Shown: piece after piece, positions 1-64,000 of the stretch
Layout: each line of letters begins with the position of its first letter
Numbering within the stretch: position 1 is the stretch's first letter
Source of the DNA: Phlyctochytrium arcticum
Lineage: Eukaryota; Chytridiomycota; Chytridiomycetes; Chytridiales; Chytridiaceae
Assembly: GCA_025602905.1 (NCBI GenBank)
Contig: JAHLKI010000049.1
Location: 46,266 to 110,265, forward strand
Length of the DNA: 64,000 nucleotides
Reading direction: 5' to 3'
Translations under genes and position numbers: made by a program
Notes under the pieces: generated by a model
What the model saw: only the letters and a program-made list of their open reading frames with translations
Databases searched by the model: none
Told to the model about the DNA's origin: nothing

Positions 1-1638
1 GAGGGGTTGACATGCGGATGTTGTTGACTGTTGTCTTGAGGCGACGGAAGAGCTTGAGGAGTGCATCTTTCTCCCGGAGACTTCTTAGTAGAAAATCATG
101 CTCGCGTTTGATCTGTGATAGTATAACCTTTTGTGAGGCGATACCGTGGCAACGAAAATTTCAATATTCTGACACTTACGTCCGCAACACACTTTTTCAA
201 AGTCATGTCCAGCCGAACGCGCTCCCCCTTCTGGACAGCAAGCTGCTCTTTAGCCAACTCATGTTGCTTAAATGTCTCATCGCACTGGCGCTCCATTTCG
301 TGGATTTCTGCCCGGCGATCCTCATAATCGGCTGCTTGATCCAATTTATGCTCCTCCAATTCCTGTTCCAAGTTTAACGACAAATCTTGCTTGGTACGTG
401 CGTACTCAGGTCATACCTTTCGCTTTTTGGCAAGTCGTTCCAGTTCTTTATCAAGCTGCTGCGCAAGCGTTCCCTGCTTGACATTTTCCACCACCAGCGA
501 GCTGATGGCATCTCGAAGTACCTCGGACTGCTTTCTGCAAACCGTGTCAAATCATACTTGGTCTACAGGCGGATAAGATATCAAGCGCATACATGATCTT
601 TTGCGGCATTTCATTGGCTTGGCTAAAGGCTGCTGCATGACGCTCTCTATCCATTTCCAGGCGATCTACTTCATGCATCACCATCTCATAAGTAGCGTCT
701 TTTTCTTCCTGGTCTTTCTCCAGGTTTTCAACTTGATGGCGGCGCTGGATCACTTCCAGCTATCAGATCGCGCGTTAGTCATCGGCACGAGCCCCACAAT
801 CAGAAGTTATATTACCTTCAGCTCCTTGCTGGATGCTATCAGTTGTGGTTCCAACATGTCCGCTTTATGCCGCCGGATCTCTTCAATGTCATCCATCAAA
901 GTTTGCCTCTTTTCTTGGGTCTCCTCGATGTCCTTCTGCAGCTTCCCCTCGCGCTCTTTCGCAAGCTTGACTTCATTTTCTGCCTGAACAGCGGATTGTG
1001 AATACAACACCAGGCGCTGAAGATCATACAGCACCGCACCTTCAATAGTTCTCTTTTCAGTTCCCCAATTTCCGTGTTTTCTGTGAACTGTTTGCTGGCT
1101 GTTCTGTCAATCTCCAGCCGTTGCTTCTGAAGGTCTTGGCCGACATCTTTCACCCGCTTGATGAGTTGTTTCTCATATTCAGCGCATGAAAGTAAAAATG
1201 CGTGTAAGGAGCGTAGCCGATCTTCCAAGTAATTAATGCTGTGGGACCATTTGAGAATAAAATTTGACAGAGTTCCGTTAGCGTGGATCACCTCTCTTCC
1301 GGCACATCCTTTTTCCCCCGGAGCGTCTCTAAGAATTTGAATCCTGGGGAAACCTCAAGATTGAAAAGGCCCCCAAGGTAGAATTCTTCCCCACCACCGC
1401 CTTCTTCATTGTCGGTTGGTCGAGCTCCAGTCCTGGTTCGAGTAGATTTTGCTGGCGCAGGATTAAAAACATCGGCTGTAGATGCGGTTATTGATTGAGT
1501 GGTTTCGGAAGTTGCAGCAGCGCCGGCTAAAGTAAATAGTTACAATGCAATTACTATTATTTAGCTTGACAAAATTTACAGACCTGCCGATAGCTCATAC
1601 GAGGAGGCAGCCGGGCGGTCACCATCTCGATCAGCCAT
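1..1638 (-). CDS. Coiled-coil protein, 5' part of gene (ciliary CCDC146/MBO2-like?)
   Basis: This is the N-terminal part of a minus-strand gene that runs off the left edge. The start codon is at 1638 (MADRDGDRPAAS). A first intron of about 55 nt ends near 1530 and a second removes about 53 nt near 1235-1290; others are likely at about 1050, 780, 600 and 400. After an acidic, low-complexity start comes a short globular stretch (NLEVSPGFKFLETLRG), then long heptad-rich segments full of Glu, Lys, Gln and Arg, seen at 807-1290, 547-753 and 96-383. The order, a short 'F-x-x-L-x-x-L' helix followed by continuous coiled coil with 'YEKQLIKRVKDVGQDLQKQR', resembles CCDC146/MBO2 of motile cilia, which would fit a flagellated fungus. 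That match is from memory of the family and is weak. Any long coiled-coil protein is possible. Confidence 0.5.
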
Positions 1639-2074
1639 ATTCGGTGTTGCAAAATATCTAACAGCAAAGAAAAAGAATCTTTTCTTTAGATTATTACGTA
1701 TGCAGGGTCAGATCATTTGAAGTAAGGTAAAGTTTAGGTTATTTTGCAGACTACCTTCGTCTGCAATCGGACACTTTCCTGTAGTAGCTACAGTGTACGA
1801 AGATGACATGACGGTAAAAATCACCTCACGACAGATTCACAAACTTGCTGGACAACGGTTTTAGTGCCAAAAACCGCGAGATGGACGCTGGACTCTAATT
1901 TTTACATCCCGCCAAGCATCCTCCAAATGGAACAGAAAGTAGGTGCGTTTGCAAACTAAAGCTTGCACGCAAGTCTGGGATAAGGAGAAACATTGACTAT
2001 GTTGGCGTAGGCAATTGGATTTAAGTTACTTAATTTAAAATGCAAAAGTACAATATGTGGTGGGGCCCTGGCCT

Positions 2075-3580
2075 TTAGGCAGGGGAAATGATTTCACTGT
2101 CTCGCTCAACTGCCTCCGCAGCCTCGGCGGCGGATATATCGGCCATTGACAGTTTTGCTTTTTTGGTCTTGAGAGGCGGCGGTTTGGCGACACCGGGTTC
2201 GACCAGGGGAGTGGAACTGCTATCGAAATGGGTATCTACGGGGGGAACACCAGACGCGCGCTTTCGTTTTACTTGACGAGTAGGTAGATCTGCCAGAGAT
2301 GGTGGGAGCGGAGTTGTACGTGGTGTGTATAGCGGGGAAGCATGGGGAGGTGGTGCATAGGGTGAGTAGTTCATGTTGGCGTACATTGACGGATAGTATG
2401 CATGAGACGATGCCCCAAGGTGAGGCGGGAATGGACTTGCGAATGGCGCAGAGTGGTGGTATGGGTTCCCGTCATAAGGAGTGGGTGTCGACGGTTGTGG
2501 TGGGTATGGTGTGTGGCGCTTTGTTGAACGGTTGCGGTGTCGTGGGGGTGACATGGGCGGCCCTGGCATGTATGGCGAGTAGTAGTGAGGATGAGCTGCA
2601 ACTGGTCGGGACGGGCGACCACGGCCAGAGTATGAACGGGGGGAGGATCCCACATTTCGATCTGAGCTACTTTCAGCCTTGTCTAACCGATCTGGAATGT
2701 TGACGCCAACCTCGCGCGCGGCCTCCTGCCAGTTGGTAACCATCTGCATATCCATCAAGAATTTTGCATGAACGGAGTTGCTGTCGGAAGGACCAAGTTT
2801 GCTGGATTTCCTTGTCGGAATGGAGGCTGGAATGGAGGAGTTACAGACTTCATCCCGAGTTGGCGAGACGGACTTGGCCGGTGCTGTGAACCTGATGTAA
2901 AAATTGCGAGACTTGATGCCCTTCCCGCTCGTGTTAAAGTTTGACGGGAGGTGAGTGTAGGTTGACATTGGAGGCTCCGCGGCACCGGCCAATGAGAAGG
3001 GAGATAGATAGGTAGACCCGTACAGCTCTTGTGCTGAACTATCCCATTCTGGAGGACCAGGCGTGTAATCACTCCTGGCCAAACCCATCTTTTGGATTTC
3101 CCTGGAATCCACCGGGATGTTGAATGGATCTATTGGAACTGATGGGGCAGATGCGGCTGATGATGAACCAGGTGGGGATTGAAAGCTTCTCGACAGCTCG
3201 TACGGCCAGTTGAATCTATCTTTGCCGGCGGTCCCTGGGCGAAGGCCAACCATACCACCCACGGATAGTTTGGGAGCCGAGAGCTTTGGGTCTTGAGCAG
3301 CTACCACGGATATTTGACAAATGGCTCCCCATGGTGCAATGTATCCGCAATTTCCGAGGTCCTCGCGAGTCCATTTGACGTGGTTGAGATAGTGATGTAA
3401 GGAGGCTACTGCAGGGAGAAACTCACGAGAGCCAGCGAGCTCTACCAAGCGCTCGAACGCCTCGCAGACAATCGGATCCAATGGTACTGAAAGGTCCAAG
3501 ACTAGTCGAGCAAGATCCTCAATCTCGCGGATATCGTGCAAGTGTCGCGCGGTCGAAAAAATGGGAGGTGGCTCAAGCAT
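2075..3580 (-). CDS. Hypothetical protein with Pro/Ser/Tyr-rich middle and nuclear localisation signals
   Basis: A single uninterrupted frame of 501 residues starts at MLEPPPIF. Residues 1-130 look globular and helical (REIEDLARLVLDLSVPLD, then a segment with Trp and Cys). Residues 130-430 are low complexity, rich in Pro, Ser, Tyr and His (SPYAPPPHASPLY-like runs), typical of disordered regulatory proteins. The C-terminus has basic clusters RQVKRKR and KTKKAKLS that look like nuclear localisation signals, followed by an Ala/Glu-rich tail. I do not recognise the N-terminal domain. The gene lies tail to head with the coiled-coil gene on the same strand, about 435 bp apart. A transcription or chromatin role is only inferred from the composition. 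Confidence 0.6.
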   Translation of the reverse strand: MLEPPPIFSTARHLHDIREIEDLARLVLDLSVPLDPIVCEAFERLVELAGSREFLPAVASLHHYLNHVKWTREDLGNCGYIAPWGAICQISVVAAQDPKLSAPKLSVGGMVGLRPGTAGKDRFNWPYELSRSFQSPPGSSSAASAPSVPIDPFNIPVDSREIQKMGLARSDYTPGPPEWDSSAQELYGSTYLSPFSLAGAAEPPMSTYTHLPSNFNTSGKGIKSRNFYIRFTAPAKSVSPTRDEVCNSSIPASIPTRKSSKLGPSDSNSVHAKFLMDMQMVTNWQEAAREVGVNIPDRLDKAESSSDRNVGSSPRSYSGRGRPSRPVAAHPHYYSPYMPGPPMSPPRHRNRSTKRHTPYPPQPSTPTPYDGNPYHHSAPFASPFPPHLGASSHAYYPSMYANMNYSPYAPPPHASPLYTPRTTPLPPSLADLPTRQVKRKRASGVPPVDTHFDSSSTPLVEPGVAKPPPLKTKKAKLSMADISAAEAAEAVERDSEIISPA

Positions 3581-5608
3581 TGTTGATATACGAGTATATA
3601 TGAGGCGAAGAATAATAGAGAGGCGTCGTCGGGAGAGAGCGCTGATCCGTAAAGTGTAGTCCGTTCCCAGATGCGAGTTGAGGAGATGTTCACTTTTGCC
3701 ACAAAGTAGCGGATTGGAGGTAAGGACTTGAGGCGAATCCTGCTGGCAAGTTCTTGCTCCTTGCTCTTCTTTTTAAATACCTACCTGTTCCCCCGCAGAC
3801 TCTTGACAAGACCTTGTGACTTCTTGCTCCTAGCCGGGTGTGCTGCGTTGCGTCAAGCTAGTATTCTAATGCTTCACAAAGACCATTGTTGCTTGGGGAT
3901 CCTTTCTAATTCCCGGCGCGCTTTTACGCTGTTGGTATAGCGCTGGACCCGTACCAGTGGATAATCATGGATGTTGTTTGCTCAGGTCCAGGATGATCTG
4001 ACCAAGGGTCGTCGCCTGCCCAGAGCTGAGGACCGCACCCTCATTGCACTTAGTATTCTGAAGGCCCATACCGAGCCGGTTGGCCCGATCTATTTCTGGC
4101 CTTCGGTTGCTTGCTGACGGGAGCGCGCGTTCGCGTCGTCGGACATTTGCTTACGTGCTCGCCCACGTGATGCAAAATAGCGCGGATCGAGCAGCGGCAC
4201 AGTACATTCGCTGTGCCACCATGGGAACTTCGCTAATACAAAAGCGCGTTGGGCGCGTCGCCGGTGGCCATCCATCTTGCACAATCTACTTTTGCCGAGA
4301 TCTTTTTGGTACAAAGCCAGTTGGGGCAGGATGAGGCAAGAACTCCCACTACGTGACACCATACGGGGATCGGAAGGGGAGGGTGTAGGTATTCATACTG
4401 AGACTTTGCCTTGTCTGCTGCCACGTTGAGACTTGATGGAACTCCCGATCCGTGAGACCATGTGGGGATCGGAGACGGAGGGTGCAGGTATGCACTATTG
4501 TCGGTAGTGTATTACTGAGACCACCTGTTCTTGACTGGTGACCGCCTCAACTGGTTTTGTTGTCAACTTGATCTCGCGCATTGCTCTTGCTCAATCCTTG
4601 AGTGGAAGGTAATTAAATTAACCTTTGTTGCACCGTGATTTATTTGGTCAAGTACTAACTCCTTACCGAGAACAGTAGGAACATCACTCACGTAATATCT
4701 TCAAGCCAAGTACACCCGTATTCTGCCTCCGCTCATTTGGGGCCCATAAACTCGGCCTATTTTGGTATGTTGGTATCGCTTTTTCCTGATCCACTTGATT
4801 TCCTCTTTTAACGAACCCTCGCTTGCCACAGCTGATCCAAAGAGGGGGACGTCCTCAATCCAGACCAGAGTATCGGCGATGGGGATAAAGCCGGCCTAGC
4901 AAACCAAGCCGCTGACTGAAACAAGCAATTCTCGGCACAGAGTATGGTGAGAATTTTCGAGTTTGCGGTATGCCTCGTCTTCTGGTATTAATTGTTACTC
5001 TAGCCAAAATTTGTCGGGAGCGAGGCATCTATGGGATTTTAAAGAAGTCCGGGTGCGCTACCTAAAAGTACGCATGAACAAGACAAATGCACCCCCTACA
5101 CACACGCACACATTCTTCCCCCTCCCATCGTGTGGTCCTAAATGTATCAGTTGTCAAATGGATTATAGTAATTCTAGCACAAACAATACAATATGAACCC
5201 CCTCTTTTTTCAATCGAAATTTCTTACATGACCCTGTTGTTCAAAGTATCCAAAACGTGTGGGATATAAAATCAAGTCTAGTACTAGTATGCAGACCGAT
5301 GAAACAGAACGCGGTGGGAGGGCGCTAGTCTTGATAACTCATAAAAAATGGGTCCTACATACCCGACAGGTCTACCCATACCAACGCCTTATCTGAAACA
5401 TAACACGTATTTGTACGGCGCAGTACCGTAGTAACAACGAGTACCGCACGCAAGTACGTTACACTTCGTTCGCAACAAGATGAACTTCCGGCAGGAGGAC
5501 ATTTGCAAGGCTATACTCGAAATACCTATACCGATCAGAAAGGACGCGTCTACATACGTCACACTTTCACTGCTTATACTTTTCATTGCACCTGAACATG
5601 AACGGTAA
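3581..5608. other. Gene-poor interval with a diverged direct repeat
   Basis: No convincing gene. The frame at about 3985-4118 (+), reading DDLTKGRRLPRAEDRTLIAL, looks protein-like but is short and ends at a stop, so it may be a relic exon. Two diverged direct copies start at 4341 and 4440 (period 99): both read aactccc..cgtga.acca...ggggatcgga..ggagggtg.aggta. Simple CA-rich sequence lies at 5096-5112. Confidence 0.5.
4341..4498. repeat. Diverged two-copy direct repeat, period about 99 bp
   Basis: Copy one starts at 4341 (AACTCCCACTACGTGA) and copy two at 4440 (AACTCCCGATCCGTGA). About 55 bp of each can be aligned by eye, including the shared core GGGGATCGGA. No coding potential is seen. Confidence 0.5.
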
Positions 5609-7157
5609 CTAACTTTTCTCTGGCTGCGAGAGCTTCTTTTGCCAATACGATTTTAATCTGGACAGAGAGGTTATGATGGTCACTACAACATCCATACAAT
5701 CATTTTCCGAGTTTCTAGTCACACGGTCACTCGTCCAACCTCTGCCGCTTCCTTGGCATGCTTCTTCAGCATGACTAGAAGAATACACAAATTTCTCCAA
5801 AGCGGCAATAGCTGTTTGGCAGTCGGTGTTGGGGTGTCTGTGGTTTTCAGGCTGCTCCTTTTCATGATGAACGTTGGTTTTGTCAAAAGCGTTGCATGCT
5901 GCGTCATTGGCTTCCTTCATCTTCTTGAAACCCACTGATATGAAACCTCGCTGGTGAATTCACGATGCAATCTCCGTGGGTCCAATATTTTTCCCAAGTT
6001 TGCGTCGCCTATCCGCAAGGTATTGATCGTGACATAGTGTGGCCAATTGCCGGAAAGAAATTGCGGCGCTGGTGGCTGCGAAAATTTGCTGGAGAAGGGT
6101 CAAGAACGCAGCGCACAATAGTTGAGAGGCAGTGCAAGACTATCACGACATGGTTTCTCTTTCTATATCGGATGAATAGTGGGAGCAGCCTCTTTAGGGC
6201 AAGCTTGTATTCGGCTATACTTCCACTGGCCAAAGCTGTTGCCGCGTCCAACACCAATGGCAGCTCCTCGTCAAATAGGCGGATGAGGGAGTCGATGATC
6301 ACGGCCTGCATGGGTGAGAAGGCATCTTTGTGCCGGGTATAATTGTCCATGACACGAACTTTGCATCGCTTCCATGCCATGAAGAGCATGGTCAGTAGCA
6401 TTACTCTTCTTACTGGCCGCAATTTGACGAGTTGGATGGCGAGGTGGGGGAAGGCCGAACCCCAAATGGGCATAAAGACGCCAAAATTCCATACAAGCAA
6501 AGCTGAACTGAATGCGATTAGCTAGCATATTCCCTCGATATAAATATGGCTTTGTACCTTGCTGCGCGTTCAGGGCTATGTGCGTGGCATCTGGCCATGG
6601 GAAGAGCAGCTGGCGAAGATAGGAGGTTATCGTGAATATTTTGACTTTGGGACCATAATGCCTTCAGGACGTTCCGCCAGACATAAAAGCCCCCTGCCAA
6701 CCATATAAAGCCGCCTTTATATGATTTGATGAATGTCGCAACATTTCTCTTGCCGAGGAAGGATGCCTGGGGATTTATGAGGCATCGCTCGCAGAACGTG
6801 CACAGAGAGATTGTTTCCCGGTAAAAAGTGGCGAAACCTGGATGGCTAGGTCCCGGAGTGAGGTATTGGAGTAGCCGTTGGTGAAGCTTGCGACGTTGCC
6901 TTGGTTGTCTGCGGTCCCCAGGGGCTTGTGGTCGGCGAAGGTGTCTCTGCCTCATCAAACCACATATCCGAAAGTTGCAATAAGCACACAAACTGCCCTC
7001 TCTGCATGAGCAAATGTTGGACAGCAAACATGGCGAGATTGCGTAGCCCGAGCATGCTGTTGAAGTTTCGCCAATGAGCGTATGCCCTTTCGGCTGGATG
7101 TCCGATGATTTGCTCTTCAACCCACTCCGGCGAAAATTGAATGTTGTGGTTTCTCAA
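5609..7157 (-). pseudogene. Diverged relative (E1) of the E2/E3 transposase, probably broken
   Basis: Minus-strand exons align by eye with the large transposases at 50.6-57 kb. Near 6690 it reads FIWLAGGFYVW (E3: FVLAGDFYVW). Near 6560-6580 it reads FPWPDATHIALNAQQ (E3: VPDIMHVALNAQE). At 6030-6500, after an intron ending near 6510, it has RRVMLLTMLFMAWKRC, then LFDEELPLVLDAATALASGS and RKRNHVVIVLHCL (E3: FEEYIPIAVDCPYLLASGD and KKNYVNIFLFQLG). A plausible 50-nt intron near 6849-6898 joins the N-terminal exon (from MRNHNIQFSPEW at 7157), which has no counterpart in E2/E3 and carries no MPPKRK start. The frames on either side of about 6620 do not join, so an indel probably breaks it. The last segment, 5609-5935, is charged and not clearly homologous. 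I found no terminal repeats. Confidence 0.55.
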
Positions 7158-8437
7158 GTCTCATACAATAGCCCCCGCATCGAACAAATGACTCGATACA
7201 GCTTGACACTCCTCTTGGCATCTTTGCGAGGCCGGCGAGTGCGTGCTTCTATATTTGCGTTGAACCGTTTGTCGCGTGAACGACTATAGTGATGGTAAGG
7301 ATTGCGCAAGCGGTGGATCCGGCTTGGGCATAGCAGCAGGCGCACCGAGGGCGCGTGTGTATAGAGGGTTGGTTTTCCGCGGATGACAGTCGTTTGCGGG
7401 AATTTGGCCCTTTGATCCGTTTGGTCCACCCCTCTTCCTTTGAGTTTCCGTATGACTAGCCAGTCCACTGAACACTTTTGTTCTCCCAAGTAATTATGTG
7501 CACACCTCCCAGACTTCCCAATCCAAACGATCCGTTCGATTGACGTTGTATTCCTGTGTTTTAGGATATCGACTTTCAAACTTTTGTAGAATACCAGCAC
7601 AAGCGATCTTTGGGGGGAAAAGATTGAAATTAGTATAAATGACAGCTTTATCGCCTCCCATGCGGTCTTACATGTATCAGAACTTCTTTGTTATTGACCG
7701 TATGCCTGTCACTTTGCGGAGATCAGCAAGGCCGTTGGTCGGTTCGCTCTGCGGGAAGCTGCCCCGGCGGGTTGGGGGGCGCATTCCTTCATTGCTAATG
7801 CCCTCCTCCTTCCCATATATCCCGCTGGAGTGGATCTACGTCTTGCCGGCAAGAGTGACAGGTCCGGTCCCTCCGTTTGATTGCGGCACATTCCTCGCCG
7901 GCACCTTCACAAGGACATGGCGGCAGGTGAAGCCGACATCAAGCAAATAGTAGAGACACCAGATCCGGCACTGGTAGATAAGCTGCCTGTACTGAATTTC
8001 TTCGCGTGAGACACTGAGAATCGCCGCGACGCGATAGTTATACGCGACCTCTCAACCCTAGCTCACCCAATTCGGGTGTCGCCGCCTATCAACGGAACGT
8101 TCGCTGCGATTTCGGCCAGCGCATCATCACCTTTTCCGCCTGCTAAATCTGCTCTAGTCAGACCGGCCTATTCTCATCACCACCAACCTTAGACATATAC
8201 CGCCGCAACAGACGTCTGGCGTAAGAAGCAACCGCCGAGTTTACTTGTTGTGTAGGTGGCCAAGAAAAAACATGTCTGCTCCTGGAGCGCAATCTTACGC
8301 AGTCTTCTCTTTCTCAACAGGCATATACTGAAAGAACCACAGAAACCCCTGAATCTCAATTACAAGAATGTAGGCTACCGCACCATACATTCTCATGTTT
8401 AGGGACTAATTACTTGTTGGCAGCATCGCATTTTTAC
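7158..8437. other. Interval without a recognised gene
   Basis: Open frames at 7154-7600 (-) and 7639-7950 (+) are basic and show no family feature. They may be decayed parts of the E1 element. The last 100-150 bp should hold the promoter and 5' leader of the SEC14-like gene. Confidence 0.4.
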
Positions 8438-9373
8438 ATGGCAGAGGGACAAACCGGGCGCGTGGGAAACCTGACCCCACAGGAACAAGAGACATTGGCT
8501 CAGTTCAAAAAAGAGATTACCGAGGAGAATGTCTATGACCCGGCAAAACATGACGACCACATCTTGCTTCGATTTTTGCGTGCCCGCAAGTTTCAAATTC
8601 CCGCGGCAAAGAAAATGTGGACAGATTATGTCAATTGGCGGAAAGAGTTTGGTACCGAAGAAATCCTGACTTCCTTTGACTTTCCCGAATACCCGGTCGT
8701 GAAAAAGTTTTACCCGCGATTTTATCACAAGGTGGACAAACAGGGTCGGCCAATCTACATCGAACTCCTTGGTGGCGTCGATGTCAAGCAATTGTTTGCG
8801 GTCACGGATATTGACCGCATGTTGAAGAACCACGTATATGAGTACGAAAAGCTGGTGAATTACCGCCTGCCGGCCTGCTCCAAGAAGGCCGGGCACTACA
8901 TAGAGCAGAGCTGCACGATTTTGGACCTTAAAGGTGTCTACATCACCCAGTTCCCAAGTGTGGCCAACCTTGTCAAACAAGTATCCACTATTGCACAAAA
9001 CTACTACCCAGAGATGCTGGGGAAAATGTACATTATCAACGCGCCAATGCTGTTCACGGGAGTTTGGTCGATCGTGAAGGGATTTCTGGATGAGGTTACG
9101 GTCAGCAAGATCAACATTCTTGGTTCAAGCTACAAGTCAAAGCTTTTGGAGACAATCGATGAGGCAAATCTTCCAAAGATGTTTGGCGGATCATGCAACT
9201 GCCCAGGAGGATGCGACCACGCCGACGTTGGACCATGGAACGATGGAACCGTTGAAGGTTATCCCCAGGAAGTCATGGAAAAGGTATGCACACGTATTGT
9301 ACGATTTTTTGAAACAGCATTGCTAATTTTACGACAGTTCAACCGCTTGTACGGACCTGCCCCACAGAAATAG
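8438..9373 (+). CDS. SEC14: SEC14-type phosphatidylinositol/phosphatidylcholine transfer protein
   Basis: This is a CRAL-TRIO domain lipid transfer protein that exchanges PI and PC at Golgi membranes and coordinates lipid metabolism with secretion. The N-terminal CRAL-TRIO-N helices contain LLRFLRARKF (about residues 40-50). The lipid-binding domain includes the VDKQGRPIYIELLGG segment, CTILDLKGV, YPEMLGKMYIINAP and the C-terminal LPKMFGGSCNCPGGC with the GPW motif seen in fungal Sec14p. Exons are 8438-9283 and 9338-9373. The 54-nt intron is a multiple of three without a stop, so unspliced translation would insert 18 residues. I chose Met 8438 (MAEGQTGRVGNLTP), which matches the usual fungal N-terminus; an in-frame ATG at 8414 follows a possible splice acceptor. 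Length about 293 residues, near the usual 300. Family assignment is strong. Confidence 0.93.
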   Translation: MAEGQTGRVGNLTPQEQETLAQFKKEITEENVYDPAKHDDHILLRFLRARKFQIPAAKKMWTDYVNWRKEFGTEEILTSFDFPEYPVVKKFYPRFYHKVDKQGRPIYIELLGGVDVKQLFAVTDIDRMLKNHVYEYEKLVNYRLPACSKKAGHYIEQSCTILDLKGVYITQFPSVANLVKQVSTIAQNYYPEMLGKMYIINAPMLFTGVWSIVKGFLDEVTVSKINILGSSYKSKLLETIDEANLPKMFGGSCNCPGGCDHADVGPWNDGTVEGYPQEVMEKVCTRIVRFFETALLILRQFNRLYGPAPQK

Positions 9374-9566
9374 GTTTTCCGGAGATTTTCTTTTCTGAAA
9401 CCATACGATGTCGTCTTATTATTTTTGTTTGATACTCCCACTGTTGTAATCTAGTCTGATCCTATACCAGAGCCTCTGGTCGCTTTTCCGGACAGGACCC
9501 TCTAATCCAATTGTCCCCGAGCACGCGATATCATCCTGAAACCATCTACATAATATGGGATAAAGA

Positions 9567-10606
9567 CTAATCGGAATCGTCATCATCAGCGGTCATTCCA
9601 GCTGCATAGCCGGTCCCGGTCGCTTGCATCAAGTACGATGCTGTCTCATCGGATTTTGCGATTTCAACGGCGGTCTTGCCGTCCTTGTTGCGTAATTTTG
9701 TGTCTATTCCGCCTTGTGCCAACAGCTGCTGAACCACTTTCGCATGACCTCCTGCACCAACAGTTAGTTTCGTACGAGTATACACTCAAGATTATAAGCT
9801 GTACTGACCCCAAGCTGCCAGATGCAGAGGTGTATCGCCCAGTTTGTTCTATTCATAATCAAACAAGATTAGTCTCTGTCTTTCTCTGCCTCAGACTTCA
9901 ACGTACTTGAGAGTTGAGAGCTGGCTGCTTTGGGAGGAGAAGATTCAACACCTCAAGATGTCCCCCTCTGCAAGCCCAATGCAATGGGGCATTGCCAGCC
10001 TTGTCCAAGGTGTTTACGGAAATACCCGCATCCAGTAGCTCCTTGGCAAATCCCGCGTTACCTATGGACATTTCCGTGAGCTGAATGTCGGCTGGATCAG
10101 AAGCTCCGCGCCAAACCTCGCTTGGCCGCCTCTGCGAGAAAAGGATGGATGTTCAGATTTAGGTAAACAAACAGTATAACCTCATGATAGACTCACCGTG
10201 CAATGGATTATCTATTTCAGCCGTATTTTCTCCAACTAGATTGATGTATGAAGCATCATCCATGGTGCTGATATACGCCAGGACTTACCGTAATTCGAAG
10301 GAACCATGCCTTCCTTGTCTCCACATCGACACTTCCACCAACTAGGCTCGTCTTTACTCAAAACACTGGATCGTTTTCGTAAGTTCATGACCCGTTTCTA
10401 GTCTATAGATCCCACTCACTATATGACATCCCCTTCCGAGAAACTCAGCTCGTCTGGCCGTTGTCCTTGATAATCATACAGGGCACGAACAACAGAGATT
10501 TCCTTCTTTCCGGGTCTGCGATGGAGGGATCCTTCAAGTCAGATCGACCAAGACTTTCCTCATTCCAAGTAACCTACCGGCTGGGGCGTGGTGGTGGTGG
10601 TGGCAT
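9567..10606 (-). CDS. OSTF1-like SH3 and ankyrin-repeat protein
   Basis: Eight exons on the minus strand can be joined: 10606-10578, 10515-10420, 10365-10289, 10235-10197, 10131-10117 (15 nt), 10061-9907, 9848-9809 and 9751-9567. They give about 211 residues, against 214 in human osteoclast-stimulating factor 1. Order: Pro-rich start (MPPPPPRPSR); SH3 domain with ALYDY, DELSFSEGDVI, WW and a final PSNY; linker IDNPLHEAAKRGN; ankyrin repeats with GNAPLHWACRGGHLEVL and GDTPLHLAAWGGHAKVV; acidic tail ADDDDSD. The IDNPLHEAAKRGN junction is a hallmark of OSTF1. Cytoplasmic adaptor; the human protein is an SH3 adaptor linked to cytoskeleton and signalling. The gene is head to head with the LIM gene. 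The exon joins were all checked for phase and leave no stop. Confidence 0.88.
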
Positions 10607-10748
10607 TTTGCTGATCGTTTCACGGCAAACAGTTAATGCTGTTAGATGGGCGGAAAAGAAGAACGTTTTTGAGCCAGTCACGGTGCTCACGTCACGACCT
10701 CGAGAATTCAAACGGAATTCGCCAATCACCAAACACAAAACTCACAGG
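10607..10748. promoter_or_regulatory. Shared divergent promoter interval
   Basis: Only 142 bp separate the start codons of the OSTF1-like gene (-) and the LIM gene (+), so promoter elements must be shared or overlap the 5' exons. No clear TATA box was seen. Confidence 0.4.
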
Positions 10749-12393
10749 ATGGGATATTGTCAGAAATGCGGAGAGATTGTGGCCAATACTAGTAATATAT
10801 GCGCTGCTTGTGGCAGCAAGGCGGGGGATGCCTCAGGATCCGGCATGTCATCCAAAGACAACCGGGGAGATACCTATTCCAACGCGTATCTCTCATCGGG
10901 TCTCAACGCGGGTGTCGAGCATGGGATAGGGCGGATGCTCGGTGTGGATCCCAAGAATGTCAATGAAGTTTGCATCGAGTGCAGTAGGAAGCTCACTCAT
11001 CACGAAGAAGTTTTTGTCGGTCCAACGCATGCGGGCGGCCACATCTACTGTCAGGGATGTTATGCCAAGAATTTCAAGAAGGGGGATTGTGAAAAGTGTC
11101 GAAAGCCTGTGCTTGGCTTGGGAAAAGAGTTTGTTCAACAAGAAGGACGCGTATGGCACAAAGAATGCTTTGATCAGGGCAAGAGTTGCGTGGAGTGCAG
11201 CAAAGTCATCTTTGGGGCTGCGATTGAGGCAGAAGGCAAATACTATCATCCGCTCTGCTTTAAGGTAGGGAAAAGCACTTCGATCGCTGCCCATCTGTCT
11301 TTTCAAGCAAACTCAAATCCGTTAGTGCTTCAATTGCGGTGAGCGATTGACGGGCTCGTTCCTTGAGATTAACGGCAATCCATGCTGTAAGCCTTGCCAC
11401 AGCAAGATTCAACAGGCACGCCCTTCAGCAGTCTCAACATCGCGAGCACAACCTATCAAGCAGTCAGGAGGGTCCAATCCTTCCAATTCAGGCAATGCAT
11501 CTAGTGGACTTTCGGACGTTTTTGAACGAAAGGAAGTTGCGGATCTGGATAGACGGTGCGATAAATGCTTGGAAGTCGTCAGCAACGGTGGAGTACAGCT
11601 TCCCGACGGATTACTTTTTCACGACAACTGCTTTGTGTGCCAATCATGCGGCAAGGGCATCAATGGAAAGTATATACTAGACGAGTCAAAAGTGTACCAT
11701 CAGGAGGTAAGTTGAGAAGCGAAAAGTCCAACTTTAGCGCAGCGGTGCTCACAGTGACCCAGTGTCGTGTTAGCTTGATTAGCGCGAATGCCAATCTGCA
11801 GTGCCTAAAGTGTAAAAAGGCGGTCAGCGGCAAATTCGTGAAACTGGACAATGGCATGATGCACTCCGAGGTAATTGGAATCTAGATATTGGGGTGAAAT
11901 GATCTTACTTCTTATGCTCTACCCATATCATGCCTAGTGCTTCACATGCGCAGGATGCAATACTGGCCTGGCGAGTAAGCCGTTTGGAGACACGCCCTCT
12001 GGGCCCAAGTGCGAGCAATGTCTGACAAAACTCCCACCCAAATTCACACCCGGATTTACCGTTACCCAGTCCGGGCTGAAAGAAACCCGCGGAGTCGGAG
12101 GCGCCAAATTGGAAGACTCGTCCGTTTTGAAAAGCTTGGGTGGAACAAATACATGCCCGGCTTGTAACAAGGCGGTGTATATGCAAGATCAGGTCTTTGG
12201 TCCGGTCAACACCAAATGGCACCGGTAAGATTGAGTGGAACTGCGTTATAACTGTCACATATCACTGACAAAGCTGTTCCGGTACCGTAGGGGGTGTTTA
12301 AAGTGCACGACATGTAAGACGGCTTTGGATTCAATGGCAAAGATGAAGGACGTATCTCCATATTGTACTCAATGTTTCTCGAAACTCAAGTAG
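10749..12393 (+). CDS. LIM-domain protein with multiple zinc fingers
   Basis: The start MGYCQKCGEIV is followed by repeated CxxC...HxxC units. Segments seen: an N-terminal CQKC/CAAC zinc-ribbon-like pair (residues 4-25), then LIM units CIECSRKL...YCQGC, CEKCRKPV...WHKECF, CVECSKVI...YHPLCF, CDKCLEVV...FHDNCF, CQSCGKGI, CLKCKKAV, CAGCNTGL and CPACNKAV...WHRGCLKC, ending CTQCFSKLK. Five exons; introns are near 11264-11330, 11706-11800, 11870-11937 and 12226-12291. Linkers rich in Ser, Asn and Gly separate the domains. LIM units bind protein partners, and the likely role is an actin-cytoskeleton or signalling scaffold. No LIM-kinase, GAP or homeodomain part is present, so a specific orthologue cannot be named. 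Confidence 0.85.
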
Positions 12394-13477
12394 ACCTGAT
12401 CCATTCAAAGCCAAGGTTCCCTATTTACACCACAAACTCCTCTATGGCAGCATGCTAATTTATTAATCCACTCAACCATATAATTCCTTAGCCGTAGCTT
12501 ATATGGTTCGCTCGTTTTCGATAAGTCAAAAACACCAAAACCTCTGCCCGGGTAATTTCAGAAATTTCAAAGGATGAAATGATGGAGCAAACACAGTGTG
12601 TTTTCAAATGTTGTAGGAAGAAATGTGTGGGAAACACTGGTTTTTGTATCTTTATGGCGATAAAATGGTTAGATCGTAAAATGATACGGACGATACAGTA
12701 CTCTCGCGACTCCTTGTGCGCAGCAGCTCGAGACACCTATGCGCCTTCATAGCAACTTTACCGCTACCCACACCGTGCGAAAATCTTCTTCAAGTTACTC
12801 AGTAGATGTAGCGTGTAGCCCTGCTACTTTTTCTCGAATATATGAGGTGCTTGAAACGTCCTCTGAGGTTCAAAGCCATCCCGACTCGTCTACACTTTCC
12901 TGTGTCGAATGGGTCTCAAAGATATCCGCCGCAACCGATAGGTCTGGAAATTCCCACCGGCTCGCAGTCGATGATGATTCAGCCGTTCAAATTTTGAACT
13001 CCTGAATACTGTCGAATAAGTGTTCTCAGAGTTCACGGGGTACAGATCCTACGATATGGGTTCTGAATTTGGCGACATATCTACGAAGAAGGTTGACTGT
13101 CGTTTAATTCGATGCCAATTCAAACTACTCTTTGTAAGAAAAGTTAGTGTCCAGGTGTTCGAGTTTTCACATCAGATAAGTAAGTCTCACGGACGACAAG
13201 GCGCGTATCCATACTTGGGAGGACCCTTGAAGATCTTTGATTCCAGTTAAAATTTTACCATGAGTATCGACCAGTTGAAACCAGATTCTGATCATGAAGG
13301 GAGCAGGCAGGGGGGCAGGTATATCTACAGTTGGAAAGGCAGACTTTCTGACACCTGTCATTTTGTGTTTTGAGTAGGGTTGAGGTGGCGTTCATGTTCA
13401 TGAAGAGCAATCCCTTCGATGAAATCGAAAGGGCGAGAGTTTGAAGGCATTGGGATTTCAGTAAAGCTTACCTCAAA
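12394..13477. other. Intergenic interval with no recognised gene
   Basis: Over 1 kb lies between the LIM and PRL1-like genes. Short frames at 12739-13005 (+) and 13167-13361 (-) show no family feature. The minus frame reads PAPFMIRIWFQLVDTHGK and could be an exon, but I cannot extend it. Confidence 0.4.
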
Positions 13478-15450
13478 ATGACAAGAAGGCAACCCAAACG
13501 AAAGGCTGCTCCGAAGTCAAAGAAGGAGGCAACACCCGAGACGGCCGAGTCGTCCGAACCGTCCGTTCCACCGCTCGAGGAGCTCGCAGATCGTTCAATT
13601 AAACGCACGCACGAAGTTTTCCTCGCGAACTATGCAACACCAGCACCACCAGATCCACCTAGGTATATGCGGTATTGGGAAAGTGATACTGACATTCATT
13701 TATTGACGAATTACCTGGCAGCCAACGTCTGAAGCTAACATCGAAAGTCTTGGATGAATGGGACGAAGTGCGAGAGCTGCCGCCAGCGGTCGCTGCCCAT
13801 ATTGCCAAAACAACATCAAAGGCCGAGGCAAAGAAGACTGCTAAAGGTATGAGTGACTTAGTTTCAACCGATTGCGGGTAATATGGACTCATATTGTGGC
13901 ATTGTAGTGGAAGGGGTGCGTGGAGGAGAGAGCGATGTGCAAGATATGCTCAAGTCAATACCGACCAAATCTGATGTACAAAATAGGTAAGTAAGTTTGG
14001 GAATGGATATAGTTGCGTTTTCTGAGCATACGTTACAGTACGTCTGGACCACAAGGCTCAAGTGGAACTGTCGCACTGCGACATCAACCAAAAAATCAAG
14101 TCACACTACGTTCTGCGGGAGGTTCACAGACATCTGCGGCATTGGTGCGGATCAAAGAGCCACGAAAGGTGCCAAAGCCAAAATGGCATGCTCCATGGAA
14201 GCTAATGCGGGTGCGAATCTATATCGGACGGGGTACTTTGACAAGAATCCTGACATTGTTTATGTAGGTTATCAGTGGGCATTTGGGATGGGTTCGGGCA
14301 GTAACAGTGGAGCCTGGAAATGAATGGTTTGCGACCGGTGCGGGTGATCGAGTCATCAAGGTAATTGATAGATGGCCTTTGTAGAGATAACCGATCTCAC
14401 ACAATCACCCGGCAGATTTGGGATTTAGCCTCCGGAACACTCAAGTTGACATTAACTGGTCATATCTCTACTGTCCGCGGCTTGGCTGTTTCACCGCGGC
14501 ATCCGTACCTCTTCTCCTGTGGAGAAGACAAGATGGTGAAGTGTTGGGATTTGGAGTACAACAAGGTCATCAGACATTACCACGGCCATCTCAGTGGTGT
14601 CTTTGCTCTTTCGTTACATCCAACCTTGGACCTTTTGGTAACTGGTGGTCGTGATTCGACAGTTCGAGTGAGTAGTGTTCAAAAACTTGTTTATATGTGA
14701 AGGTCACCCGCTGACCAAAGTCACACAAGGTGTGGGACATGCGTACAAAAGCGCAAGTGTTTGCTCTTACAGGGCACTCACAAACTATCTCTGATATCAA
14801 ATGCCAAGAAGCCGATCCGCAAGTTATCTCGGCATCGATGGACTCCACCATCCGCCTTTGGGACTTGGCTGCCGGCAAGAGTATGTCGGTTCTTACACAT
14901 CACAAGAAAGCTGTCCGTGCCCTTGCGGTCAATCCTCGGGAGTTTACGTTTGCAAGTGCCAGTGCCGACAACATTAAGCAGTGGAAATGTCCAGAAGGAA
15001 ATTTCATCCAAAACCTAGAGGGCCACAATACGATTGTCAACACTTTGGCATGTAACCAGGAGGGCGTTCTAGTGTCCGGCGGTAAGCAAGAAACTGGAGG
15101 TGCACTTTATTCTTGTGCTGATGATGACTTTTACAGGCGACAATGGATCCATGTACTTTTGGGACTATAAATCAGGCTACAACTTCCAAACGGCAGAATC
15201 GCTTGCTCAGCCAGGATCGCTGGATAGCGAGGCGGGCATCTTTGCCTCTACGTTTGACCGAACTGGATCTCGCTTTATCACGGGCGAGGCTGACAAGTCC
15301 ATCAAGATTTGGAAAGAAGATGAAAATGCGGTACGTCTACTTGCTCTCATACTTGTCTTTTTCCTCAAACTCACTCACATGTGATTACAGACCCCAGAAA
15401 CGCATCCAATCAACTGGCGGCCTTCGTTAACTAGGGGAGGTGTATACTAG
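13478..15450 (+). CDS. PRP46: PRL1/PLRG1 (Prp46) spliceosomal WD40 protein
   Basis: WD40 subunit of the NineTeen/Prp19-associated complex, nuclear, needed for spliceosome activation. The N-terminus has the conserved SIKRTHEVF segment after a Lys-rich start, then [14 protein letters not shown], and about seven WD40 repeats. Diagnostic strings are [59 protein letters not shown] and [15 protein letters not shown], ending [11 protein letters not shown], all typical of PRL1 orthologues. At least nine exons with introns of 50-70 nt (near 13661-13720, 13847-13907, 13986-14038, 14262-14310, 14360-14414, 14668-14729, 15081-15136 and 15330-15390). The last exon ends at 15450. Length fits the family, though the linker before the WD40 repeats is shorter than in animals. 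Confidence 0.93.
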
Positions 15451-15623
15451 ATCTAAAAATTGACTATTTGTTGCGTTGTGCATGCGATTGATGAATTTTG
15501 ACACCCGGATTTTGGCAGTCGTGGCTTGTGACATGACGGCGGCCGCGGCGGCGATTCCGGTGAAGCAGTTGGCTATGACATTTTAGACATTAGAATAGAA
15601 ATCTCGATAAACACTGCATCTCC

Positions 15624-16534
15624 ATGTTACGGTACACAGCACGGAGAGCCACCAGGCCCTTTACATGCTCGGAAGGCTCGTTCAGAGCCGTACGAGAGTC
15701 CCTCTGGTCTTTTCTCTATTACAACAGCAACAAACCACCAATACACCACCGCCTATTTTCCTCAACTCCGACACAATGCGCCCGCCGGACACACTACCAA
15801 ACGCTAGGAGTAGCGCACAATGCCGACAAGAAAGCTCTGAAGAAACAGTTTTACAAACTTTCTATGAAGTAAGGCACCAGCTCACCGTGCGGCCGGGCAC
15901 ATTACTTACTATGATCATTCAATGTAGATATCACCCCGACAAGAATCCCAATGATACTGCCGCTGGCGACAAATTCATTGAGATTAACGAAGCTTACACT
16001 ATACTCAACAATGATTTCAAGCGCTCAGAGTATGATCGACATCTTCAGCAGTCTTCGAATCCGTTTGCTGCTACACGGACTGGTCCTCGACGAGCGGCGC
16101 ATGTATACCAACGCAGCAACAACCTCGATCCCGAAGAATGGATTCTGTTTCGACGCAAACGGCCCTCATCACGACCTGTATATGATTTCTCCAAACATGA
16201 GCAAGGTCATTATGGAGCAGAGGCAGCTCACGAGCGCGATGGGACCCGACAAACCCGACAGAATAAGAGTACGTACTATCGCAAAATGCAGGAGGCGGAG
16301 CGGATGGAGCAAAAAATGTTTTGGACATTGACGACAGGCTGTGTATTGGTGTATTTCCTGTTCTATTCAGGGCTGGTCCATTTGATATTCCTGGACAACG
16401 AGCCGCTTGATGAGGAGGAAGTCGCGGACCGAATGCGAGAGTGGACGAAATTGAAGCATAACATAAGAGAGGCGGAGCGATCAAGTACCATCCAATCCCC
16501 ACCACCACTGCAGATAGAAGGAGATTGTACATAG
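15624..16534 (+). CDS. Membrane-anchored J-domain protein (DNAJC30-like)
   Basis: Two exons (15624-15870 and about 15928-16534). The N-terminus is basic and Ser/Arg-rich ([13 protein letters not shown]), consistent with a mitochondrial targeting sequence. The J domain begins [27 protein letters not shown] and continues after the intron with YHPDKNPND, so the HPD motif that stimulates Hsp70 ATPase is intact and sits right behind the splice junction. After the J domain come a basic linker and one hydrophobic segment ([20 protein letters not shown], about residues 210-230), then a short charged tail. The layout of targeting peptide, J domain and single C-terminal membrane span resembles DNAJC30-type proteins of the inner mitochondrial membrane. 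The exact orthologue is inference. Confidence 0.82.
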
Positions 16535-16796
16535 TATGCGCATCAAGTCTAACTTATTGTCAAAATACCCCATGGCACATTCATTAAAAGCAAATAGTTG
16601 ATGCACTGTTCTTTAGATCATTTATGTCGTTGCGTTAACCGGTAGAGCTGTGTGTTGTTGCCAGGGGGTTGTTGATGTGCGGCACAAAGCGCCACTCGAA
16701 GCAGTCGAAGCACCGCACGCGGAACAAACTTCGCAGATCAACCTCGATAATCCATCTTCACTTTCTCAAAGACTTCATCTATTTTAACGACAAAAA

Positions 16797-17595
16797 ATGC
16801 GTTTCCTCTCTGTAGCCATTACACTGTTGTTGGCAACGGCTGCGGCCGCCAAGGGGCCCAAGATCACCCACAAGGTTGCCTTTGATATTCAGCAAGGAGA
16901 CAAAGATCTTGGTTCAATCGTGATTGGCTTGTACGGCAAGACTGTCCCCAAGACGGTTGAGAACTTTCGAGCTCTCTGCACTGGCGAGAAGGGCTTCGGA
17001 TACAAGGACTCCAAGTTCCAGTGAGTAGTTTTTCTTTGGCTTTCAAATAAGCATATCAACCCACGGGCCCTCCATTCTAACTCGGATTGGATATCAGCCG
17101 GGTCATCAAGAACTTTATGATCCAGGGCGGAGACTTTACTCGTGGTGATGGAACTGGAGGCAAATCCATCTATGGTGAGAAGTTTGCGGACGAGAACTTT
17201 AAGTTGCGCCACACTGGACCTGGAGTTTTGTCTATGGCCAACGCTGGTCCTGACACCAACGGCAGTCAGGTACAGTCCTCCAGAGTTTTATGATTGTTAT
17301 GTGTGCAAGCTGATTGACGGACTTGCAACCAGTTCTTCCTGACCACTGTAACAACTTCTTGGTTGGATGGTCGTCACGTCGTTTTCGGAAGTGTCGTTGA
17401 AGGCATGGATGTCGTTAAGGCTGTTGAGACCACCCCCACCAACCCAGGTATGCCCATATCTTTTTCCAATATGATAGCACTATCAGTACCTAACTCCATT
17501 CTTTTGTAATTCCAGGTGACAAGCCCAAGGTGGATGTTGTCATCAGGGAGTGCCGTGAAATTCCTGTTGTTGAAGAAGTGAATGCGGAGCTGTAG
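16797..17595 (+). CDS. Secretory-pathway cyclophilin (peptidyl-prolyl isomerase B type)
   Basis: Four exons (16797-17021, about 17099-17270, about 17334-17446, 17517-17595). A signal peptide ([18 protein letters not shown]) precedes a complete cyclophilin fold. Active-site landmarks are present: [30 protein letters not shown] (split by the first intron), [30 protein letters not shown]. It catalyses cis-trans isomerisation of Xaa-Pro bonds during folding in the ER. The C-terminus is EEVNAEL, not a canonical HDEL/KDEL, so ER retention is uncertain; secretion is possible. About 200 residues, as usual for cyclophilin B. Confidence 0.93.
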
Positions 17596-17771
17596 ATTTC
17601 CGCCGATACATTAGAGTATTTGGACGTTTTGTAGTTGTTTTCGGGATGATGACCAATGATATAAATTTAAGTTGAAACCTCGTGAATATATACAATCTGA
17701 AAGCGGAGCGGGGTGTCGGAAATGTCCAACACGGCGGGTATTTACATTTCTATAAGACTATCTAAGAACAC

Positions 17772-19448
17772 CTATCCGGTTCCCAACCCGGATCGGCGGC
17801 TCCGAATAAGCACTTCTACAGGTTCTACCAATCCTCCTTCTGCCGACCCAGTACCTAGTGCTTGCCCTGCAGACCAACCCATTGCCATAAGCATACGGTG
17901 ACCTACGTTGCCCTGCCCAATCGGCTTGGATCCCTCTCCGACCACGGATCCAACCATGGGCTTGGCCGAATGGTCGGGGGCGCCAGGCACCCTGCGAGTC
18001 TTTGGTTTGGGCAAACGCATGGGTCCCTTCAATCGTCCATCAGCTAGAATCTCCTTCTCAAGCACCTCATGCACAAGAGTTCGCCAATTGGGTGGCACGG
18101 AGGACCGCTGCGTGCGAATAAGAATGGAGACCTTGGACTTTCCCTTACCCCGATTCTTGAGACGCAGGATGTACTCTTGTGCAATGCCTCCCACAAGTCG
18201 GCGGACCGCGCCAGGCATTGCCGGCAGCATAAGTGTATCAGCACCGGCCAGCGTCTTTACAAATGTCCGTATCCGTTTGTTTATATCTGTGAGGAATATC
18301 GTCAGGTCCTGGGAGGCCCGGCCATTCGTGCGGACCAAAAGGTTCGTCAGCTTCACACTGTCCTCTTCGCATTTGCGTTTGATTCCTCGTTTGTCGTCTT
18401 TCACTTTGCGTTGCTCCCGTTTAGCCAGTTTTCGCTTCTGCGTTTTACTGAGAGATCTTGGAGATTCCAGGCCTTCCGATTGGCCACTATGATATTTACG
18501 GGGTGAGCGAGCATCTGATGCCCTCTTCTTTTCGTACCCTGCTTTCATAAAGGCAGTCTCATCTTCCAACTCGCTTGCATCACTTTCCAAGTCCAGCTGG
18601 GTGAAAGCATCCAAGGCCCCCGTAGAGGAACTTGAGTCAGAATCAGAACTGTCACTATCATCGTCGTCCATGTCCAGCCCCATCATCAAGTACTCAAACA
18701 TGCCAACCTCGGCTGTCGGACTTTCACCTCCGAGGCCGTCATCGTCATCCAAGCCGGGCAGAGGGGCGAGGTTGATGGAGGACAGGTCCCCTACTGAAGC
18801 ATTTTGTATGTAGTCCATCATCACAGCCATCTCCTCTGCATCAACGTCCGGGTCATCATCACGTAAGACTGCCCGTTTCCCTCGGCGTTTCTTTGATATT
18901 CCACGTCCAGCGTGGCCATCTCGAGATTCGGTCGATGGTTTCAGTCTCGCAGCTTCCCTCTTGCTAACAAACAGACTGATGTATTCTTCTGCTTTGCCGA
19001 CAGGAGCGTCGAAATTGTCCTCTGAGCTGAGCCCGACGGCACATGATGGCCTTTGAGGGGATGGTTCACTTCGTTCGACGACTGTACTTTGCTTTGCAGC
19101 GGCTCGCTCTCTCTTTGCTCTTGAACGACTTCGAGGTCGTGAGTCTACAACGGACTGGACAGTTTCGTCGCAGTTTTGCAAAATCAGCTCACTATCCAGG
19201 ACAGCAGTAATTGCTAGCTCCTCAACCCGCAAAAGTTGGTCGCCGTCCGTATCTACAAAGAACAGATCTTCCATCATTCGTCGCAGGAATGCCATAGACA
19301 ATTCAACAATTCCTGCGCAAGTCGTACTGTCCTTAATGGTAATCAATTGAAAACGTGGCTTGGCGAGCGGAACATTGGAGCCTACAACATTCAGACTTAC
19401 TACGGTATCTGAGGTTCCTTCCCCAAGTTCCCCACCAATATACCCCAA
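17772..19448 (-). CDS. SQS1: SQS1-like R3H and G-patch protein (Prp43 cofactor type)
   Basis: One long frame on the minus strand. From the N-terminus: acidic Ser/Asp-rich region (DMDDDDSDSSDSDSSSSTG), basic nuclear-localisation-like stretch (KTQKRKLAKREQRKVKDDKR), an R3H-like region (FVKTLAGADTLMLPAM to VSILIRTQRSSVPP) and a C-terminal G-patch (IGQGNVGHRMLMAMGWSAGQ through the final GLGTG). Yeast Sqs1/Pfa1 has this layout and stimulates the helicase Prp43 in splicing and ribosome biogenesis. Oddity: the open frame runs to 19448 but has no ATG before 19295 (MAFLRRMMED), and an in-frame stop lies just upstream. Either translation starts at 19295 (507 residues) or an upstream exon is missed. The neighbouring gene upstream ends at 19513 on the same strand. 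Confidence 0.82.
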   Translation of the reverse strand: MGYIGGELGEGTSDTVVSLNVVGSNVPLAKPRFQLITIKDSTTCAGIVELSMAFLRRMMEDLFFVDTDGDQLLRVEELAITAVLDSELILQNCDETVQSVVDSRPRSRSRAKRERAAAKQSTVVERSEPSPQRPSCAVGLSSEDNFDAPVGKAEEYISLFVSKREAARLKPSTESRDGHAGRGISKKRRGKRAVLRDDDPDVDAEEMAVMMDYIQNASVGDLSSINLAPLPGLDDDDGLGGESPTAEVGMFEYLMMGLDMDDDDSDSSDSDSSSSTGALDAFTQLDLESDASELEDETAFMKAGYEKKRASDARSPRKYHSGQSEGLESPRSLSKTQKRKLAKREQRKVKDDKRGIKRKCEEDSVKLTNLLVRTNGRASQDLTIFLTDINKRIRTFVKTLAGADTLMLPAMPGAVRRLVGGIAQEYILRLKNRGKGKSKVSILIRTQRSSVPPNWRTLVHEVLEKEILADGRLKGPMRLPKPKTRRVPGAPDHSAKPMVGSVVGEGSKPIGQGNVGHRMLMAMGWSAGQALGTGSAEGGLVEPVEVLIRSRRSGLGTG

Positions 19449-19512
19449 AGATCGGGATTTTCACACGCACGGTGAAAATCAATGTCTCTTGGTATAGTAA
19501 TTACAATTTTCT

Positions 19513-20580
19513 CTAATATTTGTCCTTGCGCTTGAATATTCGGAACTGTACAATCATCCCTATTATGGCTAATGCTATCATGGAGCACAAAAGGGCAATA
19601 ACCTTGCCGTCCCGTCTGCCATATCACTACAAGTTAGAGGCAGCGTATAAATGCAGAAGCGAAGGAAACTTACGCAAAAACAGTAAAACTAAACTTGTCA
19701 GCTCCGACCAAAAAGTTGCGAGCCGAATCGGTGAATCCCGTCTTGGCATAACAGTCAATCCCAAATATCACGCTGTAGGCTCCTGCTATGCTTGATGCGA
19801 CAACCAGCAATATTTTTTGGAAAAACGAAATGAAAATCGCTGGCAGCGCGGTCATCACGGCCAAAAAGATGATGCGGCCTTTTCCATCCTTGATCTATTA
19901 TCACGAATGGTTGATTAGTCCTGAAGTTGATTTTGACAATAGCGGGAGAAACACGCACCACTCCACCCGATTCCCATGATAATATAAACATGCCAAACAG
20001 GAAACCGGCCGTTGCTCCTAGCAGAATCAAGCCAATCCGCCATAAACACAAGGATATGCCGCCGCCGACTATGCCGCATGCCAGTGATCCCAGAAGAAGT
20101 ACAGTATCCCTGTTGGGGTATCCACCAGAAGGCTCAAACCGCGACATAAGTATAAAAGCGACCATAGCTGCGTATTCGTCCAATGTAAGGTCTCCGGCGT
20201 GATCGTGCTTGAGCCAATGAAGGGTTCATACCTGACACAAAGAAGCCAGCAAAGAATAGAGTAACTTTGAAGAATCTCTGCCCAAAGAATAGAGCAAATA
20301 GTCCAACCACGATAGTGATTGCCCCCAGGACGGCCGTTTGAGCTATAATCTTGGTCGCCGCATTGAGAACACCTGTTGCTGAAATGGTCAAAGGTTACCA
20401 TTACACATCGCAAGGACACTGTTCCGGGCTGGTATAGTCACCTCCTCCACCACCTTCAGGTGTGGCTGTCGGTGTGGCCGTGGTCGTTGGGGTTTGGGCG
20501 TAAACATTCCCGACTGCGAATAGTAAGAACAGCAAGTATGCTACCAGGTTACTTCTGCGGCCATGCAGTATCGCACCCAT
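19513..20580 (-). CDS. Multi-spanning membrane protein (DUF4203/TMEM198-like?)
   Basis: Several exons on the minus strand. Starts at 20580 (MGAILHGRRSNL) with a signal peptide (VAYLLFLLFAVGNVYA) and a short Thr/Pro-rich and Gly linker. Hydrophobic segments follow: AVLGAITIVVGLFALFFG, VTLFFAGFFVSG, TVLLLGSLACGIVGGGISL, IGLILLGATAGFLFGMFI, IIFLAVMTALPAIFISFF, ILLVVASSIAGAYSVIFG and a last one after the final intron (VIALLCSMIALAIIGMIV), ending FRIFKRKDKY at 19513. A signal peptide plus about seven spans with many Gly matches the DUF4203/TM7SF3/TMEM198 layout; I rate that as likely, not proven. Function unknown. Introns are near 20390-20440, 20180-20230, 19895-19960 and 19620-19680. Confidence 0.72.
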
Positions 20581-21477
20581 TTTGTTTTCGATGACTTTCA
20601 GTCTTTGGATACACTGCAAAGTCAGAACCGAGCTCGACTTCTATCGTCTCTTTCGAGCTATTGTATATCACCTGACTGATGAAACCTTCCTCAGGAAAGC
20701 GACGAATGGCACATGGGCCACAAACATTGCACGGATACAGTTTGGATTTACTTATAGCATGGCAAAAGAAATGGAGCAGTGCCTCTTTTACCATGAGTAA
20801 ACTTCATGTACATGTCCATAGGCAGCAAGTATTGATTCTTTCCTTGCCAGGTCGTTGTGGGGAATGCTCATGCCCACACGCGAAACCTGACGCGAAACGC
20901 GACCAACTTTGCTTACCTACAGGTTGTGAGTAGTTGCTAGTACAGTGGTGTCGAAGCAGGTGTCGAAGAGCTGGTCGAAGAGCTTAAAGCGAGAAGCAAA
21001 CATTTATCACAGAGCACACAATCGAGTTGGAGCTCGACCATGACACCACATTTGCGGAGCCGCGAGAAGTAGAGTTGGGGGTCACAACACCATCTGGAGC
21101 CGATGATCCCCAGCCTAGTGAACGTCCTAAAGAAAAAGCGACCTCCCCAAATTGTTTTCGGATTCCTCCCGAACGCTGCCCGTTGTCTCATGTAAGCTCG
21201 ACTGTCAGCAACTCTTTCCATACACGGTCGCCCCCTCCAGCGACGTGTGGCACTCGTGGCCACTTGGTAAACGAAAGGAGATTGAGGTTAGTTTGTACCG
21301 TTTGCATACACGTTAGCACTTGAACTAAAGCTGGGGTATCAGTGGCAACGCGCCCGAATAATACGTCCGCGACTTCAATCGCAGATTTCTGTGGTCGATG
21401 CAGCAGCTCTTACAACCGCGAATGTTACAGGTTAGTCCAAAGATCAACGGAAGGTCAACGGAACCCGGCTTCATGAG
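20581..21477. other. Interval upstream of the retrotransposon, no recognised gene
   Basis: Frames at 20937-21263 (-) and 21027-21323 (+) overlap on opposite strands and show no family feature. The first 200 bp should include the promoter of the membrane-protein gene. Confidence 0.4.
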
Positions 21478-21591
21478 CACCAGCAACCACAGCTGGCGAG
21501 TTTCGATGCCCCGTAATCCCCATTTGTAGTGGGTGGGGGTGGACGGCTTGGGGAACGGCCACTTGCCCAGTTTGGCCGGCATTTGGTAAAA
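21478..21591. repeat. Repeat X, copy 1, left fragment (split by insertions)
   Basis: Matches 28699-28815 almost base for base (starts CACCAGCAACCACAGCTGG, ends TTTGGTAAAA). It stops exactly at the gypsy LTR; the rest of this copy continues at 28114 and again at 28627. On the minus strand it keeps an open frame (FYQMPAKLGKWPF...), also open in copy 2. Confidence 0.85.
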
Positions 21592-21814
21592 TGTAGGAGA
21601 ACGAGTTTGATTCACGCGGACATTTAGAACGGCGAGATCGCTGGTGCAACCCTGCGCCACGTTCGAAAAACCCCTTTCATAGATAGTCGGACTTTTGTAA
21701 AGTAGAGTTCTTTAGGTCGATAGAATAGATCATTCTATACTTGAATTCTTGAATACATTGCTCAACACAGTCAGTTTTAGTATCGTATTCAGGTCTGTAG
21801 TCTCGGCTACTACA
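21592..21814 (+). repeat. 5' LTR of the chromovirus
   Basis: 223 bp, TG...CA ends, near-identical to 27890-28113. Preceded by the duplication TAAAA. Confidence 0.95.
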
Positions 21815-22053
21815 TCTTTTTTGACTCAAAGAGTGGTGCCTTGTAGCGGAAGAAGGAATAGCTATCCTTCGGAAACTACTGGAAGAGTTTGGTAACCTTT
21901 AGTTACTAGTTTGGGGACGCCCGATCTGTTTTAGTGTGAAGAAGACTTTCATTCCGTTATTTAAATCCAAGATTGTTGTCGTCGGAAGTATCTCGAGAAT
22001 CGGCATTTCATTTCAAGATCACCGTTCCTAGCCTTTGTTTATCTTGCAACAAC

Positions 22054-23589
22054 ATGTATGTTATCCGTTCGCCCCTCCTCCGGGCCACTCCCACTCCTAG
22101 TAGTGCCCTTTTACCTCCGGGATTGGAAATTACACCAACCGCTCTGGGCGCTCCGGGAAGAGTTCAAGTACCGACCAACCAAGGAGAAGGCCTCAGTTTG
22201 AATGCTGATGAAGTCACGCAGGACTTGGACTTTGATTTTACTTTTGAGACCGTGAAAGATAAAAACGACGCAAACAGGATCATGGATTTCGAGGAAGAGG
22301 AGCTGGATCAGGAGCTTCAAAGGGCCCGAGAAGAATTGGCTCGCTTGACTCGCGTGCGGGAATTGAAGCAGGCCAAACGCCTCGAGTTAGTGGAGTTGCA
22401 GAAGAAGATCCAAGCGGAGAAGGATTTGGCGTCTGACGATCTAGGCGTTCCCGAACAGGGTCAGGGGAGAGGCGGTCCTCACCTTCAGTCCCAAGCTGCT
22501 TATCGTCAATCGTCCCCTGATATCCGCAACCCGTTCCAAACACCGGTGGCCGGGACCCGATTCTTTCGGTCGGACGGTCGTCAGAATACTCGCGGATCGG
22601 CCGTTGCCTCACTACCCATGCAGAACTCACTCGGCCCGCGAGAAGAAAGCAGTGGCCGGATGGAGATGGATTCGCAAGAGGAACTCAGGCGTGAGAAGCT
22701 ACGTAAGAAGCTACGACTCATCCGCGAAGGGGTTGCCCCAGAAGCTAGATTCAAAGGAAGGGTTGGGGAGACCGACAAGCGGACGCTCGCTGGGTTTGAA
22801 GCGGAAGTGCGCAGGGCGTTCGAAGAGCAGGAGCTTGAGCTATACAACGCTGATCCACGATTCCAGCAACTAGTTCTGTATACAATGCGGCATTTCCTCC
22901 ATCCGGATGGGAAAGCGTTTGACATGTATCAACAATGCATCCAAGGTTGGACTACCTACGACGATTTCATCCGGGATCTGTACCTTCGCTTCTTGCGGCC
23001 TAATTCTGATGCCCAAATGATTGCAGAATGGGAAGCGTCGGAGCAAGGCTCCAAGAGTTTTCTGGAATGGAAGGCCGAATTGGATAAGCTTTGGGAATCG
23101 TTGGGAATGCACATGGGTCGGCACATTTACCTCAACAAGCTAAAGGAGCGTGCCCATCCCGAGGTTATCAGCAAAATCGGGGCTCGTCTTCACCGCCTAG
23201 AGGAAGAGGATTTGGTCGATGAAATGGGTTTGGAAGACCAGTTTCGCGTGGCTCAAAGGAAAGGGAAAGGACATAACACCGGCGATTCTACACCCGCGAT
23301 GAACGGCAGGCTTCCCCGTGAGCAATATCAAAAATTGCGGGAGAAGCTTCGGGCGGAGTTGGCGAAGGAAATGCGGGCCGGTGCGGCAGCAAAGACACCC
23401 TCTTCGTCGGCTACAAATTCCGCGCCTTCACCTGTATTGGCGCCTCCGACACCTGCCCGAACCTACACCAAAGTAGAGACACCGGAGGAGTATGCTAAAC
23501 GTGTCTCGGGAATTACTTGCTATAAGTGTCAACGGAAAGGTCAGTTGCAAACAAATGTCCTGGTGGGGCCAGTGTCAATGCTACCATAG
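22054..23589 (+). pseudogene. Retrotransposon gag (capsid/nucleocapsid), frame broken in zinc knuckle
   Basis: Starts at MYVIRSPLLRATPT; an upstream in-frame Met at 21973 is less likely. It contains a coiled-coil region (EEELDQELQRAREELARLTR), a gag capsid-like region with FLHPDGKAFDMYQQ and FLEWKAELDKLWESLG, and a nucleocapsid knuckle beginning CYKCQRKG at about 23518. The frame is lost inside the knuckle: the expected His and final Cys are read in the next frame, where ANKCPGG appears at about 23552. A single-base deletion near 23540 explains this. A programmed frameshift is a less likely alternative. Confidence 0.85.
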
Positions 23590-24932
23590 TTCGATTTCCC
23601 TCGGCTGCCCCAGAGGAGGCAGTACCCGGTCCGAGCTCAAATCCTGCAGCCGCTCAGCAGGTAGATAATGAAGGGGACGCTCGCATTGCTGCACTGGGCG
23701 GCAAGGTGTCCCCGGCGTCTCGTTTTGGTCAGGGGGGTCGGAGTTATGCCGATGCTGTTACCGCCTGGCAGGACGGGAGGCGGAGGGTGAAGCCCGAGAA
23801 AGCTTCCCCGGTCAAGAAGAAGGAGAAGGACGAAAGCCATGCGCCCCCTTCTCCGCTGCTGGCGAGTGATTTCCCCATGTCGCCAAGCAGTTCAGGTGTC
23901 GCGGCTGCTGTCTCTGTCCCGATCACCAATCAAATGTCTGAAGAAACGATGCGGCAAAGGCAACCGCACGCTGACGACAAACCTGGGAACAATTTAGATT
24001 CAGTTTCACCTCAACAATCTGTGAAGGATTGGAAAGAGGTTGTGGGCGGGCCGACGTCCGTGGGAAAAGTTTATACTATCATTGCACAAGTTGGTGGTCA
24101 CAACGCGGTGTTACTGGTGGATCCCGCGGCCAACGTTCAGATGCTCGATAACCGTTTTGTCAAGATGCACCGATTTGGACGTATTGATCACAGTGAACGT
24201 CGCAAAATCGGGACTGGCTTTCGTGGCTCCTATGGGACATCGGCGGCCGGGACAGTGCAAACGGTGCAAGTGCTCGACGTGTCCCGTCGGGTGTATTTTG
24301 AGGTTGGAGCCGTGGACGGCTTTGACGGTATTTTGGGGACGGAATGGTTGGCCGCGGTCGGAGCGCAACAGTGTTGGAGCACCGATCGTTTGGTGATTGG
24401 CGGTACTATTGAGCACGGCGTGGAAGTTCCACACGCGCAGAAGCATAAGCTGGTACGGGCCATTACTGCCATTCAAGCAAATCATATCGAGGAATCCCCC
24501 CTAGACGCACCCCCCGCCTTCGATGTTATTCGAACCATCTTCATCTCGGACACGGGGCCTGCTATGTTTCCTGCATGGGCTGCGGCATTGGAAGCTCTGA
24601 AGGAACCAGGCTCGGATCTTACCATAGACATGGCCACTGATATTGTTCGGACCTTTGGTGAAGGGATTGGAGTGATTCGCCCCGACAATACTTTGCCTCC
24701 CGGGCTTCCTCCACTACGCGAAGGCATGAACCATACCTTCATTATGAAACGCGATGCGCCGCCACTACCGAAGCGAGCCATTCGTTACCCCTTACGCTAT
24801 GAGCAGCAGATGCGGGACAAGGAGGAAAAATACGAGCGGGATGGGCGATGGTATCGGTCATCGGACCCGGAAGCCAGTGCCAACATTTGTTGTTCCCAAA
24901 AAGGACCCTGTCTCTGGTCGCCTCGTCTTTGA
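23541..24932 (+). pseudogene. Retrotransposon protease region
   Basis: Continues from the knuckle in a shifted frame. A Pro/Ser-rich linker is followed by an aspartic-protease-like segment. The usual D-S/T-G-A catalytic tripeptide appears as LLVDPAANVQML at about 24113, and the C-terminal ILGTEWLAAVGA-like flap is present at about 24330. D-P-A in place of D-S/T-G would be expected to damage or alter the active site. The frame ends at 24932, just after the RT frame takes over. Confidence 0.8.
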
Positions 24933-25449
24933 TGAGCGTGCCCGTAACCGGCAAAAGGAATTGGTGCGATACACACTTCCAAATACTGATGGCATTCGCG
25001 ATGCGGTACAGGCGGCGGATTTTGCAAGTCAGTTCGATCAGATTAGTGCTTATGAGCAGTTCCGTGTGAATCCGGATTGCGAGAAGCATACTGCCTTCTT
25101 GACTCCGTCGGGCCAGTTCCGGTCTCGCGTTTTATCAATGGGAGATACCAATGGCGTGGCAAATTTCCAACGGGCTTCTGAGGTTACCGCTGGACCTAAG
25201 CTCGGTAAGAGCATTCGCCCATACTTGGACAACTTCGTCGTTACTACCAAGGGTACCTTGTTCGAGCATGCGTCGGAGTGTCTGTGGTTGCTGGCTCGGT
25301 TCCGAGAATGCGAATGGTACATCGGATCTTACGAGTTTTGTCCCCCCAAGATGGAGGCTCTGGGGAGTTTGATCGGTGGCTGGCGTTCGTCTTCCTGGAG
25401 TCAAGGTCATGAAGACAATTCTGGACATTCCCACGCCCACGTCCATTGA
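24884..25449 (+). pseudogene. Reverse transcriptase segment
   Basis: Reads KPVPTFVVPKKD, then YTLPNTDGIRDAV, then SQFDQISAYEQFRV (motif A with Asp), PSGQFRSRVLSMG (motif B area) and YLDNFVV at about 25228. The last corresponds to the YxDD box; its second Asp is Asn here. The frame leaves the homologous sequence near 25375 (LGSLI...), where RNase H resumes in another frame. Confidence 0.85.
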
Positions 25450-26008
25450 CCAAGTAGATCGCATGTTGGGTGCCTTTCAATTTGTGGCAGAGCATTCGCT
25501 GGATACGGTTGCGGAACGTTCGCTGTTGGCGGATATCGTGAAGCATCGCAAGACGAAAGGACGCAAGTCTACTGCCCGGCCTCCCCCCTTCAACATGAAC
25601 GGTCGGTTCATGTGGACCCCTACACACCAAGCGGCTTGGGATCGCATGAAGAATGAGATGTCTCGGTGCATGCAGCTCCGAGTCTTCGCGGTCGACGATC
25701 CTAACCTTCGTACTTACCTTATCACCGATGCTAGTCTCGTGGGAATTGCTGGCTACTTGGCCCAAGGTCCGGTATCTGGAACATGGAAGGATGCATGGCC
25801 TATCCGGTGCTGGTCGCGCGCATATGCCGCCGCCGAACGCAACTATACGACTACAGAGCAAGAGAAGTTGGCGGTAGTCGAGTCCCTGTCCCATTACGAA
25901 CATTTCTTACGGGGCGTGGCATTTACTGTCTGTACTGATCATGAGGCTCTGATCCCACAAGGCATGGGTATGTCTGCTCCCATTGCGAATCGCCGGGATG
26001 CCCGCTGA
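25376..26008 (+). pseudogene. RNase H segment of pol
   Basis: Starts in the RT thumb/connection (VKVMKTILDIPTPTSIDQV) and continues into gypsy RNase H: TYLITDASLVGIAGYLAQ, TTTEQEKLAVVESL and VCTDHEAL carry the expected Asp, Glu and Asp-His. It ends near 26005 at another frame change. Confidence 0.85.
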
Positions 26009-26010
26009 GT

Positions 26011-27894
26011 TTGTATTTGACGTCTTTTGCACCCACATGGCAGCATATCGCGGGAACGGACAATGTGCTAGCTGACACACTCTCTCGGCTTTGGGATGGA
26101 CATCGTGTGATAGACGCCAGCACTCAGCCTACGATCGATAATGACGATGGCGATGAGGGCTCGGCTTGGCGTTGGAATGCCTTCAATGGCGCCGGAACTT
26201 CGGAATCCTTCTCCGCGTTCCCTGAAGCGCGAGTAATGGCTTGCTCTGGGGAGAGCGCGTCGTCTGAAGCTACCCTGCGGCAGCGCCTGACAATGGCCTT
26301 TGGTGACGGGTTTGATACGGCTCTGGTGACCTGTTTGCGAGAAGATTCCCGTTGGGGCCCAGTTTGGGCCGAGCCTACCCTACACCCCGGGTTCTCAGTT
26401 CACGACGACTTTCTTTTTCTCGACGAGACTCGCCTGGTGGTTCCCTCGTCCATGAAGTGGTCGGACACTCGTCTCCAGACGCTGCTCATTGAAATTGCCC
26501 ATTTGGAGCTGGCTCACGTTGGAGCTGAGCGCACCTACACTCATTTACGCAATGGATTTTACTGGAAAGGCATGTTTGGCGACGTCACTGAGTTTGTTCG
26601 CGAATGTGACCGCTGTCAACGGGCCAAGTCTCGCTATGTTCCCGAGCCAGGTCTGGCCATGGCCATGCCTATCGTTGGCCATCTTGGGGAGCACATTGCC
26701 ATGGACTTCGTTGGTCCTCTTCCCACAATCCGTGACTACGACATGGTCTGGCATATCCAAGATCGACCAAGCGGTAAATCCCTCTTGGTTCCCTGGAAGT
26801 CGACCGGTACAGCCCGCGATCTGGCTGACCTCTTTATGGAACGGGTCTATTCCCGATGGGGATTGCCATTGGATATTTTAAGTGACAGGGATACGAAGTT
26901 CACTTCCAAATTTTGGGAGGCTGTGATGGCCGCATTTCCTGTAGCACTTCGTCGTACCACCGCTTTCCGACCTAACGTTGATGGCCAGGTCGAGCGTCGA
27001 CACCGTGATCTCAATGAAAGTTTACGGGCGATGATCGACGGGAGCCATGAGCGCTGGCTCTCCGCCTTGCCCCTCCTCGAGTTTCGCGCTAGTGCTGCCG
27101 TTTCGCGCACGACCGGTCACAGCCCTTTCACTCTCACGATCGGGTTTATTCCCTCCATGCTCAAGCCTTTGCTCGGTACGCCTTCTGGACCTCAAGACGC
27201 CGATGAGTGGCTTTTGAACCTCGAGACGCTACGCATGGATGCGGCGGATTCAACTCGTACAGCAAAAGTTGATCAGGTCCTCAGTGCGAACACGGGCAAA
27301 GGGGAGCAAATTTCCTATCAGCCGGGCGATCGCGTTCTTCTGAGCACCAAAAACCTCAAGTTGAAGTATCAAACGGTGGCCAAGCTCAAAGACAAGTGGA
27401 CTGGCCCTTTCTACGTCAAGGAACACTCTGGTCGAACAGTTTATCTGGAACTCCCCGCTCATTGGCGTATTTTCCCGAAGTTCGACGTTTCCTTGCTCAA
27501 GCCATACCACGGTCCTCCTGATCGCTTCCCTGGCGACTTTCCCATGCTCGATGACGAAGGCCAAGAAACGTGGCAGGTTGAAAAGATTCTCGATCACCGT
27601 TGGAACCGTCGACAGAAACGAACTGAGTACCGGGTTCGTTGGGAAGGATTCTCGGCTGCTGCCGACACTTGGGAGCCCATCACCCATTTTCATCCAAACT
27701 CGCGTGAACTCGCCGAGTACCAGCAACTGCTCCCGGAGTCGGCCGCCCCTGCCGCTCCTGTTTCTGCGTTGCCCCCTGTCAGTGTTTTGCCGTCTCCGTC
27801 CCTGCCCGACGCGCCTCCTGTGGTCAGCGCTTCTTCGGTTGAGCCCCCCGTGCGAGTGCTGCGCACTCGACGTGTGCCTCTGGGGAGGATGTAG
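26011..27894 (+). CDS. Integrase with C-terminal chromodomain
   Basis: 627 codons, open to the 3' LTR. The RNase H tail (TDNVLADTLSRLWDG) is followed by an HHCC zinc finger (HLELAHVGAERTYTH ... CDRCQRAKSR), then the DDE core: Asp in MDFVGPL (about residue 231), Asp in ILSDRDTKF (about 290) and Glu in DGQVERRHRD (about 327), spacing close to DD35E. Next come a GPF/Y-type region (DKWTGPFYVKEHSGRTVYLEL) and a chromodomain (WQVEKILDHRW, YRVRWEGF, DTWEP). Chromodomains target chromoviruses to heterochromatin. The tail is Pro/Ala/Val-rich. The start is not a real initiation site, because this is the end of a polyprotein. Confidence 0.92.
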   Translation: MYLTSFAPTWQHIAGTDNVLADTLSRLWDGHRVIDASTQPTIDNDDGDEGSAWRWNAFNGAGTSESFSAFPEARVMACSGESASSEATLRQRLTMAFGDGFDTALVTCLREDSRWGPVWAEPTLHPGFSVHDDFLFLDETRLVVPSSMKWSDTRLQTLLIEIAHLELAHVGAERTYTHLRNGFYWKGMFGDVTEFVRECDRCQRAKSRYVPEPGLAMAMPIVGHLGEHIAMDFVGPLPTIRDYDMVWHIQDRPSGKSLLVPWKSTGTARDLADLFMERVYSRWGLPLDILSDRDTKFTSKFWEAVMAAFPVALRRTTAFRPNVDGQVERRHRDLNESLRAMIDGSHERWLSALPLLEFRASAAVSRTTGHSPFTLTIGFIPSMLKPLLGTPSGPQDADEWLLNLETLRMDAADSTRTAKVDQVLSANTGKGEQISYQPGDRVLLSTKNLKLKYQTVAKLKDKWTGPFYVKEHSGRTVYLELPAHWRIFPKFDVSLLKPYHGPPDRFPGDFPMLDDEGQETWQVEKILDHRWNRRQKRTEYRVRWEGFSAAADTWEPITHFHPNSRELAEYQQLLPESAAPAAPVSALPPVSVLPSPSLPDAPPVVSASSVEPPVRVLRTRRVPLGRM

Positions 27895-28113
27895 GAGAAC
27901 GAGTTTGATTCACGCGGACATTTAGAACGGCGGGATCGCTGGTGCGACCCTGCGCCACGTTCGAAAAACCCCCTTTCATAGATAGTCGGACTTTTGTAAA
28001 GTAGAGTTCTTTAGGTCGATAGTATAGATCATTCTATACTTGAATTCTTGAATACATTGCTCAACACAGTCAGTTTTAGTATCGTATTCAGGTCTGTAGT
28101 CTCGGCTACTACA
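27890..28113 (+). repeat. 3' LTR of the chromovirus
   Basis: 224 bp; one extra C in the CCCCC run and three substitutions relative to the 5' LTR. Followed by TAAAA. Confidence 0.95.
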
Positions 28114-28151
28114 TAAAACGACGTCGGATTTGCTTGGAACCTGTGGTATCC
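28114..28151. repeat. Repeat X, copy 1, middle fragment
   Basis: Continues copy 1 after the gypsy element (TAAAACGACGTCGGATTT ... GGTATCC) and stops exactly at the solo LTR. Confidence 0.85.
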
Positions 28152-28626
28152 TGTAACAGATCTCGATCTGTTAGTCATATTTATTCAACATCACATTACC
28201 AGTACACTAGAACCAAAAGAACCAATCTCGCCACGAATCTTCCCAGGCTTCCCGGACCTCAACGGTACGACGCGATCAAGCTCGTAGGATCACAACCGTC
28301 AGCCAAAAGACTTCCCCGTCCCATCTTGGAGTGTGCCACCAAGATGGCAAATGCCTCTCGCCAATCAGAAGCCAAGAAGAACCCGGGAACGTTAACGATT
28401 GGTCGAGATCACCAAAGAGCGCCAACCTCCAGCCCGAGAACACTAGCCTAGACGGACGTTTATGATCCCCTCACACTTAGGTAGCTTTCCCGTAGATTTT
28501 CCTATAAAAGCCGCCTGTTTGCGTCCCCCTTTTGAAAAAGACCAGACAGTACTGTGAAGTTCAATATATATTCATATTTGTTGTTACTTCTACCTTGCCT
28601 ACGATCTGTCCCTGCTGCCTGTTACA
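28152..28626 (+). mobile_element. Solo LTR (475 bp)
   Basis: Begins TGTAACAG and ends CTGTTACA, a perfect 8-bp terminal inversion, and is flanked by TATCC on both sides (28147-28151 and 28627-28631). The undisturbed repeat X copy has an unbroken GGTATCCCCAAGG at this point, confirming the insertion. It carries a TATAAAAG box near 28503, typical of an LTR promoter. It is unrelated to the chromovirus LTR. Recombination between the LTRs of a complete element would leave this structure. Orientation is inferred from the TATA box. Confidence 0.85.
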
Positions 28627-28672
28627 TATCCCCAAGGCCACAGTCTAACACCCGTGTTGCTGTTCCTATACT
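28627..28672. repeat. Repeat X, copy 1, right fragment
   Basis: TATCCCCAAGGCCACAGTCT and following bases match the end of copy 2 at 28841-28886. Confidence 0.8.
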
Positions 28673-28698
28673 CTTGATGCTGGGGATTTCGGAAAGGC

Positions 28699-28886
28699 AC
28701 CAGCAACCACAGCTGGCGAGTTTCGATGCTCCGTAATCCCCATTTGTAGTGGGTGGGGGTGGACGGCTCGGGGAACGGCCACTTGCCCAGTTTGGCTGGC
28801 ATTTGGTAAAACGACGTCGGATTTGTTTGGAACCTGTGGTATCCCCAAGGCCACAGTCTAACACCCGTGTCGCCGTTCCCAACCCT
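28699..28886. repeat. Repeat X, copy 2, intact
   Basis: Uninterrupted copy of about 188 bp that shows both empty insertion sites: GGTAAAACGACG for the chromovirus and GGTATCCCCAAGG for the solo LTR. Nature unknown. Both copies keep a minus-strand open frame. Confidence 0.8.
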
Positions 28887-29254
28887 TTCCTTTAGCATAC
28901 CAGTACTAATCTACTTCGCGCCCTTTTTTGGAGCTGGATTACCAAGAATTTTTGCGAAAACGCATTTGTCCCGGGTACGAGCTCGAGTTTCTAGTCCTCA
29001 TCGTTGTTGCACTCTGGTTGCGCAGAAGGGGGACGTTACCGCGTTGTCCGTCGATCCCCCGCCCGCCCCTGGGAGGTATGCCGGAATTGCCTGCCTCTGG
29101 CATCGTCGCTCACAAAAGTACATTAGTCAAGCCTTGCCATCCTCCTCGCTTCCCCCCGCCCTTCCTCTGCGTTGTCGCCCGTCGCCCCTTCCGCTACGTC
29201 GGTCGCTGTCCCTGTTTCCGGTGCCCCGGTAAGTATGCATCATGCCTTGCCAGA
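28887..29254. other. Interval without a recognised gene
   Basis: Two overlapping plus frames (from 28867 and 28928) are Pro/Arg/Leu-rich and show no family signature. Confidence 0.35.
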
Positions 29255-29540
29255 AAGTGGCTATGATTGTGGCAGAGAGTGCCTAGGTTCGGGCAGAGAG
29301 TGCCTAAGTGGGGGCACAGAGTGCCTAGGTTCGGGCAGAGAGTGCCTAAGTTGGGGTACAGAGTGCCTAAGCTCGGACAGAGAGTGCCTAAGTTGGGGCA
29401 GAGAGCGCCTAAGTTGGGGCAGAGAGTGCCTAAGTTTCGGCAGAGAGTGCAGTTTTGGCAGAGAGTGCCCAAGTTCGGGTCAGAAAGTGACTATGATTGG
29501 ATTGCCGCAGAGAGTGCCTAAGTTGGGGCAAATTCATGTA
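29255..29540. repeat. 21-bp minisatellite, about a dozen imperfect copies
   Basis: Unit close to GGCAGAGAGTGCCTAAGTTGG. A 21-bp period is seven codons, so several frames stay open through the array: plus-strand RVPKLGQ and ECLSWGR repeats and minus-strand GTLCPNL repeats. Open frames here reflect the period, not evidence of coding. Confidence 0.88.
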
Positions 29541-29700
29541 ATAGAGAACGAGAAGGGCTAGACGATTGCGGGATAGGTGATAAAATGTGATAGTTTGTTC
29601 GTTCTTCTTATATTCAACCGATTCTTGGTATATTCAAACAACACACCATTCAATGTTTTTTACGTATCTGGACAGGGTGTGATACATTCTGCCCGAAACG

Positions 29701-30090
29701 TCAAACTGTAGTGTAAAAAACAGTACAGTAAGTTCCGGGAAAAATACAATCACCATCCATCAAGTTATCGAGGGAAGAAGAGACGCAAAGATTTCCCAGA
29801 ATATGCTGCCGCAACTCCTCAAGAAGAGTTGCTCCAAAAATTTCAATGGCCCGAGTCTCACTCTGTTGGGGTCTGATGAGCAGCACCCCACGTCGTGCAC
29901 TGTTGATACAGAAGGAAAGTCGCTAGTTCAAAGGGATGCCAAAGTGATCAAAGGGTCAGCATAATACTCACAGATACACATCGACATGGCTTTCTAGTGT
30001 GACCAGACCCCCCCAGCAGCCAATGATTCTACATGCTTGGAAATATCTACCCTCCGCCGTTCTGAAAGGGGTTGTCGCATGGCTGGTATC
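29701..30090 (-). CDS. Possible two-exon coding fragment, unrecognised
   Basis: Two minus-strand segments join in phase across an intron of about 72 nt (29899-29970): CRIIGCWGGLVTLESHVDVY continues as LARRGVLLIRPQQSE, ending in a leucine-rich helix (IEIFGATLLEELRQHILGNL) and a stop at 29701. The text reads like real protein, but the 5' end is unresolved because stops lie upstream near 30100. I recognise no family. Confidence 0.35.
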
Positions 30091-30280
30091 CACAAACACC
30101 TCAATTTAATCCTCCCTGGGTGGTATTACCGCTCCCTCGACCTGGTATTTCGAGTCCTTGTGAATCATTGCAGGACATCTACCCCCTTGCGCTCATTGAC
30201 ATTGATAATGGTTCACCATACCTGTGAACCAAAACCTGACAGTCAGCTATGTCGCTTTCACGGCAGTTTCACCGACTTAC

Positions 30281-30535
30281 TTTGTTCAACATGTATCGCT
30301 CCCCGCCAACCCAGACGGAGTGCGGCAGCTTCCGCCCGCGTCGCGAAATGCATGCTGATTCCGACTTTCCTGTTCCTGCACTGTCGTCAATCGGGTAGTG
30401 ATTATTCCGGAAGAGAAACGCGATAGCGTAAACTTACATGGTGGGGTACCAAGCCCACAAAGCCGGAGAACCCCCAGTTCTCCAGCACCTTCCTAACTTG
30501 TGTGGTGTGGTGAACAAGTCGCTGATAGTTCTGCC
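30281..30535 (-). CDS. Possible spliced exons of an unrecognised small gene
   Basis: Exon 30535-30438 reads NYQRLVHHTTQVRKVLENWG then FSGFVGLVPHH and ends at a good donor (GTAAG). A 57-nt intron leads to exon 30380-30281, which ends at another GTAAGT donor. The first exon is convincing as protein, the rest less so. It follows the two CxxC mini-ORFs on the same strand and might share a transcript with the nearer one, but I found no join that keeps phase. Confidence 0.3.
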
Positions 30536-30560
30536 CTCGGAATATGTAATGCGGGAGTAA

Positions 30561-30656
30561 TTAATCCTTCTCCGTGCACTCTTCGCACGGGTTGGATTCC
30601 GCAAGTGCCTCCAGCTGCTTCAGAGCTGCTTCGATCGAATCTTGATGGGATACCAT
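30561..30656 (-). CDS. Mini-ORF B, 31 residues, CxxC-containing (paralogue of mini-ORF A)
   Basis: Reads MVSHQDSIEAALKQLEALAE, then SNPCEECTEKD and stop. It is clearly paralogous to the ORF at 30762-30866: IEAALxQLEALAE and PCExC are shared. An amphipathic helix is followed by a Cys pair. It could be a small peptide gene or the first exon of a larger gene. Confidence 0.4.
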   Translation of the reverse strand: MVSHQDSIEAALKQLEALAESNPCEECTEKD

Positions 30657-30761
30657 GCTGATGGGTGATGATACTCGTGAGGTAGATTTTCCTTAAAGAA
30701 CCACGCGAGATTGAGACTGGACAAGTCAGATCACACGCAACGTTCGCTACGTGCAACTGCA

Positions 30762-30866
30762 TTACTCGCTCTCGATGCGTTGCGTCTTTTCGGCGCAGGC
30801 TTCACACGGCTTCGCTTCCGCAAGGGCCTCCAGCTGCGCAAGAGCAGCTTCAATGTCGTTGTCCAT
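30762..30866 (-). CDS. Mini-ORF A, 34 residues, CxxC-containing
   Basis: Reads MDNDIEAALAQLEALAEAKP, then CEACAEKTQRIESE and stop. About 106 bp upstream, on the same strand, of the similar mini-ORF B. Flanking DNA of the two is not obviously similar, while the peptide is, which suggests the peptide sequence is conserved. Confidence 0.45.
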   Translation of the reverse strand: MDNDIEAALAQLEALAEAKPCEACAEKTQRIESE

Positions 30867-30974
30867 AATGATTGATGTTAGCAGAGTGAGGGGGAACGGA
30901 TTCAACGAAAAGCGAGGACGTTGTGCAACTTGTGTTTAAAAGAGGAGATGCATGACTGTGCCGCCCAGCGGAGT

Positions 30975-31411
30975 TTACGGTATTTGATCTTCCTCAGCGC
31001 CAGCCTCAGTCCATACTGGAGCCCCATTATGTGTGTGTGATAGTGTGGATGCTGACAGGTTGTGGTGTGGTGGGGGACGATCGTTACAAAGGTTCCTTGC
31101 CCCCGATGTCAGGCAAGAGAAGGCCGGCTCGCATTTGGATAGTGGGCGCACTTCCTTTATGAAGGACTTGCCATCGGCTGCAGTTGGGCCTTTGAGCTGG
31201 AGTGTGTAGTGCACTGGGAGATTGCCTGGTACCCAGCGTGAATAGCACCCGAGAGATACCCGCAGATTATAGGATTCATAACGGAGAAACTTTCTATGGC
31301 CCCGTGGAACACACATTCGCCCAGTCTTTTCCCGCCCTAGCTGTCCCCGGTTGGCATCATTGATGGCAAGATTGGTTGACAAATCCTAGGAGGAGAATCG
31401 GTCGTCGCTCA
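30975..31411 (-). CDS. Hypothetical protein, exon structure uncertain
   Basis: The minus-strand frame starts at 31382 by ATG, or at 31411 (MSDDRFSS) if a short intron removes a TAG near 31386. It contains RKFLRYESYNLRVSLGCYSR then LPVHYTLQLKGP, which reads like a beta-rich domain. After about residue 100 the text becomes low quality, and a donor (GTAACG) near 31086 may end the exon. No family recognised. Confidence 0.35.
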
Positions 31412-31730
31412 TGTTGCCTACGGTCCTTCAACATGGATGGAAATACTGTGCGCACGTTTGTCATGAAAGTAGCGATTTCAGGCCCCTCCGCTCATCCTGC
31501 CGATGCCCTTCGTCAGCTCGCCCTTTTGTTACAGATCTAGGGGTTTTGAGTATACGTGTTCATCAGCTCCCATCGCTCAATCTTCAGCCGATGACACGAA
31601 ATGTGACTAAATCTGCCTGGTTCTTTTTTCCCACGCCTGAGTGTACCGTATGATAGGGCGTTCTTTCGCTATATACTATAATGGAAAAATGTATGGTATG
31701 TCCATCCAAAAATTATACATGCGCAGTATT

Positions 31731-32912
31731 TCAGTCTCGAGCCGGTCTACTGCTCAAAAATCCAATCGCTTTTTCCGCAAACCAAAGATCATCCGTTGGT
31801 TCACACAACTGCTGCAAAACATTGTCTGCAAAATCGGCAGTGAACACTCCAGACTCTTTGCGGGCGCTAAAGAGATCCAATTTAGTCAAGTGAGGGTACG
31901 AATCTGCTGGTATTTTCATGCTTACTTCACGATCGCCGTAGCAACCCCTGCGTGAAACTATAAGCAGAGTTTAGCTAGCGTTTGATCCCCACCAGCATTC
32001 TAATGTTTACCTCTGGGTGTCCCTGAACTGCCAGAATTCTGTTTCCTTTGACCATGAGATGTACTGGACAAATATCAGAGCTGGCCAGCACGGTGAAATT
32101 AGCAGGCACTTCTGTGACGTGATCTTGGTGCATTTGGTGGAGACGCTATGAGCCAGAGCACAGTCAGTTTCCCAAAAGTTATCAAAGTAAGTTTTGTGGG
32201 ACGCATACCAGTTTCATCTTTTCTGTAACCAGTGCCTTGCGTCCTTCATCATTGATGTCCAAATCTGACCACCCAACTTCCCAACCCTTTGGATTCTTTT
32301 CCACTATCCGACAACGGGTGAGCCAAGATGATGGGATCATACACTACTTCACATACCCTTTCCACCCAAAGCCTCAGCAATGATTTGATGCCCAAAACAG
32401 ACGCCAAAAAGACGGGCTGTCGGGTGCTGGTCCAGTTGACGTACAAAGTCCTTCAATTTGTTTATCCATTCGATATTTTCGTACGCAGAGTATTCTAAAC
32501 CCGACAGTCAGATCTTATCCAAAACCTCTACGCGATATGTGACTTACTTGATCCTGTCATGACATATGAGCTAAAGTCGTCAATGCTGGCCGGGTATTGC
32601 TGCTCCATGACATTGAAAGGGGTGATTTTCAGATCGATCTTTGTAGATTTGGTGCCGAACGACTCGGCAGCCCGATAGAAGAGATTCTCGAAAAGAGTGA
32701 CTATTGCAGATATGAGAATCTCGGCATATTGAGAGTCGGAGTAACCTAAATACCGTAGTTTCCATACTGCTCTTGAACCGCTATGTGCCGTAAGGGTGTT
32801 AATCCATGCGCTTTCACCGACACTGAGACAAAGATGAGACTATACCTTGGATAGGAACATCGCAAATAAGCAGCGCAATGCTTAAGGTAACCGAGTAAAG
32901 ATGAGTGCCCAT
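31731..32912 (-). CDS. Class I glutamine amidotransferase (GMP-synthase-like)
   Basis: Multi-exon minus-strand gene. Landmarks in order: MGTHLYSVTLSIALLICDVP; VQEQYGNYG; YPASIDDFSSYVMTGSS; the nucleophile elbow LFGVCFGHQIIAEALGG with catalytic Cys; WEVGWSDLDIN; LHQMHQDHVTEVP; and AVQGHPE with catalytic His and Glu, so the Cys-His-Glu triad is complete. It ends KAIGFLSSRPARD. Introns lie near 32760-32846, 32492-32551, 32306-32356, 32155-32211 and 31958-32010. Such stand-alone GATase1 proteins (yeast YLR126C type) hydrolyse gamma-glutamyl amides; the physiological substrate is unknown. Divergent from the ketopantoate reductase gene, about 210 bp apart. Confidence 0.82.
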
Positions 32913-33121
32913 TTTGTAGAGTTGTTTGCCATGGCTCGCCGTCGCGAGACCAACAACAATAGTGGTTTGTCATAAGTGGCGCGGCCGTAGCATCGGCCAT
33001 CTCGCAACTTTCACACCCGGCCTGACACCCGGCCAGGCAAAATCTCGGCACACAATCAAGAAATAAAGCACGAAATGTCGATTCATATACTGCTAGGTAT
33101 GTACATGTAGTAATCCACCAA

Positions 33122-34207
33122 ATGGCAGAAAAGCTAATTCTAAGTGCTATAGTCGGAGCTGGCGCCGTTGGAGCTTTCTATGCGTCGCGGCTACATCAGC
33201 CAAATCACAATATTTATGTCTCGGTCGTGTGTCGTTCCAATTTTAAAGCAGTGAAAGCTGCCGGATTCAAAATTCAATCAAGAGATTTCGGAGACTACGA
33301 GTTTACCCCCCACGCCGTATACCAGTCTGCAGAGGATGCCGCCCGTCAAAGCAGACTGCAAGGACTCGAGTACGATTATGTGATTTTGGCAACCAAGGCA
33401 TTGCCCGACGTTGACGATGAGGCAAAGGGGATTGAACCGGTTGTTACACCTGGAAAATCAGTGATTGTTTTGATCCAGAACGGTGTGGGCATAGAAGAGC
33501 CCCATCATCTGCGATTTCCACAGAATCCAGTTCTCTGTGCGGTGACCGTCATATCGGCCGCCCAAGTGCAGCCAGGTCTTGTGGTTCAGCATAGATGGAC
33601 CCGCATTTCGTTCGGGCAGTACATTGGACATGACGCAAAAGCATCTCAAAGTAATCGAGAGCGCGACTCGCGGGGGGAAGAGGCTCAAACCCGGCTCATC
33701 CAGATTCTCAAAGATGGAGGGGTGGCCGACGCAGAAGGCTGGGATCCTGTGACAATCCAGTTGGTGCGCTGGCATAAGATTGCTATCAACGCTACGTTCA
33801 ACCCATCCGCTGTACTCAGCGGTGGCTGCGGAAATGCAGACATGGTGCTCGATCCGGATTTGCGGGAACATGTGCACGGGTGCATGTCAGAGGTGTTTGC
33901 AACGGCTCAGAAAATCTTCAACCGCCCATTTCCAGAAAAGTTGGCGAGCATCGATGCCATCATAAAGTCTACGGAAAGGAACAAGGGCACAAAACCAAGT
34001 ATGTTGCTGGATTGGGAGGCCGGAAAGCCGATGGAACTGGAAGTCATACTGGGAAACCCGATCCGAATCGCAAAGCGTAATGGGATTGAGATGCCTCGAC
34101 TCCAAAGTGTCTATGCTTTACTGCGGATGGCTGCGGTACGTCGAGGAACTCAGCTACCCCGTGTAAATAAAGAAAGCTCGGACAATATGCGGAAATCAAA
34201 TTTGTGA
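33122..34207 (+). CDS. 2-dehydropantoate 2-reductase (ketopantoate reductase)
   Basis: Intronless, 361 residues. It reduces ketopantoate to pantoate with NADPH in pantothenate and coenzyme A synthesis. The Rossmann motif IVGAGAVGAFYASRL is at residues 10-24. YVILATKALPDV and VLIQNGVG are typical of the ApbA/PanE N-domain. The C-terminal domain begins with the catalytic-Lys segment RWHKIAINATFNPSAVL and includes SMLLDWEAGKPMELEVILGN. The complete motif set and usual length make the assignment strong; fungal genomes have several paralogues of this fold, so the exact substrate could differ. Confidence 0.87.
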   Translation: MAEKLILSAIVGAGAVGAFYASRLHQPNHNIYVSVVCRSNFKAVKAAGFKIQSRDFGDYEFTPHAVYQSAEDAARQSRLQGLEYDYVILATKALPDVDDEAKGIEPVVTPGKSVIVLIQNGVGIEEPHHLRFPQNPVLCAVTVISAAQVQPGLVVQHRWTRISFGQYIGHDAKASQSNRERDSRGEEAQTRLIQILKDGGVADAEGWDPVTIQLVRWHKIAINATFNPSAVLSGGCGNADMVLDPDLREHVHGCMSEVFATAQKIFNRPFPEKLASIDAIIKSTERNKGTKPSMLLDWEAGKPMELEVILGNPIRIAKRNGIEMPRLQSVYALLRMAAVRRGTQLPRVNKESSDNMRKSNL

Positions 34208-34292
34208 TGTGTTGCAGTGAAAGTAGTACAATGGGTAAATAAATATCGGTGTATATACAGGAATGTAGGTGGTTGACGGGTTATCTGGGGAT

Positions 34293-34663
34293 CTACCACA
34301 CACTCTTCTTGACTCCGGGGATTTCTCCCGCAAGAGCCTTTTCGCGGAAAACAATTCGGCTAATTTTGAATCTCGTGACATGACCCTGTCCAATAGATAG
34401 ATCATCAGTTTTCCGTAGCTGACAAGAATGACACCCAGGTAACATACCCTTGTCTTTCCGCTCTCCACACACCGACTATGTACAGCGCCTGGCCGTGTGT
34501 ATCTGGGAAGTTTCTGCAAGCCTATCTGCGCTCGTATGCGCTCCGTGGGACCAAAGTGTCCAGTGCGATCGCGGGCAATGAGGAGAAGAGCTTGACGTTC
34601 AACTTCAGCCCCGGCTACACAGAGCCGGGTAAGCTGGTCCCGCATAATGTTGGCGATCGGCAT
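34293..34663 (-). CDS. MRP2: Mitochondrial small-subunit ribosomal protein uS14m
   Basis: Two exons. The first (from 34663) reads MPIANIMRDQLTRLCVAGAE, then RAQIGLQKLPRYTRPGAVHS and RCVESGKTR. An intron of about 80 nt (acceptor GGACAG) leads to GHVTRFKISRIVFREKALAG and EIPGVKKSVW. RC..(S/T)GKTRG, F(K/R)xSRxxFRE and the Gxx-PG-xxKSxW end are the uS14 signature. About 98 residues. It lies tail to tail with the ketopantoate reductase gene. The protein is part of the head of the mitoribosomal 37S subunit. Confidence 0.85.
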
Positions 34664-34920
34664 GGTTTGCTTTTCGGGATTGTGGTCGTCGGCAGAGGTG
34701 GTTCACGAAATGGCGAGTTTGTCCGCTTTTTGTTACTGTGGCAACAAATGGAGATGAGTAAGCGTGGCAGGTCATCGCATGATTTCGGAACGATGGAAAG
34801 GCCGCTCTTGATAGCACATCCGCAAGTTGGATATTGGCAGAGTATTAGATCGTTTATATTGTCCTTTCAAGTACTGGATATCAGCACTGAACGTTGAACG
34901 ACGTTGGCCTTTATTTCAGC

Positions 34921-35604
34921 ATGGCAACCTCGTCACGCCGCCCGAGCGTTATCGGCGAAGATATCCCTCAATCACCCTTTCCTGTACACCTGAAGGGAGA
35001 AGTGTCGAAAGGATTCGGCCGAGGTAGTCGCGAGCTCGGCATTCCCACTGGTGCGTTTGCGCAAAATGAAAACCCCACAAAAGAAATCGCTTTTTGTTTA
35101 TGCTCTTCCCTTTGGCAGCCAATCTTCCCGACGAGGTAGCCGATCACGCTGGCAAAACGTTGGATACTGGAATCTACTACGGATGGGCGGGAGTCGGATC
35201 ATGCAAGGATGTGCATCCGATGGTGATGAGCTTTGGGTGGAACCCATTTTACAAGAACGAAAAGCGATCAGCGGTAAGAAGATCATAAACAGCAGATTTG
35301 TTTACAATGTGTACTAACATCTTATTGTTTAGGAGATACATATAATACACGATTACCCAAAGGACTTTTACGGAGAGGAGCTGCGTGTGATTGTGACGGG
35401 ATACATTCGTCCAGAAAAGAACTATGATTCATTGGGTAGGTGCGTTTCCTCCTGTCAACCTGCCAATCGCTCATCCTGCGCATTCTTCTTCCAGATGCTC
35501 TGATAGAGGACATCAACTGCGATATTAAATGCGCCAAAAAGTCATTGACCAGACCGGCATATGTGAAGCTTCAGTCTGACCCTTTTATTGTCTCATCATT
35601 ATAA
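34921..35604 (+). CDS. FMN1: Riboflavin kinase (FMN1)
   Basis: Phosphorylates riboflavin to FMN with ATP. The exons give: [48 protein letters not shown] (the PTAN metal/ATP-site motif spans the first intron, about 35053-35117), TGIYYGWAGVG, PMVMSFGWNPFYKNEKRS, EIHIIHDYPKDFYGEELRVI, GYIRPEKNYDSL and the end ALIEDINCDIKCAKKSL. It has the G(K/R)G-R-LG-PTAN and E-HI-H-F--DFYG motifs of the family, and four exons. The product feeds the flavoprotein P450 reductase encoded 2.5 kb away, though that proximity need not mean co-regulation. Confidence 0.92.
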
Positions 35605-35646
35605 ATTATACTATGCACAATGTTCATACGCGTCCCTTCGCATCAT

Positions 35647-37172
35647 TTAGCGGTCCCTCTCTGGAATCCATCTCGTCATAACGACATCCCATACGGACAG
35701 CTGTCGAATGCAATCCGGTGATGTGAGGTCAACATCAGCCGGGATAGAGACGTAGCACAACATCATTTTCTGAGGGCAGGACTAATCAGTGGATGTTAGA
35801 AGGGCTGTCAATTACAGACCAACCTTGCTAGCTTGCGCGCAAACTCTATTGATGGCAAGTGCCCACAGCCAGTCCCGAGATGTGTCGACCGGCTTGACAG
35901 CATACATGGGGATGACAACGACAGCATAGCTACAAAAGGATTTAGTTGAGCGTCCAATCTGTGCTCGACCGTCGTGCCCTACTCTGCATGTCGGAAAATA
36001 GGTCCTTTTCGATAAAGTACTATAATGTTCGCATATCAGGTTTTGAACTTGAGATGATTAAAAACGTCTTACGAACCAAAGTCGGTTCCGAATTTAATTC
36101 CGGATTTGACGACCCATCTCTTGCTCCGATAGTAATGGTAGGCGGCGTAGCGAATCGCGAACGGGACAGCCTCTGGGCCACAGGCAGCATCAGACGGATG
36201 TGACTGGGTATTTGTGAGACAGAGTCGTGACCACAGTTCAAATGGGCTGAGATATGGGTGCTGTTGAGCAATCGCTCGTTAGAAAATGAATCAGAAGGGC
36301 TTTTGCCAACGAAATAACAGACATTGTTTTGAGGTCGAACCCCAAGGATTCCAATAGCGTGTGCGAGGAAGAACGCTTCTTCCGGCATCAACTGATATTG
36401 CTCTATATCCATTGTCGGCGGCATACCCCAGAGCTGGTCTTCACCAAGTGTGCTCTCCGGCTCGTTCTGCACAAATGCATCATCCAGTGATGATAATGAT
36501 GATTGTAACCGCTTTTGTTTCATTTGATAGGATCGCCGCTGAGCTGCTAAACCTATCATATACCGCGAATCAGCATTTGCTCGATGTCGCAACCATTTCA
36601 TGGACTTTTAACATACTTTCACCCCAGTGTTTCTCATCAGTATCTTTCTTTCTGGCCCACCACGTCGGATCGCCCCTCGACAATGTTGCTTTTCCATAAA
36701 ATCCACCCCGCCATAGCCCGAGACCTAACCCATGGGCTGGATTCGCATCAAATGCCGCGGTTGTGCGCAGACAATGTTCTTCCTCCCAAGCCAGTACGCG
36801 TAACTCGGGATCATTGGTATCGTCTTGATCGTCTGGCCGCTCTGGACTTGGCGACCTCTGGACCCAGACGCAGCCGGTATTACCAACTAACACCCCCTCG
36901 TACGGAGGCGGCAGCGTTCTCTTTCGTGTCAAATACCATAGCAAGCGTGCGAGGCGATGATGAACGGTCCTCCATAAGTAATAAAATGATCGGAATATCA
37001 ACCCCGTACCGCGTTGAACTGGGAGTATGATAGGAAACGGGTTTATGAAGACGGAGCGATCTAGGCCTTTTCTAAGCGGTTTCTTGACTGCCTCGAGGAC
37101 AGGGCCGTCTGCTGCCGTCAGCTCTGTGGCCATTGCAACAGCTGTGTCTGCGGCATCCCTTGAGCTCTCCAA
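35647..37172 (-). CDS. SEN2: tRNA-splicing endonuclease catalytic subunit SEN2
   Basis: Catalytic subunit of the heterotetrameric endonuclease that cuts the 5' exon-intron junction of pre-tRNA. Minus strand, multi-exon. The N-terminal part contains the Sen2-type segment RLLWYLTRKRTLPPPYEGVL and LAWEEEHCLR. The next exon has MDIEQYQLMPEEAFFLAHAI. The nuclease core is split by introns: YRSKRWVVKSGIKFGTDF, VLYRKGPIFRHAD (catalytic His), YAVVVIPM, then a region with candidate Lys in INRVCAQASKKMMLCY, ending MTRWIPERDR at 35647. Tyr, His and Lys candidates of the active site are all present. Confidence 0.88.
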
Positions 37173-37468
37173 AGCACTCTTGTCGTTGTTGGGCGGTCTG
37201 GTAGGTGGGCTGATACTATGGGTGGTCTGACTCTGAGAAATTTACTATTAGCCTGGCATCCAGGGATTGCTGCTATTCAGGTACTGCTCAGATCGGCGTC
37301 TTGTTTACCTGGGCCCTAGCTCCCACTCCAAATTCCGATCCGGAGAGCGGCTGTTTCGGAGTCGGAGACCTATCACCCGAATCTGGTTCACGGCGGCCTA
37401 AAATACATCGGCAAGATCTGGGTCCTTTGCACGGCCAATCAGTCCCCGTTAACCTTGCCGAAAGCACC

Positions 37469-40109
37469 ATGTTTGACGTTCTGGATCTAGCCATCCTGGG
37501 CTTTGTTGCCATCTTGACAACAATCTACATTATCTGGTTTCGCAAACCTGCAAAGCTTCAGTCCAGTGGAGAGGGCAATGGACCCGCCGGCAGTTTGAAG
37601 AATGGATCTGCTGTCAGGGGCTCGATGTAAGTGGTCTTTCATCCGTCCTATAATAGAATCAATAATGATAACCACAACCTTTTAGCCCATCACTGGCGGG
37701 TAGAAAATCCATCTTGGAAAAGTTACAAGCGTTAGATCATGACTCTCAACTCATTCTATTCTACGGATCCCAAACCGGAACTGCAGAAGATCTTGCCACT
37801 CGAATTGCAAAAGCTACCACCGCGCACTTCAACATCCCCACCCTGATTTGTGACCCCGAGGAGTACGACATGAGCGAACTTGCTCGATGGCCTACTTTTG
37901 AGAATGATGGAAAGAAATGGCTCTGTGGTTTCTTTATGGCCACGTATGGTGAAGGAGAACCCACTGACAATTCTCTGGACTTTTATGATTGGCTCATGGA
38001 TGGAAAGGGCAAAGGAGATGATGAGGGGGATGACGAAGACGATTATGACCCGGTTGTGGAAGAAGGTGGATTCGAAGGATTCCATTACATCAATTTTGCT
38101 CTCGGAAACCGCACTTATGAACACTACAATGCCATCGGTCGCCGTTTGGATAGACGGTTTGCCAGGCTTCAGGCGACCCGCATCGGCGAACGAGGAGAGG
38201 GAGACGATGATCACAGGTAGGGCCCAAAAGTTGTTCTCGAAAAAGATAAACTGACCTGATTTTTCTCTTCATTTCGTAGTATGGAAGAAGATTTTATTGC
38301 TTGGAAGGAAACGATTCTTCCAGAAATGGCAAAGTACTTTGACGTTCAAGACTCGGGTGGCAGTGGACGACGTGACCAGCCGCATGTTCCACTCTTCAAC
38401 ATGGTCTCTGTACAGCACATTCCACCAGCCCAAGTCTTCAAAGGAGAGTACAGCAGTAACCGCCCTCGCCATTGGAAGATTGACAGTGATGCCGACGAAT
38501 CGTTCGAGTTGGTAGACAGTGGTGCCGGCGAGCGATTTGTGGAAGTAGTGTGAGTTCACTGACGACCGATTCAAATGCGTCTCCTCCGATTACTGAATTA
38601 AGAATTCTAGGAAGGGGACGGTGAAACATGACGCGAAGCATCCGCACTACGGAAGAATTGTTTCTAGCAAGTCATTAGTTGTTGATGTTCATGATGAATT
38701 TGCTTTCGACAACAAATACGCGCTCCCCACCGCCCAATCGAACCGTTGGTTGATTCAAGATACCAAAGTTCGTATTGAACGTCACTGTCTTCATCTCGAC
38801 CTTGACGTTTCGGGAAGCGGCCTCACATACGAAACTGGCGATCACGTGGGAGTCTGGCCCATCAACGATGAGGAGAACCTTGGCAAACTGGTCTCAGCTA
38901 TGCACTTGAGCGAGAAAGAGCTCGAAGATATCATCAGATTGCTCCCAAACAAGGACAACATGGCGTCAGAAAGTGCCAAAGTCCCTTTCCCTGTGCCATG
39001 TACGGTACGGACGGCTTTGTTGCATTACTTGGATTTGACGTCGACAGTCAAGCAGCATCAATTGGAGGTGATTGCCAAGTATGCCACAGACGAAACCGAA
39101 CGGAAGGCCCTCTTTGATCTTGTCGATAATCGGGATTTGTATGTTGCTCTGATAGAGCGCAGTCGGAAAGATCTCAGTGACATTTTGTCATTGTTTACGA
39201 GTGTGCGGATACCAATTGCTGTCGTGCTAGGCGAGATCTTACCCAGGATATCGGTTCGCTACTACTCTATTTCATCGTCGTCCAAGGAGCAACCCAACAG
39301 CGTCGGAGTCACGGCCGTCATGGTCCGTTATGCACTCACATCGCCACATCCTCCCCATGGCGTTAAGCCGAATGAGGAAGGGACGGTCGTGATTAGGCAA
39401 GGTCTTGCTACATCATGGCTTCAGCGCCTTCACGAAAACCGCAGTCAACCCACCTTTGAGGCATCATCACAATCCGTCGAGTCTATTTCACTACCAAAGT
39501 TTTACCTCCCCCTCTACATTCGCACGTCCAACTTCCTACTCCCCAAGAACCCCCGACTTCCCGTTGTCATGGTGGGTCCTGGCACGGGTGTCGCCCCCTT
39601 CCGCGCTTTTGTGCGTGAACGATGCCACATTGCTGCTACAAATCCCACCGCCCAAGTCGGCTCAACTTGGTTGTTCTACGGATGCCGCCACCCGGACAAG
39701 GATTTCCTGTACCGAAGTGAATTTGAAGCCTTGGAGCAACGGGTCGCGAGCGGCGCCATCAATCTCGACCTGCAAATCTTTAAAGCCTATTCCCGGTATG
39801 AAGGCTACAAAAAGACCTATGTGCAGCATATGGTGGCCGAAAATGCTGCGGCGATTTGGAAGTTGATTGGTGAAATGGGCGGGTACTTTTACGTTTGCGG
39901 GTAAGTTTTTTGAGAGTCTCGGATTGTACACCAACGCTCACATTATACACTATTGATTTCTTAGTGACGCCAAACATATGGCTCACGACGTGCAAAATGC
40001 TCTGACCGACCTGGCACAGCGATATGGGGATATGTCGGCGGACGCCGCCAAAGCCTGGGTCAAGGATCTTAAATCCAAAAACCGGTATTTGGAGGATGTT
40101 TGGTCGTAA
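37469..40109 (+). CDS. NCP1: NADPH-cytochrome P450 reductase
   Basis: ER-anchored diflavin enzyme that passes electrons from NADPH through FAD and FMN to cytochromes P450. Exons are about 37469-37627, 37685-38217, 38280-38550, 38611-39900 and 39965-40109. Membrane anchor at residues 5-25 (LDLAILGFVAILTTIYIIW); FMN domain with LILFYGSQTGTAEDLA and MATYGEGEPTDNSLDFYDWL; FAD domain with ISVRYYSISSSSKE; NADP domain with VMVGPGTGVAPFRAFVRERC, WLFYGCRHPDKDFLY and YFYVCGDAKHMAHDV; terminal DVWS with the stacking Trp. Oddity: an acidic insertion (DDEGDDEDDYDP) follows the second FMN motif, where most family members are short. Met 37469 is the only start giving an immediate anchor. Confidence 0.95.
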
Positions 40110-40888
40110 GCTGAACAGCAAGTACCACGCACGCAACAGTATCTTTATTTCTTCTTTTTAATATAAGTGTTCATGGCAAGTGACTGCTGGAGTTTGTCCC
40201 GTCGGCGAGGTACTTCTCATGTATAGGTACTTCCGAACGTAAACTCTTTGTGAGTTCGGGTACCTATTCTGACATCATCATCCACTAAGTGTGGAGTCGG
40301 ATGTTACATGCTCAGACTCTTGCCCAACACCTTGCTTTACTACGCGTATGCGAGTGGACAGACTTCTAAACATCAATCATTACCGTTCACACTGTTCCTT
40401 CACAGCGCTTGTCCCTCCAAATACCCCATCCCACAAACTCCCCTCGTCCGACCCCTCACCACAAAGCTGTTGCCAGTGGCGGGAACGCCATAAATATGGA
40501 CCTAGGACGCACATGGGCCAAAACCTGGCAACTTCATCAATCCCGCCTCCAATTAGAAATCCATTATCTTGCTCAGGCCAGGAGATGATAAGCGCGGGTC
40601 GTGGTGGATGAGAAAGTATCTGGGGGCAGCAGCAGTCTTGATGATGGTAGTGAAGTGCGCTTCACGACCTTGTATGTGTGCGAACCAAGAACGAAATTTC
40701 CAAAGTCGAGATCTATATCCGTGATCCGTGATAGGGTTAATTCACGTGACCAATATTCAATTGCCATGACGACCGGCACGGCTGGCGCAACATCCATCAC
40801 AAATCCCAGACGGACCGTCAATACCCGGGCAACGACCACATCTTGAACACGGAACTCGCATACCCACGACGACGACGAGAATCACACA
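40110..40888. other. Intergenic interval without a recognised gene
   Basis: Only short low-complexity frames on either strand. Promoter sequence for the subunit k gene is expected in the last few hundred bases; no defined box was recognised. Confidence 0.4.
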
Positions 40889-41477
40889 ATGGCTGGAGGA
40901 AACCCCTTTGAGACGTACTCTATTGCTGGACTCAAGGTTCCACGATACAAGGTAAGGCTACTAGAAATCTTGGGATTGCAATTCAGGGACGGACCACGAC
41001 CGGGAGGAGTTTTGAGGAGAGGATTGGGATAGGGTAGAGAGGGGTAGATGATAGCAGAGTAGTGGAAGGATTTTTGCGGGATCTTGGGTATGGATTTGTG
41101 GAAGTTTTTGGAGCAAGGATTGGTTTATAAGTGTATGCGTGAGCCTACACGTGCAATTTGGCAGATTTGTGGAGAAGGCGTACGGGATCAACACAGAAAC
41201 AAGAACATTGGAGAGAGATCCTTTCATTATGGGAAGCATAATTGAAAATATCCTAATATTCTCTGTCCATCCCCAGGTTGCCATCTACGGAATTGTAGGC
41301 TACGCGGCGCTCATTACCGGCCTCATCAAGTACAAGGGCATGCAACCTCCCGCACCCGTCACCTACGAGTCCAAAGAGGAGGAGGCCTATGTCAAGCGGT
41401 ACTTGAAGTACGCCGCCACTGAGCACAAGAAGCCTTTGTTGCTCCGCAAGACCTTCTTGGAGCCCTCTGCCATCTAA
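40889..41477 (+). CDS. ATP19: Mitochondrial F1Fo-ATP synthase subunit k
   Basis: Two exons, 40889-40951 and 41277-41477. They encode about 87 residues: MAGGNPFETYSIAGLKVPRY, one membrane span (AIYGIVGYAALITGLIKY) and a charged tail with EEEAYVKRYLKYAATEHKKP. Yeast Atp19/subunit k has a single span followed by a similar E-E-x-Y/F-I-x-x-Y-L tail and sits at the dimer interface of the inner-membrane Fo sector. The 325-nt intron is several times longer than the 50-60 nt introns elsewhere in the window. The identification rests on length, layout and tail motif. Confidence 0.75.
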
Positions 41478-41899
41478 ACACACACACAAAACTATTTGTT
41501 CAATGTTTTCCCATATATATCAGTGACCGTTCTTACACACACACTTTGTTTCCGAAGCGAGATTGGTCGTGGTATACGGGTGGTTGAAATAGATTGAAAA
41601 TGGCACGTGTGCTGACGACGGGGTAGGATTTGCAATGTACAACTGGCTTTAACGCACGCTGGAGTCTTCCTTGCCAAGCAGGCACTATGTGGTATTTCGA
41701 ATTGATGACAATTTTTTCTTTACGAGAAGGCACAATTACGTTATTGGAAGAGTTACAATTGTGGAAAGCAATGGAAAGCGGCGGTCAGAATACAGAAGGA
41801 TGGAATAGTAGGAACAAGTGTTACGGAATATCTAGAATACGCAGAGGGGGGAGGGGAGAATGGAAAACACAGACGCAATTGCATCAAACAAGGAGGAGG

Positions 41900-43319
41900 T
41901 TACTGTAGAGTAACATAGTTGGCTGGGAAGGATCCTTCCATTCCATGACACCGACCAGACCACCAGTCGTTCTGGCTCTGGGTCTTTTGTGTGATGGAGA
42001 TAATGTCTCCCTTTTTGAACCCAAGATCACCGGCCCGCTCCCCAGCAAAATCATACATGGCCACCGCCGTTTCGCCCGAGTTGCGGCCTGCGGGGAGTGG
42101 AGGCGGGGCAGCTATATGGGGTTTGCCGTATTCGAATTTGCTGGCAGTTGAGCCTACCATGCCGCCTGTGGGTGCCGGGGGTGAGACTGCCCATGCTGCG
42201 GGGGCAGCCTGGCCGTGGTTGTTTTGGGGAATGCTGTTGAAGGCGGCGGAGGCAGAGGCAACCATTTGGGGAGGAGGGGGGTTGATGGAATTTTGAGGAT
42301 GCGGGTGGGGTGTGTGGGAAGCGGGCATGTTGCTGCCAGAGGCAGCAGGTGCGGGAATCCCAGCGTAACGATTCAGTGCGCTACATCATGAAACTTAGTA
42401 TCGTCGAAATGACCACTAGAAGATGACAGTTGGAGCTTACCGATACAGCTCTTCGGCGGCCGGTGGGGGTGGAACAGTGCCAGACAATAACTCCTTGGCG
42501 CCAATTTTGCGATGGTAGAAAGTAGCATTGGTGTCTTTGCGCTCTACAATGACAGAGCCTTCAATCGAGACTCCGGCAAACAGTCCTCTCGTTTTGCTAT
42601 GCGAGATTTCCATATTAGACAAAAAAGCATTTGAGAACACTGAACTGTGTTTACACCAACCTGTAAGAGAAAATTGCAGCAAAGTTTCCGACGGTTCCAG
42701 CAGCCTCGGCATTACGGCCAATAGGACCCGCAGCAACCGACAAGTTTCCACCTAATGTCACATTTCCTCCGTGACTGAATGCCTTGACAGCCGAAGTTGT
42801 GTTGAGGATAATGACAAAATCCGTCAGTTCAGCTCCAATCTGTCCTCCAAAGCCCATTCCGGCGGTACCAATGGCTGATGGCGCTGACCAGCTGCCATTC
42901 TCAAGACTATAAAATCAATGTAAACAAATGGGTTTTTGGCGAGTTGGTGTATGTTCTAGGATGTACCGAGCAATGACAAGCCCAGAGCCTGCACGAGCAG
43001 AGACCAGGAATCCGCCCTTGACGACCGTCAGGACTGCTATTCCTTTGGCATTGGCTGTTGGGACGAAAAGAGAAAGGTTCAACACACAAAGTCTCGGGAG
43101 TAAAAGGAAACCAAGAAGGACACTCCTCTAGTAATGCATCCCAGGAAGAAGCAAGTCTAGGAGGATGCCTGACTATACTCGAGTATACGTACATATGATA
43201 TGGGGAGGAATCAGCTGGTCGGGACCTTTGCCCTGGGCCGGCTTGATAAACTGCTCAATGATTTTGGCGCCCTTGCGGCACTCGGCGGCCAGGTCGGTTG
43301 GGATGGGAGAGTTGACCAT
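41900..43319 (-). CDS. YSC84: YSC84/LSB3-like SYLF and SH3 protein
   Basis: Actin-patch and endocytosis protein of the fungal Ysc84/Lsb3 family; the SYLF domain binds phosphoinositides and actin. N-terminus MVNSPIPTDLAAECRKGAKI, SYLF domain with ANAKGIAVLTVVKGGFLVSA, RAGSGLVIARL, GTAGMGFGGQIGAELTDFVI, FSHGGNVTLGGNLSVAAGPI and FAGVSIEGSVIVERKDTNAT. A Pro/Ala-rich linker then leads to a C-terminal SH3 domain (AVAMYDFAGERAGDLGFKKG, DWWSGRC, GSFPANYVTLQ). Introns lie near 43055-43190, 42908-42965, 42595-42660 and 42380-42438. Complete by motif content. Confidence 0.93.
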
Positions 43320-43575
43320 ATTGTCGTTGGGGATTAGCTGTTGAGGGGATGTTGAGGGATTTCTTTATGTGTTGTGATGATTGTTTTTGTTCTGTTTCTG
43401 GAGGAAAAGTTCGCCCTTGGAATTTCCAATGATGCATGGGGGTGGCTGTGTAGGCCATGACCAATCCAAATTATTCGCAACATTTGAAACTTTTCCCAAA
43501 AACTATTTTTACTCAATAGGGATTGGAATATTGGAACGAAACGTAAACCAGAAGCTAAAAAGATGGACTCGAACT

Positions 43576-43869
43576 TTACTCGTTACCCGGACCAAGCCCC
43601 CGTTGCTGGAAATGACCGTGGCGACATAGCGGGACCTCGATTTTCAGACGATGTACCTCCTCGTGAAGCTTGATTTCCCTTGATTTCAGCTTTAATTCCG
43701 ATTCATTCTTTGGCGATTGGGCTGCAATCTTATTCAATGCAGTGTCCTTGTTATCAAGAGCCGTCTGGTTTCGTTCACTAATTTCGGTGATGACATAAAG
43801 CTCTACGTCCTTGTTATCTATTGTCGACTGATATGCCCGCAGCTCTTCTTGCAAGTCGGCCATTTCCAT
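43576..43869 (-). CDS. Possible coiled-coil exon, unrecognised
   Basis: Heptad-rich segment starting MEMADLQEELRAYQSTIDNK and continuing to HEEVHRLKIEVPL. The coiled coil is convincing on the minus strand, but a plus-strand frame at 43821-44150 also reads like protein (CEREAKLLVDIVPIATLGEI), so strand is not settled. No family recognised. Confidence 0.35.
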   Translation of the reverse strand: MEMADLQEELRAYQSTIDNKDVELYVITEISERNQTALDNKDTALNKIAAQSPKNESELKLKSREIKLHEEVHRLKIEVPLCRHGHFQQRGLGPGNE

Positions 43870-44540
43870 TGTGTGAGAGGGAAGCCAAACTGTTGGTCGA
43901 CATCGTACCGATCGCCACTCTCGGCGAAATCCGCGCTGAGGCCAACCTTGAAGAGGACGGACGAATCTGCCTGCGTGATATCAATTTGCCGTCGATCCCA
44001 GAAAGTTTTGACCTCCCCAACACGCCACAAATATACAACGGACACCGGGCCCACCCACTTGGAGAAGACTGCCTTCACTTCCCGGACGCTGACAAGCCAT
44101 GTGAGCAACAAGCTTCGTTTCCTGCAAATTTGTTCCCATTTGAACCGTGAACAAGGTGTCCACCACCAACTTTGAATAATCGGTATGCGTCCAACTAGTC
44201 CAAATGACTGAACCGAACGTCCAGATTATAGCTCTGGCCTAGAAATATCTTTGTCCCCACAGGTATTTCCCCTCCCTGGATGGCCTGAGCCGTAAAAACG
44301 CTATTTAGCGCGTGCCATCAGTTCTTGATCTTGATCCACCCATGACTCTCTCCAGCAAGATATCGGTATTGGTGAAGGAGAAAACCGACGGTTTCCGACA
44401 TAGCTTTGATATCTTGTTCGATGCTGACAACGACCAATGAAATCTCTGATTGCCCAAAAAGCCAAGGAAGAGTTTATAACATTTGGACAAAAGAAACGTA
44501 TCAGATCCTCATCTGTGGTAAATGTGCAAATATTATCATT

Positions 44541-44732
44541 AAGTAAGTTTGAGAGGTAGTAGATAGTGTAGATATTGACAATAAATATAAGTAAGTTTGA
44601 GAGGTAGTAGATAGTGTAGATATTGACAATAAATATAAGTAAGTTTGAGAGGTAGTAGATAGTGTAGATATTGACAATAAATATAAGTAAGTTTGAGAGG
44701 TAGTAGATAGTGTAGATATTGACAATAAATAA
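44541..44732. repeat. 48-bp tandem repeat, four copies
   Basis: Unit begins AAGTAAGTTTGAGAGGTAGT; copies start at 44541, 44589, 44637 and 44685 and are virtually identical. The period is 16 codons, so a minus-strand frame stays open as a 16-residue repeat (YLYLLSISTLSTTSQT). No spacers of varying sequence, so not a CRISPR array. Confidence 0.95.
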
Positions 44733-44906
44733 GTTTTGAAAAGATGTAGTGAGTAGAGCTTATCGTGGTGGTGTCATCCACGCGGGGAAAAGCTCAGTTT
44801 GGGCGGTAGGTGAGCGACGTCTTTCCCTGCGAGTTTGCATTTTCCCCTCAATCTTTTTCAGCAAGCCCTGTATACATGTACGGCAAAACAAGAGAATACT
44901 TTAAAA

Positions 44907-45340
44907 TCAATGTGCTTGACGATGCTCGCTACGAGATCGGCTTACCCCAAACGATCGCCATGTTTCCAACGTTTCCACTAACGTCCGGACCGGGTTGTGT
45001 TCCGGCATTCGGTGAATGACCTGAATTTGACCGGCTTTGAATGCGATGAACATTTTATGGTAGTGAAAAACGACATAGACATTGATGGAATTGTCCACCA
45101 TTGCCAGAGCCACTTTCGGCGTGAGATCTCGGTAAAAATTTGGAGACTCATGACGGAAAGAATACATGATAGTCTCGATGACCCGTGCGTCTTCCTTCGT
45201 CTTTTCGGCGGACTTGGCCCAAACGGTTTTCCCTTCTAGCTTGGCCAATGTGCGCCTGGCCCCGCCCTTCAAGCAGGACAAAAGGATGTCGGGCCGTTTC
45301 AACGAATTCTCGGTCTTGACATCGCTAAATCATCATGTGA
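44907..45340 (-). CDS. Possible exon with RPD motif, unrecognised
   Basis: After an acceptor near 45330 (GATTTAG) the minus frame reads DVKTENSLKRPDILLSCLKG, then TVWAKSAEKTKEDARVIETI and PKVALAMVDNSINVYVVFHY. RPDI followed by basic residues could belong to a PD-(D/E)xK-type nuclease or a fungal kinase-associated domain, but no full motif set is present. Probably the 3' part of the gene whose 5' exons are at 45703-46653. Confidence 0.35.
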
Positions 45341-45499
45341 AATCAACAGGTGCTTTGACAGGGGCCTCCACCGTGGTTTATAAATACCATTGAACCAAGA
45401 TGCTGCGAGGGGCCACACTTTTTATGTGCGGAAAAGTATACTTTGTCATGTAGTCGGCCTCGCTAGTAGGCAATGGCGACTCAATTCCGACGAATCGGA

Positions 45500-46653
45500 A
45501 CCTTCAAGCAAGATTTAGAATGACACAATTTCTGGTTGCTCTTAATATCGAAGACGACTCTTACAATTCCTCCAGTAACTTTGTCTCTGCCATAATTTCC
45601 GACCCTGATGAAGAGTAGTTGAAGTAATCTTCAGCATTTTCCGCTGGTGAAAGTATGTGAGCTCGCAAATGATGGAAAACATGTACGTTGACCATACCTG
45701 CTTCAAGGAAACTCCCTGTCAGATCTCTCAACCCCGCAGTAGGATTGGGGGTAGGATTTGGGGGTGACCGTGTACGACTGCATTGTTGAACTTATTCTTC
45801 GCAAATCCTTCTTGAAATACTCCTGCAAATCTGACTGATGATCATTAGAGACCAATAGGCAGTTTCTCACTGCCAGGTACTCGAAGGGGTGGTTTTTGTC
45901 CTTATGCCGTGCAAGTAGTTCCGGTCGTTCTGCAATTTGTCGCTGGACGCGCAACATGAGCCGGTGAATATTTATGTGATCAATTTCTATTCCAAGATCT
46001 TTAGCAGCTTTCAATTCAGCAATGCTCGCATCTATCCACTGGGCATCACTGGGCATAGATAAAATGTCCCCGGAAGTCTCTGAGCCGTCTTCTGATTCGG
46101 ATTGTTCCGCATTCATATCCAAATGAATACGATGCTTGAATGGCGTTGTATTCGGAACAGGTGCTTGCCGGCGCTTGGCAGGTGGGGTTGACGGCTCTGC
46201 ATCCGAATTCGGTCGTTTGCCAGGTACAGCGTGCTGCAGCTACGATGTTAATAATAAAGTAACTTTGAGTTGTACAAAATGAGTATTTGCCTGTTGTGAT
46301 AGTTGTCGTTGTTCATCGTCTAGAGCGTGTCCGACTTGCGTCACGGCAATATTTACAGCCGTTGCTGCATTCAGGGCTCTGCGGGCTTCGGCTTCAACCT
46401 GCCGATCCAATGCGGCCATTAGGTCTGCAACGCCGGAGCCACCGGCTGCTGCGTCCCATTTCTTCAGGATTGATGCAGCTTTCCGTTTGATTTGAGGTTG
46501 CACCAACGGTGAGGTCTCCAGACGCACTAGGCTCGTCTTGAGACGGGCCAACTCCTCGTCAACGGGTCCTGAGTCGCGCGCAATGAAGTACGTCAGTGCT
46601 CCTCTGACTGACCAATCTTTTGGTGGAGTAACAGTTAGGTAAGGATGATCCAT
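45500..46653 (-). CDS. Unrecognised multi-exon gene next to the transposon nest
   Basis: Exon 46653 to about 46290 starts MDHPYLTVTPPKDWSVRGAL and is helical and Ala/Arg-rich (IKRKAASILKKWDAAAGG). After an intron of about 60 nt comes a Pro/Lys linker with KRRQAPVP, an acidic stretch (SESEDGSETSGD), and SIAELKAAKDLGIEIDHINI, then SDLQEYFKKDLRRISS. Further exons near 45550-45700 read AENAEDYFNYSSSGSEIMAE. No family recognised. The E2 transposon begins 200 bp upstream (46855), so the promoter or a 5' exon may be displaced. Confidence 0.45.
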
Positions 46654-46846
46654 CGGGAGTAAAAGTTTGTGAAGAATCTGGCAAATAGAGCGGATGTTGA
46701 GTTATGTTGTGGGGCAATCGAGCTAGGAAAATACTTGCAGCAAATCCCCCAAGTCGAAGCAAACTTCGCGCATCCAAGGAGTAGATGGTGTCTGGACGCA
46801 CGCGACGCGTTGTCCGAACATTCGGACATCGGATTTTGTAAGCTGA

Positions 46847-46854
46847 GCTTAGCC
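46847..46854. other. 8-bp target-site duplication of E2, left
   Basis: GCTTAGCC immediately outside the E2 left end; identical to 53741-53748. Confidence 0.85.
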
Positions 46855-46869
46855 CTCAGCGCAACCCCA

Positions 46870-46878
46870 GAAATTTGG
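46870..46878. other. 9-bp target-site duplication of the MULE, left
   Basis: GAAATTTGG, identical to 50232-50240, directly outside the 87-bp TIR. Confidence 0.92.
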
Positions 46879-46965
46879 GGCGGCTGCCAAATCTCCACCA
46901 CCAAAATCCTATTTCTTCACCCCCTGACTCATACCTGCCTCTCACAAAGTGTTTGCACAGCCACT
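46879..46965. repeat. MULE left terminal inverted repeat
   Basis: 87 bp; two mismatches against the reverse complement of 50145-50231. Confidence 0.95.
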
Positions 46966-47219
46966 CGTCCTCACCTCTTTTGTGACAGCTTTTGTGAACC
47001 TGCTTGTGAACAGCTTCTGAAGCAGCTTGTGAACAACTTGTGAGGAAGCTCATAGAGACAGGACCCTTGTGGGAACTTTTGATGAGGTCGACAGACGATC
47101 TCATGTAATAGCGGAAGACATGTATATTGGAAAGATAAAACGGACTTTATGTGATAGCAAACAACAAATTTATAAGATAGGCAAGATCTTGGAAGAAGAG
47201 TGAAAATTTGAACCGATAA

Positions 47220-50035
47220 TTACTTTCTCAATGGGCATTTCCAATAAGTGTGGGAGGCCGAACCGCAGCCACTACATTTCCTTACGGCTCGGACTATGGG
47301 TAGTGGAACTAGGGGCAGTGATGTCTCCGGTGAACTACCGGGGGTTGCAGTCTCCAAAGCCGCGGCTGGGCTGGCCATGTCCGTGTCGGAGAGGAAATCA
47401 TCCGAGTACACTTGGGGTTCTAAAAAGGCAATAGGGCACTGCGAACGGTCATGCCCGCGCTCGTGACACACCCCACATTGCTGCTGACTCGCAAGCAATT
47501 GGCTTTCAGCAATTTCTGCCGTTGTCTTCGTGCGTTTGTTCCCACGCTTATGCGTGTTTTTCACAAAGCGACCAAGAGCCGGCTCGCGCACCTCCGAACC
47601 TGCGGCAACCGGCGGCAGATGCCATCTTTCAATGAAGTCACTCATTTTCAGTCCACGATCCTGCTTCTGCATCTCCAATATTTCATGCGAACACGGCACA
47701 CCCATGACAGTTCTATGCCATGAGGTACAGGGTTTCAGAACCAATGACCCTTCACTTAAAATAGTGTTAGGATCGTTTGCTTTGACAATTCTGTCAGCCT
47801 TGATCCGCTCTTTATCCACCATGTGAAGGATATGTAAAGGGAGTCGCTTGTTGACATCCGCATAGAAAGGCTTAATCATGACAGTTGGTTTCGCTCGCTT
47901 CTTGCTCTTTTTCTTTTGGTTGGGATCGTCTTGAAGGAGAAAGCGATGTTGAATAAGGGCATCAGAGGTCGCTTCGGTTCGGTAATTGGCCATCTGTGCG
48001 GCGCATTTGTCTCTGATGGTTGTATAGAGGGTGTAGATGGTGGCATTAGCAGAACCATCATCTTTGATGGCATTCCAGTGCGCTCCTTCCACACGAGAAG
48101 TCACAGTGGTATTCAAGTGCTGATGCTTGTCGATATAAATGCTGGACCAGTGTTGACGGAGCGGGAGCTTATTTTTTTCCAAATAGGCAATTGTTGCCTT
48201 ATCCACGTCTCTCTCCATCTGTTCCCAAAGTTCCTTGAACTCTTCTTCGGTGGTAGCATTTTCCAGTTCCTCCCAGGCCTATAACAAAAGATTAGAACTA
48301 TCCCTAGGTACCGGTGTGAGAATTACAAAGCGCAGTAAAACTCACTCTTTGAAGATGGCAAATGCTTCTGCATCATGCTTTTTGTCAGCGTCAACAAAGT
48401 TCTTTTGGCAATTCTTTTTAATGTTTTGCCATAAATGCCATCCGCAAAGTATGATTTTTGTGTTGGGCCACCGACTCTTCACAGCTCCAACAAACGCAGT
48501 ATCGCAATCGATGACAACGACGGCTGGGGCTTTCGGGAGTGATGCTGTTATCCTGTCAATTGCAAGCTGGTAGTCTTCGGTGGTTTCGCCTGCCATTAGC
48601 ATGAACGCGCCCGAAAACGTGTGGTACGTGTTCGTTATTCCCGCGACGTGGAGAAGAGTGCCGATTAGTCCGGTATGTGCAATCCATAATAAGCACATCA
48701 CCAAACTTTGTCAAAAGCTCAGCCATGTATTGCTGTAGACGAGGAGTGTTGCAACAAGCACAAATGAAGCTGCTGGCATGACAAACTCACATCCGTTTGA
48801 AAAAACAAGCGCGTGAGAACATTTTCCTCATTTTGAATCACATCAGTTACAACCCCTTGGTCAACCATTTCCGCAAGATGATCTAGGAGGGCTGCGAGGG
48901 GAGAGCGACCTTGCAGTATATCGTCCATTCTTTTCGCCTTCCGATTGCCGATTTCTTTAACAACAATCATGGGAGACGACGTATGGTCCTTGATGGTCGC
49001 CATGATTTTACGCGGCTTAGTTCCTGCTTTGATCATGGTATCGATGTCGTGGGCAACAGAGCTGTTCTGAGTAAAGCGTCGCGCTTGAAACATAGATCGC
49101 AAACCCTCCCTCGTCAATTGCGGATGACCGGTGTGAGTGCCCGCGCCAGAGCCGTTGCCGAAAATGATCGTCCACTCTCCCACAAGGCCGTCCTTGACTG
49201 CACCCTTCAGAATTGCCATATACGTGCAACCTGACTTTTTGCTTCCCTTGTTGCGCAGTGGAACGCCTTCGTCTTTTGGTCTATACTCCCCATAGCATGC
49301 GCAGGGGCGCCACAATTTGTGCACTGGGGTGTTAGGCCCACCAACGCGCTTTTCTCTCAAGTTTGAAATGGCAAATCCGTTGTCCATAGCAAACTGCTTC
49401 AAAGCAAAATCGGCTTCCTCAGATGTAGCGAATGGGCCCGAGGGCGGAGGTGGGGGAGTCCATGCTGCGCAAAAGATGTCTTATCATCGTATGAACCATT
49501 TCGTCTTCAATATTATCATACCATCGGAGGTTGGGGAATCTTGAAGTTCATCCATGACTACCTGATTGCCCAACTGACCGTTGTGTGCCGCGGCATCGCT
49601 GGAATTGCCATGTAAGCCGACCTCGGTAATGCCGATACTGGTATCTGCGCCTGCAATGAGGTACATTAGACTAAAATAAAGTGATAGGGAAAAAATACAT
49701 ACCTTCGAATTGATGCACACACTCAGAATTGTTTTGGATTTCACTGGTCGGGCTCAATCCAGTAACAGTTTCTGCTGAACATAAACAATTGATTTATGAG
49801 ATTTCTGTAAGGATATATGAACTACTGAACGATATTTCAAGCTACCATCAGAGAGATCTGGACTGCCATGATCCACAGGTTGTACTACTCGCAAGGCCTT
49901 CTGCATCATAGTCGGCGTTACCTGCGTCAATGCCATCAATTCCGCGAACTTCTGGGCCATCATTCTGTTATTTTCCTCCATGAGCGCTTGCATGGCCTTG
50001 AGGACATTTTCGGATGGAGGGTTGCTGCTGGACAT
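47220..50035 (-). pseudogene. MULE transposase with FAR1-like N-terminus and zinc knuckles, probably frameshifted
   Basis: Starts at MSSSNPPSENVLKAMQALME (50035). A FAR1-like DNA-binding region follows in the exon around 49000-49450 (TSEEADFALKQFAMDNGFAI, WRPCACYGEY, KSGCTYMAILKG). The MULE domain has the first catalytic Asp in FGDVLIMDCTYRTNR (about 48695), the second in AVVVIDCDTAF, the C-x2-H segment IILCGWHLWQNIKKNC, and the Glu in TTVTSRVEGAHWNA. The C-terminus has CGVCHERGHDRSQCP and CSGCGSASHTYWKCP knuckles. Right after TYRTNR the frame shifts: LLHVAGITNTYHTFSGAF lies in another frame, and only 4 nt separate the Arg and Leu codons where the family usually has about four residues. A small deletion near 48667 is the likely cause. 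Confidence 0.85.
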
Positions 50036-50144
50036 TTTTTATATTGGGCTACTAAAGAGTGTCGTTACTGTGAGGGGAGTGTTTGTGGGCAAGGAAGGGC
50101 AAAAATGGATCTGGGGCAACAATTGTCGGACTTTTGTCCGGGCA

Positions 50145-50231
50145 AGTGGCTGTGCAAACACTTTGTGAGAGGCAGGTATGAGTCAGGGGGTGGAGAAATA
50201 GGATTTGGGTGGTGGAGATTTGGCAGCCGCC
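50145..50231. repeat. MULE right terminal inverted repeat
   Basis: 87 bp, ends GGAGATTTGGCAGCCGCC, followed by the duplication GAAATTTGG. Confidence 0.95.
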
Positions 50232-50581
50232 GAAATTTGGCGCCAAAATTTACGTAAGCCGCGTCGGAGGTTGGGAATTAACGCGAGACCATCCAATGCC
50301 CAACTTGAAAAAGCAAACTACAAGCGCAGATCTATGTTAATGGTAGTTGGTAAATACAGAGAATAATAGTAAATGAATGTGAATGTGTCCTGAAAAAATC
50401 TACGGTCTGAAAACTGCCTAATGATGAAGAGTCTAATAATAGGAACTTCTACGCTTAACATCGGCACTGATCTTGGGTGAGGTACAAAAATGCTTGCAGA
50501 AAATCCAATCCCTCAGCTACTTTTCTCTCCATCATACAGATCATTCTAATGATGGTATACAACGCGTGAGTACTTACCTCG

Positions 50582-53491
50582 TCAAGTGGCCATGCATAAA
50601 CACATAATGGAGGGTGACTCCCCAAACTTACCTTCAGTTTCGCGTGCTGGCACTTGATCAATGTTGAGCCAGAAAAATGTCATGGATTGATGGGCTATGC
50701 AGGAGTACATGGCTTGGCATTTGCAGGCATTCTCGCCGCAGCCACAGGAGGTGAGTTGTAGCCCGCGGGTGGTCTCCTCGGTGAGGAAGTCTCGCACTTT
50801 CTTCGCCTTTGCAGGTTTTCCTTGCACGTTCGTGATGTCGGCGAGGGGGGCGCTACGTTTGGGAGGAGGAAGGACTTGGTACTGCGAGATGTCTATCTCG
50901 TTCCCAAGTTTTGCGAATGTCTGCCGGCGAAGTTGTAATGGAATTAGCGTTTCGCGGACGATGGCCAAGACAACCGGCTGTGGTTTCTTCGGTACCGAAA
51001 GCCCCTTGGCACCCTTCGCAGGGCTAGCCAATGGTGTCGGAAGCGAGTTGGATGGTGAAGGGGATGGAGACAGCGGAGGGGTTGGGTTGGATGTGAGGGT
51101 GTAGTGGGCAAGGGTAGATGATGAGTAGGCTAGTTTTCCATTCTTACCGACAACATCGAACGAGAATTCAAAGAGGGTGGAGAACCAGGCCCGCAAATGT
51201 CTTACCATTCCGGGCACGACCTTCTCCATTGCGCTTTCAAGAGGACTGAGGGTAGTTGACACCCCTCCTTCAATTGTGAAAGAAACGGCCTGCTCTTGGA
51301 ATTCTTTCTCACGTTCGGTCATGGCGGCAAGTTGGGCGATGGCACTGTCATCCTTCATCGCCGTAATCAACAGCGCCTTGCGCGACACTTGCTCATCCGA
51401 GTCTTGAAATCGAATGGCCGGACGCAGTACAGACTGAAAAACCTCCATGACCTCACTTGAGCAAACTGAAAAAATAGCGGCTGCTTTTTCTGGCGACATT
51501 TTTGTAAGCAATTTTTCAAGGAAGCCCGACATGAATAAAACAATGTTCACGTAGTTCTTCTTTTCCAACCGCACGAAAAGATGGTAGAGGCGCTGAAGAC
51601 AATTCTTTATTGAGTCGATATCACCACTTGCCAAAAGATACGGCGCGTCCACAGCCAGAGGAATTGCTTCCTCGAAGACCCAGATTAATGAACTAATCAT
51701 GGCTTTTCGGATCGCTGTGGCGTGCCCATTGGTCGCTGCGGCCGACTCAAAGTTTGAAATGATCTCCTTGCGGCACTCCTGCCAAGCAACCATGGCGAGA
51801 GCCAACATGGCGGTCCGCCTTTTGGGGCGCATCTTAATGGGTGTGGTTGTTTCAATCTCTGGGTACCCTGCGACCCAGAGAGGATGGATAATGCCCCAGG
51901 CGTGAATGAGGATAGCCCCTTGCGCATTCAGTGAGATGTGCATTACGTCAGGGACGGTGAGCACATGGGGCTTGAGCGAGCTGAATTTTGGTGCGTTGAA
52001 AAGCTTGCTGGCGTACATCCAGATGTAAAAGTCACCGGCCAGAACGAGGGAATATGTAAAAACGCCATCTTTTTCAGGATAACCCACCTGTGCGAAGAAA
52101 GCCTATCAATCGCTGAAGACGCATTTTCTTTGAGGATACGGTACCTTAGCCAAGAAGATTGCCACATTCTCCAAAATCGGTATTAAGTCCGCTGCGCTTT
52201 TCAAGGGATTCGCGTCACTGCCAATGAGATGGAAGTCCTTTTGAGATGCAGCCTTGGTCGAGATACTGTACGCGTACATTTTTTTGGAAAGGACGGCACC
52301 TTGCCTAAGTTCAGCATAGGATACCGTTGGGCAGACAATGATATTCGTGACCCAATCAAGATCTTTCAAAACCGCGGTGGTGGCATCTGCGAACGCTGCA
52401 GAAAGCGGGCGTATGGAGGGATGGAGTTTAACCCCATAATTGGCCGCCGTATGAGCCGTTGTGAATTTTCCTGGGGCGTTTGCGGTGGCAGGCAATGCCC
52501 TAATGTGACACCAGTGGAAATCATCTATGGTGACGACTAGGAGAGGACGGGTGGTGATAATTTTTTTGATCAGCTTTTCTCGGCTATCAGCGATCAGGTT
52601 GTTTGCGCGTTCTATTGACTTCGACGGGTGATAGCAGATACCCATTCGAGAGAACAGCCGCTGCGTAGTGTAGGAAATGTTATGCAGCTGCTGACCAAGA
52701 TAGCGTTTGATGTAGTTGTTCTTCCTGTCCAAGATCCAAGCATCATAACAGATAGAGAAGATTATGCCTCTCTTCTTGCGGTCATTGTGTGTTGCCGAAT
52801 GAGAGTTTGAAATGGAGAAAACTGATGCTTTCAACTCGTACAAGCGAGGGTTTTGGGAGATGAACTCATCCATTTGGACAAACGGATTCTCTTTGAAAGG
52901 TACGGCGCTAAACTCCAAGAGCGCAAGGCGGTAGTCAGCCAGCGTTGGTGATTCAAGAGAAGTTTCGGGGTTTGCTTGTGTAGGAATTGACACAGACATG
53001 GCCGAAATGTCCTCTGGCGTATCGTAGTCTGCTAGAATTACGACAGTCTCTCTCTCTTCCTCTTCTTCAATTGCTAGATCTGGATCATCTGCCTGCGGAT
53101 TTCCGAGAGACTGAATACCAAAAAAGCCGGCTTCTCTCCATCGCAAACGTGTTACATTACAAATGTACGCAGAAGTAGAACCAGCGCCAAACTGAAAGTT
53201 AAGTCCAAGAAGTTGCAGACGCTCAACCTCAGACCAAGATAGACGTTGAAATCGGGCAGACGTTTTACATCCACAGCTGGCACAACCAGGTTTATAGTAC
53301 CATTTCAAACCCTTTCTTCCAGGAACTGTATGGTACCACTGACCACTGCAATCCGTGGCCGGTAGCTATAGGAGGTGTAAGTACGAATAACTGAAGAGTA
53401 TGTGAAGAGGATGGGCCGGGGTTCAAGACGTGGGGAAGGACGATCTTCGAGATTAACCACAAGCGCAATCTACCTTTCTTTTCGGCGGCAT
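50582..53491 (-). CDS. E2 transposase-like protein, about 914 residues
   Basis: Exons 53491-53474 (MPPKRK), 53365-52145 and 52087-50582. An N-terminal Cys pair GCASCGC precedes WSEVERLQLLGLNFQFG; a second pair is decayed here (CNVT where E3 has CNNC). Core motifs shared with E3: FVQMDEFISQNPRLYELKAS, ICYDAWILD, VVTIDDFHWCHIRALPA, NAPGKFT, SKKMYAYSI, FHLIGSD, FYIWMYASKLF, VPDVMHISLNAQGA, RPKRRTAMLALAMVAWQECR, VFEEAIPLAVDAPYLLASGD, LEKKNYVNIVLFMSGFLEKL, and the C-terminal CGCGENACKC. Candidate acidic triad: Asp of IDDFHW, Asp of PDVMH, Glu of FEE. No stop or frameshift seen, so possibly intact. Its second intron (57 nt, 52088-52144) is absent in E3. Confidence 0.8.
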
Positions 53492-53740
53492 GCCGACACT
53501 AACGCGTTAAAATATCTAAAGTTTGGTTATTTAAGTGGGTAAAAAAAGCTGCCAATGTCTTTGAAGGTACCAGAACGTCTTCTTTGTGGGCTAAAAGTAC
53601 AGGTTACTATGTGTAGGTTGTGCACAAGATGGAGAAGATGGGTGAAGGTAAACAATGAAAAACCGGTGAATCTTGCGAACTTGGATTACGTGAGCAGCAA
53701 TGACTGTGCCACCCTATAGTGAGGTTGGGGCTGCGCTGAG

Positions 53741-53748
53741 GCTTAGCC
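53741..53748. other. 8-bp target-site duplication of E2, right
   Basis: GCTTAGCC, identical to 46847-46854. Confidence 0.85.
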
Positions 53749-53774
53749 AACCCGCAGCGGCCCGCCAGCGCAAC

Positions 53775-53794
53775 CTCAGCGCAACCCGGTTTTT
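53775..53794. repeat. E3 left terminal inverted repeat (20 bp)
   Basis: CTCAGCGCAACCCGGTTTTT; the first 13 bases are shared with the E2 left end. Confidence 0.88.
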
Positions 53795-54082
53795 TGGCGC
53801 CAAAAATTTACATAAGCAATGTCCGACCGCTGGGGGAATTCCTGGAGAATGAAGAGGTACCTGAAAAGGGCCTCAAAACTTATATGAAATATATCTTATG
53901 GGTAGCTGAAGTCGAAGAAAGTGTACTAAAGAAATTTGAGAGAGCGTGGCAACTACCTAAGCCTATGTAGAAATTGAAGTTTGATGCAAAACAAGAAGCG
54001 TCTAAATTCATTGACCGCATTCGGACAGGTACATATAGGGTCCCGTAATCAAGCTAGCAAGTTGAGCCTGCGTCGGGTGATT

Positions 54083-56887
54083 TTAGATGGGGTGTAAAAA
54101 ACGGTGAGAGGTTGATCTCCCACCGGCGAGAGACACAGCTCGGAAGACATCGTTGTCTGGCTTACCTTCACTATCACGCGGAACATCTTTGTCAATGTTT
54201 TTCAGGAAATGCTCTAGTGACGTAGTCCCAATGGACTGATACATTGCTGAACATTGGCAGGCTAAAGCGAAGCAACCGCAACGCGCGAGATCGTACTCGA
54301 GGGAGGTCGTGGAGAGGAAGTCTCCGACAGGTTTTTTGGTCGTTTTGGAACTGGGGGATGGCAGATTGGTGATATCACCCAATGGGTTCTTCGCAATCGG
54401 CAATGGGACCGTTTGAAAGCTTTCTACATCAACGTGATTACCAAGGTTGACAAAAGTCTGTTGGCGCAGCTGTAATGGCACGAGTGACTCCCGAATCGTG
54501 GCCAGAATAACCTCAGGAGATTCTTCCGCAGATGTAACCGGTTGAGATGAAGGCAGCGGCCTCTGAATGAGCTTGTAGTGTGGTACATCAGACGTGTAAG
54601 GGGTCTTGCCGTGCTGCCCAACGACGTCAAAAGAGAAAGTGAACAATGAAGTGAACAAGCTCTTCAGAAATACAACCATTCTCGGGACAACATCCTTGCT
54701 CGCTTTCTCCAAAGGAGATGGAGCGGAAGGACGTGTCTCTTTCTTGATCGGAGAGGCAGCTTGTTCACGAATCGCCTTCTCCCTCGCGGTCATAGCAGCA
54801 AGCTGCTTTACTGCGGACTCGCCGCTCATGGCAGTGATTAACATGGCTTTCCTAGATACTTGATCGTTGGTATCCTGGTAGCGGATTGCGGCCCGGAGGA
54901 TGGAGTGAAATACTTCCAAGTCTTCACTTGAGAACTTGGAAAACAGAAAAGCCATGGGAATATCATTCGGAAGGAGAGAAGGTAATTTTTCTAAAAGACC
55001 GAGCTGGAAGAGAAAAATATTGACATAGTTTTTCTTTCCCAGAAGAGCAAACAGAGGGAACAAACGCGTCAGACACAGCTTGATTTGAAGAAGATCCCCA
55101 CTGGCCAGGAGGTACGGACAATCAACTGCAATGGGAATGTACTCCTCGAACACGGCAATGAGGGTGTCGACCATTGCCTTACGGACTGTCGTTGCCTCCG
55201 GATTGCTGGCTGCGGACTTCTTGTAAGCAGCCAACAACTCCTGCCGGCACTCTTGCCAGGCAGTCATTGCTAGTGCCAACATGGCCGTCCTTCGCTTTGG
55301 TCGCATGTTGATGGGAGTGGTATTTTCCACATCCGGGTACCCCGCGAGCCAAAGGGAATGAATGATGGTCCATGCATGCACGAGGACCGCCTCCTGTGCA
55401 TTCAAGGCCACATGCATGATATCGGGGACGGGAAGAACATGAGCCTCGAGATGTTTATATCTGGGTGATCGTAGCAATTTGCTAGCGTACATCCAGACAT
55501 AGAAATCGCCAGCCAGTACGAAGGAATTATGGAAAATTCCCTCTTTGTCCGGGTAGTCAATCTCGGTGAGGAATGCTGCAATGTTGTCCATGACGGGCTG
55601 CAGATCAAGAGCACATTTCATGGGATTGTCATCACTGCCAATGACATAAAAGTCCTCTTGAGATCCAGCCTTGGTGGCAATACTATACGCATACATCTTC
55701 TTAGATTGCACTTCGCCATTGCGAACTTCTGCGTATGTTTGCGTTTCTGGACTAGCAAAGACGGAGGAGATCCATGACGTGTCCTGTAGGACATCCTTCA
55801 GTACTTGGCTTATTCCAGAAGGGAGAGGCGGCAGATCCCTGTGGAGCTTGACCGCGTAATTTGCGGTGGTACGAGCGCTAGTAAATTTCCCGGGTGCATT
55901 TGATGTGTCCGGTACAGCGCGAACCTGACACCAATGAAAATCGTCAATGGTGACAGCCAACAATGGATCATTCTCCAAGATGTCTTCGCCAATACTCTGG
56001 CGTGCTGTTTTTATGAGATTGTTGATGCGACCGATGTTTTTCGAAGGATGAAAGCCACAGTTCATCCTCGATAAAAACCGCTGATCAGAGTAGGATGAGG
56101 TGATGAAGCGGCGGCCGATGAATCTTTTCACATAGTCGCAGCTTTGATCCAGGACGGATCCATCGTAGCAAATGGAGACGATGACGTGTCTCATCTTCCG
56201 ATCGTTGTAGACGGCGGAGTGCTGGTCAGAGTGAGCGAGCATAAGAGATTTGATCTCATAGGCTCGTGGATACTGCTCCACGAATTCATCCATTTCGATG
56301 AATGGATTGCCCGGAAACGGTCGCGAGATCAAATCTCGCAATGCATCTTGGTATTCCGAGGCTGAAGTTGAGTTCAAACCGTTCAGGGTGACCACAGATC
56401 CATCGGTTTGGCTCTCTGCTTCTTGAAAGTGTGCAGCAAGGACGACCTTGCTGTTCTTAGAACCGCCATCATCGATTTCGGTTGTGGATTCATCGGCATC
56501 GTCATGGAGGGGGACAAGTGGGCCCCGTTCGATTCCTGCTTCCGACCAGCGTGTGCGGCAATTGTTACAAACCCACGGGTGGACGAGTCCCGGACCAAAA
56601 TGCAGCGTCAAACCGTTTGACTGAAGAGTGCCGACCTCTGCCCAATGAAACTTGTGGAAGCGATTGGATCTCAGCGTCCCACAACCAATACATCCAGGCT
56701 TATATTCCCACTTCCCACCACTCTTCCCAGGCTTCTGTGTGTACCACTGACGGCCATCATCAGGCTGGCGCTATAATAATCGCAAAGAGAAGAAGTAAAA
56801 GAATCAGTGTACTGACTTTCACACACCGGTGAAGCGTTTTTTCTGAGATCATGACGATGCCCAATTCACCTTTCTCTTTGGAGGCAT
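54083..56887 (-). CDS. E3 transposase-like protein, about 901 residues
   Basis: Microexon 56887-56870 (MPPKRK) is joined across a 99-nt intron to 56770-54083. The N-terminal region has two Cys pairs, CIGC and CNNC, about 50 residues apart with HFGPGLVHPWV between, likely a zinc-binding DNA-binding unit. Core motifs: FIEMDEFVEQYPRAYEIKSL, ICYDGSVLD, AVTIDDFHWCQVRAVPD (about residue 281), NAPGKFTSARTTANYAVKLH, SKKMYAYSIATKAGSQEDFY, VPDIMHVALNAQEA (about 454), RPKRRTAMLALAMTAWQECR, VFEEYIPIAVDCPYLLASGD (about 546), LGKKNYVNIFLFQLGLLEKL and C-terminal CGCFALACQC (about 836). It is roughly half identical to E2 by eye. I read it as a DDE-type transposase because of the acidic motifs, TIRs and target duplication; the named family is unknown to me. 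Intact frame. Confidence 0.82.
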
Positions 56888-57133
56888 GCCACCACTTGCA
56901 CGTCAGAATTCTAAGCTGTTGTCAGAAAAGTCCCGGGTAAAATCGCAAAGAGTGCTTCCCATACCGGCTGAGGAGAGTTTGAACGGCCTAACAGAAGTGT
57001 CTATTCGAAATTGTCGCGTCAAAATGGACAGATGGTGGACGAATGTTCGTGCAAAACGTACAGTAAAACGGCTCGGTCGGATCGGATTACCTAATACTAA
57101 GATGACTGTCCCACTTTTTAGGCACAGTCAGTC

Positions 57134-57153
57134 AAAAACCGGGTTGCGCTGAG
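57134..57153. repeat. E3 right terminal inverted repeat (20 bp)
   Basis: AAAAACCGGGTTGCGCTGAG, exact inverse of 53775-53794. Confidence 0.88.
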
Positions 57154-57161
57154 AGCGCGAC

Positions 57162-57940
57162 TGCAGGTCTGCAGCGCGTTAAGCAACTCTCATCTGAGTG
57201 TGCAACCCAGGGAGGCTGAGGAAGCACCCGGGGAAGCACGACACCCCTTCCCTCACCACTCCAGAACGACTTCTATCAAACGTCTAAGGCACCTATGTAC
57301 ACAAGGATGTACGCTAAGCTTCGATTTCTAACCTGGAGCAGGGCTGTCAATGGCCGCGTGAGAGCGTCCTGATCGTCACTGTCCGTAGCGGACATGGAGT
57401 GTTAGTTTCTGGTGGCTTCTTGTAAGTGTTGCGAAATCATTGGTCTCATGCAATGCAGACGAAAACTAATGTGTTCCGTTTCGTTATCGTTCACCCGGAA
57501 TTAGTACTATTGAATTCAGTTGGAATCACTCAAGCGCCTCATGATTCGTATCTATCGCTACCCATTTGCTTGGTCGGTGGCAACCCTCTCCTCTGGACAA
57601 TATCATTCCTGTCAACGAACAAACCTTAGTCCAAAAATGGACCGCCTAAAGTTTCCCATTGTGAACTACCGATGGCCATCTGGAGTTCTTTATGCTCGAA
57701 GAGGACGGCTCAACCACCTATCATCTGTTCGGTCCGCGGAACAATCTTCTCTTTCTCCATATGAAGATGGTAGGTCTAAATGACACAAGAAATGCAGCCT
57801 CTAAGACTATTATTTTAACGTTATGCTATTCCTAGTTGTATTTTTTCGAAAGAAACATGGTAAAGTCCGCATTTGCCGCAAAATCACATTGAGGCAAGTT
57901 GTTCATCACCCACATTCCAGATTCGTTTTGAGTGAGGCCC
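57162..57940. other. Interval without a recognised gene
   Basis: Short frames at 57426-57783 (+) have no family feature. The first 100 bp is rich in short GC-rich words resembling the E3 flank. Confidence 0.4.
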
Positions 57941-58540
57941 CTATTGATCGATGGCCTAGTAGCCAGCGGCCCAGTTTTCGTTTGATTTCAACCTGGAATA
58001 CTGCAAAGAGCGGCCTGCAGGTGCATCACTGGAGCCCACGCATTAGATGCTATGGCCAGCGAAACACCGGTAATGGTTCGTTTTTTCGCGACGTTGAATA
58101 CTGGGTCTGCTGGTGAAACCCCATTTATCAAATGCTTGGAAGATTGTCAGCTGACCTGCGTACCTTGGGAGCCCACGTACTAGTTGCTATGGCCCGAAGG
58201 AGACAGAGGCTGGCTCTTTTCCAGCGGCCTCCCCAATCTTGACCCTATTGATATGTGGCCTAATAGTCGGCAGCCTAGTGCTCGTTTGATTCCATCTTGG
58301 GATAGTGTAAGAGCGAGTTGAAGGTGTGTCACTGGGGCCCACGCACTAGATGCTATGGCCAGCGAAACACCAGGAATCATTCGTCTTTCGCACGTCGAGT
58401 ACTGGATTGCTGGTGAAACCCCATCTATCAAATGCTTGGAAGTTTGACAGTTGACCTGCGCACCTTTGGAGCCCACGCACTTAGCTGCTATGACCAGAGG
58501 GAGACAGAGGCTGGCTTTCTTCCAGTGTCAGATTGGCGTA
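57941..58540. repeat. Two tandem copies of a ~300-bp repeat
   Basis: Copy 1 starts CTATTGATCGATGGCCTAGT at 57941 and copy 2 CTATTGATATGTGGCCTAAT at 58245. Strongly matched blocks include GGTGAAACCCCATTTATC (58112 and 58412) and GCTATGGCCAGCGAAACACC. Offset 300-304 bp. Some blocks (GGAGCCCACG, GACAGAGGCTGGCT) recur within each copy, hinting at an older shorter unit. No coding evidence. Confidence 0.85.
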
Positions 58541-58594
58541 GTCATAGTCGGACGGCGTCCAACTAATAATTCCGCTGGGTGCAAGGTACGGTTT

Positions 58595-58649
58595 GTGACA
58601 GTGCACCCCCATCTTGTGGTAAGACCACAAGATGGGGGTGCACTGTCAC
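58595..58649. repeat. Perfect 26-bp palindrome with 3-nt spacer
   Basis: The arm starting GTGACAGTGCACCCCCATCT (58595-58620) is followed by AAG and the exact reverse complement (58624-58649). It would form a very stable cruciform or RNA hairpin. It sits directly after the 300-bp repeats. Confidence 0.95.
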
Positions 58650-58954
58650 AGGGGGTGAGATTTGGGGGGTGGGTGTAGGATATCCTCCTCTGTGGTATAC
58701 CCCCGGGACTGTGCAATCCTACCCCAGCATTACACCCTACACCACATTACACCGATAATCCACCCTACAGGATTAAAATAATCCTCTTCATAATCCAACA
58801 ATCGAGTCAACATTCACAAACCGAATCATCTCGCTCCACAATTCATCGAGTGCCTCATTTACTACAAGGATTTATTACAACAACTGCCATATTGCAAATT
58901 GCCCAACTAACATACTAAAATACTACCTTTTCTGCCTGTTTTCGATATACTTTG

Positions 58955-59032
58955 AAAAAGAGGAGTTGTGCCACAATCTCGACATACCCTTATAGGTTAT
59001 GCCAAAGTTGTGGCACAACTCCTCTTTTTCCT
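58955..59032. repeat. Hairpin element, copy 1
   Basis: Arms AAAAAGAGGAGTTGTGCCAC and its reverse complement (GTGGCACAACTCCTCTTTTT) enclose a loop with TCTCGACATACCCTTATAGG. Near-identical to 59186-59263. Confidence 0.92.
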
Positions 59033-59185
59033 ACCTTGTTGAATTGATGATGGGCGACGATGTGATCTCGACACTATGGCAACCCTTGCTTAATCCCTCT
59101 CTACATCCCTCTCCATACTTTGGCAATTGCTGCACATTTTGACCTTAGTGCCATGCCACTTCTCAAGGTCAGTACAACTATTTCA

Positions 59186-59263
59186 AAAAAGAGGAGTTGT
59201 GCCACAATCTCGACATACCCTTATAGGTAATGCCAAAGTTGTGGCACAACTCCTCTTTTTCCC
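59186..59263. repeat. Hairpin element, copy 2
   Basis: Same arms and loop as copy 1 (one loop difference, GGTAATG for GGTTATG). The following TGAATTGATGATGGGCGACG is also shared, so the duplicated unit is about 130 bp with a period of 231 bp. Consistent with a small MITE or a locally duplicated segment. Confidence 0.92.
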
Positions 59264-59524
59264 CCCTTGCTGAATTGATGATGGGCGACGATTGATGATC
59301 GGCACTATGGTCAGGTTCATAACGATCGGGAAATACTGCTTAAAGAATTTGTGAGTAGAAAAACCTGTCGATATGTCGGCACCTTTAGAATTTGCTGGAT
59401 ATATTGTCAGCAAATTCTAGCCTTTCAAAAATGCCCCAAAATGCGACAGATTTCAACAAAACCCACCAAACAACCCCTAAAACTATACAAATATGCGGCA
59501 TATTCCGACCTTCGAACTTCTTTA

Positions 59525-59655
59525 GCCCAACCTAGCCGGTATAGAGCCCTTTTTCAGTCCTTTTTCTAATCCATTTTAAATTTCATTTTCATTTTTTAAT
59601 TTTTGTTTCTATGTGGAAAATACCCCTAAAAAAGGGGCTAAACCGGCTAGGGTTT
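59525..59655. repeat. Imperfect inverted repeat with CTAGCC core
   Basis: AACCTAGCCGGTATAGAGCC on the left and GGGGCTAAACCGGCTAGGGT on the right are imperfect inverses about 90 bp apart. Further CTAGCC words occur at 59728-59755. It marks the edge of the AT-rich island. Confidence 0.55.
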
Positions 59656-59950
59656 TTCTCTACATAAATTTCTCTTCAATTGAAGAATCTTATTAAAGTA
59701 TGTTACTACATCCATCGAGTACAAAAAACCTAGCCACCGTTTTGGCTAGGACTAGCCCTATTCTCTGCTACCATTTTTCACAAATGTAATGTCTTTCTAC
59801 ATACTTATTCTTCTTTACACATTATTGCTTGATTGTCCGGTGTATCCTGCGTAAGATGTACCAATTTCTTTAAGCCGCCTTTTTCTTTGGACAACTGTCT
59901 GTTTGAAATGCATGAAATTGTTGCGAAACATATACCAACGACATTCAACA

Positions 59951-60190
59951 ATGTTCTCAGATAGTGATCCATCTTCGCAGATTCAAGATAAATGTGTGGA
60001 AATTTTGAAAAGAACTACAGATATTGCAAAGCAAAAGGAGTTTCTACAGGATCTCAAACATTCAGCAAAAATTGGTGAAGAAACATATGCATACTTAGAA
60101 AATCTCATAATTCTGGCGGAATTGGAGATCAAATACAAACCCTTTTTCCGAAAGGACCGAAAATATAAAAGGGTTTTAATAGATGAATAG
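59951..60190 (+). CDS. Small charged ORF in AT-rich island, unrecognised
   Basis: Starts MFSDSDPSSQIQDKCVEILK and continues as Lys/Glu-rich helix to YKRVLIDE; about 79 residues. A Met 16 codons earlier is possible. Codon use is AT-rich, unlike the housekeeping genes. No family recognised. Confidence 0.4.
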   Translation: MFSDSDPSSQIQDKCVEILKRTTDIAKQKEFLQDLKHSAKIGEETYAYLENLIILAELEIKYKPFFRKDRKYKRVLIDE

Positions 60191-60455
60191 GTCGACGGTT
60201 TTTTCCACTCATTTCAAAAACAGCAAATTTCCATTTGTTCTTCTTGATTGGTTTTGGTGGTCTATCACATTATTTTTAGGAATTAGACCGTTTCCCTTGA
60301 CAACATTTCTTTTATGGTAAGGCGCCTTGTCAAATGGCTCTTTATGAATAAGACTCATATTTACAAAATGGCTCAAGAGGAAATTTGTCTAGTTCTTCGG
60401 AACAGTTTAAAGTCATGTTTCGGGACTTATTCAATTATACACATAGAATTAAAAC

Positions 60456-60668
60456 ATGGCGATACAACGCGAGATAGAAGGACATCGAGTGCTTAAATTC
60501 ACCAGAACTTGTATCACATGGAGCGCCTTGTCGAAAGTATGTGAGCAAATGCAATCTGCTGACCAAAGCAATGTTCTATTATATGTGAAAGTCACTGAGA
60601 GAAATCGCTACATATTCATAGAAATTGCTAGTATTTGTAGCGAGTTGAAACTGCCGAGATATCGATAG
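60456..60668 (+). CDS. Small ORF in AT-rich island, unrecognised
   Basis: 70 residues, MAIQREIEGHRVLKFTRTCI to ICSELKLPRYR. Reads as a plausible small globular protein. It overlaps an upstream frame at 60314-60496. No family recognised. Confidence 0.35.
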   Translation: MAIQREIEGHRVLKFTRTCITWSALSKVCEQMQSADQSNVLLYVKVTERNRYIFIEIASICSELKLPRYR

Positions 60669-60776
60669 AATTATCGTGAATTTCTCTATAATAGTGGGTA
60701 TGTTGGTATATGCAAAGATATTCTAATAATTGGCACAGGTTTGGATAATTGCGTTGACAAGTTATTGATCGAAACT

Positions 60777-61868
60777 TCAACTCTCCCTGGATGAAATGTC
60801 GTGTGGGGGCATAACCCCACTAGAACTCCAGCATCTGCATATCAATTCTGCAATTTCCGTCAAAAGACACATTGAACCCAACCCATGTAAGCGTGAATGT
60901 GTGGTGTTTCCTAATGATAACCCGGTAGTAATGAATGCAGAGGGAAGCGTATGATTTGCCCCGCGTATCTCCAGAAGAGGTACAGCGTTTTGACAACTTG
61001 ACCATCCACTCGAAGAGATACATCGGTCCGTAGTTTCTGGGTTTGAATACAGTGAAATACTTCCATTATACATTTGGACAGTTCGTGTGGTTGTGAATCT
61101 CTTTGAAAAACTTGCAACCGCTCCGGTTGCTGGCCAAGAAACGTTATCCCAAATATGTGCTGCCACTGGTCGAGTCAATTCGCCGCCTTTTGGACCATCT
61201 AGGAATAGACTCGAACATTGTAGGTACAGGACATCTTTGTGTGGGGCTGGAGTCGAAGTGTTACCAAGACAACTAGCCGGTTGAACTGTTTCGTTATTAT
61301 TAAAGAACTTTATTTCTGAATATCCATTTGCAGCACGGTTTTTAATTCTAAGAATAGTACCGGAATGGTTACTTTGTATAATATTAGGTGTAACAGAATT
61401 GAATCCAAAATCTATCTGCGATTCACCCAAGACTTTTTCGGCACCACCCAAAGGGCCGAGCGATAATGTATAACTCAATCCTCCCAATATCCCCAAGAGC
61501 CTGCCAAGAACACCAGTCAATCCACCGGAAATAGAAACAACATCTCCAGCACCAGACTTATACGACTTCAGCGTATCACCTTCTTTAGTTTCCTCCACAG
61601 GATCGTTTTCTTTTCGCTCTTCTTGTCGGTATGTGTCAATACTACTAATACTGTAACCGTTTGGAACCGGCGTAACGATAATACCTGTGCTTGCAGTCAA
61701 AACCATACCGTTGCTGATCGTCTTTCCAGCGACAGTGATCCCGTTTCCCCCCGGTTTGGTGCACGAAATTGTCGCTCCAGATGTTGATATGTTGTTGCCA
61801 GCCACATAAGTAGTATAATAAGTAAGGCGCCAGCACTTTCTAATTGGAACCATTGTCCCTCGAACCAC
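60777..61868 (-). CDS. Virus-like beta-rich structural-type ORF, 3' end possibly shifted
   Basis: 363 codons. The N-terminal part is a Gly/Ser/Thr/Ile-rich repeat-like stretch (NNISTSGATISCTKPGGNGI, then ITVAGKTISNGMVL) that recalls fibrous shaft segments of viral attachment proteins. A charged linker follows (EERKENDPVEETKEGD), then a Gly/Leu-rich hydrophobic stretch (GLTGVLGRLLGILGGL), then a beta-rich Asn/Ser/Thr region. In the last quarter an overlapping frame (60820-61023) reads HTFTLTWVGFNVSFDG, which looks more like the natural end, so an indel near 60900 is possible. The virus-like reading is from composition and layout only. Confidence 0.4.
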   Translation of the reverse strand: MVRGTMVPIRKCWRLTYYTTYVAGNNISTSGATISCTKPGGNGITVAGKTISNGMVLTASTGIIVTPVPNGYSISSIDTYRQEERKENDPVEETKEGDTLKSYKSGAGDVVSISGGLTGVLGRLLGILGGLSYTLSLGPLGGAEKVLGESQIDFGFNSVTPNIIQSNHSGTILRIKNRAANGYSEIKFFNNNETVQPASCLGNTSTPAPHKDVLYLQCSSLFLDGPKGGELTRPVAAHIWDNVSWPATGAVASFSKRFTTTRTVQMYNGSISLYSNPETTDRCISSSGWSSCQNAVPLLEIRGANHTLPSAFITTGLSLGNTTHSRLHGLGSMCLLTEIAELICRCWSSSGVMPPHDISSRES

Positions 61869-62718
61869 CCTAGTTAGTCACATGCTTGCATCGCCACTTT
61901 TACGTAATTATGGAGTCTGATGGAGAGCGGCTCTCCATAAACATGAAATTTTCAAGAAATTGCTTAAAAGTTTCATCCAGACTACTTAGCGGAAAAAGGG
62001 TCATTCTAGATGCCACAATTTGCGATAAGTGGTGAAAGTGTGAAAAACGCCTGTTTTCGGTGCGTTTAGGCTTGATTTATGTCGATAAAATGTTGAAACC
62101 TGCAATAACAGAGGAAAACTGATGGAAAACAGTACATTATCGACAAAAAACGCGACTTTTCTCACTTCGGCAAGTCAAGTGAATTGAGACCCGCAGTTTT
62201 TCCAATTTTGGCCATGGCTTGCTACAGATTTGTAGATTTCTCCTCGATTACAATGTATCTCTACTACTTGGCAAAATCTTATTTACTAATAACATTTTAC
62301 CTCCATGAATCAGACCCGCAGTTTTTTCACTTTGTGACCCGGCTTGCTACATATTTGCACATTCTGAAGATCAATTTTCAATGTTCCCTACTCAAGTTCA
62401 CTAAATCTTATACACAAATGCATAACATTTTACTCCCAAAATCATACCCGCATTTTTCCTCCCTTTCCCATCCTCTTGCTGAATGAATTCACTTTTCTCG
62501 ACCAATCTCCTCTGTACGCGCTCCATACCCTCCAAACCCTCCGAAGGGTACTGTAGCGAGCATAAGCACCTACGCTACAGAGGGTAATGGAAATGTTAAT
62601 CTATGATAACAGGAGCAGTAACGTAGTAACCAGCACGAACCGTCGAGAAAACCGGTTGGCCTGCACATTTATGCTGTAAGCGAAATAGAATGATGATGCT
62701 CACAATCACTCACCCCCT
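61869..62718. other. AT-rich interval, no recognised gene
   Basis: Low GC, with the repeated phrase GACCCGCAGTTTTT (62189 and 62315). A small hairpin CTGTAGCG...CGCTACAG lies at 62551-62580. Nothing else supported. Confidence 0.4.
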
Positions 62719-63899
62719 TCAAAGTTGGGCTTGCCATGCTTCTACGGTGGCTCTCCAAGGTCCGTCCAAAACGGTGGGACTCCATGCCTCGTCGCTCTCG
62801 ATTTCCGTAAACTCGGTAGGAAGGATCCAACGCTTCTTTATTGCATGGTGCCGAGCGAGGACAGCGTGAAATGCAAAAACACGCTTCCAAACATTGTGCG
62901 ATGACGGAATAATTAGAGGCTGGCTATGTAAATCCTGGAACGTTCTACTGACGGGGATTTGGGTAGGAATGTACCTGTTTCCCAGACGCTTTCTTGCTGC
63001 GAAAAGATTAATAAGAATCAATCCATTCTGCCTAACAGGCTAGTTACTAACCTTCCGCGTCCACATCGACGGTTAAAAGTCCCTTGTACAGCACTTGACA
63101 ATGGAACTGGTTACTTTTTGGTGAGAACACAAATGTAATCCAGCCACTGTCAAGCGCATGTTCAATTGGTTTGTAAAGGAATATGCCGTTGCGAGGGTCA
63201 TCAACATCGTCAATCTCGAGCAAATACAAAGAATGGCTCCATTTCCTTGGAAATATATGGGCCGCAATCACATTATTAGCAGGTAGACTGATCCCCAGTA
63301 GACTGCATTTGATTGTGGTCGGGTTCGTAGATAAACCATATGATGTGGTAAGTTCTGCCCGAAAAGAATTGCCTATCTGCCTATCTTCCGTACGGTCGCT
63401 CGCCGCGGTGAAGTCAAACGCGTATAGGCTACAATTGGCTTCAATACATCCAGTTTCGCATTGACTTCGCCAATCTTGTGAAGTACGGCGTCCAAAACGG
63501 TGAAATCTTCGAAAAAGAAGCGATAGTTAGGAAATTGTGCAATAAATACTCCACACGAATCGTTCCCTTACCACTTGTTGTCGCCTGAACTCGATCCGGC
63601 ACCACAATCAGCAGCGGGCTCTTGCTCGTGGTCGTCTGTAGCGACCCTACAACATCGCCCGGGTCGATGAAGTGCTTGGGTTCGGCTTCGTCTTTGTCGG
63701 CCTTGAGTGCTTCTGCGTTGGCGTAGACGAGGAGACTTCCAGCCGCAACCTCCTTCAAAGGAGGGGCCTCTCCCCACTTTGTCTTCACAGCATCGCGCAG
63801 GTCCGCAACGTCGCTGTTGGCGTTTGGAAGCGAGACTTTGTCGGGGGTGGTATACGACTCTCCATTGGCAGTAGTTAGTTGAAACCAGATTGTCGCCAT
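62719..63899 (-). CDS. Crinkler-type (CRN) effector with C-terminal HNH nuclease domain
   Basis: Four exons join in phase: 63899 to about 63570, about 63507-63433, about 63376-63050 and about 62996-62719, giving about 335 residues. Residues 1-108 form the ubiquitin-like CRN header: MATIWFQLTTANGESY, DKVSLPNANSDVADLRDAVK, GSLLVYANAEALK and SPLLIVVPDR. A short helix follows (LHKIGEVNAKLDVLKPI). The C-terminal half has an HNH_2-like nuclease core: VIAAHIFPRKWS, DDPRNGIFLYKPIEHALDSG, then FHCQVLYKG and a 90-residue C-terminal region ending WQAQL. CRN proteins of oomycetes and chytrids are thought to act in host or competitor nuclei, and CRN13-type members carry an HNH-like motif and damage DNA. 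No secretion signal is obvious, as is common for CRN headers. No break seen. Confidence 0.85.
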
Positions 63900-64000
63900 G
63901 GTTGTTTCTTGAAATTTGCCTGCTGTATTTCGCGGCTACTGGAATGGTCGGTCAGTCAGTCAACAACTGCTGTCAGTGGCACAGATATCAAAAAGCAGCG

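Follow-up and report, generated by a model that had tools for sequence, protein, structure and literature searches.

Members of the P superfamily are expected to carry a THAP or a P-element transposase domain in Pfam, the hallmark of hAT transposases is a C-terminal hAT dimerisation domain or a BED finger, and DUF6589 is a Pfam family of unknown function. As described in the accessible text of the paper on Dada elements (the ‘Dada paper’), a DxxH or CxxH motif follows the second Asp in hAT, Kolobok, P, MuDR, IS256 and Dada, and the P and hAT superfamilies make target duplications of about 8 bp. Dada itself is characterized in the same text by an N-terminal CCCC zinc site, a DDE core with DxxH and a C-terminal CCHC zinc site, by duplications of 6-7 bp and by insertion, in those cases where the ends could be defined, in specific small RNA genes (snRNA, tRNA). 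The available portion of a 2025 paper on TET-bearing fungal transposons describes Dileera with 8-bp duplications and Kyakuja with 7-bp duplications and no terminal inverted repeats (TIRs), and defines the CMCT group (CACTA, Plavaka, Transib) by a C(2)C and H(3-4)H signature between the second Asp and the Glu, combined with 2-5 bp duplications.

The present analysis compares with these systems two neighbouring elements, E2 and E3, that were found in a stretch of 64,000 nucleotides (‘the window’) from Phlyctochytrium arcticum, a chytrid of the Chytridiales with a genome of 31.5 Mb in 91 contigs. Their transposase matches no described family by sequence and has a predicted fold like that of the P-element and Hermes enzymes, so that they appear to represent a new offshoot of a familiar type of mobile DNA. 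In all likelihood both are cut-and-paste DNA transposons with one DDE transposase each, forming a subgroup of a larger P. arcticum lineage for which no described family was found, working in the manner of P-element and hAT transposases and perhaps distantly related to DUF6589.

Structure of the two elements

The boundaries of E3 are drawn from its TIRs and target duplication, and the element comprises the following features:

53775..57153, minus strand: element E3, 3379 bp, with the transposase gene on the minus strand
53775..53794, plus strand: left TIR, 20 bp (20 identical bases)
57134..57153, minus strand: right TIR, 20 bp (20 identical bases)
53767..53774: target duplication, left copy, AGCGCAAC
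57154..57161: target duplication, right copy, AGCGCGAC, 7/8 identical to the left copy
56870..56887, minus strand: transposase exon 1, MPPKRK
54083..56770, minus strand: transposase exon 2, 895 residues

Joined across a GT...AG intron, the two exons encode a predicted protein of 901 residues with no internal stop. The first 13 bases of the TIR, CTCAGCGCAACCC, are found at 46855 (plus strand), 53775 (plus strand) and 57141-57153 (minus strand), that is, at the left end of E2 and at both ends of E3, and the right end of E2 (CTCAGCGCAGCCC) departs from them by one mismatch. If up to two mismatches are allowed, this 13-mer has 5 places in the window, versus 1.25 expected. The second element, likewise delimited by its TIRs and duplication, is arranged in a similar way:

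46855..53740, minus strand: element E2, 6886 bp with a nested Mutator-like (MULE-like) element counted in; the gene is on the minus strand
46855..46869, plus strand: left TIR
53726..53740, minus strand: right TIR, 14/15 identical
46847..46854: target duplication, left copy, GCTTAGCC
53741..53748: target duplication, right copy, GCTTAGCC, 8/8 identical
53474..53491, minus strand: transposase exon 1, MPPKRK
52145..53365, minus strand: transposase exon 2
50582..52087, minus strand: transposase exon 3

Its three exons, again separated by GT...AG introns, encode a predicted protein of 914 residues without an internal stop. The length of E2 results from the insertion of a further element in its left end, and E2 is therefore older than that insertion:

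46879..50231: nested MULE-like element, 3353 bp, with TIRs of about 87 bp (2 mismatches)
46870-46878 and 50232-50240: its 9-bp duplication, GAAATTTGG
47220-48218: open reading frame with Cys/His patterns
48719-49402: second open reading frame

We take the nested element to be Mutator-like on account of the length of its TIRs, the 9 bp of its duplication and a Cys/His pattern that resembles SWIM; neither of its two open reading frames matches a Pfam family above the cut-off. Once this element and one copy of the 9-bp duplication are subtracted, E2 would measure 3524 bp, close to the 3529 bp of its relative L049.

The initial annotation had proposed shared TIRs, one protein of about 900 residues per element and a six-residue microexon, MPPKRK, in both genes, all of which are borne out by these structures. 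Its 8-bp target duplications are exact for E2 and hold at only seven of eight positions for E3, and its figure of 3.4 kb describes E3 well and E2 only when the nested element is discounted (about 3.5 kb).

Just 34 bp (53741-53774) separate E2 from E3. The target site of E3, AGCGCAAC, resembles an element end (CAGCGCAAC), so that E3 may have inserted beside end-like sequence.

Copies across the genome

Comparison of the E3 protein with the P. arcticum genome gave 89 matched pieces, which were grouped by hand into about 53 places; 44 of these, including E2 and E3, were examined and the remaining 9 were left out. Element ends, which were picked by lowest mismatch with no use of the flanks, could be paired in 35 of the 44 copies (9 had no end pair). 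Among the 35, an exact 8-bp direct repeat flanks 24 (none reaching 9 bp), two more agree at 7/8 positions and nine at fewer, whereas exchanging flanks between copies produced no exact 8-bp repeat in 1190 combinations. The 13-base end itself has 108 exact places genome-wide, against 2 for a reversed control. The pattern that the earlier reading had suggested seeking in the rest of the genome is thus present there, and the two properties by which cut-and-paste TIR transposons are recognized, TIRs and a duplication of fixed length, recur in many copies.

Copies of one subset (group A) diverge from one another by no more than 1.7% (11 compared of 16 loci) and occupy different flanks, which indicates that the family moved recently. 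Relative to E3, third codon positions differ by 55-67% and second positions by 17-23% in seven of eight comparisons (the eighth copy being too close), an excess which argues that the protein has been kept by selection. From 100 of the 108 end places, at least 32 facing pairs less than 10 kb apart were listed, with spans of 2248-6297 bp, and no short non-autonomous copies stood out among those 32. The left flank of E2 had no second copy in a search for its empty site, and when joined sites were sought among the fetched loci the sole spanning match was a trivial self-match.

Two loci (L029 and L031) have perfect ends and unlike flanks (1/8 and 2/8), and are perhaps products of recombination or deletion. 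Two others (L045 and L046) lie in the same flanks as each other, where the repeat is TCAGGC, 6 bp long rather than 8 bp, and are probably one insertion that was duplicated together with its surroundings.

The transposase and its predicted fold

Three NCBI protein models of relatives (P0002, P0005 and P0006) also begin with MPPKKK or MPPKRK, while others are shorter or start elsewhere. The motifs of the E3 protein, all on the minus strand and with residues numbered along the 895-residue exon, are located as follows:

56555..56692, minus strand: N-terminal CxxC ... CxxC, probable zinc site
55943..55945, minus strand: D276, proposed first catalytic Asp (alignment and predicted model)
55505..55507, minus strand: D422, proposed second catalytic Asp (alignment and predicted model)
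55412..55423, minus strand: DxxH motif, D450-H453 (alignment)
54914..54925, minus strand: E616 or E619, proposed catalytic Glu, where the final RNase H helix begins (alignment and predicted model)
54251..54280, minus strand: C-terminal CxCx4CxC, probable zinc site

In the family alignment, the N-terminal CxxC ... CxxC is found in most members that cover the region and is incomplete in the E2 type and in P0024. E2 exon 2 and the relatives P0005 and P0006 have CNVT where others have CxxC, in a gene that is otherwise open, and one zinc ligand therefore seems to have been lost in the E2 subgroup. The C-terminal site takes the form CxCx4CxC or CxCx7CxH among members.

An initial structural model, built from 12 sequences, had a pLDDT of 52.7 and gave fold matches at chance level only; it was replaced by a trimmed core based on 19 sequences. 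Structure prediction and comparison with the PDB give this core a predicted RNase H fold, in which the two Asp and the Glu occupy their customary positions and a long insertion of helices precedes the Glu. The E2/E3 transposase is thus very likely an RNase H-fold DDE enzyme. The Cys-rich N-terminus described in the initial annotation is intact in E3 and lacks part of its second pair in E2; both proteins carry the C-terminal CxCx4CxC, the acidic motifs are conserved in the alignment, and the proposed RNase H fold with its acidic triad finds support in the predicted core.

The best PDB matches to the predicted core are the P-element transposase of the fruit fly and Hermes, a hAT transposase of the housefly. 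RAG1, Transib and ISCth4 also match, so that fold alone does not decide the family. A comparison of the core with a library of viral structures returned nothing at E 0.001, its best row being a Pandoravirus hAT-type protein at E 0.083. Taken with the duplications of about 8 bp that the accessible part of the Dada paper attributes to both superfamilies, the two leading matches might mark E2 and E3 as strongly diverged members of hAT or P; this is unlikely, however, because at E 10 neither protein matches the Pfam models for a hAT dimerisation domain, a BED finger, a THAP domain or a P-element transposase, and because RAG1, Transib and ISCth4 match as well. The P-superfamily likeness consists of the predicted fold and the duplication length. 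E2 and E3 differ from the P element in their end sequences and in an additional Cys cluster at the C-terminus.

If E2 and E3 are indeed DDE transposons that work like P and hAT elements, the transposase would bind the CTCAGCGCAACCC ends through its N-terminal zinc site and excise the element, with catalysis by D276, D422 and E616 or E619 in the predicted RNase H core. The 3' ends of the element would then be joined to the target at positions staggered by 8 nt, and repair of this stagger would yield the 8-bp duplication. The C-terminal zinc site may have a role in binding or in dimer formation.

A second clade and a third protein type

A search of the P. arcticum genome with DUF6589 found 4 places, none above the curated cut-off. 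One of them, L051, contains a spliced and nearly full-length homologue, which scores 353 bits against the profile of the first clade. One end of the L051 element, set at the point where copies stop matching, is CCCAGCGCACGGGTCCC, preceded by GTCTGGCG; the opposite end was predicted from this one and then located, flanked by an identical 8 bp, which gives an element of 4040 bp. The 13-base end of this second clade has 32 places in the genome, versus 1 for its control, and forms 13 facing pairs, of which C39:37431 and 10 others were tested and two with spans of more than 6 kb (on C26 and C36) were left out. Exact 8-bp duplications flank 9 of 10 further copies, versus 0 of 90 combinations with swapped flanks.

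The two clades have the duplication length, the end motif CYCAGCGCA and the protein in common, and in both of them protein type and end type stay together. This pairing bears on the idea that the protein is a passenger and that the elements are moved by another transposase, a reading which is allowed for by the fact that transposase activity is predicted only, and which is nonetheless scarcely credible in view of the predicted transposase fold, the constraint on the protein and its association with a matching end type in two clades. The lineage is probably of superfamily rank.

Two proteins (P0023 and P0024) represent a third type, at 37-39% identity. A stretch considered as the ends of the P0024 type (C13:62350-62900, L073 1-551) was rejected, as it belongs to another repeat; that repeat has 14 further copies along the full stretch, 93-96% identical, and an inverted segment of 36 bp lies 2.6 kb off, also in C13. 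With one peptide pattern each, no relatives were found in genome contigs or in viral contigs.

Relationship to described families

That no named family could be recognized, as the initial annotation had remarked, agrees with the Pfam search, in which neither protein matched any family at E 10. Its further suggestion of a likeness to the KDZ (Kyakuja-Dileera-Zisupton) superfamily is not supported. In support of divergent KDZ elements are a long transposase with Cys clusters and the 8-bp duplication, which the accessible text of the 2025 paper states for Dileera and which is not specific to KDZ; the same text, however, gives Kyakuja 7-bp duplications and no TIRs. PF18758, the KDZ model, matched neither E2 nor E3 at E 10, nor any further member tested at E 1 to 10 (HMMER), and the closest solved folds are those of P and hAT, with no KDZ structure among those compared. 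A KDZ identity is accordingly very improbable. (A genome search with PF18758 was also blank, but its control genomes were silent as well, so that it says nothing on absence.) The Pfam scan of relatives covered 21 of 25 proteins (P0013-P0015 and P0017 being left out), four members had no match in NCBIfam, and the profiles A1 and A5 yielded, respectively, 0 matches and 1 irrelevant match (E 1.1) among PDB sequences. Membership of the CMCT group was rejected on the basis of the 8-bp duplications and of a reading of the alignment, which has no conserved CxxC between the second Asp and the Glu.

By motif, predicted fold and duplication length, the E2/E3 lineage fits the assemblage of DxxH transposases. 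Within it, the architecture of Dada, as far as the available text describes it, is similar: an N-terminal zinc site (CxxC/CxxC here), then a DDE core bearing DxxH, then a zinc site at the C-terminus, but this last site is CxCx4CxC or CxCx7CxH in the present lineage, and E2 lacks one N-terminal Cys. Against the view that E2 and E3 are members of Dada or of its closest sister are a duplication of exactly 8 bp rather than the 6-7 bp given there and a D1-D2 spacing of 146 rather than the 68 of Dada-U6_DR. No counterpart was found here to the small RNA genes in which Dada inserts: tRNA was found at 0 of 26 joined insertion sites (in a scan run without a positive control) and in 1 of 44 fetched loci (L050, outside the element), and Rfam gave 0 matches in 20 loci with the elements still in place. 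A place within Dada or beside it is thus improbable, and somewhat more so than one within hAT or P.

The only recurrent link to a Pfam family is with DUF6589 (PF20231), which was matched weakly by 2 of 12 members in one scan, by 6 of 8 in another and by L051, never above the cut-off. The best of these matches (L051; E 2.4e-5, 23.7 bits, against a curated cut-off of 27) covers just about 70 of the 410 profile positions, and a weighted family consensus (E 0.14) was no sharper than single members. The matches overlap at profile positions 233-340, between DxxH and the Glu. Their recurrence in one region leaves some room, though less than an even chance by a good margin, for the family having already been named in Repbase or in unpublished collections, for example as a DUF6589-type element. 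On the other side, searches of the openly licensed literature (CC0, CC BY and CC BY-SA) found no relevant paper on DUF6589, PF20231 or IPR046496, and the family is not described among the matches listed from chytrid-transposon and KDZ/Zisupton papers of the same licences, a scope which does not prove absence from print. Close homologues, among the relatives listed, are deposited as P. arcticum ‘hypothetical protein’ with no Pfam label.

It is a tentative proposal, held at rather less than even confidence, that E2, E3 and their relatives represent a hitherto undescribed eukaryotic DDE superfamily (8-bp duplications, CYCAGCGCA ends, DxxH class) and are the first of its members to be described; DUF6589 would be the sister of this superfamily and would itself be a transposase domain. 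As matters stand, many near-identical transposase copies in a single chytrid genome pass Pfam unrecognized and are deposited as hypothetical proteins. Were superfamily rank to be true, it would give the P/hAT/Dada group a further branch, with many young insertions to study, and would give a concrete reason to examine DUF6589 as a transposase.

Other repeats in the window

The window also holds a decayed relic of the second clade, which lies at an open reading frame on the minus strand (6518-7120):

6440..6742, minus strand: second-clade relic (C49:52705-53007), 39% identical to the query from clade 2 (E 1.2e-12)

Between 21973 and 27894, long adjoining open reading frames on the plus strand look, from a reading of the frames, like a Ty3/gypsy-type retrotransposon.
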